46,272 bases of DNA from Gemmatimonadota bacterium (lineage in GTDB: Bacteria > JAAXHH01), in the NCBI GenBank assembly GCA_009835325.1, contig VXWP01000037.1:1-46272 (forward strand). Reading direction: 5' to 3'. This document shows positions 1-46,272 of the stretch, in pieces (the stretch's first letter is position 1; every line of letters starts with the position of its first letter). The notes under the pieces were generated by a model. That model searched no databases. It was not told the origin of the DNA and was given only the letters and a program-made list of their open reading frames with translations. The position numbers were made by a program, and so were the translations under genes.

Positions 1-664
1 CCCGGGAATGACCTTCAGTCATCACGATGTAGGTGTAGAAATTGATCCACGACCAGTAACGCAGATCACTCGCCGACGACGAGGACAGCGAAATGAAGAA
101 GTCGGCCTGAAAGTGGGTGTTTTCCGGCGTGTTTTCCATGACCCCGGTAACGGTCAGCATCATGAAACCGTTGTCGGCGTTGATCGTCTTGCCCATCGGA
201 TCTACTTCACCGAAGTATTTTCGGGCCGTATCTTCGCTGATCACCACAGAGTAGGGCGCTTCCAGGGCCGTTCGGGAGTCGCCGCGGATCAGCGGAAAGG
301 TAAAGATGTCGAATAGCGCATTGTCGGCCCAGTAGACCCGGTTTTCATAGTAGATCTTTTCTTCGTGTTTCATGAGCCATGTACCGGTTGTCGGGAGCAG
401 CCGGACATAACCCAGGATCTCGGGGAAATCATCCTGAAGCGCCGGGCCCACGGGCGGAGGCGTCCGGGCATCGTTGTTGACCGCCACCCTGTATATGCGA
501 TCCGCCTTCTCATGATAGCGGTCGTAACTGAGTTCGAAGCGGACATAGAGGAAGATCAGCATGGCGCAGACCATCCCGACGGCCAGACCGAGGACGTTGA
601 TGGCCGTGTAGCCTTTCTGCCTTGTCCAATGGCGGATCGCTATGGTTATGTAGCTCTTGAGCAC
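1..664 (-). CDS. FtsX-type ABC transporter permease, N-terminal part (runs off the window)
   Basis: The first 221 codons of an inner-membrane permease of the FtsX/MacB family are visible; the rest lies beyond position 1. The start is GTG at 664, aligning with the ATG of the paralog at 4264, with a weak AGGGT upstream. The visible part holds a juxtamembrane helix (RHWTRQKGYTAINVLGLAVG), transmembrane helix 1 and then the periplasmic MacB_PCD-like domain (FELSYDRYHEKADRIYRV, SVVISEDTARKYFG, GKTI). It is very similar over its whole visible length to the gene at 1850-4264. In this family the permease pairs with a separate MacB/LolD-type ATPase; none is in view. The gene reads in-frame through the point where its paralog has a stop (here W-I-N-F-Y-T-Y). 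The family call is strong; the substrate is unknown. Confidence 0.85.
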   Translation of the reverse strand, partial: MLKSYITIAIRHWTRQKGYTAINVLGLAVGMVCAMLIFLYVRFELSYDRYHEKADRIYRVAVNNDARTPPPVGPALQDDFPEILGYVRLLPTTGTWLMKHEEKIYYENRVYWADNALFDIFTFPLIRGDSRTALEAPYSVVISEDTARKYFGEVDPMGKTINADNGFMMLTVTGVMENTPENTHFQADFFISLSSSSASDLRYWSWINFYTYIVMTEGHSR

Positions 665-834
665 TCGAAGACCCTGTTGACAGGGTAGTGGTTGGATGTC
701 AATTGAGTCGGTTAATGATACCTAATTCGAGATGCACAATGTATATTCCATTTCGCCTTTGATCTATTTGATTTAATCTCGTGAACGAAATGAAGGTGTA
801 TCAGCCAATCGGCACGCAACAGGGAGTACTCGTA

Positions 835-1842
835 ATGTCAGAACCCGCAATAAAGACCACCGTGGTCGGCAGCTATCCCATCCCGGACTGGCTGGCGGCC
901 TATCCCACCACACCCAACCTGATCGACGCGGCCAAGGTGATCCTGAAGACCCAGGAACTGGCCGGGATCGACGTACTCACCGACGGGGAACTGTCCCGCT
1001 TCGACGTCGGCCACCCGGAGACCAACGGGATGATCGAGTACTTCATCCGGCCCATGTCCGGGATTACGACGGAGGTTTCGCGCGAAATCCTCGCCGATTT
1101 CCGGAAGCGGGAGGGCATGGCTTTCCGCAGCACACCCGGCGGTATCGTACGTGGCAAAATCGGGGAAGGCGCGCTCAACCTGCCGGCCGCCTGGCAGTCG
1201 ATGCGATCGCTCACGGACCGCACGCTCAAGTTCACCGTCACCTCTCCCTACATGCTGGCCAAGACGCTCCTGGACGAGCACTACGGCGATCTGCGTGCCA
1301 TGACGATGGACATCGCCGAGGTGCTGCGCAGGCAGGTCGCCGAAATCGACGCGCCGATCCTGCAGGTGGACGAGGCCAACCTGACCGGCCATCCCGAGGA
1401 CGCGGGCTGGGCCCACGAACCCGTCAACCACGTGCTCGGCGCGGTGAAGGGCGAGAAGGGACTGCACCTCTGCTTCGGCAACTACGGCGGCCAGAGCATC
1501 CAGGCCGGCCTGTGGAACGACCTGATGGGATTCCTGAACAACCTGGACGTCGACCATCTCGTCCTGGAGTTCGCGAGGCGGGGTTACGACGAACTGCCCA
1601 TGTTCAGGGATCTGCGCGCGGACATCGCGCTGGGCGTGGGCGTGGTCGACATCAAGGACAACGGCGTGGAATCGCCTGACGAGGTCGCCCGCCGCATCGA
1701 ACACTCCATCGACGTGCTCGGAGCTGAGCGCGTGCGCTGGGTGCACCCCGACTGTGGCTTCTGGATGCTGCCCCGGAGCGTGGCGGACCGCAAGATGGCC
1801 AGCCTGGTGGCCGGGCGGGATCTCGTGCTGGGCCGGGCGTAG
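835..1842 (+). CDS. Stand-alone MetE C-terminal-like (cobalamin-independent methionine synthase family) protein
   Basis: This is a 335-residue protein of the Meth_synt_2 / UROD-MetE superfamily: a single TIM-barrel catalytic half without the MetE N-terminal half. The N-terminus KTTVVGSYP is the family opening. All four expected zinc ligands are present: H211 and C213 (GLHLCFGNYGG), E245 (VLEFARRG) and C307 (HPDCGFWML). A thiol-methylation or demethylation reaction at zinc is therefore likely, but the methyl donor is not evident. ATG 835 is preferred because AGGGAG lies about 8 nt upstream; the in-frame GTG at 781 and ATG at 790 have no Shine-Dalgarno sequence and would add a non-conserved tail. 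It is divergent from the partial FtsX gene across a 170-bp AT-rich gap and convergent with the next FtsX gene, only 7 bp away. It is not in an obvious methionine operon, so assignment as true methionine synthase is uncertain. Confidence 0.8.
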   Translation: MSEPAIKTTVVGSYPIPDWLAAYPTTPNLIDAAKVILKTQELAGIDVLTDGELSRFDVGHPETNGMIEYFIRPMSGITTEVSREILADFRKREGMAFRSTPGGIVRGKIGEGALNLPAAWQSMRSLTDRTLKFTVTSPYMLAKTLLDEHYGDLRAMTMDIAEVLRRQVAEIDAPILQVDEANLTGHPEDAGWAHEPVNHVLGAVKGEKGLHLCFGNYGGQSIQAGLWNDLMGFLNNLDVDHLVLEFARRGYDELPMFRDLRADIALGVGVVDIKDNGVESPDEVARRIEHSIDVLGAERVRWVHPDCGFWMLPRSVADRKMASLVAGRDLVLGRA

Positions 1843-1849
1843 TCCGTCC

Positions 1850-4264
1850 TCACTCGCCCCGCAACACTTCGGCCGGATTGGCCAGCGCAGTCCGGGTCAC
1901 ATGGTAACCGATGGTCAGCACTGTGATCAGCAGGGCCACACCCCCGGCGGCGAGGAAGATCTCCCACCCCAGCTCGATCCGGTAGGCGAAGGACTCGAGC
2001 CAGCGGCTCATGATCAGCCAGGCGGCCGGCCAGGCAATGGCATTGGCGAGGAGCACGAGGCCCACGAACTCGGCGGACAGCAGAGCGAGCACGCGGCGCA
2101 CGGAAGCGCCCAGCGCCTTGCGGATGCCGATCTCCCGCGTCCTGCGCCCGACCGTGTAGGAGACCAGCGCGAAGAGGCCCATGCAGGCGAGCAGCACCCC
2201 GACCACCGCGAAGACCGCGAAAACGTTCCCTATGCGCTGTTCGGCCCGGTACAACCTGTCGATATCCTCGTCGATGAAAGAGAAGGCAAAGGGGAAATCG
2301 GGAAAATGACGCGTCCATGCCTGTTCTATGAACGCCAGCGTTGATTTCGTATCCCCGGGTTGGATCCTGACCGCGATGAGTTGTCCACGGCCGTTAAGGA
2401 TCACGAGGGGTTCGATGGGCAGGTGCAATGAACGAAGGTGATAGTCCCGCACCACGCCGATGACGGTCTGCGTCATGCCGATGCCGAACTGGACCCGTTC
2501 TCCCAGGGCCTCTTCCGGGGTATCCCAACCCAGCAGGCGCATAGCGGTCTCGTTGAGCAGGATCTTGTCGGATTCGGTCTGGCTGTCCAACGGACCGCCG
2601 AACGACCTGCCCGCCAACATTTCCAAGCCCAGTGTCTCCACGTAACCCGCCGCGACGATAACGCCCTGGAGGTCGTGCTTGACCTGGTCCGGATCTTCAA
2701 CGCGCCAGGCCGTTTCGGAGGTCACCCACCCGATGTTTCCCTCCAATCCGGGCAGGTAGCCCCCCTGGCTCGCGTCCACCACTCCGCTGTGCCTGAGTAG
2801 TTCGTCCTTCCAGGACTGGTATTGGTACGCCACCGCGGCGATTGAGGGAATGGCGATCACCTGCTCCTTGTCGAATCCCAGGTGCTTGTTCTGAATGTAG
2901 CTGATCTGGCCGAACAGGACGCCCGTGCCGATGATCAACGCGATGGAAATGGCGAACTGGATAACTACGAGAACCTTCCTCGTAAGCACGCTGTCCGTTC
3001 CGGTCGACCAGCCAGGCCAGACTGGCCGGCCTGACTGACCCTCCTTCAGCCCGGGAACCGCCCCGAAGGCAGAGAGCCGGATGGCCGGATAGCCTCCGGA
3101 CAACAGGCCGATGAAGACCGCTGCGGCCGGCAAGGCCACCCACCAGAGCGCATGCCCCATGAACCCCGCGGATGCCGGCATGCCCGTCAGCGCGTCGAAC
3201 CACGGAGATACGAGCCAAACCGCCACCAGGGCGATGAGCAGGGCCGCAAAGGCCAGCAGGACGGACTCTCCCAGGTACTGCCGGACCAGGTGCAGGCGGG
3301 ACGCACCGAGGACCTTGCGCATGCCGATCTCCCGCACCCGGTGGGCGAACTGCGCGGTGGACAGGTTCACGTAGTTGATGCATACGATCACCAGGATGAA
3401 GAGCCCCATGGCCGACAGGATATAGACATAGCTGACGTCGGTGTTGACGCCGGGTTCGTTCTCGAGATGGGAATACAGGTGAATATCGGTGACCGGCTGA
3501 AGCGAAAACGCGTAACGGCCGCCGCGCACCTGGAGCTGCTCGCCCACGTGCCGGTCCACGAACCGGGGAAACTTCACCGCCAGATCCGCCGGCGAAACGC
3601 CTTCTGCCAGCATGATGTACGTGTAGAAGAAGAACGAATCTCAGTTCTCCCGGGACCAGCGACCGTACTCCTCGTACCCCGATGCCAGCGAAATGAAGAA
3701 ATCGGCCTGGAAATGGGTATTCGCCGGCATGTTTTCCAAGATCCCGGTGACCGTCAGCAGCATGAAGCCGTTGTCGGCATCGATCGTCTTGCCCATCGGA
3801 TCTTCGTCGCCGAAATACCTGCGGGCCGTATCCTCGCTGATGACCACAGTGTACGGCGCTTCGAGCGCGCTTTCCGGATCGCCCTGGACCAGGGGCAGCG
3901 CGAAGAAGTCGAACAGCGAGCTTTCCGCCCAGTAAACCCCTCTTTCGTAGTAAATCCGGTCTTCGTACTTCATGACCCAGGTGCCGGTCGTGGGGTGCAA
4001 ACGCAGCAGGTCCTGTACTTCAGGGAAGTCGGCCTGCAGCGCGGGCCCAACGCTGCGAGGCGTCTTGGCATTGTCGTTGAACACGACCCGGTATATCCGG
4101 TCGGCCTGCTCGTGGTAGCGGTCGTAGCTCAGTTCGTGCCCGACGTACAGGAAGATCAGGCTCGCACAGGTCATGCCGACCGCCAGGCCCAGGACGTTGA
4201 CCAGGGTGTAACCCTTGTTGCGACCAAGGTGCCGCAATGCTATGGTCAAGTCACTATTGAGCAT
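1850..4264 (-). pseudogene. FtsX-type ABC transporter permease interrupted by an in-frame TGA
   Basis: An 805-codon frame with the layout of an ~800-residue FtsX/MacB permease: N-terminal helix, periplasmic domain (ELSYDRYHEQADRIYRV, VVISEDTARRYFG), FtsX domain 1 (MGLFILVIVCINYVNLSTAQ and REIGMRKVLGASR), a second periplasmic domain and FtsX domain 2 (REIGIRKALGAS), ending in ANPAEVLRGE. The frame is broken once, by TGA at 3643-3641 after WSREN. Reading continues in the same frame into DSFFFYTYIMLAEG, so no frameshift is needed. The paralog at 1-664 has a Trp just before its NFYTY, so TGG to TGA is the simplest explanation. An ATG at 3613 could restart, but would lack helix 1 and most of the periplasmic domain. 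It starts 3 bp after the DASS transporter stop, so the two are probably co-transcribed. A sequencing or assembly error remains possible. Confidence 0.8.
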
Positions 4265-4267
4265 GTG

Positions 4268-5767
4268 TCAAACGCCCAGCATCCGCATCATCACCGTATA
4301 TGCGAGCACGGTGATCAGGATCACGCCCAGCAGGTTCAGCCAGAACCCGGCCCGGATCATCTGCTGGATCGTGACGTGCCCGGACCCGAATACGATGGCG
4401 TTGGGCGGGGTGGCGACCGGCAGCATGAAGGCGCAGCTGGCTGCGATGGCGGCCGGCACGATCAGCATGAAGGGGTGCAGGTCGAATACCGGCGCCAGGG
4501 CGGCCAGGATAGGGATAAACGTGGCCGTGGTGGCCGTGTTGCTGGTCAGTTCCGTGAGGAAGATCACCAGCGCGATGACGGCCATGACCAGCAGCAAAAC
4601 CGGGATGCCGGACAGGATTCCCAGTTGGTGCCCGATGTATTCCCCCACGCCGTTGATACGGATCGCCGCCGCCAGGCTGAGCCCGCCTCCGAAGAGCAGC
4701 AGGATTCCCCAGGGGAGCTTCAGGGCCGTTTCCCAGTTCATCACGAACACCCGCCGTTTCACGTCCACCGGCACCACGAAGAGGACCAGGGCCGCGACCA
4801 TGGCGATGACCGGATCGGACAGGCCCGCCAGTGGGTGCATGTCTCCGATCTGGACGCGCACCAGCAGCGGCCTCGCAATCCAAGACAGGGCCGCGAGCAG
4901 GAACACCACAAGGACGACCCTTTCCCCACTCGACATCACGCCCAACTCCCGGTATGCCCTTTCCGTCACTTCCCTGCTCCCCTCAATGCGCTCACCCCGC
5001 AGGGGATAGAGGACCCGGGTCAGCATCAGCCAGGCAATCGGCAGGAAGACCGCCACCAGGGGAAGCCCCACGCCCATCCAACGGACGAAGCTGATCTCCT
5101 GGCCGAGGCTGGACTGGATAAAGGAGGCGAGGAAGACGTTGGGGGGCGTACCGATGATCGTGCCGATGCCGCCGATGGACGCCGCGTAGGCGATGCCCAG
5201 GAGGAGGCACAGGGCGAAATGAGGGCGCGCCTTTGTTCCGGGTTCCACCTGCTCCACCAGGCTGATGATGCTTAGCGCGATGGGCAGCATCATGACCGCG
5301 GTGGCCGTGTTGGACACCCACATGCTGAAAAAGGCCGTCACGCCCATGAAGCACGCCACGATGCCCGCCGGATGATCGCCGGCCGCGCGCAGCGCCCTGA
5401 GGGCAAGACGTCGATGGAGCCCCCAGCGCTGCATGGCCAGGGCAATGAGAAAGCCGCCCATGAAGAGGAAGATCAACTCGTGGGCGTAAGGCGCGGCCGC
5501 CGCACGCACCGATGCCGCGCCGGTCATGGGAAGGGCGACCAGCGGCAGGAGCGCCGTGGCGTAAAGCTCCACGGCCTCTGTCATCCACCAGACCGCCATC
5601 CACGCCGCCAGGGCCATCGTGGCCCGGCCCGCGTTCGAGAATTCGACCGTCTCGCCCGCGCTGTTCGGGTACGCGTGGGGCAGCAGGCCGTAGAGCAGGA
5701 GTGCCAGCGCGGGACCGGCGATCAGGCCGATCCACTGGATGGTGGTTTTGAGTTGGAGGGATCTCAC
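4268..5767 (-). CDS. SLC13/DASS-family sodium-coupled anion (dicarboxylate-type) transporter
   Basis: A 499-residue polytopic inner-membrane protein. It shows the two inverted-repeat signature motifs of the divalent-anion:sodium symporter family: SNT at about 152-154 followed by GTPPN at 206-210, and SNT at 409-411 followed by ATPPN at 452-456. These loops form the sodium and carboxylate sites in characterised members such as VcINDY. Length and hydrophobic pattern match full-length members. Substrates in the family are C4-dicarboxylates, citrate or sulfate; the sequence does not decide between them. Its stop is 3 bp upstream of the FtsX permease start, suggesting translational coupling. The closest upstream gene (rhodanese) is on the opposite strand, so the promoter must lie between about 5768 and 6035. 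Confidence 0.9.
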   Translation of the reverse strand: MRSLQLKTTIQWIGLIAGPALALLLYGLLPHAYPNSAGETVEFSNAGRATMALAAWMAVWWMTEAVELYATALLPLVALPMTGAASVRAAAAPYAHELIFLFMGGFLIALAMQRWGLHRRLALRALRAAGDHPAGIVACFMGVTAFFSMWVSNTATAVMMLPIALSIISLVEQVEPGTKARPHFALCLLLGIAYAASIGGIGTIIGTPPNVFLASFIQSSLGQEISFVRWMGVGLPLVAVFLPIAWLMLTRVLYPLRGERIEGSREVTERAYRELGVMSSGERVVLVVFLLAALSWIARPLLVRVQIGDMHPLAGLSDPVIAMVAALVLFVVPVDVKRRVFVMNWETALKLPWGILLLFGGGLSLAAAIRINGVGEYIGHQLGILSGIPVLLLVMAVIALVIFLTELTSNTATTATFIPILAALAPVFDLHPFMLIVPAAIAASCAFMLPVATPPNAIVFGSGHVTIQQMIRAGFWLNLLGVILITVLAYTVMMRMLGV

Positions 5768-6035
5768 TGGTGTATCAGCCCGCCTGCCGATGGCGAATCT
5801 GGAACTAAACTCCGGTCAGACCTATGTGTCCAAACACAAGATTAAGAAGTTACTTAAGAAAAGGGCGGCCGGGGTATTCAAGGCAACAAGAATCATCGGG
5901 GATTCGATGGTTTGGATTGCTGATCTTGCGGGATTTCCGATTGATTTCCAGGTACAAGCCCGGTATATTCACCCGACTTGCATGGAGAGCATTACAGGTA
6001 CGAAACCGAGACCATCCAAACATAGTGGAGGCCCC

Positions 6036-6431
6036 ATGAAAAACCAGATCGCACACTATGAGAACAAGCTGAAATATGAGACCGATTCCTATGACCTCTG
6101 GGAATCCATCACGCTGGGCAAGGACGTCGTCGTGGTAGACGCGCGGTCCGAGGAAGCCTACGCGGAACGCCATATCCCCGGCGCCGTCAATATCCCTCAC
6201 CGGACCATGGACGCAGAAACCACGGGCCATCTGGACAAAAACACTCTTTATGTGACCTATTGCGATGGGATCGGCTGCAATGCGTCGACCAAGGGCGCGC
6301 TTAACATGGCCAGGCTTGGTTTCAACGTGAAGGAACTAATGGGCGGCCTGGACTGGTGGATGAGAGACGGCTACGAGACCGAAGGCCTGCAGGCCACCGA
6401 AGGCAAAGCACTGGTCTGCGGTTGCGGTTAA
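6036..6431 (+). CDS. Single-domain rhodanese-like protein with Cys-rich tail
   Basis: A 131-residue protein with one rhodanese fold. It has the CH2A-type motif VVDARSEEAYAERHIPGA at 34-50 and the active-site loop YCDGIGCNAS at 75-84; C76 is the expected persulfide-forming cysteine and C81 a second cysteine in the loop. This loop type (C-x-G-x-G-C-N) occurs in a recognised rhodanese subfamily and differs from the CxxGxR loop of GlpE or PspE. The C-terminus ends CGCG, adding two cysteines. The start at 6036 is set by GGAGG just upstream; in-frame codons back to 5739 are not conserved-looking. The 268-bp stretch upstream (5768-6035) carries no gene I can support and should hold promoters for this gene and the divergent DASS transporter. 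Likely role: cytoplasmic sulfur transfer or cyanide/thiosulfate detoxification. Confidence 0.85.
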   Translation: MKNQIAHYENKLKYETDSYDLWESITLGKDVVVVDARSEEAYAERHIPGAVNIPHRTMDAETTGHLDKNTLYVTYCDGIGCNASTKGALNMARLGFNVKELMGGLDWWMRDGYETEGLQATEGKALVCGCG

Positions 6432-6469
6432 AACGAGTTACTTCGTTAACTACCAGCCTGGCGGGATGA

Positions 6470-6616
6470 CTACACCTCCCCATCCCGCTTCCCCATCCTC
6501 CGAAACAGCGCCCTTATATCGCCCAGGGCGCCCACACTGACATACACTGCCACAACCGCAAACAGTAGCAGGCAAAGCACAAAAACCACCGCCCAGAACG
6601 TGCTCCAGAATTCCAT
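6470..6616 (-). CDS. 48-residue single-pass membrane protein coupled to the sodium/solute symporter
   Basis: A short gene starting MEFWSTFWAVVFVLCLLLFA and ending RRMGKRDGEV. It has one hydrophobic helix (about residues 4-31) followed by a short basic cytoplasmic-looking tail, consistent with the positive-inside rule. Its ATG shares one base with the TGA stop of the symporter gene (TGATG at 6618-6614), and GGAGGAG lies directly upstream inside the symporter end. The overlap and strong ribosome binding site make it a real, translationally coupled gene. Small one-helix partners encoded with SSS-family symporters are known in other bacteria (for example the YhdT/PanF and YjcH/ActP pairs), so an accessory-subunit or stability role is reasonable inference. 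I do not recognise a named family for the sequence itself. Confidence 0.75.
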   Translation of the reverse strand: MEFWSTFWAVVFVLCLLLFAVVAVYVSVGALGDIRALFRRMGKRDGEV

Positions 6617-8211
6617 CACGACTCCTCCCTCCGAACCGGGCGAGCCGGACGCTCCGAACGGTCCGTGCGCTCAAGACCATCCGCACGGGCCAGGCGCTCC
6701 ACACGGTCCGGGAACAGTATCGACCCGGCAAACATGAGGACCAGGGCCAGCGCGGTGATGGCCAGTCCGATCTCGTCGCTTTTATACATGCCCAGTCCCA
6801 GCGCCTGGTTCACGGGTCCCAGGCCCGCCAAGGCGCCGATGCCCGCGGTGAGCGCAAGGTAGGCCCCCACGGTGCTCGCCCGCTTCCAGTACAGTCCGGC
6901 CAGCAGCAGTGTGAAGGCGCCGGTGAAGTAGATGGCGCCGCTCACGGCCATGTAGTCCCACAGGTCCTGCCCCAGGTCGTACCAGAGCCCCCATACCAAC
7001 AGGAACAGTCCGATCACGAGGATGAAGACGCGCGACAGCGCCAGGCGCCAACGGGTGGTGAGCCGCTCGTTCGTGGCCGGGGCCACGACGTCGTGGGTCA
7101 GCACCGACGCCCAGCAGAGCAGGTAGCTGTCGTGGGTCGACATGAAGGCGGCGAGGAGCCCCGCGCCGACGAGCCCGATGATGCCGGTTGGCAGGATCTG
7201 GGACAGGAAGAGGGGCATGGCCTGCAGCGTCACCGTGGGGTCGGCGGTGGGCGACCCGGTTTCATCGAAGAAGAACCCGCGGAACTCGGGGTTGTTGAAG
7301 AAAAACGTGAGCGCGCAAATGCCGAGGAACTGCGGGATCATGAACCGGATCAGGAAGCCGATGGAGGACCACCGGTACAGCCTGCGCACCACTTCCACGC
7401 TTTCGGCGGCGCAGGCGCGCATGACCGAGGTCTGCCACACGGCACAGGACACGAGGCCCGCCGTGAAGATCATCCACATGATGTAGGAGGGTCCGAAGCC
7501 GCTGCCCTCCAGGAAGGGGTTAAAGCCGGACTCACCGTGAACGGCCGCCACGGTTTCGACGATGGTCGGCCAGCCGAGAGCGTACACCGCCATGCCACAG
7601 GTGAGGATCATGCCGAAGGAGAGGACCACGAACTGGATATAGTCGGTTATCACCACCGAGACCATGCCGCCCATGATGGTGTAGGCGATCACCAGCGCGA
7701 GCATGACGGTCATGACCACGGCGACAGCGTTGGGATCGGTCAGGCCCGTCAGGCCCGTCACGAACAGGGCGCCCGCTTTCAGGAACAGGCCCATGTTCAG
7801 GATGCCGGCGAAGGCGAGGAGCAAGCCGCCGAAGACGCGCACGCCGCGGCTGAACCGTTTCTCGTAGAACTCGGGGATCGTCATCACGCCGAGGCGGCGC
7901 AGGGGCACCACGATGAAGCCCGTCATGCCCACGATGAAGGTCACGACGCCGGCGATGACCGCGATGTGGAAGGCCGCGAACCCGCCCGTGAACCCCTTTT
8001 GGGCCGAGTACATGACCGTCACCAGCCCGAGCTCGCTCCCGATCATGGTCGCCACGGCCAGGCGCGACTTGAGCGACCGGCCTGCCACGATGTAGTCCCC
8101 CATGTCCCGGATGTACCGGTTCATGTACAGGCCCACGCCGACGGTGGCCGCCATGTACACGGCGACGATCAGCCAGTCCAGGGTACCAAAATTCGTGGGG
8201 AGAGACGGCAT
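6616..8211 (-). CDS. Sodium/solute symporter (SSS family, SLC5-like)
   Basis: A 531-residue polytopic transporter with about 13 hydrophobic segments. Family features are TLDWLIVAVYMAATVGVGLY at the first helix, the conserved G-R-S-L region (GDYIVAGRSLKSRLA), GVMTIPEFYEKRFSRGVR after the loop between helices, and GLLAAFMSTHDSYLLCWAS, which includes the Ser-rich sodium-site helix. The open frame extends to 8388 but would then overlap purB; ATG 8211 places the first helix at the expected distance, although its ribosome binding site is weak. Solutes in the family include sugars, amino acids, carboxylates and nucleosides; the specificity is not evident. The last 30 residues (LARADGLERTDRSERPARP) are a degenerate tripeptide repeat from a 9-bp-period DNA tract. 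The 82-bp gap to purB holds two copies of CGCAGGCGCGC 15 bp apart (8261-8286). Confidence 0.88.
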   Translation of the reverse strand: MPSLPTNFGTLDWLIVAVYMAATVGVGLYMNRYIRDMGDYIVAGRSLKSRLAVATMIGSELGLVTVMYSAQKGFTGGFAAFHIAVIAGVVTFIVGMTGFIVVPLRRLGVMTIPEFYEKRFSRGVRVFGGLLLAFAGILNMGLFLKAGALFVTGLTGLTDPNAVAVVMTVMLALVIAYTIMGGMVSVVITDYIQFVVLSFGMILTCGMAVYALGWPTIVETVAAVHGESGFNPFLEGSGFGPSYIMWMIFTAGLVSCAVWQTSVMRACAAESVEVVRRLYRWSSIGFLIRFMIPQFLGICALTFFFNNPEFRGFFFDETGSPTADPTVTLQAMPLFLSQILPTGIIGLVGAGLLAAFMSTHDSYLLCWASVLTHDVVAPATNERLTTRWRLALSRVFILVIGLFLLVWGLWYDLGQDLWDYMAVSGAIYFTGAFTLLLAGLYWKRASTVGAYLALTAGIGALAGLGPVNQALGLGMYKSDEIGLAITALALVLMFAGSILFPDRVERLARADGLERTDRSERPARPVRREES

Positions 8212-8293
8212 GGATTGGTGGAGCCGAGTTGGGTGCTGGATTACCTGGAGGAACCGTCTTCGCAGGCGCGCGTCACGCAGGCGCGCAACGGGA

Positions 8294-9730
8294 TCAGGCG
8301 TCTTCCTCGTCAGCGCCCGGCGAATCCTGTTTATCTGCCGCGCCTTCCGGTCCGATGTCCTCGCCCTCCCGGGCGATGTGCCTGGCAAGTACCGGCGCGA
8401 GACCGACGTAGTCCGGGGGCGTCAGGGCGAGCAGGCGAAGCTTGTCGTCGTCCGGCAGGTCCAGGTCGCGGATCAGGTCCTCCATGATCTCCTGCGTAAT
8501 GACCTGTCCCCGGGTCAGCGTCTTCATCCGCTCGTAGGGGTTCTCGTGGCCGGCCTTGCGCATGACCATCTGCACCGCTTCCGCCAGCACCTCCCAGGCC
8601 CCGTCGAGGTCGGCGCTCACCGCGTCCCGGTCCACTTCCACGCGGCCCATGCCCTGGATGGCCGAATGGATCGCCAGCAGCGAGTGGCCGATGGCCACGC
8701 CGACGTTCCGCAGGGCGGAGGAGTCGCTCAGGTCGCGCTGCTGCCGCGAGATCTGCAGCTTTCCGGCCAGGTGTTCGAGCAGTGCGTTGCTGACGCCCAC
8801 GTTGGCCTCGGAATTCTCGAAATCGATGGGGTTCACCTTGTGTGGCATGACCGAGGAACCCGTCTCGGTCCCCACCACCTTCTGGCGAAAGTAGCCAAGG
8901 GAAATGTACGACCACATGTCCCGGTCGAAATCGAGCAGCACGGTATTAAACCGCATCAGCCGGTGGAAGAGCTCCGCCAGGTAGTCGTGGGGCTCGATCT
9001 GTATGGTGATCGGATTGAAGGTCAGTCCAAGGCGGTCCTCGACGAAGTGCCGGGCGACGGCCTCCCACGGCACATCGGGATACACGACGATATGGGCGTT
9101 GTAGTTGCCCACCGCCCCGTTGAACTTGCCGAGGTACTCACTGTGGGCGACCTGGTCGAGCTGGCGCCGCCAGCGGGCGACGAACACGGCGAGCTCCTTG
9201 CCGACGGTGGTGGGCGTGGCGGATTGCCCGTGGGTGTGGCTGAGCATCGGGATGTCCGCCGTTTCGCCGGCGAGGTCGGCCGCGGCGGAGATCAGGTCCT
9301 GGCTTCCAGGCAGCCACTCCTGCAGGATCCCGTCCCTGAGCATGAGGGCGTAGGCAAGGTTGTTGATGTCTTCGGAAGTACAGCAGAAATGGACCGATTC
9401 GGTGACGTCCGCCACGGAGGTCCCGGCGATGGCTTCCCGTACGTAGTACTCCACCGCCTTGACGTCATGGCGGGTCTCCTGCTCGATTTCCTTGATCCGC
9501 AGCGCCTGCGCGTCGGTGAAATCAAGGACCAGCGCCCGGAGGAAAGCGGTCTCTTCCTCGGAGAAGGCGCGCACGTGTTCGATTTCGGGCCGCTCCGCCA
9601 TGGTGATCAGCCACTCGATCTCCACGTGCAGCCGGTACTTGATAAGCGCCCATTCGGAGAAATAGGAGGAAAGGCCCTGCAGCCGGTCGCCGTAACGGCC
9701 GTCCAGGGGAGATAGTGATCGCAATGACAT
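8294..9730 (-). CDS. purB: Adenylosuccinate lyase
   Basis: A 478-residue enzyme of the fumarase/aspartase superfamily. It cleaves SAICAR to AICAR and adenylosuccinate to AMP, both with release of fumarate, in purine synthesis. The start MSLRSLSPLDGRYGDRLQGL matches the E. coli-type PurB N-terminus, so ATG 9730 is chosen over the in-frame codons back to 9922. Other landmarks are TSEDINNLAYALM, the SHTHGQSATPTT segment with the catalytic His, and the signature loop GSSVMPHKVNPIDFENSEAN. The last ~25 residues are an acidic, non-conserved tail. No other pur gene is in the window. The divergent gene is the flavin oxidase at 10022. Confidence 0.97.
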   Translation of the reverse strand: MSLRSLSPLDGRYGDRLQGLSSYFSEWALIKYRLHVEIEWLITMAERPEIEHVRAFSEEETAFLRALVLDFTDAQALRIKEIEQETRHDVKAVEYYVREAIAGTSVADVTESVHFCCTSEDINNLAYALMLRDGILQEWLPGSQDLISAAADLAGETADIPMLSHTHGQSATPTTVGKELAVFVARWRRQLDQVAHSEYLGKFNGAVGNYNAHIVVYPDVPWEAVARHFVEDRLGLTFNPITIQIEPHDYLAELFHRLMRFNTVLLDFDRDMWSYISLGYFRQKVVGTETGSSVMPHKVNPIDFENSEANVGVSNALLEHLAGKLQISRQQRDLSDSSALRNVGVAIGHSLLAIHSAIQGMGRVEVDRDAVSADLDGAWEVLAEAVQMVMRKAGHENPYERMKTLTRGQVITQEIMEDLIRDLDLPDDDKLRLLALTPPDYVGLAPVLARHIAREGEDIGPEGAADKQDSPGADEEDA

Positions 9731-9937
9731 GAGTCGCCCCGAATCCCGAATCTGCCTGTTATCGCGTTCCCTTCGCGCTCCCTTCGCGCTCCCGCGATTC
9801 CAGTATACCTTCCGACCACGGGAATCGGCAAGGTTCTTTATCCCGGCGGCAGGTGATACCGTCGTTTCGTGGACCTTGATCTGCTTGATTCGGCACGCAC
9901 TGCCGTCTATATTCAGCCCCACGTTTGCGACTCCGTA

Positions 9938-10009
9938 CGTGTATACTTTGTGACACCGCGCGTGTACTCTGGCACCTCATGTACGCTGGGCTCCGCGCAT
10001 GTTCCCTGG
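9938..10009. repeat. Degenerate short direct repeats between purB and the flavin oxidase
   Basis: Four related 12-13 bp words, roughly [C]RTGT..NCTGG, occur at 9938, 9961, 9978 and 9998 (CGTGTATACTTTG, CGTGTACTCTGG, CATGTACGCTGG, CATGTTCCCTGG). The spacing is irregular at 23, 17 and 20 bp. They lie in the intergenic region just upstream of the oxidase start and could be regulator sites or a decayed minisatellite. Confidence 0.35.
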
Positions 10010-10021
10010 AGCGTCTGATCC

Positions 10022-11161
10022 GTGAACCGTCCATCCCCCTCATACGACGTCATCGTAATCGGCGTGGGCGGCATGGGCAGCGCCTCGGCCTGGCACCTTG
10101 CCCGGCGCGGCTGCCGCGTACTGGGCCTCGAACAGTTCAACATCCCCCACGACCTCGGGTCTTCCCACGGCCAGACGCGGATCATCCGCCTGGCATATTC
10201 CGAACACCCGTCCTACGTGCCGCTGCTTCGGCGTGCGTATGCGCTGTGGCGTGAAATCGAGGAAAGGACGGGCGAACAGTTGCTGCATGTCACTGGGGCC
10301 CTCGATGCGGGCCCCGCGGACGACTGGGTCTTCCAGGGTTCGAAGACGTCCTGCGAGGAGCACGGCCTTCCCCACGAGATCCTCACGGGCGCGGAAGTGA
10401 ACCGGCGGTTTCCGGGCTACCGGTTGCCCGACGACATTATGGCCGTGTTTCAAACGGACGGCGGCTATCTGTTGCCCGAGCGGTGCATCGTTGCACACGT
10501 GGAGGCGGCCCAGGAGGCGGGCGCCGAGATCCATGGATGCGAACCGGTGCTGGAGTGGACGTCCGACGGGCGCGGCATCACGGTAAAGACCACAAAATCG
10601 ACATACACGGCCGGGCGGCTCGTGATCACCGCGGGCGCCTGGATCGGCAAGGTGGTGAAACCCCTGGATGGGCTGGTACAGCCGGAACGCCAGGTGCTGG
10701 GCTGGTTTCAGCCGAAGCGACTGGAACTTTTCCAGCCGGACCGGTTCCCGGTGTTCAATCTCCAGGTCGCCGAGGGCCGATACTACGGGCTTCCGGTGCA
10801 CGGGGTGCCGGGGTTCAAGATCGGGCGGTACCATCACCTGGACGAGCAGATCGACATGGACCGGATAGACCGGTCCGCCTATCCCCGGGACGAGGCCGTG
10901 CTCCGGTCATTCGCCGAACGCTACTTCCCCGAAGGGTCGGGCCCCACCACGAGCCTGCAGGTCTGCGCCTTCACCAACACTTCCGACGGCCACTTCATCC
11001 TGGACGCCCATCCGGAGTATGCGAATGTATTCGTCGCCTCCCCCTGCTCCGGCCACGGGTTCAAGTTCTGCAGTGTCATCGGAGAGGTCATGGCCGACCT
11101 GGCCACCACGGGGGAAACTCCGCACGACATCGCCCTGCACGGGCTGGCCCGGTTCGCGTAA
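10022..11161 (+). CDS. Monomeric sarcosine oxidase / N-methyltryptophan oxidase-type FAD enzyme
   Basis: A 379-residue DAO-family flavoprotein of the monomeric sarcosine oxidase group. The dinucleotide-binding motif GVGGMGSASAWHLARRG is at 14-30, followed by the family segment FNIPHDLGSSHGQTRIIR. Cys315 in SLQVCAFTNTSDGHF is at the position of the cysteine that carries covalent FAD in characterised MSOX, and SGHGFKF precedes the C-terminal FAD-contacting helix. The reaction expected is oxidative demethylation of an N-methyl amino acid (sarcosine, N-methyltryptophan or similar) with O2, giving formaldehyde and H2O2. The start is GTG 10022, with CTGGAG about 11 bp upstream. It stands alone and converges on the thioesterase 65 bp downstream. 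The substrate cannot be read from the sequence. Confidence 0.9.
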   Translation: MNRPSPSYDVIVIGVGGMGSASAWHLARRGCRVLGLEQFNIPHDLGSSHGQTRIIRLAYSEHPSYVPLLRRAYALWREIEERTGEQLLHVTGALDAGPADDWVFQGSKTSCEEHGLPHEILTGAEVNRRFPGYRLPDDIMAVFQTDGGYLLPERCIVAHVEAAQEAGAEIHGCEPVLEWTSDGRGITVKTTKSTYTAGRLVITAGAWIGKVVKPLDGLVQPERQVLGWFQPKRLELFQPDRFPVFNLQVAEGRYYGLPVHGVPGFKIGRYHHLDEQIDMDRIDRSAYPRDEAVLRSFAERYFPEGSGPTTSLQVCAFTNTSDGHFILDAHPEYANVFVASPCSGHGFKFCSVIGEVMADLATTGETPHDIALHGLARFA

Positions 11162-11226
11162 GGCGTTGGTGCCTGTCCGACGCGGCAACTGCCCCCGCGG
11201 CTCGTGGTTCAGCCGGACGGCGGTGC

Positions 11227-11649
11227 CTACCCCCGCGGTTGGTAGTCCAGCCTGAGATAGGTGACCGTGGCGTGGGCGACCCGGGTACCGGCGTCGTTGG
11301 TGATCACCACCTCGCCGTAAAGGACCTTGCGGCCATTCTTGATGACCCGGGCCTCGGCGTTGAGGGCTTCCTCGCTGGCGGCATAGAGGTAGGTGACCGT
11401 CAGGTTGGTGGTCACCGTGTCCCGCGTGATCCCGTTCAGCGTGGCGTGGGCCATGTACGCCATGGTATCGGCCAGGGAGGCTGTCACCCCGCCGTGCACG
11501 AGGTTGTAGGACTGGGCGAACCTGGGCTGATACGGCAGCCGGCCGCGGCAGACCCCGTCCTCCACCTCGACGATCCGCAGTCCGAGATCATGGACAAAGG
11601 GCACGCCATCTATGAAGTCCTGCAATTCGGCTACGGTTACCTTGGGCAT
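11227..11649 (-). CDS. PaaI-type hotdog thioesterase
   Basis: A 140-residue 4HBT-superfamily protein. It shows the PaaI/acyl-CoA thioesterase pattern: NLVHGGVTASLADTMAYMAH at 49-68, with the HGG motif and an acidic residue on the following helix (D61), then strands ending in VAHATVTYLRL. The family hydrolyses acyl- or aryl-CoA thioesters in the cytoplasm. Start ATG 11649 is in keeping with family length. The 94-bp gap upstream separates it from the radical SAM gene in the same orientation, so the two may be co-transcribed. No CoA-linked catabolic genes are adjacent, so the substrate is open. Confidence 0.85.
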   Translation of the reverse strand: MPKVTVAELQDFIDGVPFVHDLGLRIVEVEDGVCRGRLPYQPRFAQSYNLVHGGVTASLADTMAYMAHATLNGITRDTVTTNLTVTYLYAASEEALNAEARVIKNGRKVLYGEVVITNDAGTRVAHATVTYLRLDYQPRG

Positions 11650-11743
11650 ATGAAGGTGTGGCCTGCTTTAGCTTCCTGCGGGAACCCGACGAGGTCGAAA
11701 TTGCACGTCGGATGATAACCAGAACGCCCTCGCCTGTCCATCA

Positions 11744-12601
11744 CTATATGAATCGGCCGGCGGCCCGGACAGTGCGGGCCGGCCGGTTGAACCCTTCCTT
11801 GCTGTACGCAACGCGTTCGGCGCCGAGGGAAGCCGTCAGCGCGTCCACCAGGGCGCGATGGGCGCCGAGCCGGTACCACTCCCCGTAACCGAACCGCTCG
11901 TACATCTCCCGAACCTGGAGGCGTTCGGTCCGCATGCCGCCCGATCCGTCCCCGTCGAAATAGGTATCCACGACCACGGAGTGGCAGCGGTCCCGGAGCG
12001 TTTCCACGAAGGTGTCCGGGTCGTTGGGCAGCATGGGACTGATCGTGACGCGGACCGGAAGGCCGGTTTCCATGGCGGCGTCGAGGGTCTTGATCCGGGA
12101 GGCCACGGAAGGGGCGTGGGGCGTTAGATTGCGGCGGACGGTCTCGTCGTGGGTTTCGAGCGTCAGGTTCAATTCGACCCCTTCGATGCGCTTCAGCACG
12201 TCGAAGTCCCGACGGACCATGGGGCTGCGGGTCTGCACGACCAGCCGGTCCGGTTGCAGGCCGGCGAAGACCTCCAGGCACTGGCGCGTGATCCGGTATT
12301 TCGACTCGGCGCCCTGGTAGGGGTCCGTGGCGGAACTCAGGAACACCCGCACCGGCCTGTCCCGCTTCTTCAGACGGGCCATCTCGGCCTCGAGCCGTTC
12401 GGGCGCGTTAATCTTGACGTCCACGTAGTCGCCCCACGCCCCGCCGTGGTAGAGGTGGACGGGCAGGGCCTGCACGTAGCAGTAGGGGCACCGGTACACG
12501 CAGCCGACATAGGGCTGCAGGGTATGGGTGTAGCCTTCCAGGAACCCGCCCGTGCGCGTCAGGATCGTCCTGCAGGTTATTTCACGAATACTGGTTGCCA
12601 T
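11744..12601 (-). CDS. Radical SAM protein, spore-photoproduct-lyase-like (Rv2578c-type) family
   Basis: A 285-residue protein with the radical SAM cluster motif C34-x3-C38-x2-C41 in VGCVYRCPYCYVQ. The segments VFLSSATDPYQGAESKYRITRQCLE and NLTLETHD are typical of the SPL-family radical SAM proteins often annotated as Rv2578c-type or DNA-repair-photolyase-like. Such proteins bind a [4Fe-4S] cluster and S-adenosylmethionine. The biological reaction of this subgroup is generally not established and I do not claim DNA repair here. It lies between priA and the thioesterase on the same strand. Confidence 0.85.
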   Translation of the reverse strand: MATSIREITCRTILTRTGGFLEGYTHTLQPYVGCVYRCPYCYVQALPVHLYHGGAWGDYVDVKINAPERLEAEMARLKKRDRPVRVFLSSATDPYQGAESKYRITRQCLEVFAGLQPDRLVVQTRSPMVRRDFDVLKRIEGVELNLTLETHDETVRRNLTPHAPSVASRIKTLDAAMETGLPVRVTISPMLPNDPDTFVETLRDRCHSVVVDTYFDGDGSGGMRTERLQVREMYERFGYGEWYRLGAHRALVDALTASLGAERVAYSKEGFNRPARTVRAAGRFI

Positions 12602-12667
12602 TAGCCCTTCATCCTCCGGCGGCCGGGGCTTCCCGATATGCCAGTACTTCCCGCCGGTCCTTTCCCG

Positions 12668-15127
12668 TCACACCAGCCCCACGGGATCCACGTCGACTTT
12701 CAAGTGAACACGCCGACTGTCGGCGGCGCGCTCCCAGTGCAGCCGGGCTTGCCGCACGGCGTCGCGCAGGCGCCCGGAATGGCTGCTCCGCGCGATGATC
12801 TGCCAGCGGTACTGGTTGCGCACCCGTGCAATCACAGGCGGCGCAGGCCCCAGTATATGCAACCCTCCCGACTGCTTCCGCAGGAGCTCGGCGAACCGCC
12901 GCGCCTCCCGCATCACGTATTCGTCCCGTTCTCCCTGGAACAGGATCCCCACCATGCGCCCGAAGGGTGGATAGCCCAGCGCCTTGCGGTCGCTGGTTTC
13001 CCGGGCGTAAAAGGACTCGTAGTCGTGCGCCTGCGCGCTGGCGACGCTGTGATGGCCCTGCGCATAGGTCTGGACGATCACCTCGCCGCCCAGCTCTCCC
13101 CGCCCGGTCCGTCCGGCCACCTGCGTCAGCAACTGAAAGGTCCGCTCGCTGGCCCTGAAATCCGGAAGGTTGAGGGAAGTGTCGGCCGAGATGACGCCCA
13201 CGAGCGTCACGTTCGGGAAGTCGAACCCCTTGGCCACCATCTGCGTACCGAGCAGGATGTCCGCTTCGCGGTTCAGCACGCGGTGGAAGATATCCTGGTG
13301 GGAACCCTTACGCGACGTCGTGTCCATGTCCATGCGGACGATCCGTGCGTCCGGAAACCGCTCCTTCAGCTCCTCCTCGACGCGCTGGGTGCCGACGCCC
13401 CGGTATCCGATCGACCTGGAACGGCACTTGGGGCAGACCTCCGGCGCCTCGTCTCTATGGTCGCAGTAGTGGCACCGCATGAACAGGCTGTCGGCGTGGT
13501 AGGTCATCGTCACGCTGCAGTGGGGACAGGACACGGACAGTCCGCAGTCGTAGCACTGGACGAAGGGAGAGAATCCGCGCCGGTTCAGGAAGAGGATGAT
13601 CTGCTCCTGCCGGGCGAGGCGGTCCTTGATCCGGTCGGCCAGGGGAGCGGAGAAAATCGAAAAGCGGCCCAGCCTCCGCTCTTCCCGCATGTCCACGATC
13701 CGCACGCCCGGCAGGGGGCGCCGGTCCACCCGCTCGGTCAGGCGGCAGCATTCGAATTTGCCGGTCTGCGTATTGGCGTAGGTCTCCAGGGAAGGCGTTG
13801 CGCTGCCCATGACCGTCACGGCATTTACCGTGCGCGCCCGGACGACCGCCACGTCCCGCGCATGATAGAGCGGGGGGTCGTCGAACTGCTTGTAGGACGG
13901 TTCGTGCTCCTCGTCGATGACGATCAGGCCGAGATCGGACAGCGGCGCGAACACGGCGGACCGTGCGCCGACGACGATGCGGTAGTCCCCGGCGCGGGTC
14001 CGCCGCCAGGAGTCGTATCGCTCCCCCGGGGACAGGCCGCTGTGCAGGACGGTCACGAGATCGCCGAAATGGGTGCGGAACTGCCGCACGGCCTGCGGGG
14101 TCAGGGCGAGTTCCGGCACGAGCACGATGGCCGACCGGCCCGCTTCAAGGGTCTTTTCTATGGATTTTACGTAGACGTGCGTCTTCCCGCTGCCGGTGAC
14201 GCCGTAGAGCAGCAGGGACTTGAACGCGCCCTGGCCGATGGCGCCGTGGATCGCCCGAAGTGCTTCGGCCTGCTCCGCCGTAGGATCGACCTTTACCGGG
14301 GAGGGCAGCTCGGCGTCCCGGTAGGGGTCGCGTATGGCCTCCACCTCCCGGAGCGACACCAGGCCCTTTTTCTCCAATCTCCGCACCACGGCCCGTTCGA
14401 TCCGGCCCAGGTGGCGGAGCTGCTCCGTGGTCAACCGTCCGCCGTGCCGCGCCAGGAGATTGATGCAGCTGGCCTGCCGGGTCGCCCGGGGGATCAGCCT
14501 GGTCACGATCCGGTCCGCCTCTTCCTTCGGCGGGATCAGTTCGACCCAGGTCTCGTACCGGATGCCCGGACCGGTGCCGGTTTCTCCGATCGAAATCGTG
14601 ACCAGGCCCTTCGCTTCGAGGCCGCGAAGGGCCGCGAAGGGTTGCCGGACGCGGGTCTTACGCCGGAGGCTCGACAGGGTGACGGCGCCCTGTTCCGGAA
14701 CCTGGGCGAGCAGTTCGGCCTGCCGGGGCGCGGCGCGGCGGAGCCGGTCCATGCACTCGGGAGGACACGGTTCTTCCCGGCTGACGATCTGTTCGCTTTC
14801 CGACAACATGCCCGCGGGCAGTGCGGCCTTGATCGCTTCGCCCCACGGGCAGAGATAGTACCGGCCGATCCACTGCGTGAGGTCGAGCAGCGAGGCATCA
14901 AGCACCGCCTCGCTGTCGAGGACGTCCAACAGCGGCCGGTAACGCGGCACGGGACAGGTGTCCGAGAGCGCCGTGATAACGCCGGTCATCCTGCGGTTCG
15001 TGAAGACGACGGACACCCTGCGACCCGGCAGGGCCGTGTCGAGGAGATTGTCAGGAATGCTGTAAGAGAATACCTGGTCGACCGGTAGAGGGAGGGCTAT
15101 TTCGGCAAACCGGACGGAAGCCGCCAT
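12668..15127 (-). CDS. priA: Primosomal replication-restart helicase PriA
   Basis: An 819-residue superfamily-2 helicase that reloads the replisome at stalled forks. The N-terminal 3'-end-binding domain begins VRFAEIALPLPVDQVFSYSIP. Then come the Walker A motif GVTGSGKTHVY, the DEEH box (VIDEEHEPSYKQ) and QMVAKGFDFPNVTLVG. The zinc-binding insert has paired cysteines (CYDCGLSVSCPHC, CHYCDHRDEAPEVCPKC), and the helicase C-terminal part includes QVAGRTGRGELGG. The ATG at 15127 gives the usual PriA start; a TTG at 15148 would overlap the upstream stop by 4 bp and is an alternative. It is about 90 residues longer than E. coli PriA but normal for many phyla. It follows the GWxTD gene with 17 bp between stop and ATG, so they are probably one transcript. 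Confidence 0.95.
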   Translation of the reverse strand: MAASVRFAEIALPLPVDQVFSYSIPDNLLDTALPGRRVSVVFTNRRMTGVITALSDTCPVPRYRPLLDVLDSEAVLDASLLDLTQWIGRYYLCPWGEAIKAALPAGMLSESEQIVSREEPCPPECMDRLRRAAPRQAELLAQVPEQGAVTLSSLRRKTRVRQPFAALRGLEAKGLVTISIGETGTGPGIRYETWVELIPPKEEADRIVTRLIPRATRQASCINLLARHGGRLTTEQLRHLGRIERAVVRRLEKKGLVSLREVEAIRDPYRDAELPSPVKVDPTAEQAEALRAIHGAIGQGAFKSLLLYGVTGSGKTHVYVKSIEKTLEAGRSAIVLVPELALTPQAVRQFRTHFGDLVTVLHSGLSPGERYDSWRRTRAGDYRIVVGARSAVFAPLSDLGLIVIDEEHEPSYKQFDDPPLYHARDVAVVRARTVNAVTVMGSATPSLETYANTQTGKFECCRLTERVDRRPLPGVRIVDMREERRLGRFSIFSAPLADRIKDRLARQEQIILFLNRRGFSPFVQCYDCGLSVSCPHCSVTMTYHADSLFMRCHYCDHRDEAPEVCPKCRSRSIGYRGVGTQRVEEELKERFPDARIVRMDMDTTSRKGSHQDIFHRVLNREADILLGTQMVAKGFDFPNVTLVGVISADTSLNLPDFRASERTFQLLTQVAGRTGRGELGGEVIVQTYAQGHHSVASAQAHDYESFYARETSDRKALGYPPFGRMVGILFQGERDEYVMREARRFAELLRKQSGGLHILGPAPPVIARVRNQYRWQIIARSSHSGRLRDAVRQARLHWERAADSRRVHLKVDVDPVGLV

Positions 15128-15144
15128 AGGCTGTAACCGCCGTT

Positions 15145-16485
15145 TCAATAAACCCGGTAGAGCTGATACCTGCCATAGCCGTCGAAATCGACGAAGACGA
15201 AACTACGGCTTATGTTGTTGTAATGCCATACCTGGTACGGATGGGAGAAGGACCGGTCCCAGGTATGCCGCTCTATCTCGTCCGGCGGACCATAGACGAT
15301 ATAGACCCGGCCCTGGTCGCTGCGCCAGCCTTTCCGGAGTCCGTCGTCGAAGTTCTCGTTCGCGTACGCGATCCGCCGGTAATAGGTGATCATGTGCTCG
15401 TTCCGGTCCGTTCCCGGCGTGGGGTCCCGGCGTTTCCAGAACGTTTCCAGGGCGACTTTCTGTTCTCCCGCCGGCGCGTCCCTGTACTTCTTCAGCGTAT
15501 CCAGCTCGTCGTTCTTGGCGATGTACCTCAACTGCTCGGTGATCTCGCTGAAGTTCTTTGCTGTCGTCAGGGGCAGCAGGAACTGCCAGGTGATGTGGAA
15601 TTCCGATTCGGCTTTCGCCCGGTTTCGAACGGCGCGGTCATCGACTTCGATCTCGAGGGTGTACACCCCCTGGGGCAGGTCGCTGGTATCGAACCGGCCG
15701 CTGTACGCGCCGATATGGCCCTGCCGTTCCAGGGATTCCTCCCGTTCCAGCATCACCTTGCCCGACGGCGACTTGATCTTGTATACCACCGACAGCGGCT
15801 GTTGCGCCTCCCCGGCCGCGTCCGAGTACACCTCGTAGTAGATGTACATGTCGGTATGGTCTTCGCCGAAGGCCCGGGTCAGGTTGGGTACGATCCGGAT
15901 GCCCCTGCGTTCCAGGCCGACATTGGAGGACCCTTCCAGGACCAGTCCGGCGAACTGAATGTCGCTTACGCTCAGCCGGTCCTTGTAGTAGTCGGGCACC
16001 TCGAAGGGCCTGGCCATGTCGTGCTGGCTGCCGGTATCCTGGTCGTAGAGCTTGATCTCGAGGTCGTACTTGCCCGGGGGAAGGTAGGTGGTGTACAGCT
16101 TGGCGCGGGAATGGTCCATCACCCGCATCTCGACTTCCGTATCCACCAGGACCGAGTCCCGGATGGTCTCGGCGGTAACCTGGTAATCGTCATCGTCGAT
16201 CACGATCAGCGAGAGTTCGAAACGGGCGGCGTAACGGTCCCCGGCCCTGACGAAACTGAACAGTTCGTTTGAAAGGCGGTAGTAGCAGTCGACACGCGTG
16301 CTGTCCACTGTATCGCCGCGCGAGGTGACGATGTCCACCACGGCGAGACTCGGGTTGATCCTGCCCGATTGATCGGGAACGCGGTCCGCCGGAGCAGCCG
16401 GAGCAGCGAGCACTGTCATGGCCGGCACCGCGAGCAGCATCGCGAGCCCTGAGAACACCTTGATCCACCTTCCAGCGCCGATCAT
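15145..16485 (-). CDS. Secreted GWxTD-domain protein
   Basis: A 446-residue exported protein with a signal peptide (MIGAGRWIKVFSGLAMLLA, cleavage near the following Ala-rich stretch). It then has beta-rich repeats that look like two immunoglobulin-like modules (LPPGKYDLEIKLYDQDTG, LPQGVYTLEIEVDDRA) and a C-terminal GWxTD domain with the diagnostic GWRSDQGRVYIVYGPPDEIE. The domain is common in Bacteroidetes, Gemmatimonadota and related phyla and has no firm function. Start ATG 16485 is supported by GGAGG at the right distance and by the signal peptide; the open frame upstream to 16647 covers the intergenic repeats. priA follows 17 bp downstream. Confidence 0.85.
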   Translation of the reverse strand: MIGAGRWIKVFSGLAMLLAVPAMTVLAAPAAPADRVPDQSGRINPSLAVVDIVTSRGDTVDSTRVDCYYRLSNELFSFVRAGDRYAARFELSLIVIDDDDYQVTAETIRDSVLVDTEVEMRVMDHSRAKLYTTYLPPGKYDLEIKLYDQDTGSQHDMARPFEVPDYYKDRLSVSDIQFAGLVLEGSSNVGLERRGIRIVPNLTRAFGEDHTDMYIYYEVYSDAAGEAQQPLSVVYKIKSPSGKVMLEREESLERQGHIGAYSGRFDTSDLPQGVYTLEIEVDDRAVRNRAKAESEFHITWQFLLPLTTAKNFSEITEQLRYIAKNDELDTLKKYRDAPAGEQKVALETFWKRRDPTPGTDRNEHMITYYRRIAYANENFDDGLRKGWRSDQGRVYIVYGPPDEIERHTWDRSFSHPYQVWHYNNISRSFVFVDFDGYGRYQLYRVY

Positions 16486-16812
16486 CGAACCTCCACTGCG
16501 GACAAAAATGGCGCGCGGCCTTGCCGGTGCGGACCTCGATTGCAAACGCCCGCCAAAGCGCCTTCCCTGGTGCCTTGATAGAGTTGTGTCGGGGTTTACA
16601 TTGCAATATATTTGCATTTCGTCGACCGGCAAAAGCATTATTTGCATCCGAGCGCGTCGCGCATTCGCGTGATCGTTCCTTATAGTATTGAATACAAATC
16701 CATCGATTCAGTTCCCCGTATCGGCCTGCTCTTCGGCGAAACGGTCGTGACGGTTCATTGGTAAACGAGGTCCGCAGCATAGAGATCCGCAGCATGAAGA
16801 AAGGACGTAAGT
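16486..16812. promoter_or_regulatory. Divergent intergenic region with dyad and repeated TATTTGCAT box
   Basis: This 327-bp region lies between divergent genes (the GWxTD protein and the Gfo/Idh/MocA enzyme). It is distinctly AT-richer than the coding DNA around it in its central part. It contains the dyad TGCAATATATTTGCA (16602-16616), and the 9-mer TATTTGCAT occurs twice, at 16609-16617 and 16639-16647, exactly 30 bp apart. No gene-like frame with a ribosome binding site is seen. It must hold promoters for both flanking genes; the repeated box is a candidate regulator site. Confidence 0.4.
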
Positions 16813-17862
16813 GTGCCTAAAACGAAGGTCGGTTTCATCGGTGGGGGCGGCATCGCCCGCGAACACATGCAGCACCTGTCCGCAATGGACGACGTGGAAT
16901 TGGCGGCAGTCTCCGACATCAGCGGCGCCGCCCTGGATGCCTGCCGGGAAACGTACGGCATTCCCCACTGTTTCGAGGACTACCGGGAATTGCTGGAGAT
17001 GGATTCGATCGACGCGGTCACCGTGGGCACGCCGAACAGCGTCCATTGCGAACCGACCATCGACGCGCTGCGGGCCGGCAAGGACGTCCTGGTGGAGAAA
17101 CCCATGGCCATCACGGCGGAGGAAGCCGCGGAAATGGTTAAGGCAAGCCGGGACACGGGCCGCATCCTGGTGATCGGTTTCCAGCACCGGTTCGCGCCCG
17201 AGGCCCGGATGCTCAAGCGCTTCATCGACCGGGGGGAGTTCGGGAAGATCCTGTACGGTCGATGCCTGGCCCTCCGCCGCCGCGGGATTCCGAACTGGGG
17301 TGTATTCGGCCGCAAAGACCTTCAGGGCGGAGGCGCGTTGATCGATATCGGTGTGCACATGATCGAAGCGGCCCACTATCTCATGGGTTCTCCCCAGCCC
17401 GTAAGCGCCTTCGGGAGCGCCTACACCTACCTGGGAGACCGGCCCAGCGACACGGTTTCCATGTGGCCCGACTGGGATCACGAAACGTACTCGGTCGAAG
17501 ACCTGGCGGTGGGGATGATCCGTTTCGACAACGGCGCCACGCTCTCCGTGGAGGCTTCCTTCGCGGCACATATCGGGAAGGGAGAATGGACGTTCTCGCT
17601 GATGGGCGAAAAAGCCGGCGGCCAGTTCAGTCCGCCCCGGGTCTTCAAGGACCAGTCCGGCACCATGATCAACATCAAGCCGGACTATCTGCCCGATATG
17701 GATGGTTTCCGCTTCAAGATGGAACATTTCATCGACTGCGTGCGGACCCGGAAACCGTCCGAGGCGCCGGGTGAGCACGGCCTTCTCGTGCAACAGATCC
17801 TGAACGGCATATACCGGTCCGCCGAGACGGGCCGTGAAGTGCCCATAGCGCCCTTGATCTGA
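16813..17862 (+). CDS. Gfo/Idh/MocA-family NAD(P)-dependent oxidoreductase
   Basis: A 349-residue two-domain dehydrogenase. The Rossmann domain begins KVGFIGGGGIAREHMQHL (nucleotide motif about 8-13) and carries the EKP motif at 95-97 (VLVEKPMAI), where the lysine is catalytic in characterised members. The C-terminal domain has GGGALIDIGVHMIEAAHYLM, including the family Asp/His positions. Members oxidise or reduce sugars, inositols and related polyols. Start GTG 16813 has AAAGGA upstream. The phytanoyl-dioxygenase gene follows after 28 bp with its own strong ribosome binding site, so both are likely one operon. Confidence 0.92.
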   Translation: MPKTKVGFIGGGGIAREHMQHLSAMDDVELAAVSDISGAALDACRETYGIPHCFEDYRELLEMDSIDAVTVGTPNSVHCEPTIDALRAGKDVLVEKPMAITAEEAAEMVKASRDTGRILVIGFQHRFAPEARMLKRFIDRGEFGKILYGRCLALRRRGIPNWGVFGRKDLQGGGALIDIGVHMIEAAHYLMGSPQPVSAFGSAYTYLGDRPSDTVSMWPDWDHETYSVEDLAVGMIRFDNGATLSVEASFAAHIGKGEWTFSLMGEKAGGQFSPPRVFKDQSGTMINIKPDYLPDMDGFRFKMEHFIDCVRTRKPSEAPGEHGLLVQQILNGIYRSAETGREVPIAPLI

Positions 17863-17890
17863 GCCTGTTGAAATACCGGGAGGATATGCG

Positions 17891-18712
17891 TTGTTCACCG
17901 ACGATCAGTGGTCCTGCTGGGACGAAAACGGCTACGTGATCATACCCGATGCCGTACCCGCCGCTCACCTGGAAGCCACGATTTCGGCCATCGCCGCGTT
18001 CCTGGACCTGGACCCCTCCGATCCGGAGACCTGGTACGCCGATCCGCCCCGCCGGCTCGGATTCGTCGAAATGTACCATCACCAGGCCATGTGGGACAAC
18101 CGGCAGCATGAGCGGGTGTACGAGGCGTTCAAGACCCTGTGGAACGAGGAGAAGCTGTGGGTAAGCATCGACCGGGCCAACATGACGCCGCCGGAACGGG
18201 AAGACTGGCCGCACGGGTTCAAAGAGTCACTGATTCACTGGGATATGGACACGTCGGTCCATTCGGAGACGTTCAAGGTCCAGGGCGTGCTGTACCTGAC
18301 CGATACGGACGTCAACCAGGGCGGCTTCCAGTGCGTACCGGGGTTCCACAGGCGGATTTTCGATTGGGTGAAGACTCAGCCTCCCGACCGCGATCCCATG
18401 CGGCCGGACATGACCGGACTGGAACCGGTCGCCATCCCAGGCAAGGCCGGCGACCTGCTCATCTGGCACAGCCTGCTGCCCCACGGGAACAGCCGCAACA
18501 CCTCCGAGCGGCCCCGCTGGTGCCAGTACATTTCCGCGAGCCCGAGCGCGGAGGACAACGAGAACCTCCGGCAATACCGCATCTCGCTCTGGAAGAACCG
18601 CATGAACCCGGACGCCTTCCCGGGCGATCCGCGCGGCGTCGAGCGCAGGAGCGGTCCCGCGCGCCTCACCGCGCTGGGACGAAGGCTGCTGGGCCTGGAC
18701 CGCTGGGCGTAA
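17891..18712 (+). CDS. Phytanoyl-CoA dioxygenase (PhyH) family Fe(II)/2-oxoglutarate oxygenase
   Basis: A 273-residue double-stranded beta-helix oxygenase. The iron-binding facial triad is visible as H116-x-D118 (IHWDMD) and H198 (LLPHGNSRN). An Arg a few residues later (R202 or R207) fits the 2-oxoglutarate-binding position. The N-terminus FTDDQWSCWDENGYVIIPDA is typical of the family. Start TTG 17891 is chosen because GGGAGGA sits about 7 bp upstream and the nearby ATG at 17886 is out of frame. Paired with the preceding Gfo/Idh/MocA gene, it probably acts on a small secondary metabolite, sugar or lipid; true phytanoyl-CoA activity should not be assumed. It converges on the first LacI gene, 12 bp away. 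Confidence 0.9.
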   Translation: MFTDDQWSCWDENGYVIIPDAVPAAHLEATISAIAAFLDLDPSDPETWYADPPRRLGFVEMYHHQAMWDNRQHERVYEAFKTLWNEEKLWVSIDRANMTPPEREDWPHGFKESLIHWDMDTSVHSETFKVQGVLYLTDTDVNQGGFQCVPGFHRRIFDWVKTQPPDRDPMRPDMTGLEPVAIPGKAGDLLIWHSLLPHGNSRNTSERPRWCQYISASPSAEDNENLRQYRISLWKNRMNPDAFPGDPRGVERRSGPARLTALGRRLLGLDRWA

Positions 18713-18724
18713 TCCGAACAGGAC

Positions 18725-19747
18725 CTAGTCCTTGTTCCCGCCGCAGGACTCCCGGACGATGAGGCGGGAGCGGAGCGTGACCTGCTCGGTCGTATCTTCT
18801 CCGCCGATCTTGCGCAGCAGCAGATCCATCGCTGTCCCGGCTATTTCCTGGTAGGGAACGGCCATCGTGGTCAGTGCGGGCGACAGGTAGGCCGATACGT
18901 CAATATCCCCGAAACCCACCACGGCCACGTCTTCCGGTATTCGAAATCCCCCGTCGCGCAGGCCGCGGCACACGCCGATCGCCGTGTAGTCATCCCTGCA
19001 GAGCAGCGCGGTGAACCGGTCCCGCAGATTCAGTCCCTGGATATAGCCGCCTTCGCCGCGGCTGCCCAGGGGCGGGATGATCTCATGGGCCAGGTCGTTG
19101 TCCCCCATCGCCCTGCAGTAACCTCTTCCCTTGGACGAAACCGGGCTTTCGAGGTCCAGGTTCCGGCCAATGTACCCGATCCTCCGGTGGCCCAGTTCGA
19201 TCAGGTGGTTCGTCGCGTGATAGAAGTCGGCCTCGAGATCCAGCACGACACCGCTGATATGCTCCGTGGGATAGTGGTACGTCACCACGGGTATGTGGTT
19301 TCGCACCATGTCCCTTATCCGATCCGACTCCCCCCGGTCGCCCCGCGTGTTGATCAAAAGCCCGTCCACGCCTCTTGAGATCAACTGCCGGATCTGCATG
19401 CCCTGGTCGTCCTGCGAAGACCGGGAAGTCCGGTTCACGGCCATGCCCATCAGCAATTGATAGTGCTCGCGCTCGGCCGCCCTGAGAATCTGTTCCGTCT
19501 GGTTTCCGTAGGTTTCAAGGGAAATCTGGTAGGTGAGCAGGCCCAGCGTGCCCGTCTTGCCCGTTACGAATCCCTGCGCCATCAGATTGGGCGTATACTG
19601 CATCTCGTCCGCGGTCTGCTTCACGAGCATCCGGGTCTTCTCGCTGACGAGATAGGCCGCGCTGCGGGACAAGGCCCGCGAGACCGTGGAGTGGGAGATC
19701 CCCAGTCTTTGCGCAATGTCCTTGATGGTGACCTGCTTGACTCTCAT
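18725..19747 (-). CDS. LacI-family transcriptional regulator (first of three)
   Basis: A 340-residue repressor. The N-terminal helix-turn-helix and hinge read VTIKDIAQRLGISHSTVSRA then NLMAQGFVTGKTGTLGLL. The periplasmic-binding-protein-like effector domain follows (GVDGLLINTRGDRGESDRI, HLIELGHRRIGYIG, FTALLCRDDYTAIGVCRGL, DVAVVGFGDIDVSAYLSPAL). It ends LIVRESCGGNKD, the same VRESCG end as the two paralogs upstream. ATG 19747 is chosen because the HTH should start within a few residues; the open frame reaches 19798. The effector is not predictable. The closest non-regulatory genes are the convergent phytanoyl-dioxygenase and Gfo genes, which are candidate targets by position only. Confidence 0.93.
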   Translation of the reverse strand: MRVKQVTIKDIAQRLGISHSTVSRALSRSAAYLVSEKTRMLVKQTADEMQYTPNLMAQGFVTGKTGTLGLLTYQISLETYGNQTEQILRAAEREHYQLLMGMAVNRTSRSSQDDQGMQIRQLISRGVDGLLINTRGDRGESDRIRDMVRNHIPVVTYHYPTEHISGVVLDLEADFYHATNHLIELGHRRIGYIGRNLDLESPVSSKGRGYCRAMGDNDLAHEIIPPLGSRGEGGYIQGLNLRDRFTALLCRDDYTAIGVCRGLRDGGFRIPEDVAVVGFGDIDVSAYLSPALTTMAVPYQEIAGTAMDLLLRKIGGEDTTEQVTLRSRLIVRESCGGNKD

Positions 19748-19884
19748 GGACCGATCCGATCTAACCGAGGGCCGATCTTGCACTGCCTGTAATCCCACGC
19801 CGGAACGGGCCGGCCGAAACGGGCCGTGACCGCGCAGGAAACCAGAACGGCCGGGTCAGGACGTGAACGCACGGGTTGGGATGA

Positions 19885-19899
19885 CGAAACGCGTTTTCG
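19885..19899. promoter_or_regulatory. Candidate LacI-type operator upstream of LacI 1
   Basis: CGAAACGCGTTTTCG is a near-perfect dyad centred on CGCG, with one extra T in one arm. It lies about 140 bp upstream of the first LacI start. LacI-family operators are typically CG-centred dyads of this size with A/T-rich arms. The assignment is by analogy only. Confidence 0.35.
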
Positions 19900-19979
19900 A
19901 ATCAGTACGATAGCGGAGAAAGACACCACCCATAAAGATAAAATGGGGCGGTTCCGTGTCAAGGACGTTGAGATTGCGG

Positions 19980-20105
19980 CGGGAAGGACGGTTTGCGGCA
20001 GTGGAACGGTCGGCGGGGGAAGGACGATTTGCGGCGGTACTCCAGGCTGCGGAAAAGGTTGGCCGGCGGCGGAAGGACGGGCGGCGACCGGAAGGACGGC
20101 GGCGG
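19980..20105. repeat. G-rich degenerate repeat with 9-bp period
   Basis: The word GGAAGGACG occurs at 19982, 20018, 20071 and 20090. The first two copies are exactly 36 bp (4 x 9) apart, and both are followed by (G/A)TTTGCGGC. The tract can be laid out in 9-bp units with small slips. It encodes tripeptide-like patterns in open frames but no recognisable protein. It resembles the other 9-bp-period tracts in this window. Confidence 0.6.
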
Positions 20106-20128
20106 CGAAACCCCGGACCCCACGCGGG

Positions 20129-21172
20129 TCACCACGGCATCGCGGCGGGGTCCACGGCGCCGGATCCACAGGATTCCCGTACGATCAGATTGGACGCCAG
20201 CACGATCTGACACGCTACCTCCCGGCCCTCGAGAATCTTCACCATCAGTTCCATCGCCGCGCGCGCGATTCCCCTGGTGGGCGTTGACTGCGTCGTAAGC
20301 GCGGGCGTCACGAATGCCGATACGTCCGAATCACCACTGCCCACGACGGCCACGTCGTCGGGCACGCGGATCCCCGATTCGCCCAGGCCGCGGTATACGC
20401 CGATGGCCGTGTAGTCGCTGCAGCACAGGAGGGCGGTGAACCGGTCCTTTACCTCCCTGGACAGCCGATAGCCGGATTCCGTCTGCTGGCGGCCGACGGG
20501 CAGGCAAACGGGGTGGAGGCCGTGTTCGGTCATGGCCTTGAAATACCCCCTGCCCCGGGCGGCTTCATGGCCGGGGCCTTCCCAGTTCTCGCCTAGGAAC
20601 CCGATGCGCCGGTGGCCCAGCGCGATCAGATGCTCCGTTGCCCGGTGGAATCCCGCCGCGAAGTCCAGCACCACGCCGGGGAAGCCCCGGGCGGGATAGT
20701 GAAAAGTCACCACGGGCACCTGGTCGTCGACTGCGGACAGGATACGTTCCGACTCTCCCTCGTCGCCCATGGTCTGGACCAGGAGTCCGTCAATACCGCT
20801 TGATATGAATTGCTCCATCTGCGCGGCCTGGCCGGTCTCCGGGGACAAGGCGCCCCATTCGGCGGACATGCCCACGAGGAGCCGGAAGTTCCGTTCGTCC
20901 GCGGCACGCAGAAAGCTTTCGATCTGCGTGCCCGCCTGCTCCTGGCAGCTTTCGCCGGCCAGCAGGCCCAGCGTACCCGTTTTTCCCGTGGCAAATCCCT
21001 TGGCCATCAGGTTGGGCCGATAGGAAAACTCCTCGGCAACCTGTTCAACTCGCCGGCGGGTTACCTCGCTCACCATGTGCGACTTGCTCCGGGACAGGGC
21101 GCGAGAGACCGTGGTGTGGGAGACGCCCAGTGTTTTCGCGATGTCCTTGATCGTCACCCGCTTCTTTCTCAT
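20129..21172 (-). CDS. LacI-family transcriptional regulator (second of three)
   Basis: A 347-residue repressor with HTH VTIKDIAKTLGVSHTTVSRA and hinge NLMAKGFATGKTGTLGLL. The effector-binding domain has GIDGLLVQTMGDEGESERI, HLIALGHRRIGFLGENW, FTALLCCSDYTAIGVYRGLG and DVAVVGSGDSDVSAFVTPAL. It ends LIVRESCGSGAVDPAAMPW. ATG 21172 is supported by GGAAGGG just upstream and by alignment with its neighbours; the frame extends to 21301 without conservation. It is clearly paralogous to the genes at 18725 and 21344, and the three share the same segments in the effector domain. Its effector ligand is unknown. Confidence 0.93.
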   Translation of the reverse strand: MRKKRVTIKDIAKTLGVSHTTVSRALSRSKSHMVSEVTRRRVEQVAEEFSYRPNLMAKGFATGKTGTLGLLAGESCQEQAGTQIESFLRAADERNFRLLVGMSAEWGALSPETGQAAQMEQFISSGIDGLLVQTMGDEGESERILSAVDDQVPVVTFHYPARGFPGVVLDFAAGFHRATEHLIALGHRRIGFLGENWEGPGHEAARGRGYFKAMTEHGLHPVCLPVGRQQTESGYRLSREVKDRFTALLCCSDYTAIGVYRGLGESGIRVPDDVAVVGSGDSDVSAFVTPALTTQSTPTRGIARAAMELMVKILEGREVACQIVLASNLIVRESCGSGAVDPAAMPW

Positions 21173-21277
21173 CGGCCCTTCCGCACCGGTTTCCCGGACG
21201 TGTTCCGGGTAGCCGGTTACCCGACCGAAGGCCGGGACCAACGCCCGTTTTTGATAGCTTAAGCAGCGAATTACACA

Positions 21278-21320
21278 CGTTTGCAAAACCGAATTTGGCA
21301 AGGCCTGGTGCAGGTGTCAA
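21278..21320 (-). promoter_or_regulatory. Candidate promoter with overlapping dyad for LacI 2
   Basis: On the minus strand a perfect -35 TTGACA (21320-21315) is followed after 17 bp by a weak -10 CAAATT (21297-21292). Just downstream, TTTGCAAA (21280-21287) forms a dyad within GTTTTGCAAACGT, where a repressor could block transcription. This would fit autoregulation of the second LacI gene, whose start is about 110 bp further on. The -10 is poor. Confidence 0.35.
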
Positions 21321-21343
21321 TCAGTTTTTTCTACGGTGTGGTC

Positions 21344-22387
21344 TTATCCCGCGCCGCAGGATTCCCGGACGGAAAGATGGGGAGTGAAGACGCTCCGCCG
21401 CGGGCCGGGGCGGCCGCGGATCTGGTGAAGGATGTCCTGTACCGCCCGGGCGGCCATATCCTCGAACGGGATGGAAAGCGTAGTCAGGGATGGCCTGACG
21501 TAAGCCGAGACCTCGTTGTTTCCGAATCCGGTTACCGCCATGTCGCCGGGAACCCGCACGCCGGATTCGATCAGTCCCCTGCAGACGCCGAGGGCCGTGT
21601 AGTCAGAGCAACATGCAATGGCCGTATACCGTCCGTGCAGCGCCCTGCCCAGATTGTATCCGGACCGGGCGCTTCCGATTTCGACAGGAACGATACGAGG
21701 CGTCAGTCCGTGCCTGCGCATCGCGCTGCGGTAGCCCTTTACATGGGACCGAGGACCGCCCGAGCCGATCGGGTCTTCGCCCAGGAAACAGATCCGTTCA
21801 TGGCCGAGCCCGATGAGATGCTCGGTGACCGCCTGCATGCCCGGGGCCGGGTTCAGGAGAACACTCGAGACATCGTTGACGGCGTATCCAAAGGCCGCGA
21901 CGGGCAGTTTGCCTCCCGCGGAATGGACGATCCGGGCCGACTCGCTTTCATCGCCGAGGGCCTGGACCAGGATGCCGTCCACGTCGCGGGCCTTCAGATG
22001 CATGAACTGATCGACCTGTTCGGCCTGTGCGGACCGTTCCGCACTTTCTGTTTTCCCGGAAGACGCGGTCCGGCTCGACACCGCCGCGACCAGCACCTGG
22101 TAACCTTCTCGAACCGCGGCCTGCACCAGGTGGTCGATCTGCCTGCCGGTGAATTCCTGGCCGATCCGGTTGGTCACCAGCCCCAGGACGCCTTCCGTAC
22201 CCTGCACGAAAGCCTGGGCCAGGAGATTTGGCGAATAGTCCATCTCCGCCGCGGTCCGTCTCACAAGCAGACGCGTCTGTTCCTTTACAAGGTGGGACAT
22301 GCGGGGAGACAGTGCCCGGGAGACCGTGGAATACGAAATGCCCAGCCGCCTGGCGATGTCCTTGATCGTGACCGGCCTGTTCCTCAC
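21344..22387 (-). CDS. LacI-family transcriptional regulator (third of three)
   Basis: A 347-residue repressor with HTH VTIKDIARRLGISYSTVSRA and hinge NLLAQAFVQGTEGVLGLV. The effector domain has DVDGILVQALGDESESARI, HLIGLGHERICFLGEDP, YTAIACCSDYTALGVCRGL and DMAVTGFGNNEVSAYVRPSL. It ends LSVRESCGAG. GTG 22387 is chosen to match the MR-x-K-x-VTIKDIA start of both paralogs, with GGGAG upstream; GTG 22417 is an alternative that adds ten residues. It is divergent from the amino-acid permease at 22696, which is therefore its most plausible non-self target. Its position as the end gene of three same-strand paralogs suggests local duplication. Confidence 0.92.
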   Translation of the reverse strand: MRNRPVTIKDIARRLGISYSTVSRALSPRMSHLVKEQTRLLVRRTAAEMDYSPNLLAQAFVQGTEGVLGLVTNRIGQEFTGRQIDHLVQAAVREGYQVLVAAVSSRTASSGKTESAERSAQAEQVDQFMHLKARDVDGILVQALGDESESARIVHSAGGKLPVAAFGYAVNDVSSVLLNPAPGMQAVTEHLIGLGHERICFLGEDPIGSGGPRSHVKGYRSAMRRHGLTPRIVPVEIGSARSGYNLGRALHGRYTAIACCSDYTALGVCRGLIESGVRVPGDMAVTGFGNNEVSAYVRPSLTTLSIPFEDMAARAVQDILHQIRGRPGPRRSVFTPHLSVRESCGAG

Positions 22388-22695
22388 GGGTCTGGCTCCC
22401 GTGGCTGTGCGCGGCACACGACGGCGGGCTGAATCAATGCCTTGTCCATCCAGCGCACACGTGTGTATAGGCGGCCGTGACGATACGCTGGTTCATGGAT
22501 AGTGTATCTCGAGTGCATTTGCGGTGATCCGGATCTTAAGGTGTGGATAAGCGGTGTGGGTATCCTGCGAAAAGTAGGTATCTGCCGGGACGCTTGTCAA
22601 GCGGCAAGGTGGGCACGCGCCCGACCGGCCGGCCCGTGGTCCGCTGGGAATAAAACTGTGGCGAACCTTTCCCGTTGGATGGTATCTTCCTTCCT
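22388..22695. promoter_or_regulatory. Divergent region between LacI 3 and the APC permease
   Basis: This 308-bp intergenic region holds two dyads. One is CACACGTGTG (22456-22465), a perfect 10-bp palindrome centred on CG about 70 bp before the LacI 3 start and a candidate operator. The other is GATACGCT with AGTGTATC (about 22482-22508), which pair across an 11-nt loop with one mismatch or G-U. No convincing -35/-10 pair and no gene were found. It should contain promoters for both flanking genes. Confidence 0.4.
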
Positions 22696-24072
22696 GTGAA
22701 ACCCGATTCATCCAGTCCTTTCCAGCTCGAAACCGAACTCAGACGCGATCTGGGCGTGGTATCCGCCACGACCATCATCGTCGGCGGCATTATCGGTTCC
22801 GGCATCTTCGGCGCGCCGGCGGGCATTGCCCAGCAACTCGGCAACCCCGGCCTGTTCCTCCTCGTATGGATCCTGGGCGGCGCGCTGGGTTTCGCCGGAG
22901 CCCTGTGCTTCGCCGAGCTCGGTACCATGATGCCGCGGAGCGGCGGGCAATTCGTCTACCTGAACGAGGCCTTCCCGCCCATCATCGCCTTCCTCTACGG
23001 ATGGGTGGAGTTCGTGCTGCTCCAGAGCGCCGGCATGGCCGCCATCGGCGCCATATGCACCAGCTACATGGGGTACTTCATCCCGGCGATCTCATCTCAG
23101 ATCACCGTGCTGGAACTCGGCCCCCTGAACATCTCTTCCCAGCAGGTCGCCGTCTGGGCGCTGATCCTGTTCCTCTGCTATGTCAATTACGTCGGCGTTC
23201 GTTTCGGCGGACTGGTGATGAACCTGACGACCTTCGCCAAGGTAACGGCCCTGGTCGGCCTGGCGCTGCTGGCCGCCTGGATCGGCGGAAACGGCGAACA
23301 CTTCGTGCCGCTGGTGCCGCCGGACATTGACTTCAGCATCCTGGCCGTGCTCGGACCGGCGATGATCGGCGGGCTCTTCGCCTACCAGGGCTGGGTCAAC
23401 ACCAACATGGTCGTGGGCGAGGTGAAGGATCCCCAGCGTATCCTGCCCCGGGTGATCTTCTTCGGCCTGGGCCTTTGCACCCTCGTATACCTCGCGGTCA
23501 ACTGGTCCTACCTGTACGTCCTGAGCATCGACGAAATCGCGGCCTCCGAGCGCGTGGCGGCCGACGCGGCAAGCCGGCTGATCGGCCCCGTGGGCGCGTC
23601 GCTGATCTCGGCGGCCGTCATGATTTCGACCTTCGGCACCATGAACGGCACCATGATCATCACCCCCCGGATCCCCTATGCCATGGCGAGAGCGGGCCTG
23701 TTCTTCAAGTGGTTCACCCACGTGCACCCCCGGTACCGGACGCCGTCCCGCGCCGTCGTGGCCGTGTCGATCATGGGTTTCGTGTGGACCTTCCTGGGCG
23801 GCTTCCAGGCCATCATCAACGCCTTCGTCTACATCGTCTACCTGTATTACGGTCTCAACGTCCTCGCCCTCATCGTGCTCCGTCGCAAGCATCCGGACGC
23901 TCGCAGGCCGTACAAAGTCCCCGGCTATCCCTACGTGCCGGTGCTGTTCCTGGTGGTGGTGGCGTGGGTCGTGGTGACGGTCGTCACCCAGAATTTCCTG
24001 CAGGCGCTGCCCGGACTGGGATGCCTGGGCCTGGGGGCCGTAGTTTACCTGGTCTGGTTCCGTAAAGCCTGA
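22696..24072 (+). CDS. APC-family amino-acid permease (LAT-like)
   Basis: A ~458-residue, 12-helix inner-membrane transporter of the amino acid-polyamine-organocation superfamily. Helix 1 carries the substrate-binding glycine motif GGIIGSGIFGAPAGIA, preceded by the amphipathic RRDLGVVSATTIIV. Helix 2 and its loop read GFAGALCFAELGTMMPRSGGQFVYL, and the loop after helix 8 reads TMIITPRIPYAMARAG. The C-terminal part includes RRPYKVPGYPYVPVLFL, as in LAT-type exchangers and YfnA/YkbA-like bacterial transporters. GTG 22696 is the preferred start; TTG 22675 is in frame and adds seven residues; neither has a good ribosome binding site. It is divergent from LacI 3 and convergent with the NupG-like gene. 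Confidence 0.9.
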   Translation: MKPDSSSPFQLETELRRDLGVVSATTIIVGGIIGSGIFGAPAGIAQQLGNPGLFLLVWILGGALGFAGALCFAELGTMMPRSGGQFVYLNEAFPPIIAFLYGWVEFVLLQSAGMAAIGAICTSYMGYFIPAISSQITVLELGPLNISSQQVAVWALILFLCYVNYVGVRFGGLVMNLTTFAKVTALVGLALLAAWIGGNGEHFVPLVPPDIDFSILAVLGPAMIGGLFAYQGWVNTNMVVGEVKDPQRILPRVIFFGLGLCTLVYLAVNWSYLYVLSIDEIAASERVAADAASRLIGPVGASLISAAVMISTFGTMNGTMIITPRIPYAMARAGLFFKWFTHVHPRYRTPSRAVVAVSIMGFVWTFLGGFQAIINAFVYIVYLYYGLNVLALIVLRRKHPDARRPYKVPGYPYVPVLFLVVVAWVVVTVVTQNFLQALPGLGCLGLGAVVYLVWFRKA

Positions 24073-24125
24073 CGCTGATCAGGACCCGGGACACCCGCGA
24101 CCCGCCGCGCCCTCTTCCTTTCCCT

Positions 24126-24161
24126 ACCCCGACGAGCACTTTTACCCCGACGGGCGCTTTT
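24126..24161. repeat. 18-bp tandem duplication across the nupG-like stop codon
   Basis: ACCCCGACGAGCACTTTT (24126-24143) is followed directly by ACCCCGACGGGCGCTTTT (24144-24161), with two mismatches. The second copy encodes the last residues (KRPSG) of the nucleoside permease. The duplication places a decayed copy of the gene's last codons immediately after the TAA stop. Confidence 0.85.
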
Positions 24162-25356
24162 CCGCTTTGAATCCGGCCGCAAACAGGATCAGGACCAGTA
24201 CGACCAGGGCGGCGGGCAGGATCCAGAAAACCTGCCAGTCCGACAGGCTGAGGCTCCCCGTCGATCCAAGAAAGGCATTGTAGACCCGGCCGGCGATCTG
24301 GGCGCCGATCAGCATGCCCAGTCCGCTGGAAACGAGGACGAACAGCCCCTGGGCCTGTCCGCGGTTCGCGGGCGTCGCCTGCTGGTCCATGTAGACGTGG
24401 GCGGTCACGAAGAAAAAGTCGTAGCAGATGCCGTGTAGGATGATCCCCGTAACGATCAGGGTCCACAGGGCGTCCGGCGCGCCGAGGGAGAACAGCCCGT
24501 ACCGTATGATCCAGGCGACCATGGCGATCAGCAGCATCCGCTTCACGCCGAGCCGCCGGAAGAAGAAGGGCATGCACAGCATCAGGAACACCTCGGAAAA
24601 CTGGCCCAGGGTCTGCGTGCCCGCGATGTTCGTGAATCCCGTCGCGCCGAGGTAGATCTGCGTGAAGTTGTAGTAGAAGGCCAGCGGGATGCAGAGGAGC
24701 AGGGCGCTCAGAATGAACAGGTAGAACGACCGGCTTCCCAGTTCCTGCAGGGCGTCCAGCCCGACCACAGACCGCAACGACGCCTTCCTCCCCGCGGCGG
24801 CCGGCGGCGTCCGACCGAGCGTGAAGCTGTACAGCCCCATGACCACGCCGGCTGCCCCGGTCGTGTAGAGCGGCCAGGCCGTCTCTTCGGGAATGACCCC
24901 GCCCGTGAACAGCCCAAGGACGAAGCTGATGAAGAGACCCGCGGCGATCCAGCCGACCGTGCCGAACACCCGGATCAGCGGATACTGCGCTTCCCGGTCC
25001 TCGATCCGGTGAAACGTGATGGCGTTCACCAGGCCCAGGGTCGGCATGTAGCAGATGTTGTAGGCCAGCAGGAGGAGGATGAAGAGGAGCGGCGAATCCA
25101 CGGCCCCGGGAACGAGCAGCATGACGCCGCCTGCCAGAATGTGCAGCCAGCCGAGGATCCGTTCCGGCGCGAAATAGCGGTCCGCCACCAGGCCCAGGAA
25201 GAAGGGAGAGATGATCGCGGCCACCGGATTTACCGTGTAGGGCCAGTGGGTCAGGTCTCCCATCCCGTGGGCGCTCATGTAGACGGCGATCGTCGTGAAC
25301 CAGGCCCCCCAGATGAAGAACTGGAGGAACATCATGAGACAAAGGGATGGGGACAT
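24142..25356 (-). CDS. NupG/XapB-type nucleoside:H+ symporter (MFS)
   Basis: A 404-residue, 12-helix transporter of the nucleoside:proton symporter branch of the major facilitator superfamily. Diagnostic stretches are MMFLQFFIWGAWFTTIAVYM at helix 1, ISPFFLGLVADRYFAPERIL (MFS loop 2-3 motif), AITFHRIEDREAQYPLIRVFGTVGWI and YMDQQATPANRGQAQGLFVL. These match NupG/XapB-like proteins widespread in Bacteroidetes and Planctomycetes. Expected role: uptake of nucleosides, although distant homologs are often found beside other catabolic genes. Start ATG 25356 puts helix 1 at the N-terminus. The stop lies inside an 18-bp tandem duplication. The upstream TonB gene is in the same orientation, about 100 bp away. 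Confidence 0.88.
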   Translation of the reverse strand: MSPSLCLMMFLQFFIWGAWFTTIAVYMSAHGMGDLTHWPYTVNPVAAIISPFFLGLVADRYFAPERILGWLHILAGGVMLLVPGAVDSPLLFILLLLAYNICYMPTLGLVNAITFHRIEDREAQYPLIRVFGTVGWIAAGLFISFVLGLFTGGVIPEETAWPLYTTGAAGVVMGLYSFTLGRTPPAAAGRKASLRSVVGLDALQELGSRSFYLFILSALLLCIPLAFYYNFTQIYLGATGFTNIAGTQTLGQFSEVFLMLCMPFFFRRLGVKRMLLIAMVAWIIRYGLFSLGAPDALWTLIVTGIILHGICYDFFFVTAHVYMDQQATPANRGQAQGLFVLVSSGLGMLIGAQIAGRVYNAFLGSTGSLSLSDWQVFWILPAALVVLVLILFAAGFKAEKRPSG

Positions 25357-25382
25357 GGAATCCTGGTTTTATGGGCCAGTCC

Positions 25383-25445
25383 GGGCCGCCTGGTTTGCCG
25401 GTGCCGCCGGTGCCGCCGGGCAGACCGGGACGCGGCCAGCGGTGG
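25383..25445. repeat. 9-bp-period degenerate tract between tonB-like and nupG-like genes
   Basis: The tract can be written as consecutive 9-bp units such as GTGCCGCCG, GTGCCGCCG, GGCAGACCG and GGACGCGGC. In one frame it would encode a collagen-like Gly/Pro peptide, but the frame lacks a credible gene structure. It fills most of the gap between the stop of the TonB-like gene and the start of the permease. Confidence 0.6.
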
Positions 25446-25454
25446 ACACCGGGA

Positions 25455-26366
25455 CTACCTGCCGACCTTGTAGCCGTAGCCTACGGCGATCCACGCCTTG
25501 ACCGGCTGCTGCCGCAAGGTGGCGGGATGATACCGGGAAGCGAAGATCTTCTGGAGCAGCAAATCGTCGATCTCGGCGTATCCTGTTGATTCGATCATGG
25601 TGGCGTCCACGACCTCCCCCTCTTCATCGATCAGCAGCTCGAACCGGACGATGCTGTCCTTCACGTGGCGAAGGTTCCGCGGGATTTCCCTCCGGGAGAT
25701 GCTCATGTTGAGCCGGCGCGGTATGGGCGGCGTGTCGTATTTCCACGTGCCGTCGCCGCCGTCGCCGAGGCCGCCCGTACCGCCGCTCCCGGTTCCTCCC
25801 TCGACGCCTCCCACAACGCCCGATCCCGCCATGCCGGTCTCGTCGCCGGGTTCGCTTTCGGTATCCATGGCGACGGCCACGGCTCTTTCCATCTCCTCCT
25901 GGGAAGCGATCTCGTGCTCTTCGGCGATCAGGCTGTCGTCGATCGGTTCGGGTATCCCCACGACCACGGGAACGGGCACACCCTGGCTCATGATATCGTC
26001 ACCGGGATCCTCCGGCGGCTCGAGCCGTCCGGGACGGCCACCACCCTGCTCCGACGTGAGCAGCCTGGCCGGATCGATGAGGTCGATCAGGTGATCGGGA
26101 TAGGGCAGGATCTCGAGCTCCACCATGGGCTCGAAGTCGATCCGGCTGTAGATGTATATGCCACCTGCGGCGAAGAAATGCAGGAAGGCGGCGAACCAGA
26201 CTCCGGCGCCGAGAAACCGGCGCGAGAACCGCTTTAGCGGGTGGGGAACCAGATCCTCGACCTCGTACCGATCCAGGTACCGTCCGATCCGGTTTGCGTA
26301 CTGTGCGGACCACGCGAACCATGCGGTCCGTTCGGACCGTGCTGACCGCTCAAATCGCCTGTTCAT
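25455..26366 (-). CDS. TonB-family energy transducer protein
   Basis: A 303-residue protein with a cytoplasmic N-terminal segment, one transmembrane helix (about 52-73) and a long Pro/acidic/Gly-rich periplasmic linker that includes GGVEGGTGSGGTGGLGDGGDG. The C-terminal TonB domain (about 215-303) contains VKDSIVRFELLIDEEGEVVD, ATMIESTGYAEIDDLLLQKI and SRYHPATLRQQPVKAWI. It would transmit inner-membrane energy to outer-membrane receptors or act in a related envelope role; no ExbB/ExbD is adjacent. The first ~28 residues (RRFERSARSERTAWFAWS) are an unusual tripeptide repeat from a 9-bp-period DNA tract. ATG 26366 is the only start giving a full N-terminal tail; a shorter start near the transmembrane helix cannot be excluded. 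Confidence 0.88.
   Translation of the reverse strand: MNRRFERSARSERTAWFAWSAQYANRIGRYLDRYEVEDLVPHPLKRFSRRFLGAGVWFAAFLHFFAAGGIYIYSRIDFEPMVELEILPYPDHLIDLIDPARLLTSEQGGGRPGRLEPPEDPGDDIMSQGVPVPVVVGIPEPIDDSLIAEEHEIASQEEMERAVAVAMDTESEPGDETGMAGSGVVGGVEGGTGSGGTGGLGDGGDGTWKYDTPPIPRRLNMSISRREIPRNLRHVKDSIVRFELLIDEEGEVVDATMIESTGYAEIDDLLLQKIFASRYHPATLRQQPVKAWIAVGYGYKVGR
26287..26352. repeat. 9-bp-period degenerate tract in the start of the tonB-like gene
   Basis: Read on the plus strand the units are GTTTGCGTA, CTGTGCGGA, CCACGCGAA, CCATGCGGT, CCGTTCGGA and CCGTGCTGA. In the gene's frame this gives S-A-R, S-E-R, T-A-W, F-A-W, S-A-Q, Y-A-N. It includes the perfect inverted repeat CGGTCCG-TT-CGGACCG. Confidence 0.65.
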
Positions 26367-26693
26367 GGGAGGTCATCTCGGGGGGCGGCCACGAAGGCCC
26401 GACGGGAGAAAACTGACTGCTCGGTTTATGCCCATAAGTTCCACCGCGCCAGTCGTACTGTCAAGGTTTTTGCCCGCATCGAAGGGGTGCTGCGACCCCG
26501 CTGGATGCTGCCATAAAACGCTTGACAGGGACCCACCCCGGTTTCATCATGCCTTACGTTTTCAGGTTCGTCCCGCCTTGCCGGGTGAACCGGTATCCGC
26601 TGCGGTTTCCACGAATTCACGACGGTGTTCATCCCACGGTCATCCGGACCGGGCGTCACGGGTGGCCGTGATGCCGTTTACCGGACGGGGATC
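26367..26693. other. Divergent intergenic region between tonB-like gene and cyclophilin
   Basis: This 327-bp region has no supportable gene. It holds a candidate forward promoter (26522-26550) and a short hairpin GGGGT-GCTGCG-ACCCC (about 26486-26501) just before it. Frames extending the cyclophilin upstream to 26625 lack conservation. Confidence 0.5.
26522..26550 (+). promoter_or_regulatory. Candidate sigma-70-type promoter for the cyclophilin gene
   Basis: A perfect -35 TTGACA (26522-26527) is followed by a 17-bp spacer and CATCAT (26545-26550), four of six matches to the -10 consensus. It points toward the cyclophilin start at 26694, leaving a leader of about 135 nt. Confidence 0.4.
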
Positions 26694-27416
26694 ATGCTCA
26701 TGAGCGTTCCGACGACTGGAATGAAACGCATCCTGGCCGGCCTGCTGCTCTGCGGTCTCTTCGGCGGACCGGGCGGACCGGGCGGACCGGGCGGACCGGG
26801 CGGACCGGGCGGACCGGGTGGCCTTGCCATCCTGGGCGTCCCCGGCGAACCAGACGGCCAGGTCCACGCCCAGGAAGAGGGAATCACCCTGGAGATGACC
26901 ACGGAAGCGGGGACCATCGAAATCTTGCTCGATCCGGTCCGGGCGCCGGTTACCGTGGCGAATTTCATGCGGTACGTGGATGCCGGACAGTACAACGGCG
27001 GGGTGTTCCACCGGACGGTGACCATGGACAACCAGCCGAACAACGATGTGAAGATCGAGGTGATACAGGGCGCCGTAAACCCCGATTACCGGGACGACAG
27101 CTATCCGCCCAACAGCGGATTCGATCCGATTCCCCTCGAACGGACCTCCACGACCGGACTGAAGCACGTCGACGGGGCCATCTCCATGGCGCGCATGGGG
27201 CCCGACACGGCAACCTCCGGGTTTTTCTTCTGCATCGGCGACCAGCCCGAACTGGATTTCGGCGGCAAACGCAATCCGGACGGGCAGGGATTCGCCGCCT
27301 TCGGCCGCGTGACCCGGGGCATGGACGTGATCCGGAAGATCCAGATGTCCCCCCGCGAAAACCAGCGTCTCATGCCGCCGGTCGTGATCACCAAAGTAGA
27401 GCGAAAGACCAGGTAG
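26694..27416 (+). CDS. Exported cyclophilin-type peptidyl-prolyl isomerase with GGP-repeat N-terminus
   Basis: A 240-residue protein with a signal-like N-terminus (MKRILAGLLLCGLFGG), six GGP tripeptides and a cyclophilin domain. Domain landmarks are TEAGTIEILLDPVRAPVTVA, NFMRYVDAGQYNGGVFHR (the Arg of FHR is the catalytic position), VIQGAVNPDYRDDS, ISMARMGPDTATSGFFFCIG and FGRVTRGMDVI. It would catalyse cis-trans proline isomerisation outside the cytoplasm. The start at ATG 26694 has GGGG upstream; ATG 26700 and 26721 are alternatives, and the last still leaves an intact signal sequence. The GGP block begins directly after the hydrophobic core, where a signal-peptidase site would be expected. 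The M14 peptidase gene follows after 55 bp. Confidence 0.88.
   Translation: MLMSVPTTGMKRILAGLLLCGLFGGPGGPGGPGGPGGPGGPGGLAILGVPGEPDGQVHAQEEGITLEMTTEAGTIEILLDPVRAPVTVANFMRYVDAGQYNGGVFHRTVTMDNQPNNDVKIEVIQGAVNPDYRDDSYPPNSGFDPIPLERTSTTGLKHVDGAISMARMGPDTATSGFFFCIGDQPELDFGGKRNPDGQGFAAFGRVTRGMDVIRKIQMSPRENQRLMPPVVITKVERKTR
26763..26816. repeat. Six perfect copies of GGCGGACCG in the cyclophilin gene
   Basis: Six consecutive, identical 9-bp units encode GGP repeats immediately after the signal-peptide core. This is the youngest-looking of the 9-bp-period tracts in the window, because all units are identical; copy number is likely to vary between strains. Confidence 0.95.
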
Positions 27417-27471
27417 GCAGCAACGACAGGATAACCACGGACGGGACAACCTCGGACAGGAGGAGCGCTTC

Positions 27472-30027
27472 ATGGCCGATCGCGTTGAGCGGCCGGAATC
27501 CTTTTTCGGCTTCCGGCTCGGCGACGACCGCAAGATGGCCCGCTGGGACCGCATCGCGGAGTATTTCTACCTGCTGAACCAGCAGAGCGAGGACATCCGC
27601 GTGGTCAACCTGGGTCCTACCACGGAGGGCAACCCCTTCCTGATGGCCATCATCACCTCCGCGGAGAACCAGGCCAGGCTGGAGGAGCTTCGGGAGGTCA
27701 ACGGGCGGATCGCCGATCCGAGGGGCCTTTCCAATATCGAAATCGACGGCCTGGTGCAGGAAGGCAAGGTCATCGTCTGCCAGTCCATGAGCCTCCACGC
27801 CAATGAAATCGCCGCGACGCAGATGGCGCCTCAGCTTGCGTACAACCTGGTGACGGGCGAAGACGAGGCCACGAAGCACATCCTGGAAAACGTGATCTTC
27901 CTGATGGTGCCCTGCTTCAATCCAGACGGGCAACTCATGGTGACCGACTGGTACAACGAGCACCTGGGCACGGACTACGAGGGATGCGACCTGCCCTGGC
28001 TGTATCACCGGTACTGCGGCCACGACAACAACCGGGACGCCTTCATGCTGAACCTGGTGGAATCGAAGTACATGGCCCGGATCATGTTCCAGGACTGGCA
28101 TCCCCACGTATTCCAGGACCACCACGAAATGGGCGGCTATCAGCCCCGCCTGTTCGTCTGCCCCTATTGCGAACCCATTCATCCCCACGCCGACCCGCTC
28201 GTATGGCGCGAGATCAACTGGTACGGGGCCCACATGGTCTACAAGCTGGAGGAAGCGGGCCACCAGGGCGTCATCAGCGGCGCCATGTTCCCGGCCTGGT
28301 ACCATATGGGGTTTCACTGGCTCGGCAACTACCACAACATCGCGAGCCTGCTTTCCGAAACGGCCCAGGCGAAACTGGCCAGTCCCCTCTACGTGCATCC
28401 CCATCAGCTCAGGGGCGAGGACGGAAACACCCTGCACACGCTGCCCCATTACAAGCCGCAGACCAATTTCCCGAATCCATGGCCGGGGGGCTGGTGGCGG
28501 TTGCGCGACATGGTGGACCAGCAGCTCGTCGCCGCCACCGGAATCATGGATATCGCGGCACGGTGCCGGGAAACGGTGCTGCGGAACGCCGTGCAGAAGG
28601 CCCTGCATCAGACCCAGAGGGGCCGGGAAGACGATTCCGCGGGTTTCTTCATCCGCCCTGACCAGCACGATCCGGCGGTCGTGACCCTCCTCGTGAACGC
28701 CCTGCTTCGCCAGGGCATCGACGTGCAGCGAACCCGGACCCGGGCGACGGTGGGAAGCCGGGTCTATCCCGCCGGTACCTGGTTCATTCCCAATGCCCAG
28801 CCCAAGCGCGGCGTGGTCAAGACGCTGCTGGAGCGGACCTTCTGGCCGGACGACGCCTGGGCGCGCAAGGCCGACGGCTCCCCCACCAGGATCTTCGACA
28901 CGACGACGGACACGCTGGCGGAGATGATGGGCGTCCGCGCAGAACCCGCGGATGTGCCCCACGCAGCCCTGGACGTGGAAGCCCTGAACCTGGATGCCGT
29001 GACCGAACCGGCGCCGGCGAACGGTGCGGTGACCGGCGACGGCGCGCACGGCATGGCCATCGACCCCCGTTTTAACGCCGCCTTCGCCGCAGTCAACGCG
29101 GCGCTCGTTGCGGGCGCGGATGTCTGCCGTGCCACCGGCCCCGTGTCCGTGGGCGGCCAAGGCATGTCGCCCATGCCGCCCGGCGCCTTTATCGTCAGCG
29201 GGATCGACCAGGCGAGGTCCGAGGAGATCGTCCGGGATGCCGGCGCCGCGGGCTACCGCCTCGAAGATCCGGTGGAAGGCGAACCCGTCGGGCCGCCGCG
29301 CATCGCCATGTACCAGCGGTACTGGGGCGGCAACATGCCCGAAGGCTGGACCCGCATGACGCTGGAGCAGTCGGGTTTTTCCTACCGCTCCGTACGGGAC
29401 GCCGATATCCGGGACGGCCTCAGCAACCTCTGCGACGCGTTCATCCTGCCCGACGACACGATGGACATGATGGCCGGCACGGAACAGGAGATCGAAAGAC
29501 GCCTGAAGACCGTGCCCCAGCCCGAAAAGTACCGCAGCGCCCTGGGCGAATCGGAAATCGAGGCCATCGGCGCCTTCGTGGAGAAAGGCGGCACGCTCGT
29601 GGCCGTCGGCCGCGCGTGCCAGTTTCCCATCGAGAAGTTCGGCCTCCACATCACCGACGTAACGGCCGGACTGCCGGAAAGCGCGTTCTTCTGCCCCGGT
29701 TCCACACTGCGGATCCGGGTCGACAACACCCACCGGCTGGGATACGGCATGCCGGAGCGGGCCCTGGCCATGCACCGCGGCAGTCCCGTGTATTCAATCA
29801 ACCCATCGCACTTCAACGACCGGTACGAGGTGGTTGCCGCCTATCCCGAGAAAGACGTGCTCGAGAGCGGGTGGCTGATCGGCGAGGAACACATCGCCGG
29901 CAAGCCCGCCATGATCAGCGTGCGCCACGGAGAAGGCCGCATCGTACTCTACGGGTTCCAGGTCAATTTCCGCAACCAGACCCACGGCACCTTCAAGCTG
30001 CTCTTCAACGCGTTGTACGGGAGCTGA
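27472..30027 (+). CDS. M14-family zinc carboxypeptidase-like protein, long form
   Basis: An 851-residue protein with an N-terminal M14 metallopeptidase domain. The first zinc ligands H109-x2-E112 are in SMSLHANEIAATQM, PCFNPDGQ follows at 147-154, the substrate-binding region is GHDNNRDAFM at 183-192, and the distal His lies in FQDHHEMGGY at 214-223. The C-terminal ~400 residues resemble the glutamine-amidotransferase-like/beta domain seen in long bacterial M14 proteins (KGGTLVAVGRACQFPIEKFG, HGEGRIVLYGFQVNFRNQT). No signal peptide is seen, so a cytoplasmic or unrecognised-export location is possible. ATG 27472 has GGAGGAG upstream. It leads a same-strand cluster of catabolic-looking genes (amidohydrolase 33 bp downstream). 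Substrate unknown; peptide or amide cleavage is expected. Confidence 0.88.
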   Translation: MADRVERPESFFGFRLGDDRKMARWDRIAEYFYLLNQQSEDIRVVNLGPTTEGNPFLMAIITSAENQARLEELREVNGRIADPRGLSNIEIDGLVQEGKVIVCQSMSLHANEIAATQMAPQLAYNLVTGEDEATKHILENVIFLMVPCFNPDGQLMVTDWYNEHLGTDYEGCDLPWLYHRYCGHDNNRDAFMLNLVESKYMARIMFQDWHPHVFQDHHEMGGYQPRLFVCPYCEPIHPHADPLVWREINWYGAHMVYKLEEAGHQGVISGAMFPAWYHMGFHWLGNYHNIASLLSETAQAKLASPLYVHPHQLRGEDGNTLHTLPHYKPQTNFPNPWPGGWWRLRDMVDQQLVAATGIMDIAARCRETVLRNAVQKALHQTQRGREDDSAGFFIRPDQHDPAVVTLLVNALLRQGIDVQRTRTRATVGSRVYPAGTWFIPNAQPKRGVVKTLLERTFWPDDAWARKADGSPTRIFDTTTDTLAEMMGVRAEPADVPHAALDVEALNLDAVTEPAPANGAVTGDGAHGMAIDPRFNAAFAAVNAALVAGADVCRATGPVSVGGQGMSPMPPGAFIVSGIDQARSEEIVRDAGAAGYRLEDPVEGEPVGPPRIAMYQRYWGGNMPEGWTRMTLEQSGFSYRSVRDADIRDGLSNLCDAFILPDDTMDMMAGTEQEIERRLKTVPQPEKYRSALGESEIEAIGAFVEKGGTLVAVGRACQFPIEKFGLHITDVTAGLPESAFFCPGSTLRIRVDNTHRLGYGMPERALAMHRGSPVYSINPSHFNDRYEVVAAYPEKDVLESGWLIGEEHIAGKPAMISVRHGEGRIVLYGFQVNFRNQTHGTFKLLFNALYGS

Positions 30028-30060
30028 CGCGCAAGCGAGCGGAGAGGACAGGCCCACCCC

Positions 30061-31044
30061 ATGCCCATCGTCGATTTTCACAACCACGTCTATCCGCCCC
30101 GGTACGTCGAGGAGATCCGGAAGGGTCCCAGCGCGTACACCGTGACCGATGACGAAGACGGCAACCCGGTCCTGCACTCTCCCGGCGACTACAACATCCT
30201 GGTGCCCGGCCACCGGCTCATGGACGTGCGCCTGGAGGTCATGGACGCGGCCGGCGTAGACACGCACGTCATCACCTTCACGGCGCCCGGTACGCTCATC
30301 GAGACGCCGGACCGGTCCGCCGAACTCAGCAGCAGGGTCAATGATCTTTTCGCCGAGATTCAGCAGGCCCATCCGGACCGTCTGCCGGCCCTGGCCACGC
30401 TTCCGCTGAACAAGCCGGAGGCCTGCGCCGCCGAACTGGAACGGGCCGTCGGTTCGCTGGGCCTCAAAGGGGCGTGCGTGTACAGCAACGCCAACGGCGT
30501 GGCGCTCAGCGATCCGTGCTTCTGGCCCATGTACGAGATCGCGGACGATCGTGAAATGGCCGTCATGATCCACCCCACCTTCCCGCTGGGCGTGGAGGCC
30601 ATGAAGGACTACATGCTCATGCCCGCCGTGGGATTCCTCATGGATACGACCCTGGCTACGGCCAGCTTGCTCTTCAGCGGCGTAGTGGAACGCTTTCCGA
30701 ACATACGCTGGGTGCTGGGCCACCTGGGCGGCGCCGTGCCCTACCTCGCCGAGCGCTTCGACCGGTGCTACGAGGCCTTTCCGCAGTGCCGCGCCAACCT
30801 GGAGCACCATCCCACCGTCTACCTGAAGAACCAGTTCTACTACGACACGGTCAATTTCGACGTAGACGCGCTGCATTTCGCCCTGGGCTTCGCCGGCACC
30901 GGGCGGATCCTGGCCGGGAGCGACTATCCCCACCAGATCGGCAGCATGCCGAAGATGATCGAGAGCATCAACGCGATGGACCTGACCGAAGAAGACCGCA
31001 CCGCTATCCTGGGAGGGAACGCCGTCCGCCTGCTGGGGTTGTGA
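30061..31044 (+). CDS. Amidohydrolase-2 (ACMSD-like) family metal-dependent hydrolase/decarboxylase
   Basis: A 327-residue TIM-barrel enzyme of the amidohydrolase-related family. Metal ligands are visible: H7-x-H9 (VDFHNHV), H171 (VMIHPTFP) and D288 (LAGSDYPHQ); H221 in VLGHLGG is the family's conserved barrel histidine. Residues and length fit the aminocarboxymuconate-semialdehyde decarboxylase / gamma-resorcylate decarboxylase branch rather than ureases. It is the second gene of the 27.5-33.8 kb cluster, followed by an SDR after 61 bp, consistent with sequential steps in degrading an organic acid or aromatic. The substrate is not determinable here. Confidence 0.9.
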   Translation: MPIVDFHNHVYPPRYVEEIRKGPSAYTVTDDEDGNPVLHSPGDYNILVPGHRLMDVRLEVMDAAGVDTHVITFTAPGTLIETPDRSAELSSRVNDLFAEIQQAHPDRLPALATLPLNKPEACAAELERAVGSLGLKGACVYSNANGVALSDPCFWPMYEIADDREMAVMIHPTFPLGVEAMKDYMLMPAVGFLMDTTLATASLLFSGVVERFPNIRWVLGHLGGAVPYLAERFDRCYEAFPQCRANLEHHPTVYLKNQFYYDTVNFDVDALHFALGFAGTGRILAGSDYPHQIGSMPKMIESINAMDLTEEDRTAILGGNAVRLLGL

Positions 31045-31105
31045 TCGATCCGCCGCCGGACGAACCGCGCGCGGCAGCGACTCTATCAGTTCGGAAACGG
31101 AAATC

Positions 31106-31894
31106 ATGGACCTGAAAATCCGCGGTAAAAGAGCGATCGTCACCGGCGCCAGCCGGGGCATAGGACGTTGCTGCGCGCTGGCTCTGGCCCGGGAGGGCGC
31201 CCGCGTGTGCGTCACGGCCCGAAACCGGGACCTGCTGGATGAGGTGGTCCGGGAAATCGAATCGGCGGGCGGTGAAGGGCACGCGGTCACCGCGGACCTG
31301 ACCTCGCTGGACGGCTGCCGCAGGGTGGTCCTTGAAGCCGCCGACGCCTTCGGCGGTATCGACATCCTCGTCAATTGCGCCGGGGCGGCCCGGGGAGGCG
31401 ACATCCTGGAGCTTCCCACGGAACAGATCGACGAGGGGTTGGCGCTCAAGGCTCACGGATACCTGCGGATGTCACAACTGGTGATCCCGCATATGCAGGA
31501 GAACTGTTGGGGCCGCATCGTCCATATCGCCGGCAACGCGGGAACGAGCCCCGGCCGCGGCAACATACCTCTGAGCGTGGCCAACATCGCCGTCCTCAAC
31601 AGTACGCGGGCCCTGTCGGACGCGGTATCGGGAGACGGCATCCTGGTCAATGCCATATGTCCCGGAATGACGAACACCAAGCGGGCCCGGGACCTGCAGC
31701 AGGTGGAGGCCGACCGGCAGGGGCGCGACGTCGAAGACCTGCTTCGCGAAGCCGGCGAGCGGCTTCCCGCCGGCCGCATCGCGGAACCGGAGGAGATCGC
31801 TGCCGTGGCGACTTTCCTCGCGTCCGAACCCTGTTCGTATGTCTTCGGAACCGCCGTCTACATGGATGGAGGGGAGCGCCGGGGCACGCCTTGA
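31106..31894 (+). CDS. SDR-family protein lacking the catalytic Ser, Tyr and Lys
   Basis: A 262-residue Rossmann protein of the classical SDR type. The cofactor motif TGASRGIG (13-20), NCAG (90-93) and a normal C-terminal ICPGMTNT ... AVYMDGGERRG are intact. The catalytic residues are not: where SDRs read I-S-S then Y-x3-K 13 residues on, this protein reads IAGNAG (G143) and PLSVAN, giving L156 instead of Tyr and N160 instead of Lys. It may be a non-redox binding protein, or use another mechanism. ATG 31106 has a purine-rich ribosome binding site. It sits between the amidohydrolase and a cupin in the cluster and is probably co-transcribed with them. Confidence 0.88.
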   Translation: MDLKIRGKRAIVTGASRGIGRCCALALAREGARVCVTARNRDLLDEVVREIESAGGEGHAVTADLTSLDGCRRVVLEAADAFGGIDILVNCAGAARGGDILELPTEQIDEGLALKAHGYLRMSQLVIPHMQENCWGRIVHIAGNAGTSPGRGNIPLSVANIAVLNSTRALSDAVSGDGILVNAICPGMTNTKRARDLQQVEADRQGRDVEDLLREAGERLPAGRIAEPEEIAAVATFLASEPCSYVFGTAVYMDGGERRGTP

Positions 31895-31950
31895 TACCGG
31901 CACACGACCTGTCGTCAATAGCTGTCGTTTCCAATAAAAGGAGAACCATC

Positions 31951-32337
31951 ATGGCTGAGAACACTTCCAAGTCTTTCGCGGCGCATGCGGACGGCGCGGA
32001 CTGGGTCAAGGGGCTGCGTCCCTATTTCGTGTACCGCGACCTGGGCATGAAGTCCGCCACCGAAGGGCGTGTGATGGCCCACGTCATCCGGGCCGCCCAG
32101 TCCTGCGACGGCCCCATGGGCTATCATTCCCACGAACTCGAGTTCCAGATGAACTACCTGCTCAAGGGCTGGGCGCGCATCGACCTGGCGGACGTGGGCG
32201 AGATCGAGGTGACCGCGGGCGACGCGTGGTACCAGGCGCCCGGCGTCGCCCATGAGTTGATGGAGTACTCTGACGATTTCGAAGTCATCGAGATCACCAT
32301 ACCGGGTGACTTCCCGACCATCGACGAAACGCGTTAG
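31951..32337 (+). CDS. Small cupin-domain protein
   Basis: A 128-residue single-cupin protein. The cupin core shows as GPMGYHSHELEFQMNYLLKG (two His and a Glu, the usual metal-binding set) and AGDAWYQAPGVAHELM with a later His. The N-terminal half (YFVYRDLGMKSATEGRVMAH) resembles cupins that accompany catabolic operons. Start ATG 31951 is clear from AAAGGAG upstream; codons back to 31915 are not needed. It is followed after 8 bp by the hydroxyisobutyrate-dehydrogenase-type gene. It could be an isomerase, dioxygenase or sensor of the pathway substrate. Confidence 0.85.
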   Translation: MAENTSKSFAAHADGADWVKGLRPYFVYRDLGMKSATEGRVMAHVIRAAQSCDGPMGYHSHELEFQMNYLLKGWARIDLADVGEIEVTAGDAWYQAPGVAHELMEYSDDFEVIEITIPGDFPTIDETR

Positions 32338-32345
32338 GACCGGCC

Positions 32346-33233
32346 ATGAACGTGGGATTCATCGGGCTGGGCAACATGGGCAACCCCATGGCCGCCAGCC
32401 TCCTGCGGGCCGGACACGCCCTGCGCGTCCACGACCTTGAACAGGACAAGGCCGCTAACCTGCTGGAGGCCGGGGCTGCCTGGGCTTCTTCCCCCCGCGA
32501 GGCGGCCTCGGGCGCCGACGCGGTCCTTACCTCGCTCCCCGGTCCCGCCGCGGTAGAGCCGGTCGTCCTGGGCGAGGAAGGCGTGTTCGAAGGGCTCGCG
32601 CGCGGAACCATCTATATCGACACCAGCACCGGCGAACCTGAACTCATCCGGCGCATCGCCCGGGAAGGCGCGGCACGGGGGATCGACGTGCTCGACGCGC
32701 CTATCAGCGGCGGTGTATTCGGCGCCAGGGACGCTACCCTGACCGTGTTTGTCGGTGGCCCGCAGGCGGTGTTCGACCGGTACGAACCCCTTCTGCGCGG
32801 CGTGGGCGAAACGGTCGTCCGCATGGGGGATACCGGCAGCGGCGTCGCGACCAAGCTGGTGAACAATCTCATGATGTTCATCAATTTCATCGGCGCCTGC
32901 GAAGGGATGGCCATCGGCGCGCGGGCGGGCATCGATCCGCGTAAGTTAATCGAAGCCATCCGGCCGAGCATGGGCCAGAGCCGGATGATGGAACGGTGCC
33001 TTACGCGCTTCCTGGACGACCAGTTACTGTATTCTGCCGTCGACCTGGGGGTAAAGGATATGCACCTGGGCGTAGAGCTCGGCAGGTCGCAAGACGTCCC
33101 GTTGGAAATTGCCCCGATGGTCGAGGACCTCCTGAGGCGTTACCAGGACCGGGGGAACGCACAGGCCGACCTCCTGGAGTACGTAGGAGACTACCTGAAG
33201 CGGGCGGGCGTCGACCCGTCCGGAAAACCGTGA
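32346..33233 (+). CDS. 3-hydroxyisobutyrate dehydrogenase-family NAD(P)-dependent oxidoreductase
   Basis: A 295-residue beta-hydroxyacid dehydrogenase. It has the N-terminal nucleotide motif GFIGLGNMGNPMA (4-16), the substrate motif DAPISGG at 117-123 and the catalytic Lys at K170 in GVATKLVNNLMM. The family oxidises 3-hydroxyisobutyrate, tartronate semialdehyde, L-threonate and related acids, and some members are imine reductases. It overlaps functionally with the neighbouring amidohydrolase and cupin as a likely acid-catabolic step. ATG 32346 is 8 bp after the cupin stop. The secreted unknown gene follows 7 bp downstream. Confidence 0.92.
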   Translation: MNVGFIGLGNMGNPMAASLLRAGHALRVHDLEQDKAANLLEAGAAWASSPREAASGADAVLTSLPGPAAVEPVVLGEEGVFEGLARGTIYIDTSTGEPELIRRIAREGAARGIDVLDAPISGGVFGARDATLTVFVGGPQAVFDRYEPLLRGVGETVVRMGDTGSGVATKLVNNLMMFINFIGACEGMAIGARAGIDPRKLIEAIRPSMGQSRMMERCLTRFLDDQLLYSAVDLGVKDMHLGVELGRSQDVPLEIAPMVEDLLRRYQDRGNAQADLLEYVGDYLKRAGVDPSGKP

Positions 33234-33240
33234 GGAAAAC

Positions 33241-33804
33241 ATGCGCGGAAAAACATCTTCCATGCTGACCGTATTTCTGGTACCGGGCGCCGTCATGCTG
33301 GGCGCCCTTCTACCCGAAGCAGCCGTTCCGGACGCCGCCGCAGCGGCCGCCAGCCCGGTTTCGACGGCCGCGAGCACGATCGACGACGCGGCCGCCAGCC
33401 CGCAATCCGAGGCCGGGTCGCTCGATATCCAGGGCGCCTGGAAACCGGAATCGTACCGGCTCAAATCCGGACCGGTCCACGAGGTGACCGGCCTGATCGC
33501 CTTCACCGAGAAGGACTGGTCGGTCCTCTTCTTCATCGTGACCGACGAGGGCCCGCGGAGGGGATCCGGCGAGGGCGGCACCTACACGCTGGAAGGGGAC
33601 AAGCTGACTTTCCGCCACCTGTACAACCTCTCCGGCGGCCACGCCGTCGACGGTTTCGAGGCCAGCGAGCTTTCGATGAGGGTGAGGCCGGCGGACGCCG
33701 ATGACGCGCCTGCCGAGCCCTGCACCATCACGATAGAGGAAGATCTCCTGACCATCTTCTTCCCCAGCGGAAACGAGATGACCTTCCGCCGCAGTTCCCG
33801 TTGA
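33241..33804 (+). CDS. Secreted protein of unknown function, lipocalin-like beta-rich domain
   Basis: A 187-residue protein with a signal peptide (TVFLVPGAVMLGALLPEAA), an Ala/Ser-rich low-complexity stretch of about 35 residues, then a compact beta-rich domain beginning LDIQGAWKPESYRLKSG. The domain start (x-G-x-W...S) and the series of short strands (GGTYTLEGDKLTFRH, CTITIEEDLLTIFFPSGNE) recall lipocalin-like ligand-binding domains. I do not recognise the specific family. ATG 33241 has GAGGAAAAC upstream. It closes the catabolic cluster; a 222-bp gap follows before rpiA. It could be a periplasmic binding or stress protein linked to the pathway, but that is only position-based. Confidence 0.7.
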   Translation: MRGKTSSMLTVFLVPGAVMLGALLPEAAVPDAAAAAASPVSTAASTIDDAAASPQSEAGSLDIQGAWKPESYRLKSGPVHEVTGLIAFTEKDWSVLFFIVTDEGPRRGSGEGGTYTLEGDKLTFRHLYNLSGGHAVDGFEASELSMRVRPADADDAPAEPCTITIEEDLLTIFFPSGNEMTFRRSSR

Positions 33805-33953
33805 AGTGGGGGCCGTCCCACGCCGGCGGGCGAATCCTGCTGCCGGACCGTTCCACGATCTGCGCCAGCCGTCCCACGCTCCGGTCCCACATGTGCCCAA
33901 CTCTCGCGGCCCGCGCAGACTTCCGGATACGTGCGCTTAAGGACCGGAATCAG

Positions 33954-33983
33954 TTGACTTGATCGGGTGATCCGGCTTATCTT
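33954..33983 (+). promoter_or_regulatory. Candidate promoter for rpiA-ccmF
   Basis: TTGACT (33954-33959) and TATCTT (33978-33983) are spaced by 18 bp in the intergenic region before rpiA. They match the -35 consensus in five of six and the -10 in four of six positions. The expected transcript start is about 35-40 bp before the rpiA ATG. Confidence 0.45.
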
Positions 33984-34026
33984 TGGACGCTGTCATAGAG
34001 CCGGATCGATACCCGGAAACCAGTAC

Positions 34027-34745
34027 ATGCCATCCGAAGACCTCACCCGAGACATGAAGAGAACCGTCGGCATCGAGGCCGCCCGTATGGTCGGCCCGGG
34101 CAACGTGGTCGGGCTGGGCACCGGATCGACGGCGGAGTTTATGATCGAGGAGCTGGGTCGCCGCGTGCGGGAGGAGCGGCTGGACATCGTCGGCATCCCC
34201 ACCTCCTTCGACGCGTCGGTGTTGGCCCGCGGGAACGGCATCCCGGCGGGCACGCTGGACGACGTGGACCGGGTCGACATCGCCGTGGACGGCGCGGACG
34301 AGGTCGATCCCGCGATGAACCTGATCAAGGGCCGGGGTGCCGCCCACCTGCGGGAAAAGATCGTGGACGGCATGGCCGAACGGTTCATCGTCATCGTGGA
34401 CGAATCGAAACTGGTCGAACGGTTGGGTACGAAAAGCCCCGTGCCGCTGGAGGTCCTGCCCATGGCCGTCCGGCCCGTCATGCGCGCGGTCGAAGCCCTG
34501 GGCGGGGAACCCGTGCTCCGGATGGCGGTCCACAAGGACGGACCGGTCATCACGGACCAGGGGAACATGGTGGTGGACGCCCGTTTCGACGGGATCGACG
34601 ACCCCGGTGAGATGGAACGCGCGCTCAATAACGTACCCGGCATCCTGGAGAACGGCCTCTTCGTCGGACTGGCGACCGAGGTCCTCGTCGGGAGGATATC
34701 CGGCGAAGGCAACATCGAAGTGGAAAGAAGAACACGAGCCCGTAA

Positions 34746-34749
<4 letters not shown>
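34027..34749 (+). CDS. rpiA: Ribose-5-phosphate isomerase A
   Basis: A 240-residue cytoplasmic enzyme interconverting ribose 5-phosphate and ribulose 5-phosphate in the pentose phosphate pathway. Motifs are [10 protein letters not shown] (29-38), [10 protein letters not shown] (86-95) with the catalytic-site Asp residues, [11 protein letters not shown] (101-111) with the general-base Glu and a substrate Lys, and [17 protein letters not shown] 34027 is chosen to match RpiA length; an in-frame start at 33967 would lie in the promoter region. Its last four bases overlap the ccmF start (ATGA), so the two are translationally coupled. Confidence 0.95.
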
Positions 34750-36713
<1,964 letters not shown>

Positions 36714-37268
36714 CCGCGTCGCAGTTTGAGATACGACAACCCGGATGATGCACCGGTAGCTATATATTGTAATACCAGATTGGGTAACTCGATAAGCAGG
36801 ATGGGGGCGCTCGGGAGGAAGAACGGGCGCATTGGAACACGGATTTCACAAGCAAAACGCATGACCGACACCGTTCCTGGCGAACAGGTGGAATCAGAAT
36901 CAGTTCAACTTCAGATTTTACTTTGATGAATTATGCACGCACTTTCCCGGCGCCGAAAGGCGAAGGAACTTTCTGAGCGGATATCACTGCAAACGCTTGA
37001 CGGCAGATCGTCGGGAATACGCGCATAAACGCCCCTTCGGTGGAACGGTTCGAAAGATGCGGGTGCCATCCCTTCCTCGCCCGTAAGCAGAACGCCCCTG
37101 CCGGCGAAAGCCGACCCGGTCACCATCCGGTCCGGCGGCCAGCTTATCGACATTAATCCCGGGCTCGACGCCACTGCTCGACGCCACCGCGCTCGACGCC
37201 ACCGCGCTCGACGCCACCGCGCTCGACGCCACTAAAGGGATAAGCTGCTCTATCGCAGGGGGTGTTGT
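36714..37268. other. Long intergenic region upstream of rny with small hairpins
   Basis: This is 555 bp without a supportable gene. The first ~240 bp are AT-richer than the surroundings. Then come two perfect 12-nt hairpins with GAAA tetraloops, CGCC-GAAA-GGCG (36951-36962) and CGGC-GAAA-GCCG (37102-37113), plus GACG-N6-CGTC near 37000. Finally, a 15-bp tandem repeat (37163-37233) ends 35 bp before the rny start. The layout could be a structured RNA leader, but no known riboswitch or ncRNA class was recognised. Short frames here (such as one encoding ASSAV repeats on the minus strand) have no ribosome binding site and were rejected. Confidence 0.45.
37163..37233. repeat. 15-bp tandem repeat upstream of rny
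   Basis: Three full identical units GCTCGACGCCACCGC (37176-37220) are flanked on each side by a 13-bp truncated unit ending in ACT (37163-37175 and 37221-37233). There are five units in all with almost no divergence. It lies in the rny leader. Confidence 0.95.
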
Positions 37269-38948
37269 ATGGAATTCCCATTGGAAAACCTGAACGGGTT
37301 ATTGCTGCCCCTGGCCGCGCTGACCGTGTTTTCCGCTCTCGTCGGGCTGGTCATCGGCATGCTCTGGCGGCGCAGCAAAGCCGGCGAAATGGAGGAAAAG
37401 GCCCAGAAGCGCGCCCAGCGCCTTTTCAAGGAAATGGAAGTTCAGCGCCGGGCGGAGATGCTGGAGGAGAAGAGAAAGTGGCACGACGCGCGGGAGGCCC
37501 AGGAGGCGGAAATCAACAGTAGGCAGTCCGCCCTGGTGAGCCAGGAGCAGGATATGATGGACCGGGAGAAAGAGTGCGAGCAGCGGTATGACAACCTGAA
37601 GGACCGCGAAGATCAGACCAGCCTGCGGGAAGACGAACTGGAAAAGTCGGAAGAGAGGCTGAACGCGCAGGAAGTCCGCCTGAAGGAATCGGCCTCGGAA
37701 TACCGAAACCGGCTGGAATCCCTGGCCCGGCTGACCTCCGAGGAAGCCAAGCAGCAGCTCCACGGCGAACTCATCCGCGACGTGAAGCAGGAAGCCGAGC
37801 ACCAGGTAAGGGACATACTGAAAACCGCGCAGACCAATGCCAACCGGGAAGCGAGACAGATCGTCACGCTGGCGATCAGCCGGTGCGCGGTGGATCAGTC
37901 CACGCAGACCAGCGTCGCGGTGGTTCCCCTGCCCAACGACCAGATAAAGGCTCGTATCATCGGTAAAGACGGCCGCAACATCCGGACTTTCGAGGCGGCC
38001 AGCGAAGTCAAGGTAATGGTGGACGATACGCCTGAAGCCGTGGTTATCTCCTGTTTCGACCCGATTCGCCGGGAAATCGCCCGGACGGCCATGGCGGATC
38101 TCGTATCCAACGGGAAGATCACCCAGAGCCGCATCGAGGAAATCATCGGGCGGGCACGGGAACAGATCGACAGCCGCCTGCTCTCGGAAGGACAACAGGC
38201 CGTCAACGAGCTCAAACTGAAATCGATGCATCCCGAGATGATGAAACTGGTCGGCCGGCTGCGGTTCCGGTCCAGTTACGGCCAGAATGCCCTGGATCAC
38301 TCGAAGGAGGTGGCGTTCCTCACCGGGATGATGGCCGTCGAGATCGGCCTGGACGAACTGCTCGCCCGGCGCTGTGGACTCCTGCATGACGTCGGCAAGG
38401 CCCTGGACCACGAGATGGAGGGATCCCATCCGGAAATCGGCCTGGCCTTCGCGGAAAAGTACGGCGAACCCGAGGAAGTCAAGAACGCGATCATCGCCCA
38501 TCACAACGACGAGAACGAGGAAATCACCTCGCCGATCACTTTTCTGGTCGCCGCCGCGGACGCCATTTCGGGCGCCCGTCCCGGCGCCCGAAGGAATGAT
38601 CCCGAAGATTATGTCCGCAGGGTGGTGGAACTGGAAGAACTCGCCCGGTCCTTCGACGGGGTGGCTGACGCCTACGCCATCAACGCCGGCCGCGAGATCC
38701 GGGTCATGGTCCGGCCGGACCAGGTGGACGACGACCAGACGCACACGCTGGCTTCCGAAATCTCCCAGAAGATCCGCAACGACCTGACCTATCCCGGGCA
38801 CATCAAGGTGACCGTCATCCGGGAGAAGATCGCCCACAGGATGACGAACAAGCGGGACGACCAGCAGCACGGCGGACGTCGAAGGTCGTACGGACGAAAC
38901 CGGAACCGGCGTCAGGCTCCGGCGTCCAGCGGACAGGCGGCGGGATAA
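37269..38948 (+). CDS. rny: Ribonuclease Y
   Basis: A 559-residue membrane-anchored endoribonuclease that initiates mRNA decay. Domain order is an N-terminal transmembrane helix (about 11-33), a long charged coiled coil (about 35-200), a KH RNA-binding domain (230-239 IIGKDGRNIR) and an HD phosphohydrolase domain with the metal-binding pair at 373-374 (LLHDVGKALDHEMEGSHPEIG) and later AIIAHHNDENEE. A basic, low-complexity tail (GGRRRSYGRNRNRRQ) extends beyond the usual end and could contact RNA. ATG 37269 has GGGGG upstream. queG follows after 22 bp. Confidence 0.96.
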   Translation: MEFPLENLNGLLLPLAALTVFSALVGLVIGMLWRRSKAGEMEEKAQKRAQRLFKEMEVQRRAEMLEEKRKWHDAREAQEAEINSRQSALVSQEQDMMDREKECEQRYDNLKDREDQTSLREDELEKSEERLNAQEVRLKESASEYRNRLESLARLTSEEAKQQLHGELIRDVKQEAEHQVRDILKTAQTNANREARQIVTLAISRCAVDQSTQTSVAVVPLPNDQIKARIIGKDGRNIRTFEAASEVKVMVDDTPEAVVISCFDPIRREIARTAMADLVSNGKITQSRIEEIIGRAREQIDSRLLSEGQQAVNELKLKSMHPEMMKLVGRLRFRSSYGQNALDHSKEVAFLTGMMAVEIGLDELLARRCGLLHDVGKALDHEMEGSHPEIGLAFAEKYGEPEEVKNAIIAHHNDENEEITSPITFLVAAADAISGARPGARRNDPEDYVRRVVELEELARSFDGVADAYAINAGREIRVMVRPDQVDDDQTHTLASEISQKIRNDLTYPGHIKVTVIREKIAHRMTNKRDDQQHGGRRRSYGRNRNRRQAPASSGQAAG

Positions 38949-38970
38949 CCACGCCGCGCAGCGGATTCCC

Positions 38971-40119
38971 GTGTCTCTTACCGAAGAAATCAAGGCGCAT
39001 GCCGCGTCGCTCGGATTCGATCTTGCCGGCGTAACGACGGCCGATCCACCCCGCCACGGGGATTACTACGCCGAATGGGTCGAGCAGGGTCTGGGCGGCG
39101 AGATGGCCTACCTGAAACGCCAGATCGAGAAACGCCAGGATCCACGGAAAATCCTGCCGAACGCCCGGTCCCTCGTTGTGGTCGCCATGAATTACCGGTG
39201 TCCGGACCCGGATCCCGGCTCCGGCATGCAGGCCGGCACGCCAGAAAGCACCCCCCGCGGAAGAATCGCCCGGTACGCCCGGGGCGACGATTACCATGAC
39301 GTGATAAAAGAGAAGCTGCTGGCGCTGCTTCGGTTCGTGCAGGACCGGGCCGGCCGGCCCGTGGAAGGCAAGGTATACGTGGACACGGGGCCCGTGCTGG
39401 AACGCGAGTTCGCCGTCCGCGCCGGCCTGGGATGGTTCGGGAAACACACCAACCTCATCCACAAGCGCGTGGGTTCGTGGCTCCTGATCGGGGAGATCCT
39501 CCTCGACATCGAACTGAATCCGGACGGGCCTGCGGCCGATCACTGCGGCACGTGCACCCTGTGCCTCGAAGCCTGTCCCACGGACGCCATCGTCGAACCC
39601 TACGTGGTCGATTCGCGCCGCTGCATTTCCTACCACACCATAGAATTGAAGGGGGCCATTCCCCTGGAGTACCGCGCGGCGATGGGAGACCGCGTGTTCG
39701 GGTGCGACGACTGCCAGGATGTCTGTCCCTGGAACCGCAGCGCGCCCGAAACCGGCGATCCGGCCTTCGTAGCCCGTCCCTGGAACGAAATGCCGGACCT
39801 CATCGAAATGCTGGGGTTGACGCCGGAGGCGTTCAGGACCCGGTTCAAGGGCAGTCCCGTTAAACGGACGAAGCGGCGCGGCCTGCTGCGGAACACCGCC
39901 GTAGCCCTGGGCAACACGAAGGATCCCAGGGTGGTTCCCGCCCTCGCCGATTCGCTGGGCGACGACGAACCGCTGGTCCGGGGCCATGCGGCCTGGGCGC
40001 TGGGAAACGTCGGCGGCGAAAAGGCGCTGGCGGAACTGGAGAAGGCGCGGATGACCGAGGAAGATCCGTGGGTTGTCGAGGAAATTGACCGGGCGCTCGC
40101 CGAGTGCGAGGCGTCATGA
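38971..40119 (+). CDS. queG: Epoxyqueuosine reductase
   Basis: A 382-residue cobalamin- and iron-sulfur-dependent enzyme for the last step of queuosine synthesis in tRNA. VDTGPVLEREFA (137-148) carries the catalytic Asp. Two [4Fe-4S] clusters are bound by C192-x2-C195-x2-C198-x3-C202 (CGTCTLCLEACP) and C218/C245-x2-C248-x3-C252 (CDDCQDVCPWN). A C-terminal HEAT-like region (RVVPALADSLGDDEPLVRGHAAWALG) is also typical. GTG 38971 is the start; there is no strong ribosome binding site. It is probably co-transcribed with rny. An 11-bp tandem duplication spans its stop codon. Confidence 0.95.
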   Translation: MSLTEEIKAHAASLGFDLAGVTTADPPRHGDYYAEWVEQGLGGEMAYLKRQIEKRQDPRKILPNARSLVVVAMNYRCPDPDPGSGMQAGTPESTPRGRIARYARGDDYHDVIKEKLLALLRFVQDRAGRPVEGKVYVDTGPVLEREFAVRAGLGWFGKHTNLIHKRVGSWLLIGEILLDIELNPDGPAADHCGTCTLCLEACPTDAIVEPYVVDSRRCISYHTIELKGAIPLEYRAAMGDRVFGCDDCQDVCPWNRSAPETGDPAFVARPWNEMPDLIEMLGLTPEAFRTRFKGSPVKRTKRRGLLRNTAVALGNTKDPRVVPALADSLGDDEPLVRGHAAWALGNVGGEKALAELEKARMTEEDPWVVEEIDRALAECEAS

Positions 40120-40132
40120 ACGCGTCATGAAC
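40111..40132. repeat. 11-bp tandem duplication across the queG stop codon
   Basis: GCGTCATGAAC occurs twice in direct succession (40111-40121 and 40122-40132), with the TGA stop of queG inside the first copy. It is identical in both copies and so recent or selected. Confidence 0.85.
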
Positions 40133-40275
40133 GCACGCTGGCGGTGCATACTTTTTTCTAAAAGCCCTTGCCTCCCCGGAGGTTGACCATATATTTCAGG
40201 TGGCTTTGGAGGCAGTTGCCGGGCGGTAGATCGACGTCCGGCGGCTTATTCGGTATCTGAATCACCGGCACGGAT

Positions 40276-42006
40276 ATGATTAGACACCTCCCGCTCATAG
40301 GCCTTGTATTACTCATCGGTTGCGCCGCCCCCCGGACCCTTGAACCGGGTGCGCGCACCGCGCCTCCGACCGAGACGGCGGATATCGCCGGCAATACCGT
40401 AGCGGTGGAGGAACCGACCGACCCGGATCTTACCCTCGATCATGTCGCCCCGGCCGATTCCCTGGCGATGAAGGACCCGGCCAGCCTGCTTGCCGACGCC
40501 AGGATGCGTTATGACGCGGCCCTCACGGCGCTGGAGCGATCAGATACCACGGCCGCACGCGCCGCGGTCGATGAAGTGCTTGAACTGCTCGTCCTGCTGA
40601 GCGACGACCAGAAGCACGCGGCCACCCCCGCGCAGGCCGACCTCCTCAGGAAACTGGGACCGCTGGTGGACCGTATTCAGGCAAGGCGCCGCGCCGCCGC
40701 CGAAATCCGGGGTTCGATCCCCAGGGTACTCAACCGTCGCGTCACGCAACAGATCAATCTGTTTCTCAAAGACCGAAGCCTGAACATACTCAAGACCGCG
40801 TACCAGCGGTCCGGGCGCTACACCCCGATGATCCGCGAAGAACTGTCCGCCAGGGGAATGCCGCCGGAGCTTCAATGGCTTCCCATCGTCGAAAGCGGCT
40901 TCAAGCCCAGGGCCTTCTCGTGGGCGTCCGCGGCGGGCATGTGGCAGTTCATCTACGATACGGGGAAACGGTACGGACTCCAGCGGTCCGGCTGGGTAGA
41001 CGACCGCTTTGACCCCCACAAGGCCACCCCGGCGGCTCTCGCCTACCTGGGTGACCTGTACACCATGTTCGACGACTGGTTTCTCGCCATGGCGGCGTAC
41101 AACTGTGGTGAGTACCGGGTGCTCCGCGAGATCAACCGGACGGGAAACCGGGATTACTGGAAAATGCGGCTGCCCAGGGAGACCCGGAATTACGTACCCA
41201 AGTTCCTCGCGGTGCTGCATATCATCGAGAACCCGGAGAAATACGGCGTCGAATTGCCGGACACCCACGACCCCTACCTCTTCGAAGAAGTGCGCATCGA
41301 CAAGTCGGTCGCGCTGCAGCATGTCGCCGATCTGCTCGCCATGCCGCAGGACGATCTCAAGGCGCTGAACACCGACATCCGGTACGGCGTGACGCCGCCC
41401 ACCGGATTTTCGCTGCGCGTACCCCTGGGCGCGGGTTCGACCCTGCTCGGCAGTCTCGACGAGCTTCCTGAATCGAATTTCAAGCCCCCTCCCGAGGTTC
41501 GCAGGTACCGCGTGCGGCGGGGTGATACACTGGGCCACATCGCCGTTAGATTCCGGACCTCGGTCAGCAGACTGCGGAGCATGAACCGGATCCGGGGCAG
41601 CCTGATCCGCGTCGGCCAGCTCCTCCGCGTACCCGGAAGGAACTACGGTGGACAGCAATGGGCAGGGCAGACGGCTTCTTACGGTACGCCGAGGGACGCC
41701 GCTACACACACCGTGCGGCGTGGCGACTCGCTGACCCGCATCGCCCGGTATTACGGGACTTCCGTCGTGGCGCTGAAGCTGGCCAACGGATTACGTGGAG
41801 ACCTCATCCACCCAGGCCAGGTGCTTCGCCTGTCGGGAAACGGAAGCGGAACAAGCGGTGCGGTGACCTACAACATCCGGTCGGGGGATACGCTGGCGCG
41901 GATCGCCCGGGCCTTTAAGGTTACCCTCGCTGCCCTCATGCGGGCGAACCCCGATGTGCAGGCCAGGCGACTGCAAATCGGTCAACGGATCGTCATACCG
42001 GGCTGA
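40276..42006 (+). CDS. MltD-like LysM lytic transglycosylase lipoprotein
   Basis: A 576-residue envelope enzyme. It has a lipoprotein signal (LVLLIGCAAP, Cys16 acylated) and a linker with a helical stretch. The SLT domain carries catalytic E206 in WLPIVESGFKPRAFSWASAA and then AGMWQFIYDTGKRYGL and AMAAYNCGE. Three LysM peptidoglycan-binding repeats follow (about 411-453, 478-520, 531-575), each starting Y/H-x-V/I-R-x-GD-(S/T)L. It would cleave glycan strands to give 1,6-anhydro ends, in wall remodelling. ATG 40276 fits the lipoprotein signal. The 156-bp gap upstream includes CCTCC-CC-GGAGG and a run of T, possibly a terminator for rny-queG. The Rieske gene follows 17 bp downstream. Confidence 0.93.
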   Translation: MIRHLPLIGLVLLIGCAAPRTLEPGARTAPPTETADIAGNTVAVEEPTDPDLTLDHVAPADSLAMKDPASLLADARMRYDAALTALERSDTTAARAAVDEVLELLVLLSDDQKHAATPAQADLLRKLGPLVDRIQARRRAAAEIRGSIPRVLNRRVTQQINLFLKDRSLNILKTAYQRSGRYTPMIREELSARGMPPELQWLPIVESGFKPRAFSWASAAGMWQFIYDTGKRYGLQRSGWVDDRFDPHKATPAALAYLGDLYTMFDDWFLAMAAYNCGEYRVLREINRTGNRDYWKMRLPRETRNYVPKFLAVLHIIENPEKYGVELPDTHDPYLFEEVRIDKSVALQHVADLLAMPQDDLKALNTDIRYGVTPPTGFSLRVPLGAGSTLLGSLDELPESNFKPPPEVRRYRVRRGDTLGHIAVRFRTSVSRLRSMNRIRGSLIRVGQLLRVPGRNYGGQQWAGQTASYGTPRDAATHTVRRGDSLTRIARYYGTSVVALKLANGLRGDLIHPGQVLRLSGNGSGTSGAVTYNIRSGDTLARIARAFKVTLAALMRANPDVQARRLQIGQRIVIPG

Positions 42007-42023
42007 CCAAGGAGCAAGCGTAC

Positions 42024-42329
42024 ATGGGATACGTCAAGGCGGCGGAACTGGATGAGCTGAGTCCGGGCCAGATGAAGATGGTCTCGATCAGCGGGAAGGA
42101 GATCGTCCTCTGCAACGTGGACGGGAAGTACTATGCCGCCGACAATTTCTGCCCCCACATGGGCGCGCCCCTGAGCGAAGGGGAACTGGACGGCACCGAC
42201 CTCTGGTGTCCGTTCCACGGCGCGTCTTTCGATGTGACCACCGGCGACGTCCTGTCGCCTCCTGCCTACGAAAACCTCACCTGCTTCCCGGTCCGGGTGA
42301 CCGAAGAAGCCGTGGAAATAGACATCTAG
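42024..42329 (+). CDS. Rieske-type [2Fe-2S] ferredoxin
   Basis: A 101-residue soluble Rieske protein. Cluster ligands are C43-x-H45 (NFCPHMGAPL) and C62-x2-H65 (LWCPFHGASFD). The size and the FPVRVTEEAVEID end fit nirD-like and biphenyl-dioxygenase-type ferredoxins. It would shuttle electrons in the cytoplasm to an oxygenase or reductase; no partner is adjacent. ATG 42024 has AAGGAG upstream. The TAG stop is followed, in the same frame, by a second copy of the last beta strands (see the repeat at 42288-42399). Confidence 0.92.
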   Translation: MGYVKAAELDELSPGQMKMVSISGKEIVLCNVDGKYYAADNFCPHMGAPLSEGELDGTDLWCPFHGASFDVTTGDVLSPPAYENLTCFPVRVTEEAVEIDI

Positions 42330-42399
42330 CTGCCGTTCGACGGGAGGTGGCGCAACATACCGGTCCAGGTGACCGGCGACGCCGTGGAAATAGAAACCT
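42288..42399. repeat. In-frame duplication of the Rieske gene 3' end
   Basis: The 40-bp segment 42288-42327 (encoding PVRVTEEAVEID) recurs at 42360-42399 (encoding PVQVTGDAVEIET) with about seven mismatches. The copies are 72 bp apart, which keeps the frame. The second copy lies between the Rieske stop and the end of the convergent thiL gene. It is either a remnant of a second ferredoxin or a tandem duplication cut off by the TAG. Confidence 0.8.
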
Positions 42400-42404
42400 G
42401 GCCG

Positions 42405-43451
42405 TCAATCGCTGAAATGTTCGTACCCCTTCGGGCGCAGGGGCCGGGGTCCGGTCCGGTCCGTGATGGTGTACCCCCGGTCGGCGGACACGCATTCGCC
42501 AATGGGGGTCAGCGGCGTTCCGGTACGCTCCGCAAGTTCTGCTGCCAGGCGCGCCACTCCCTCCGGCGCAACGGCGTACAGCAACTCGAATTCCTCGCCG
42601 CTCTCCAGGGCCGTCCCGACGGGATCGATCCGAAGTTCCTCCATGGCCCGCCTGGTTTCCTCCGCCATGGGCAGGGCGTTTCCATCCAGGTTCAACCCTA
42701 CCCCGCTGTCCCGACCCACGTGCAGGGCGTCTGAACTGAGCCCGTCGCTCACGTCGATCATGGCGTGGACCCACCCGCTTTCAGCCAGCAGAACGCCTTC
42801 ACGGACCCTGGGAACGGGGGTGCGGTGACGGCACAACACGCCTTCGAACCGGTCCGTTGCCGGGCTCCCCGCGGCCGGCCGCTCCCGTGCCGCACGAAGC
42901 AGGCGAAGGCCGGTCTCGCTCGCGCCCAGGTGTCCGGTCACGCACAGGATATCTCCCGCCCGGGCGCCGCTGCGCCGCGTGATGTGTTCCACTGCGGCTT
43001 CTCCGCTTACCGTGATGGAGATGACGGTCGGCCCGTCCGTCGAACTCAGATCACCGCCGACGATGGACACGGGATGGCCCGCATGCCCGGCCAGTTCGTG
43101 AATCCCCGCGTACAGCGCCTCCACGTCTTCCATGGAGCGATGGGCCGGAAGGCAGAGGGTCGTCAGCGCGTGCCGGGGCACGCCGCCCATGGCCGCGATG
43201 TCGCTGAAATTGGCGGCCATGCACTTCCATCCGATCTGCCGCCAGGACGAGAAGTCCAGGTCGAAGTCCACGCCTTCCACGAAGGTGTCGGTCGTCAGCA
43301 AGGTCGTCATGCCGGGCGCGGGAGTTATGGCCGCGGCGTCATCGCCGACCCCCAACAGGACGCTCGGGTCCGACTCGGGCAGCGCGTGCCCGATCCGCCG
43401 GATCACCTCGAATTCGCCGGGAAGACCCGCGCCTTTTTTACGATGCTCCAC
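42405..43451 (-). CDS. thiL: Thiamine-monophosphate kinase
   Basis: A 348-residue enzyme of the AIR-synthase/PurM fold that phosphorylates thiamine phosphate to the active diphosphate. Landmarks are GEFEVIRRI, the acidic magnesium-binding segments LLGVGDDAAAI and TTDTFVEGVDF, AANFSDIAAMGGVP, IVGGDLSSTDG, the ISITVSGE strand, MIDVSDGLSSDALH and LESGEEFELLYAV. GTG 43451 has GGGGATG upstream and matches family starts. Its first 14 bp lie inside the end of the upstream STAND-type gene, in another frame, so translation is probably coupled. The other thi genes are not in the window. Confidence 0.95.
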   Translation of the reverse strand: MEHRKKGAGLPGEFEVIRRIGHALPESDPSVLLGVGDDAAAITPAPGMTTLLTTDTFVEGVDFDLDFSSWRQIGWKCMAANFSDIAAMGGVPRHALTTLCLPAHRSMEDVEALYAGIHELAGHAGHPVSIVGGDLSSTDGPTVISITVSGEAAVEHITRRSGARAGDILCVTGHLGASETGLRLLRAARERPAAGSPATDRFEGVLCRHRTPVPRVREGVLLAESGWVHAMIDVSDGLSSDALHVGRDSGVGLNLDGNALPMAEETRRAMEELRIDPVGTALESGEEFELLYAVAPEGVARLAAELAERTGTPLTPIGECVSADRGYTITDRTGPRPLRPKGYEHFSD

Positions 43452-46215
43452 GGTTCATCCCCTTGCCGAACCGCCCTTCGACACGCTCCCTCGAGCGCGT
43501 GAAGATCTCGATCCCGGCCGTAACGCCCCCACCGAAGAGCAGTCCCTCCAGCGCGCCCAGGGCGACCTGGGTGGTGCGGCCGAACTCGCCTTCTCCGAAG
43601 ATCGTCGCGATGGTTTCGAGCCGTATCTGCGACGCGTCGAAGGACTGCCGCAGGGTTTCCAGGCTGGCCGTGAACATGTTGCCGCCCATCACGGTCAGGA
43701 CGATGCTGGCGATCATGCCGCCCAGCGCGCCGAAGACGATGTAGAGCAGGCTTCGCCACTGCCCGGGCCGCCTTGCCAGATAGTACGTTACGACCGGTCC
43801 GAGGGCCACGCCCGCGCCAATGAAGGCGCCTTCGAGACCGCCGGTCAAACCCGCGGGTTGCCGGCCGAACAGGGTCTGAATGGTATCGGCACTGTACAGG
43901 CTGAACGCCGCGCCCACCATGCCACCGCCGAGCGCGCCGCCCGGAACGCCAAGCCACCGGCCGTATTTCCCGGATACGCGCCACATCGCGACCATTCCGA
44001 AGGACACGCCCGCACCTCCGAATGCCCCGCCGAACAAGCCCAGGCCGGCCAGGACGAAAATGGGCGTAAGCGCCTCCGCCGACAGGCCGGAACTAACGGC
44101 GGCCAGGGCGGTTCCGAGGAGAAGTCCGCCGAACAGGCCGGACACGGCGCCACCGAAGGTACCGCCGATGCCTTGCTGCATGATGTCGATCCCACCCTGT
44201 TGCAGACGCATCAATACGAAACCGACCATCACCATGACCCGGTACAGCCGGGAGAGCTTGACCGACCGGTTCTGTTCCCGCAGGAAGGCCAGGCTGACCG
44301 CGCGCTGGAGGCGGCTTACGGACTCGTTGCCCGTGGGTCGGGTAAGTATCGATTCCACGGCCGAACCGAACCAGTCCGCCAATTCGATACTGGCCGCCCG
44401 GCGCACGCTCAGCATGGGATCCCGCAACGCGAGGTTCCGGAGCCGGTTGTTCAGCGCCGCGCAACGCACGGGCCGGGATGACTCCACCGCCCGCTTGCGG
44501 ACTTCCCGGCGATCGTTGTACATGGCCTCCAGAATCACGTTCACCGCATCCGGGACCTTTTCAACCAGCCAGGCCGGCACGGGCCGGTCCCGGTTGAGCA
44601 GGCTGATGCAGAGCAGGTACGCTTCGTCGCCGGAGACGCCGATTTCCTCCAGGTACGGCGCGAGCAGGTCCAGGCTTTCGCGGTCCATGATGAGCTGGTA
44701 GGTCCTGTAATTCTCCACCGACCGTTCGAGCAGGCTCCGTGCCTGCTTCGCTTCGTAAACGCTGCCGGTCAGCCAGCGGGACACCTCCGGAATCATGCAT
44801 TCGTGGGCGAGTTCCAGCCACCCTTCCCCTTCCTGGTTTCTGCGCCGGACGATACGGGCGTCGACCAGTTCCCCGAGCAGCGTTCCGAGGGTGTCGGCGT
44901 CGTACCGGTCGCCGGCCTGGATCCGCGCAGCCAGTTCGGCCTCCCGCACGACGATGAGCCGCTCCTCTGCAGAGATGAGCGCCAGCAGCACCTGCTGCAC
45001 CACGGACAGGTCGGCCGCCGAAAACCGGCGGAGGACCCTTGCGAGATAGTCGGCCAGGATCTGCGAAGCGCCGCCCAGCTGGTCGTAGGCCGATTCCGTG
45101 ATCAGGTTTTTCGTATTGCGTTGATCGTACAGCGTATCGCACACGATCTGCAGGTGTGGCGGATCGACGGAGTTCTCATCGGAGAGATCCTCCAGCAGGC
45201 GGTCGACGAGTGCGTCTTCGAACCGGCAGCCGACCCGCCAGGCGGGACCCGTGATGGCCTGTGCGGCCTGATCGGAGGTCAATCGGCTGAGCCGGTATTC
45301 ATGATGGAAGATCTCCGGGACCGCCGGTTTGAGCCGGCTCATCTCCGCGAGCATGTCTTCCCGCATCACGAAGACGAACTGCAGGGGCAGCGCATCGTCT
45401 TCCATGATCACGGCGAGTTCTTCGACGAACGCTTCCCGGCCCGGTTCATCGAGCAGGAGAAAGAACTCTTCGAACTGGTCCAGCATGACGACGATCCGGG
45501 ACGCGGAGCCGGGCCAGTTCCGGCGCAGCAGTTCCTGCAGAGAAACACCGTCCTCATCAAAGCCGCCCGCTCCGTTGTCCGTTACGAGCCGCCGGACCAT
45601 CCGCTGCATGTGCTGCAGTGGATCGGTGAAACTCCGGATGATACACGTCAGGTGGCCCTGGTCATGCAACCGGGGGATGACACCGGCCCGGAGGATCGAA
45701 CTCTTGCCGACGCCGGAACGGCCGTAGAGGAGAAACGAGCGCCGGGCAAGGATGCGGGAGCAGATGTTCTCGATCTCCTCCTCGCGTCCGAAAAAGAGGC
45801 CCTGGTCGTTTTCGGTGTAGTAGTCGAGGAACTTGTACGGACGGGTCGGCTTGTCTTTGGCCGCCTGCGGGGACGGTTCATCCACGATCTCCACCGCTTC
45901 GCCGATGAAGACGTACCCATGCTTCGGCACCGTCTTGACGTAACGGGGATTCGATGCGTCATCCTCCAGCTGTTTCCGGATCGACTTTATACACTGGGTC
46001 AGCGCCGTATCGCTGACGATCACGTCTTCCCAGACTTCGTCGAAGATGCGGTTCTTCTCCACCAGTTGCCCCGCATTGGATACCAGCAGCACCAGTACGT
46101 CGAAATACCTGGAACTCAAAGGCAGCACGGCGTGTTTCCGGCGGACCTGGCGGTTCTTGATGTCCAGCACGAAGTCGTCGAAACGGAAGCCGTTGGCGGC
46201 GGTCTGTTGGGTCAT
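43438..46215 (-). CDS. Winged-helix/STAND-type NTPase/glycine-zipper membrane fusion protein
   Basis: A 925-residue multidomain protein. Residues ~10-105 form an OmpR/CadC-type winged helix (LPLSSRYFDVLVLLVSNAG, VSDTALTQCIKSIRKQLED, YVKTVPKHGYVF). Residues ~135-480 are a STAND-like NTPase with FFGREEEIENI, Walker A GRSGVGKSS (165-173) and Walker B VVMLDQFEEFF (242-252), then a helical lid ending GWLELAHECMIPEVSRWL. Residues ~490-650 are helical, with a HEAT-like segment (RREVRKRAVESS, MLSVRRAASIELADW). From ~655 come hydrophobic, glycine-patterned segments (GGTFGGAVSGLFGGLLLG, GGALGGGMVGAAF), predicted to cross the membrane several times, ending in a basic tail. The domains suggest a membrane-held NTP-dependent sensor/regulator or a conflict-type effector. 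Regulator-STAND fusions exist, but I do not recognise this exact architecture by name. ATG 46215; thiL starts inside its last codons. Confidence 0.85.
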   Translation of the reverse strand: MTQQTAANGFRFDDFVLDIKNRQVRRKHAVLPLSSRYFDVLVLLVSNAGQLVEKNRIFDEVWEDVIVSDTALTQCIKSIRKQLEDDASNPRYVKTVPKHGYVFIGEAVEIVDEPSPQAAKDKPTRPYKFLDYYTENDQGLFFGREEEIENICSRILARRSFLLYGRSGVGKSSILRAGVIPRLHDQGHLTCIIRSFTDPLQHMQRMVRRLVTDNGAGGFDEDGVSLQELLRRNWPGSASRIVVMLDQFEEFFLLLDEPGREAFVEELAVIMEDDALPLQFVFVMREDMLAEMSRLKPAVPEIFHHEYRLSRLTSDQAAQAITGPAWRVGCRFEDALVDRLLEDLSDENSVDPPHLQIVCDTLYDQRNTKNLITESAYDQLGGASQILADYLARVLRRFSAADLSVVQQVLLALISAEERLIVVREAELAARIQAGDRYDADTLGTLLGELVDARIVRRRNQEGEGWLELAHECMIPEVSRWLTGSVYEAKQARSLLERSVENYRTYQLIMDRESLDLLAPYLEEIGVSGDEAYLLCISLLNRDRPVPAWLVEKVPDAVNVILEAMYNDRREVRKRAVESSRPVRCAALNNRLRNLALRDPMLSVRRAASIELADWFGSAVESILTRPTGNESVSRLQRAVSLAFLREQNRSVKLSRLYRVMVMVGFVLMRLQQGGIDIMQQGIGGTFGGAVSGLFGGLLLGTALAAVSSGLSAEALTPIFVLAGLGLFGGAFGGAGVSFGMVAMWRVSGKYGRWLGVPGGALGGGMVGAAFSLYSADTIQTLFGRQPAGLTGGLEGAFIGAGVALGPVVTYYLARRPGQWRSLLYIVFGALGGMIASIVLTVMGGNMFTASLETLRQSFDASQIRLETIATIFGEGEFGRTTQVALGALEGLLFGGGVTAGIEIFTRSRERVEGRFGKGMNRGAS

Positions 46216-46272
46216 TCGGGGCTCAATGGGCGGATTCCAAAGAAAAAAATGGACAATTCATACGTTCCTCAC
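46216..46272. other. Upstream region of the STAND-type gene (window end)
   Basis: Only 57 bp are visible before the right edge. A run of T (A on the plus strand, 46243-46249) lies about 30 bp before the start codon. No ribosome binding site stronger than GAG near the ATG and no clear promoter can be called. Confidence 0.4.

Follow-up and report, generated by a model that had tools for sequence, protein, structure and literature searches.

Does the short open reading frame (ORF) which follows an SSS symporter gene in this Gemmatimonadota contig encode an overlooked partner of the transporter? Within the window, by which we mean the whole 46,272 nucleotide stretch that was analysed, the frame lies at 6470..6616 on the minus strand, is read from 6616 to 6470 and comprises 48 codons and a stop; its assignment as a small membrane protein gene draws on the sequence itself, its homologues, dN/dS and a match to the tails of fused proteins. 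The 48 aa product, MEFWSTFWAVVFVLCLLLFAVVAVYVSVGALGDIRALFRRMGKRDGEV, is laid out as one hydrophobic helix followed by G-A-x-x-D-I-R and then a basic tail. The gene starts within the stop codon of the symporter, in a TGATG (6614..6618, minus strand) in which the symporter TGA (6618-6616) and the ATG of the small gene (6616-6614) have the A in common, and a Shine-Dalgarno-like site, AGGGAGGAG (6622..6630, minus strand), lies within the 3' end of the symporter gene, five bases ahead of this ATG. The original prediction had pointed to both the ribosome binding site and the 1-bp overlap, and its coordinates for the gene were right; the strand, which it did not give, is minus. Through the TGATG, translation of the small gene is presumably coupled to that of the symporter gene.

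The symporter gene itself is found at 6616..8211 on the minus strand. Its product matched the SSF family (PF00474) with 111.7 bits (cut-off 22.8) over 406 of 406 profile positions and has 13 transmembrane (TM)-like segments by hydropathy, while the NCBIfam superfamily model TIGR00813 gave 145.9 bits, which is under its cut-off of 184. The mechanical ORF extends to 8388, where it begins with a TTG; we place the probable start at the ATG at 8211 because relatives begin MPSLPTNFG. An adenylosuccinate lyase gene lies 5' of the symporter gene on the same (minus) strand and a convergent rhodanese-domain gene lies 3' of the small gene. A second sodium-coupled transporter gene, belonging to Na_sulph_symp (PF00939), was found at 4268-5767 (minus strand), and a PF00939 protein is likewise encoded 3' of the pair at another locus (L005, + strand). 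None of the five other SSS genes in the genome from which the window originates has a matching small partner; a hydrophobic ORF does lie 194 nt from one of these, but it looks unrelated.

We scanned genome contigs with the symporter and obtained 80 related loci (53–96% identity, 48–98% residue coverage). The original prediction had proposed looking for conserved small frames after homologous symporters and, using a profile built from six small ORFs, we found a homologous small ORF directly 3' of the symporter in 74 of these 80 loci. The record titles of these loci include Latescibacterota, Gemmatimonadota, Planctomycetota, Verrucomicrobiota, Armatimonadota, Acidobacteria and others. The start of the small gene is ≤ 20 nt from the symporter stop in 71 of the 74 loci, 21 of the homologues overlap the symporter gene by 1 or 4 nt and 64 are preceded by an SD-like motif. 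Over the first 43 codons, the dN/dS of the small gene was 0.020–0.089 against eight close relatives, and it was 0.20 against a more distant relative, values which are rough because dS was saturated in several pairs. Judged by these substitution patterns, the small peptide is under strong purifying selection. In an alignment of 75 members M1 and W4 are invariant and W8, L16, V26 and G29 are conserved at ≥ 90%, while the last residues of the separate small proteins are variable. Conservation along the helix is periodic at 100 degrees (permutation p = 0.0006).

It could be argued that a frame which is this short and is covered by no curated family arose by chance and serves no function. However, comparable ORFs (35–80 aa with a 19-residue hydropathy > 2.5) were obtained from 34 of 20,000 random start zones (0.17%; 41-nt zones from both strands of the window), and this rate, the 74 loci and the low dN/dS led us to reject a chance ORF, for which the probability is negligible. 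The small ORF almost certainly encodes a real protein and is presumably translated.

The six loci which lacked the small ORF are of different kinds. Four of them (L018, L052, L068 and L069) stop at the symporter stop or earlier, at contig ends. At L025 the small gene is apparently reduced to a remnant (2470-2560), behind an SSS gene which still reads 510 aa; a piece of this remnant, reading FHTLDVQHQEKEEI, resembles the end of the protein at L028. This may represent a recent loss of the small gene, and because the symporter appears to be intact while the small gene is a remnant, such a loss may be tolerated. In the last case (L055:4560-4809) the final helix of the symporter is truncated and followed by a different frame, which we take to resemble the start of a transposase, making an insertion into the locus probable.

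A conserved frame in this position might also serve only the translation or stability of the symporter mRNA, with a functionless peptide, in the manner of cbrX, described in PMC9100948 as a small ORF co-transcribed with cbrA. The tight coupling through the overlap would suit such a role, as would a hairpin-like stretch at the end of the small gene: a 9-bp hairpin at 6430-6500 (minus strand) overlaps the gene end, between the two convergent genes, though this region folds no better than shuffled sequence (z = −1.05, not significant). However, it is the peptide which is under purifying selection and whose conservation spans records titled with several phyla, the small ORF sits 3' of the symporter rather than 5', and the helix also occurs as a domain of fused proteins (described below). 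We therefore consider a role confined to the mRNA to be very improbable.

To see how widely the helix occurs, whole genomes were searched in six frames with the small-protein profile. Matches were found in 13 of 16 genomes from the phylum of the window and, in samples from the phyla of five relatives on which they were centred (records titled Phycisphaerales, Verrucomicrobia, Gemmatimonadota, Acidobacteria and Armatimonadota), in 23/246, 39/194, 40/64, 18/247 and 17/151 genomes. From 195 distinct match rows 134 were examined with their loci, the 14 rows of the own-phylum search being left out. Of these 134 matches, 83 were ORFs of their own, next to an SSS gene and on its strand, and 45 shared a reading frame with an SSS domain, i.e. 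they were natural fusions. Six matches were neither: three were cut by contig ends (L107, L116 and L184) and three had no SSS gene (L221, E = 1.2e−5; L226, E = 4.9e−4; L227, E = 9.6e−4), the latter probably being chance matches. The small helix is thereby shown to be associated near-exclusively with SSS genes. A tblastn search of plasmids with the consensus peptide gave no match.

Two groups of matches are worthy of mention. Six loci (L120, L122, L124, L126, L127 and L128) carry divergent separate small ORFs beside an SSS gene, which begin MYLWMSIWT, have V-K-x-E-L in place of the G-G-x-x-D-I-R part and score 22–34 bits against the profile. In the Verrucomicrobiota-centred sample, four genomes (G367, G438, G286 and G314) have four or five matches each in long open frames, which suggests an expansion of fused-type SSS paralogues.

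We also examined the 27 genomes of the own-phylum sample (of 16) and the sample of 64 in which the small-protein profile found no match. None of them contains a symporter ≥ 70% identical to that of the window. They do contain five SSS genes at 42–47% identity to it, each with a helix ORF of 45–59 aa lying 1–22 nt past the stop. These five ORFs scored 26.0, 22.1, 18.0, 12.0 and 7.6 bits against the profile (control peptide: 0.7 bits); three of them are likely to be relatives and two are uncertain. As genomes without a match lack symporters at ≥ 70% identity, and as these five more distant genes carry helix ORFs, the helix seems to be close to obligate in this clade.

The natural fusions allow the relationship between the helix and the transporter to be looked at directly. 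The fused SSS proteins (L163-L177, L179-L182 and others) have a homologous SSS core with the helix at the C-terminus. In a set of 20, of which 19 were full length (625–810 residues between stops) and one was truncated on the 5' side, the best match of the small-protein profile fell within the last 110 residues in every protein; a control with the reversed profile gave negative scores only, in 3 of the 20. Two fused proteins had 15 TM-like segments by hydropathy, compared to the 13 of the window symporter: the small protein is homologous to TM15, which an extra TM14 precedes. An alignment of 36 fused tails matched the small family with an hhalign probability of 98.3 (E = 1.3e−14, 50 columns), a comparison which is partly circular because the tails had been collected with the small-protein profile. 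For this reason we carried out a reciprocal search with a profile of the fused tails against 9,379 six-frame ORFs from the 80 loci; 70 of the 74 small proteins were recovered at E ≤ 1e−3, the best other ORF having an E value of 0.3. The window ORF (in L089) scored 34.9 bits (E = 2.4e−9). The reversed control, and the fact that the C-terminal position in SSS proteins was not selected for, answer the circularity only in part. Against PDB sequences the fused-tail profile gave only chance-like matches (best E = 0.23).

The conserved face of the helix in the fused tails is within about 31 degrees of that in the small proteins (p = 0.015). With its match to the tail profile and its position beside an SSS gene, the window protein belongs to a family of terminal helices which exist in split and fused form. 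The fused forms are a strong and independent argument that the small protein is a partner of the symporter, and the original prediction of an overlooked single-helix partner of an SSS subfamily is supported by them together with the 74 loci and the dN/dS values.

A tree of 84 SSS proteins (built by a quick maximum-likelihood method) placed the fused proteins in one branch (SH-aLRT 99), made up of 27 fused proteins and one row labelled split (L153_split), which by its coordinates is a neighbouring fused gene cut by the end of the locus. The split proteins formed another branch (SH-aLRT 95) consisting of 46 proteins and three in which the small gene was missing or cut off. These two branches are neighbouring clades, joined at 99. 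Seven SSS rows labelled as helix-less stand apart on very long branches; the label is provisional for one of these, the second SSS of L039, which is cut at the locus end.

We consider the best explanation to be that the small protein is a detached terminal helix which acts as a mainly structural subunit of the 13-TM symporter, and we give this reading as a whole a probability of roughly 0.78. A structural subunit is probable because related transporters carry this helix fused to their own end. The helix which forms TM15 in the fused sister clade would here be supplied as a separate 48-residue protein, with its translation coupled to that of the transporter, and TM14 would be missing in the split form. 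The positive-inside rule relates the pattern of charges to membrane orientation; as the start of the small protein is uncharged and its end is basic, it is suggested that the inserted protein has its N-terminus on the outer and its basic tail on the inner side of the membrane. Such an orientation fits the position of a fifteenth helix, because a 13-TM core ends inside, TM14 exits and TM15 re-enters. One conserved face of the helix, formed in window numbering by W4, W8, L16, F19, V26 and G29/G30, would then rest against the surface of the symporter; one-sided conservation with a period of 100 degrees is what packing of a helix on a partner should produce. Physical contact with the symporter is what these patterns point to, and the small protein is very probably a subunit which docks on it.

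Whether such a subunit supports or switches the transporter is a separate matter. The small protein could be a free, condition-dependent regulator similar to AcrZ, MgtS or MgtU, binding reversibly and altering the activity or turnover of the symporter; in size and topology it is like the known small regulators of bacteria which are reviewed in PMC10710835. However, the closeness of the small-gene start to the symporter stop (71 of 74 loci) suits a fixed ratio of the two proteins, and in the 45 of 134 matches in which the helix is permanently fused it could not come and go. We therefore find a regulator of this kind unlikely, and for the docked subunit a mainly structural role, rather than a switch-like one, is slightly favoured.

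The part of the protein beyond the helix raises a further alternative, which is that the helix is a subunit serving mainly to recruit another component of the cell through its cytoplasmic tail, be it for protease protection or to bring in a membrane partner or a signalling protein. A segment following the helix, D/N-I-R-x-L/M-F/L, is kept in both split and fused forms, and the fused tails end, after the last helix, in a conserved acidic D-D-G-x-V, both of which speak for recruitment. This motif is absent from the separate small proteins. Against recruitment, the end residues of the separate proteins vary, and no common third gene accompanies the pair: among the flanking ORFs scanned (81 of the 140 chosen), the most common family was URO-D, with 15, followed by APH (n = 7), GDSL lipase (n = 7), DUF5107 (n = 5) and GFO_IDH_MocA (n = 5). 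Recruitment as the main role is therefore rather improbable, if less so than reversible regulation. These flanking genes give hints of sugar or glycoside use in some lineages, while no theme common to the 81 ORFs was found and they do not reveal the substrate of the symporter. In many Planctomycetota loci a URO-D-family gene (PF01208) lies closely 3' of the small gene, for example at L029:4661-5914, L033:1797-2966 and L049:4733-5905.

For a structural subunit the closest parallel is MAP17 (PDZK1IP1), which is described in PMC10803289 as an auxiliary subunit of human SGLT2; its single TM helix packs on TM13, it moves with the static bundle domain of hSGLT2 and it aids the folding, stability or surface expression of the transporter. 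By analogy, the docked bacterial helix may be a static support which helps the folding or stability of the symporter or acts as a scaffold for it. The likeness, a single TM helix accompanying an SSS/SLC5 transporter, is one of architecture and not of sequence, and a profile of the 75 members searched against all PDB chains found no relation to MAP17. In contrast to the small protein, MAP17 is eukaryotic and encoded apart from its transporter. The fused sister-clade forms differ in turn from the window protein in carrying TM14 before the helix, in the two proteins with counted segments, and D-D-G-x-V at the end; we know of no fused form of MAP17.

An AlphaFold2 model of one pair (L056), read through the symporter stop, had a mean pLDDT of 79.6 and a pTM of 0.79. 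The small part was modelled as one helix (517–557) with a pLDDT mostly of about 60–79, and the linker was below 50. Foldseek found SGLT1/2-MAP17 complexes as the top matches of the symporter part, and the nearest folds of the whole pair model were SGLT-MAP17, CHT1, SiaT and DUR3 structures. Matches to DUR3 and vSGLT extended to the small helix (model residues up to 548–560) and those to CHT1, SiaT, NIS and most SGLT ended at 500–531, but as the ranges give the first and last residue only, no conclusion was drawn from these ends.

Several small subunits of sodium symporters are known. For SSS transporters these are DUF4212 proteins with the VC_2705 type, YjcH (DUF485) with ActP and YhdT (DUF997) with PanF; these proteins, and those of DUF3311, have two helices. 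MetS, of Corynebacterium, is a short single-helix small subunit of the NSS transporter MetP. DUF3311 is reported beside MctP in PMC9100948. As in the DUF4212, YjcH, YhdT and DUF3311 systems, the small membrane protein gene of the window adjoins an SSS gene, and as with MetS a short single-helix protein is encoded with a sodium symporter. Unlike the members of the four DUF families, the window family has one helix and no profile match, and it differs from MetS in having a partner from another transporter family and in showing no sequence match to it in the family scans. When the 75 members were scanned singly against Pfam and NCBIfam (E ≤ 0.1), 22 Pfam and 9 NCBIfam families appeared in all, with no credible match. 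Membership of DUF4212, DUF485, DUF997 and DUF3311 was rejected, as 0 of the 75 members matched any of them. Hits to DUF4190 (window protein, E = 0.0079) and DUF2621 (27 of 75 members, best E = 0.0019) were under the curated cut-offs where cut-offs were shown, and we read them as similarity between hydrophobic helices. The only match of the 75-member profile at E ≤ 1 among all PDB chain sequences was a cytochrome oxidase subunit (E = 0.86). The small protein is therefore covered by no curated family model in the libraries searched (Pfam and NCBIfam). The original prediction had stated that its topology matches known small symporter partners, which holds for the general topology only, as there was no Pfam or NCBIfam match to the known small-subunit families. 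We found no description of the small-helix family in the open-access papers searched, which does not prove its absence from print.

Gene finders usually overlook small membrane proteins, and for the majority of those discovered so far no partner is known. Here a direct test would be easy, because the small protein has a partner, a sister clade with a single chain and strong selection. Our tentative suggestion, to which we give somewhat less than even odds, is that an SGLT-like bacterial SSS clade depends on a fifteenth helix, either fused or provided as a free protein of 45–70 residues, a functional counterpart of MAP17 in bacteria. If this is true, the need for an accessory terminal helix would recur among SLC5-fold transporters rather than being peculiar to mammals. 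Should the symporters require the helix for activity, their heterologous expression without the small gene would not succeed; many transporters of Planctomycetota, Verrucomicrobiota, Gemmatimonadota and Acidobacteriota would be affected, and the contribution of MAP17 to SGLT2 could be tested in a bacterial pair.
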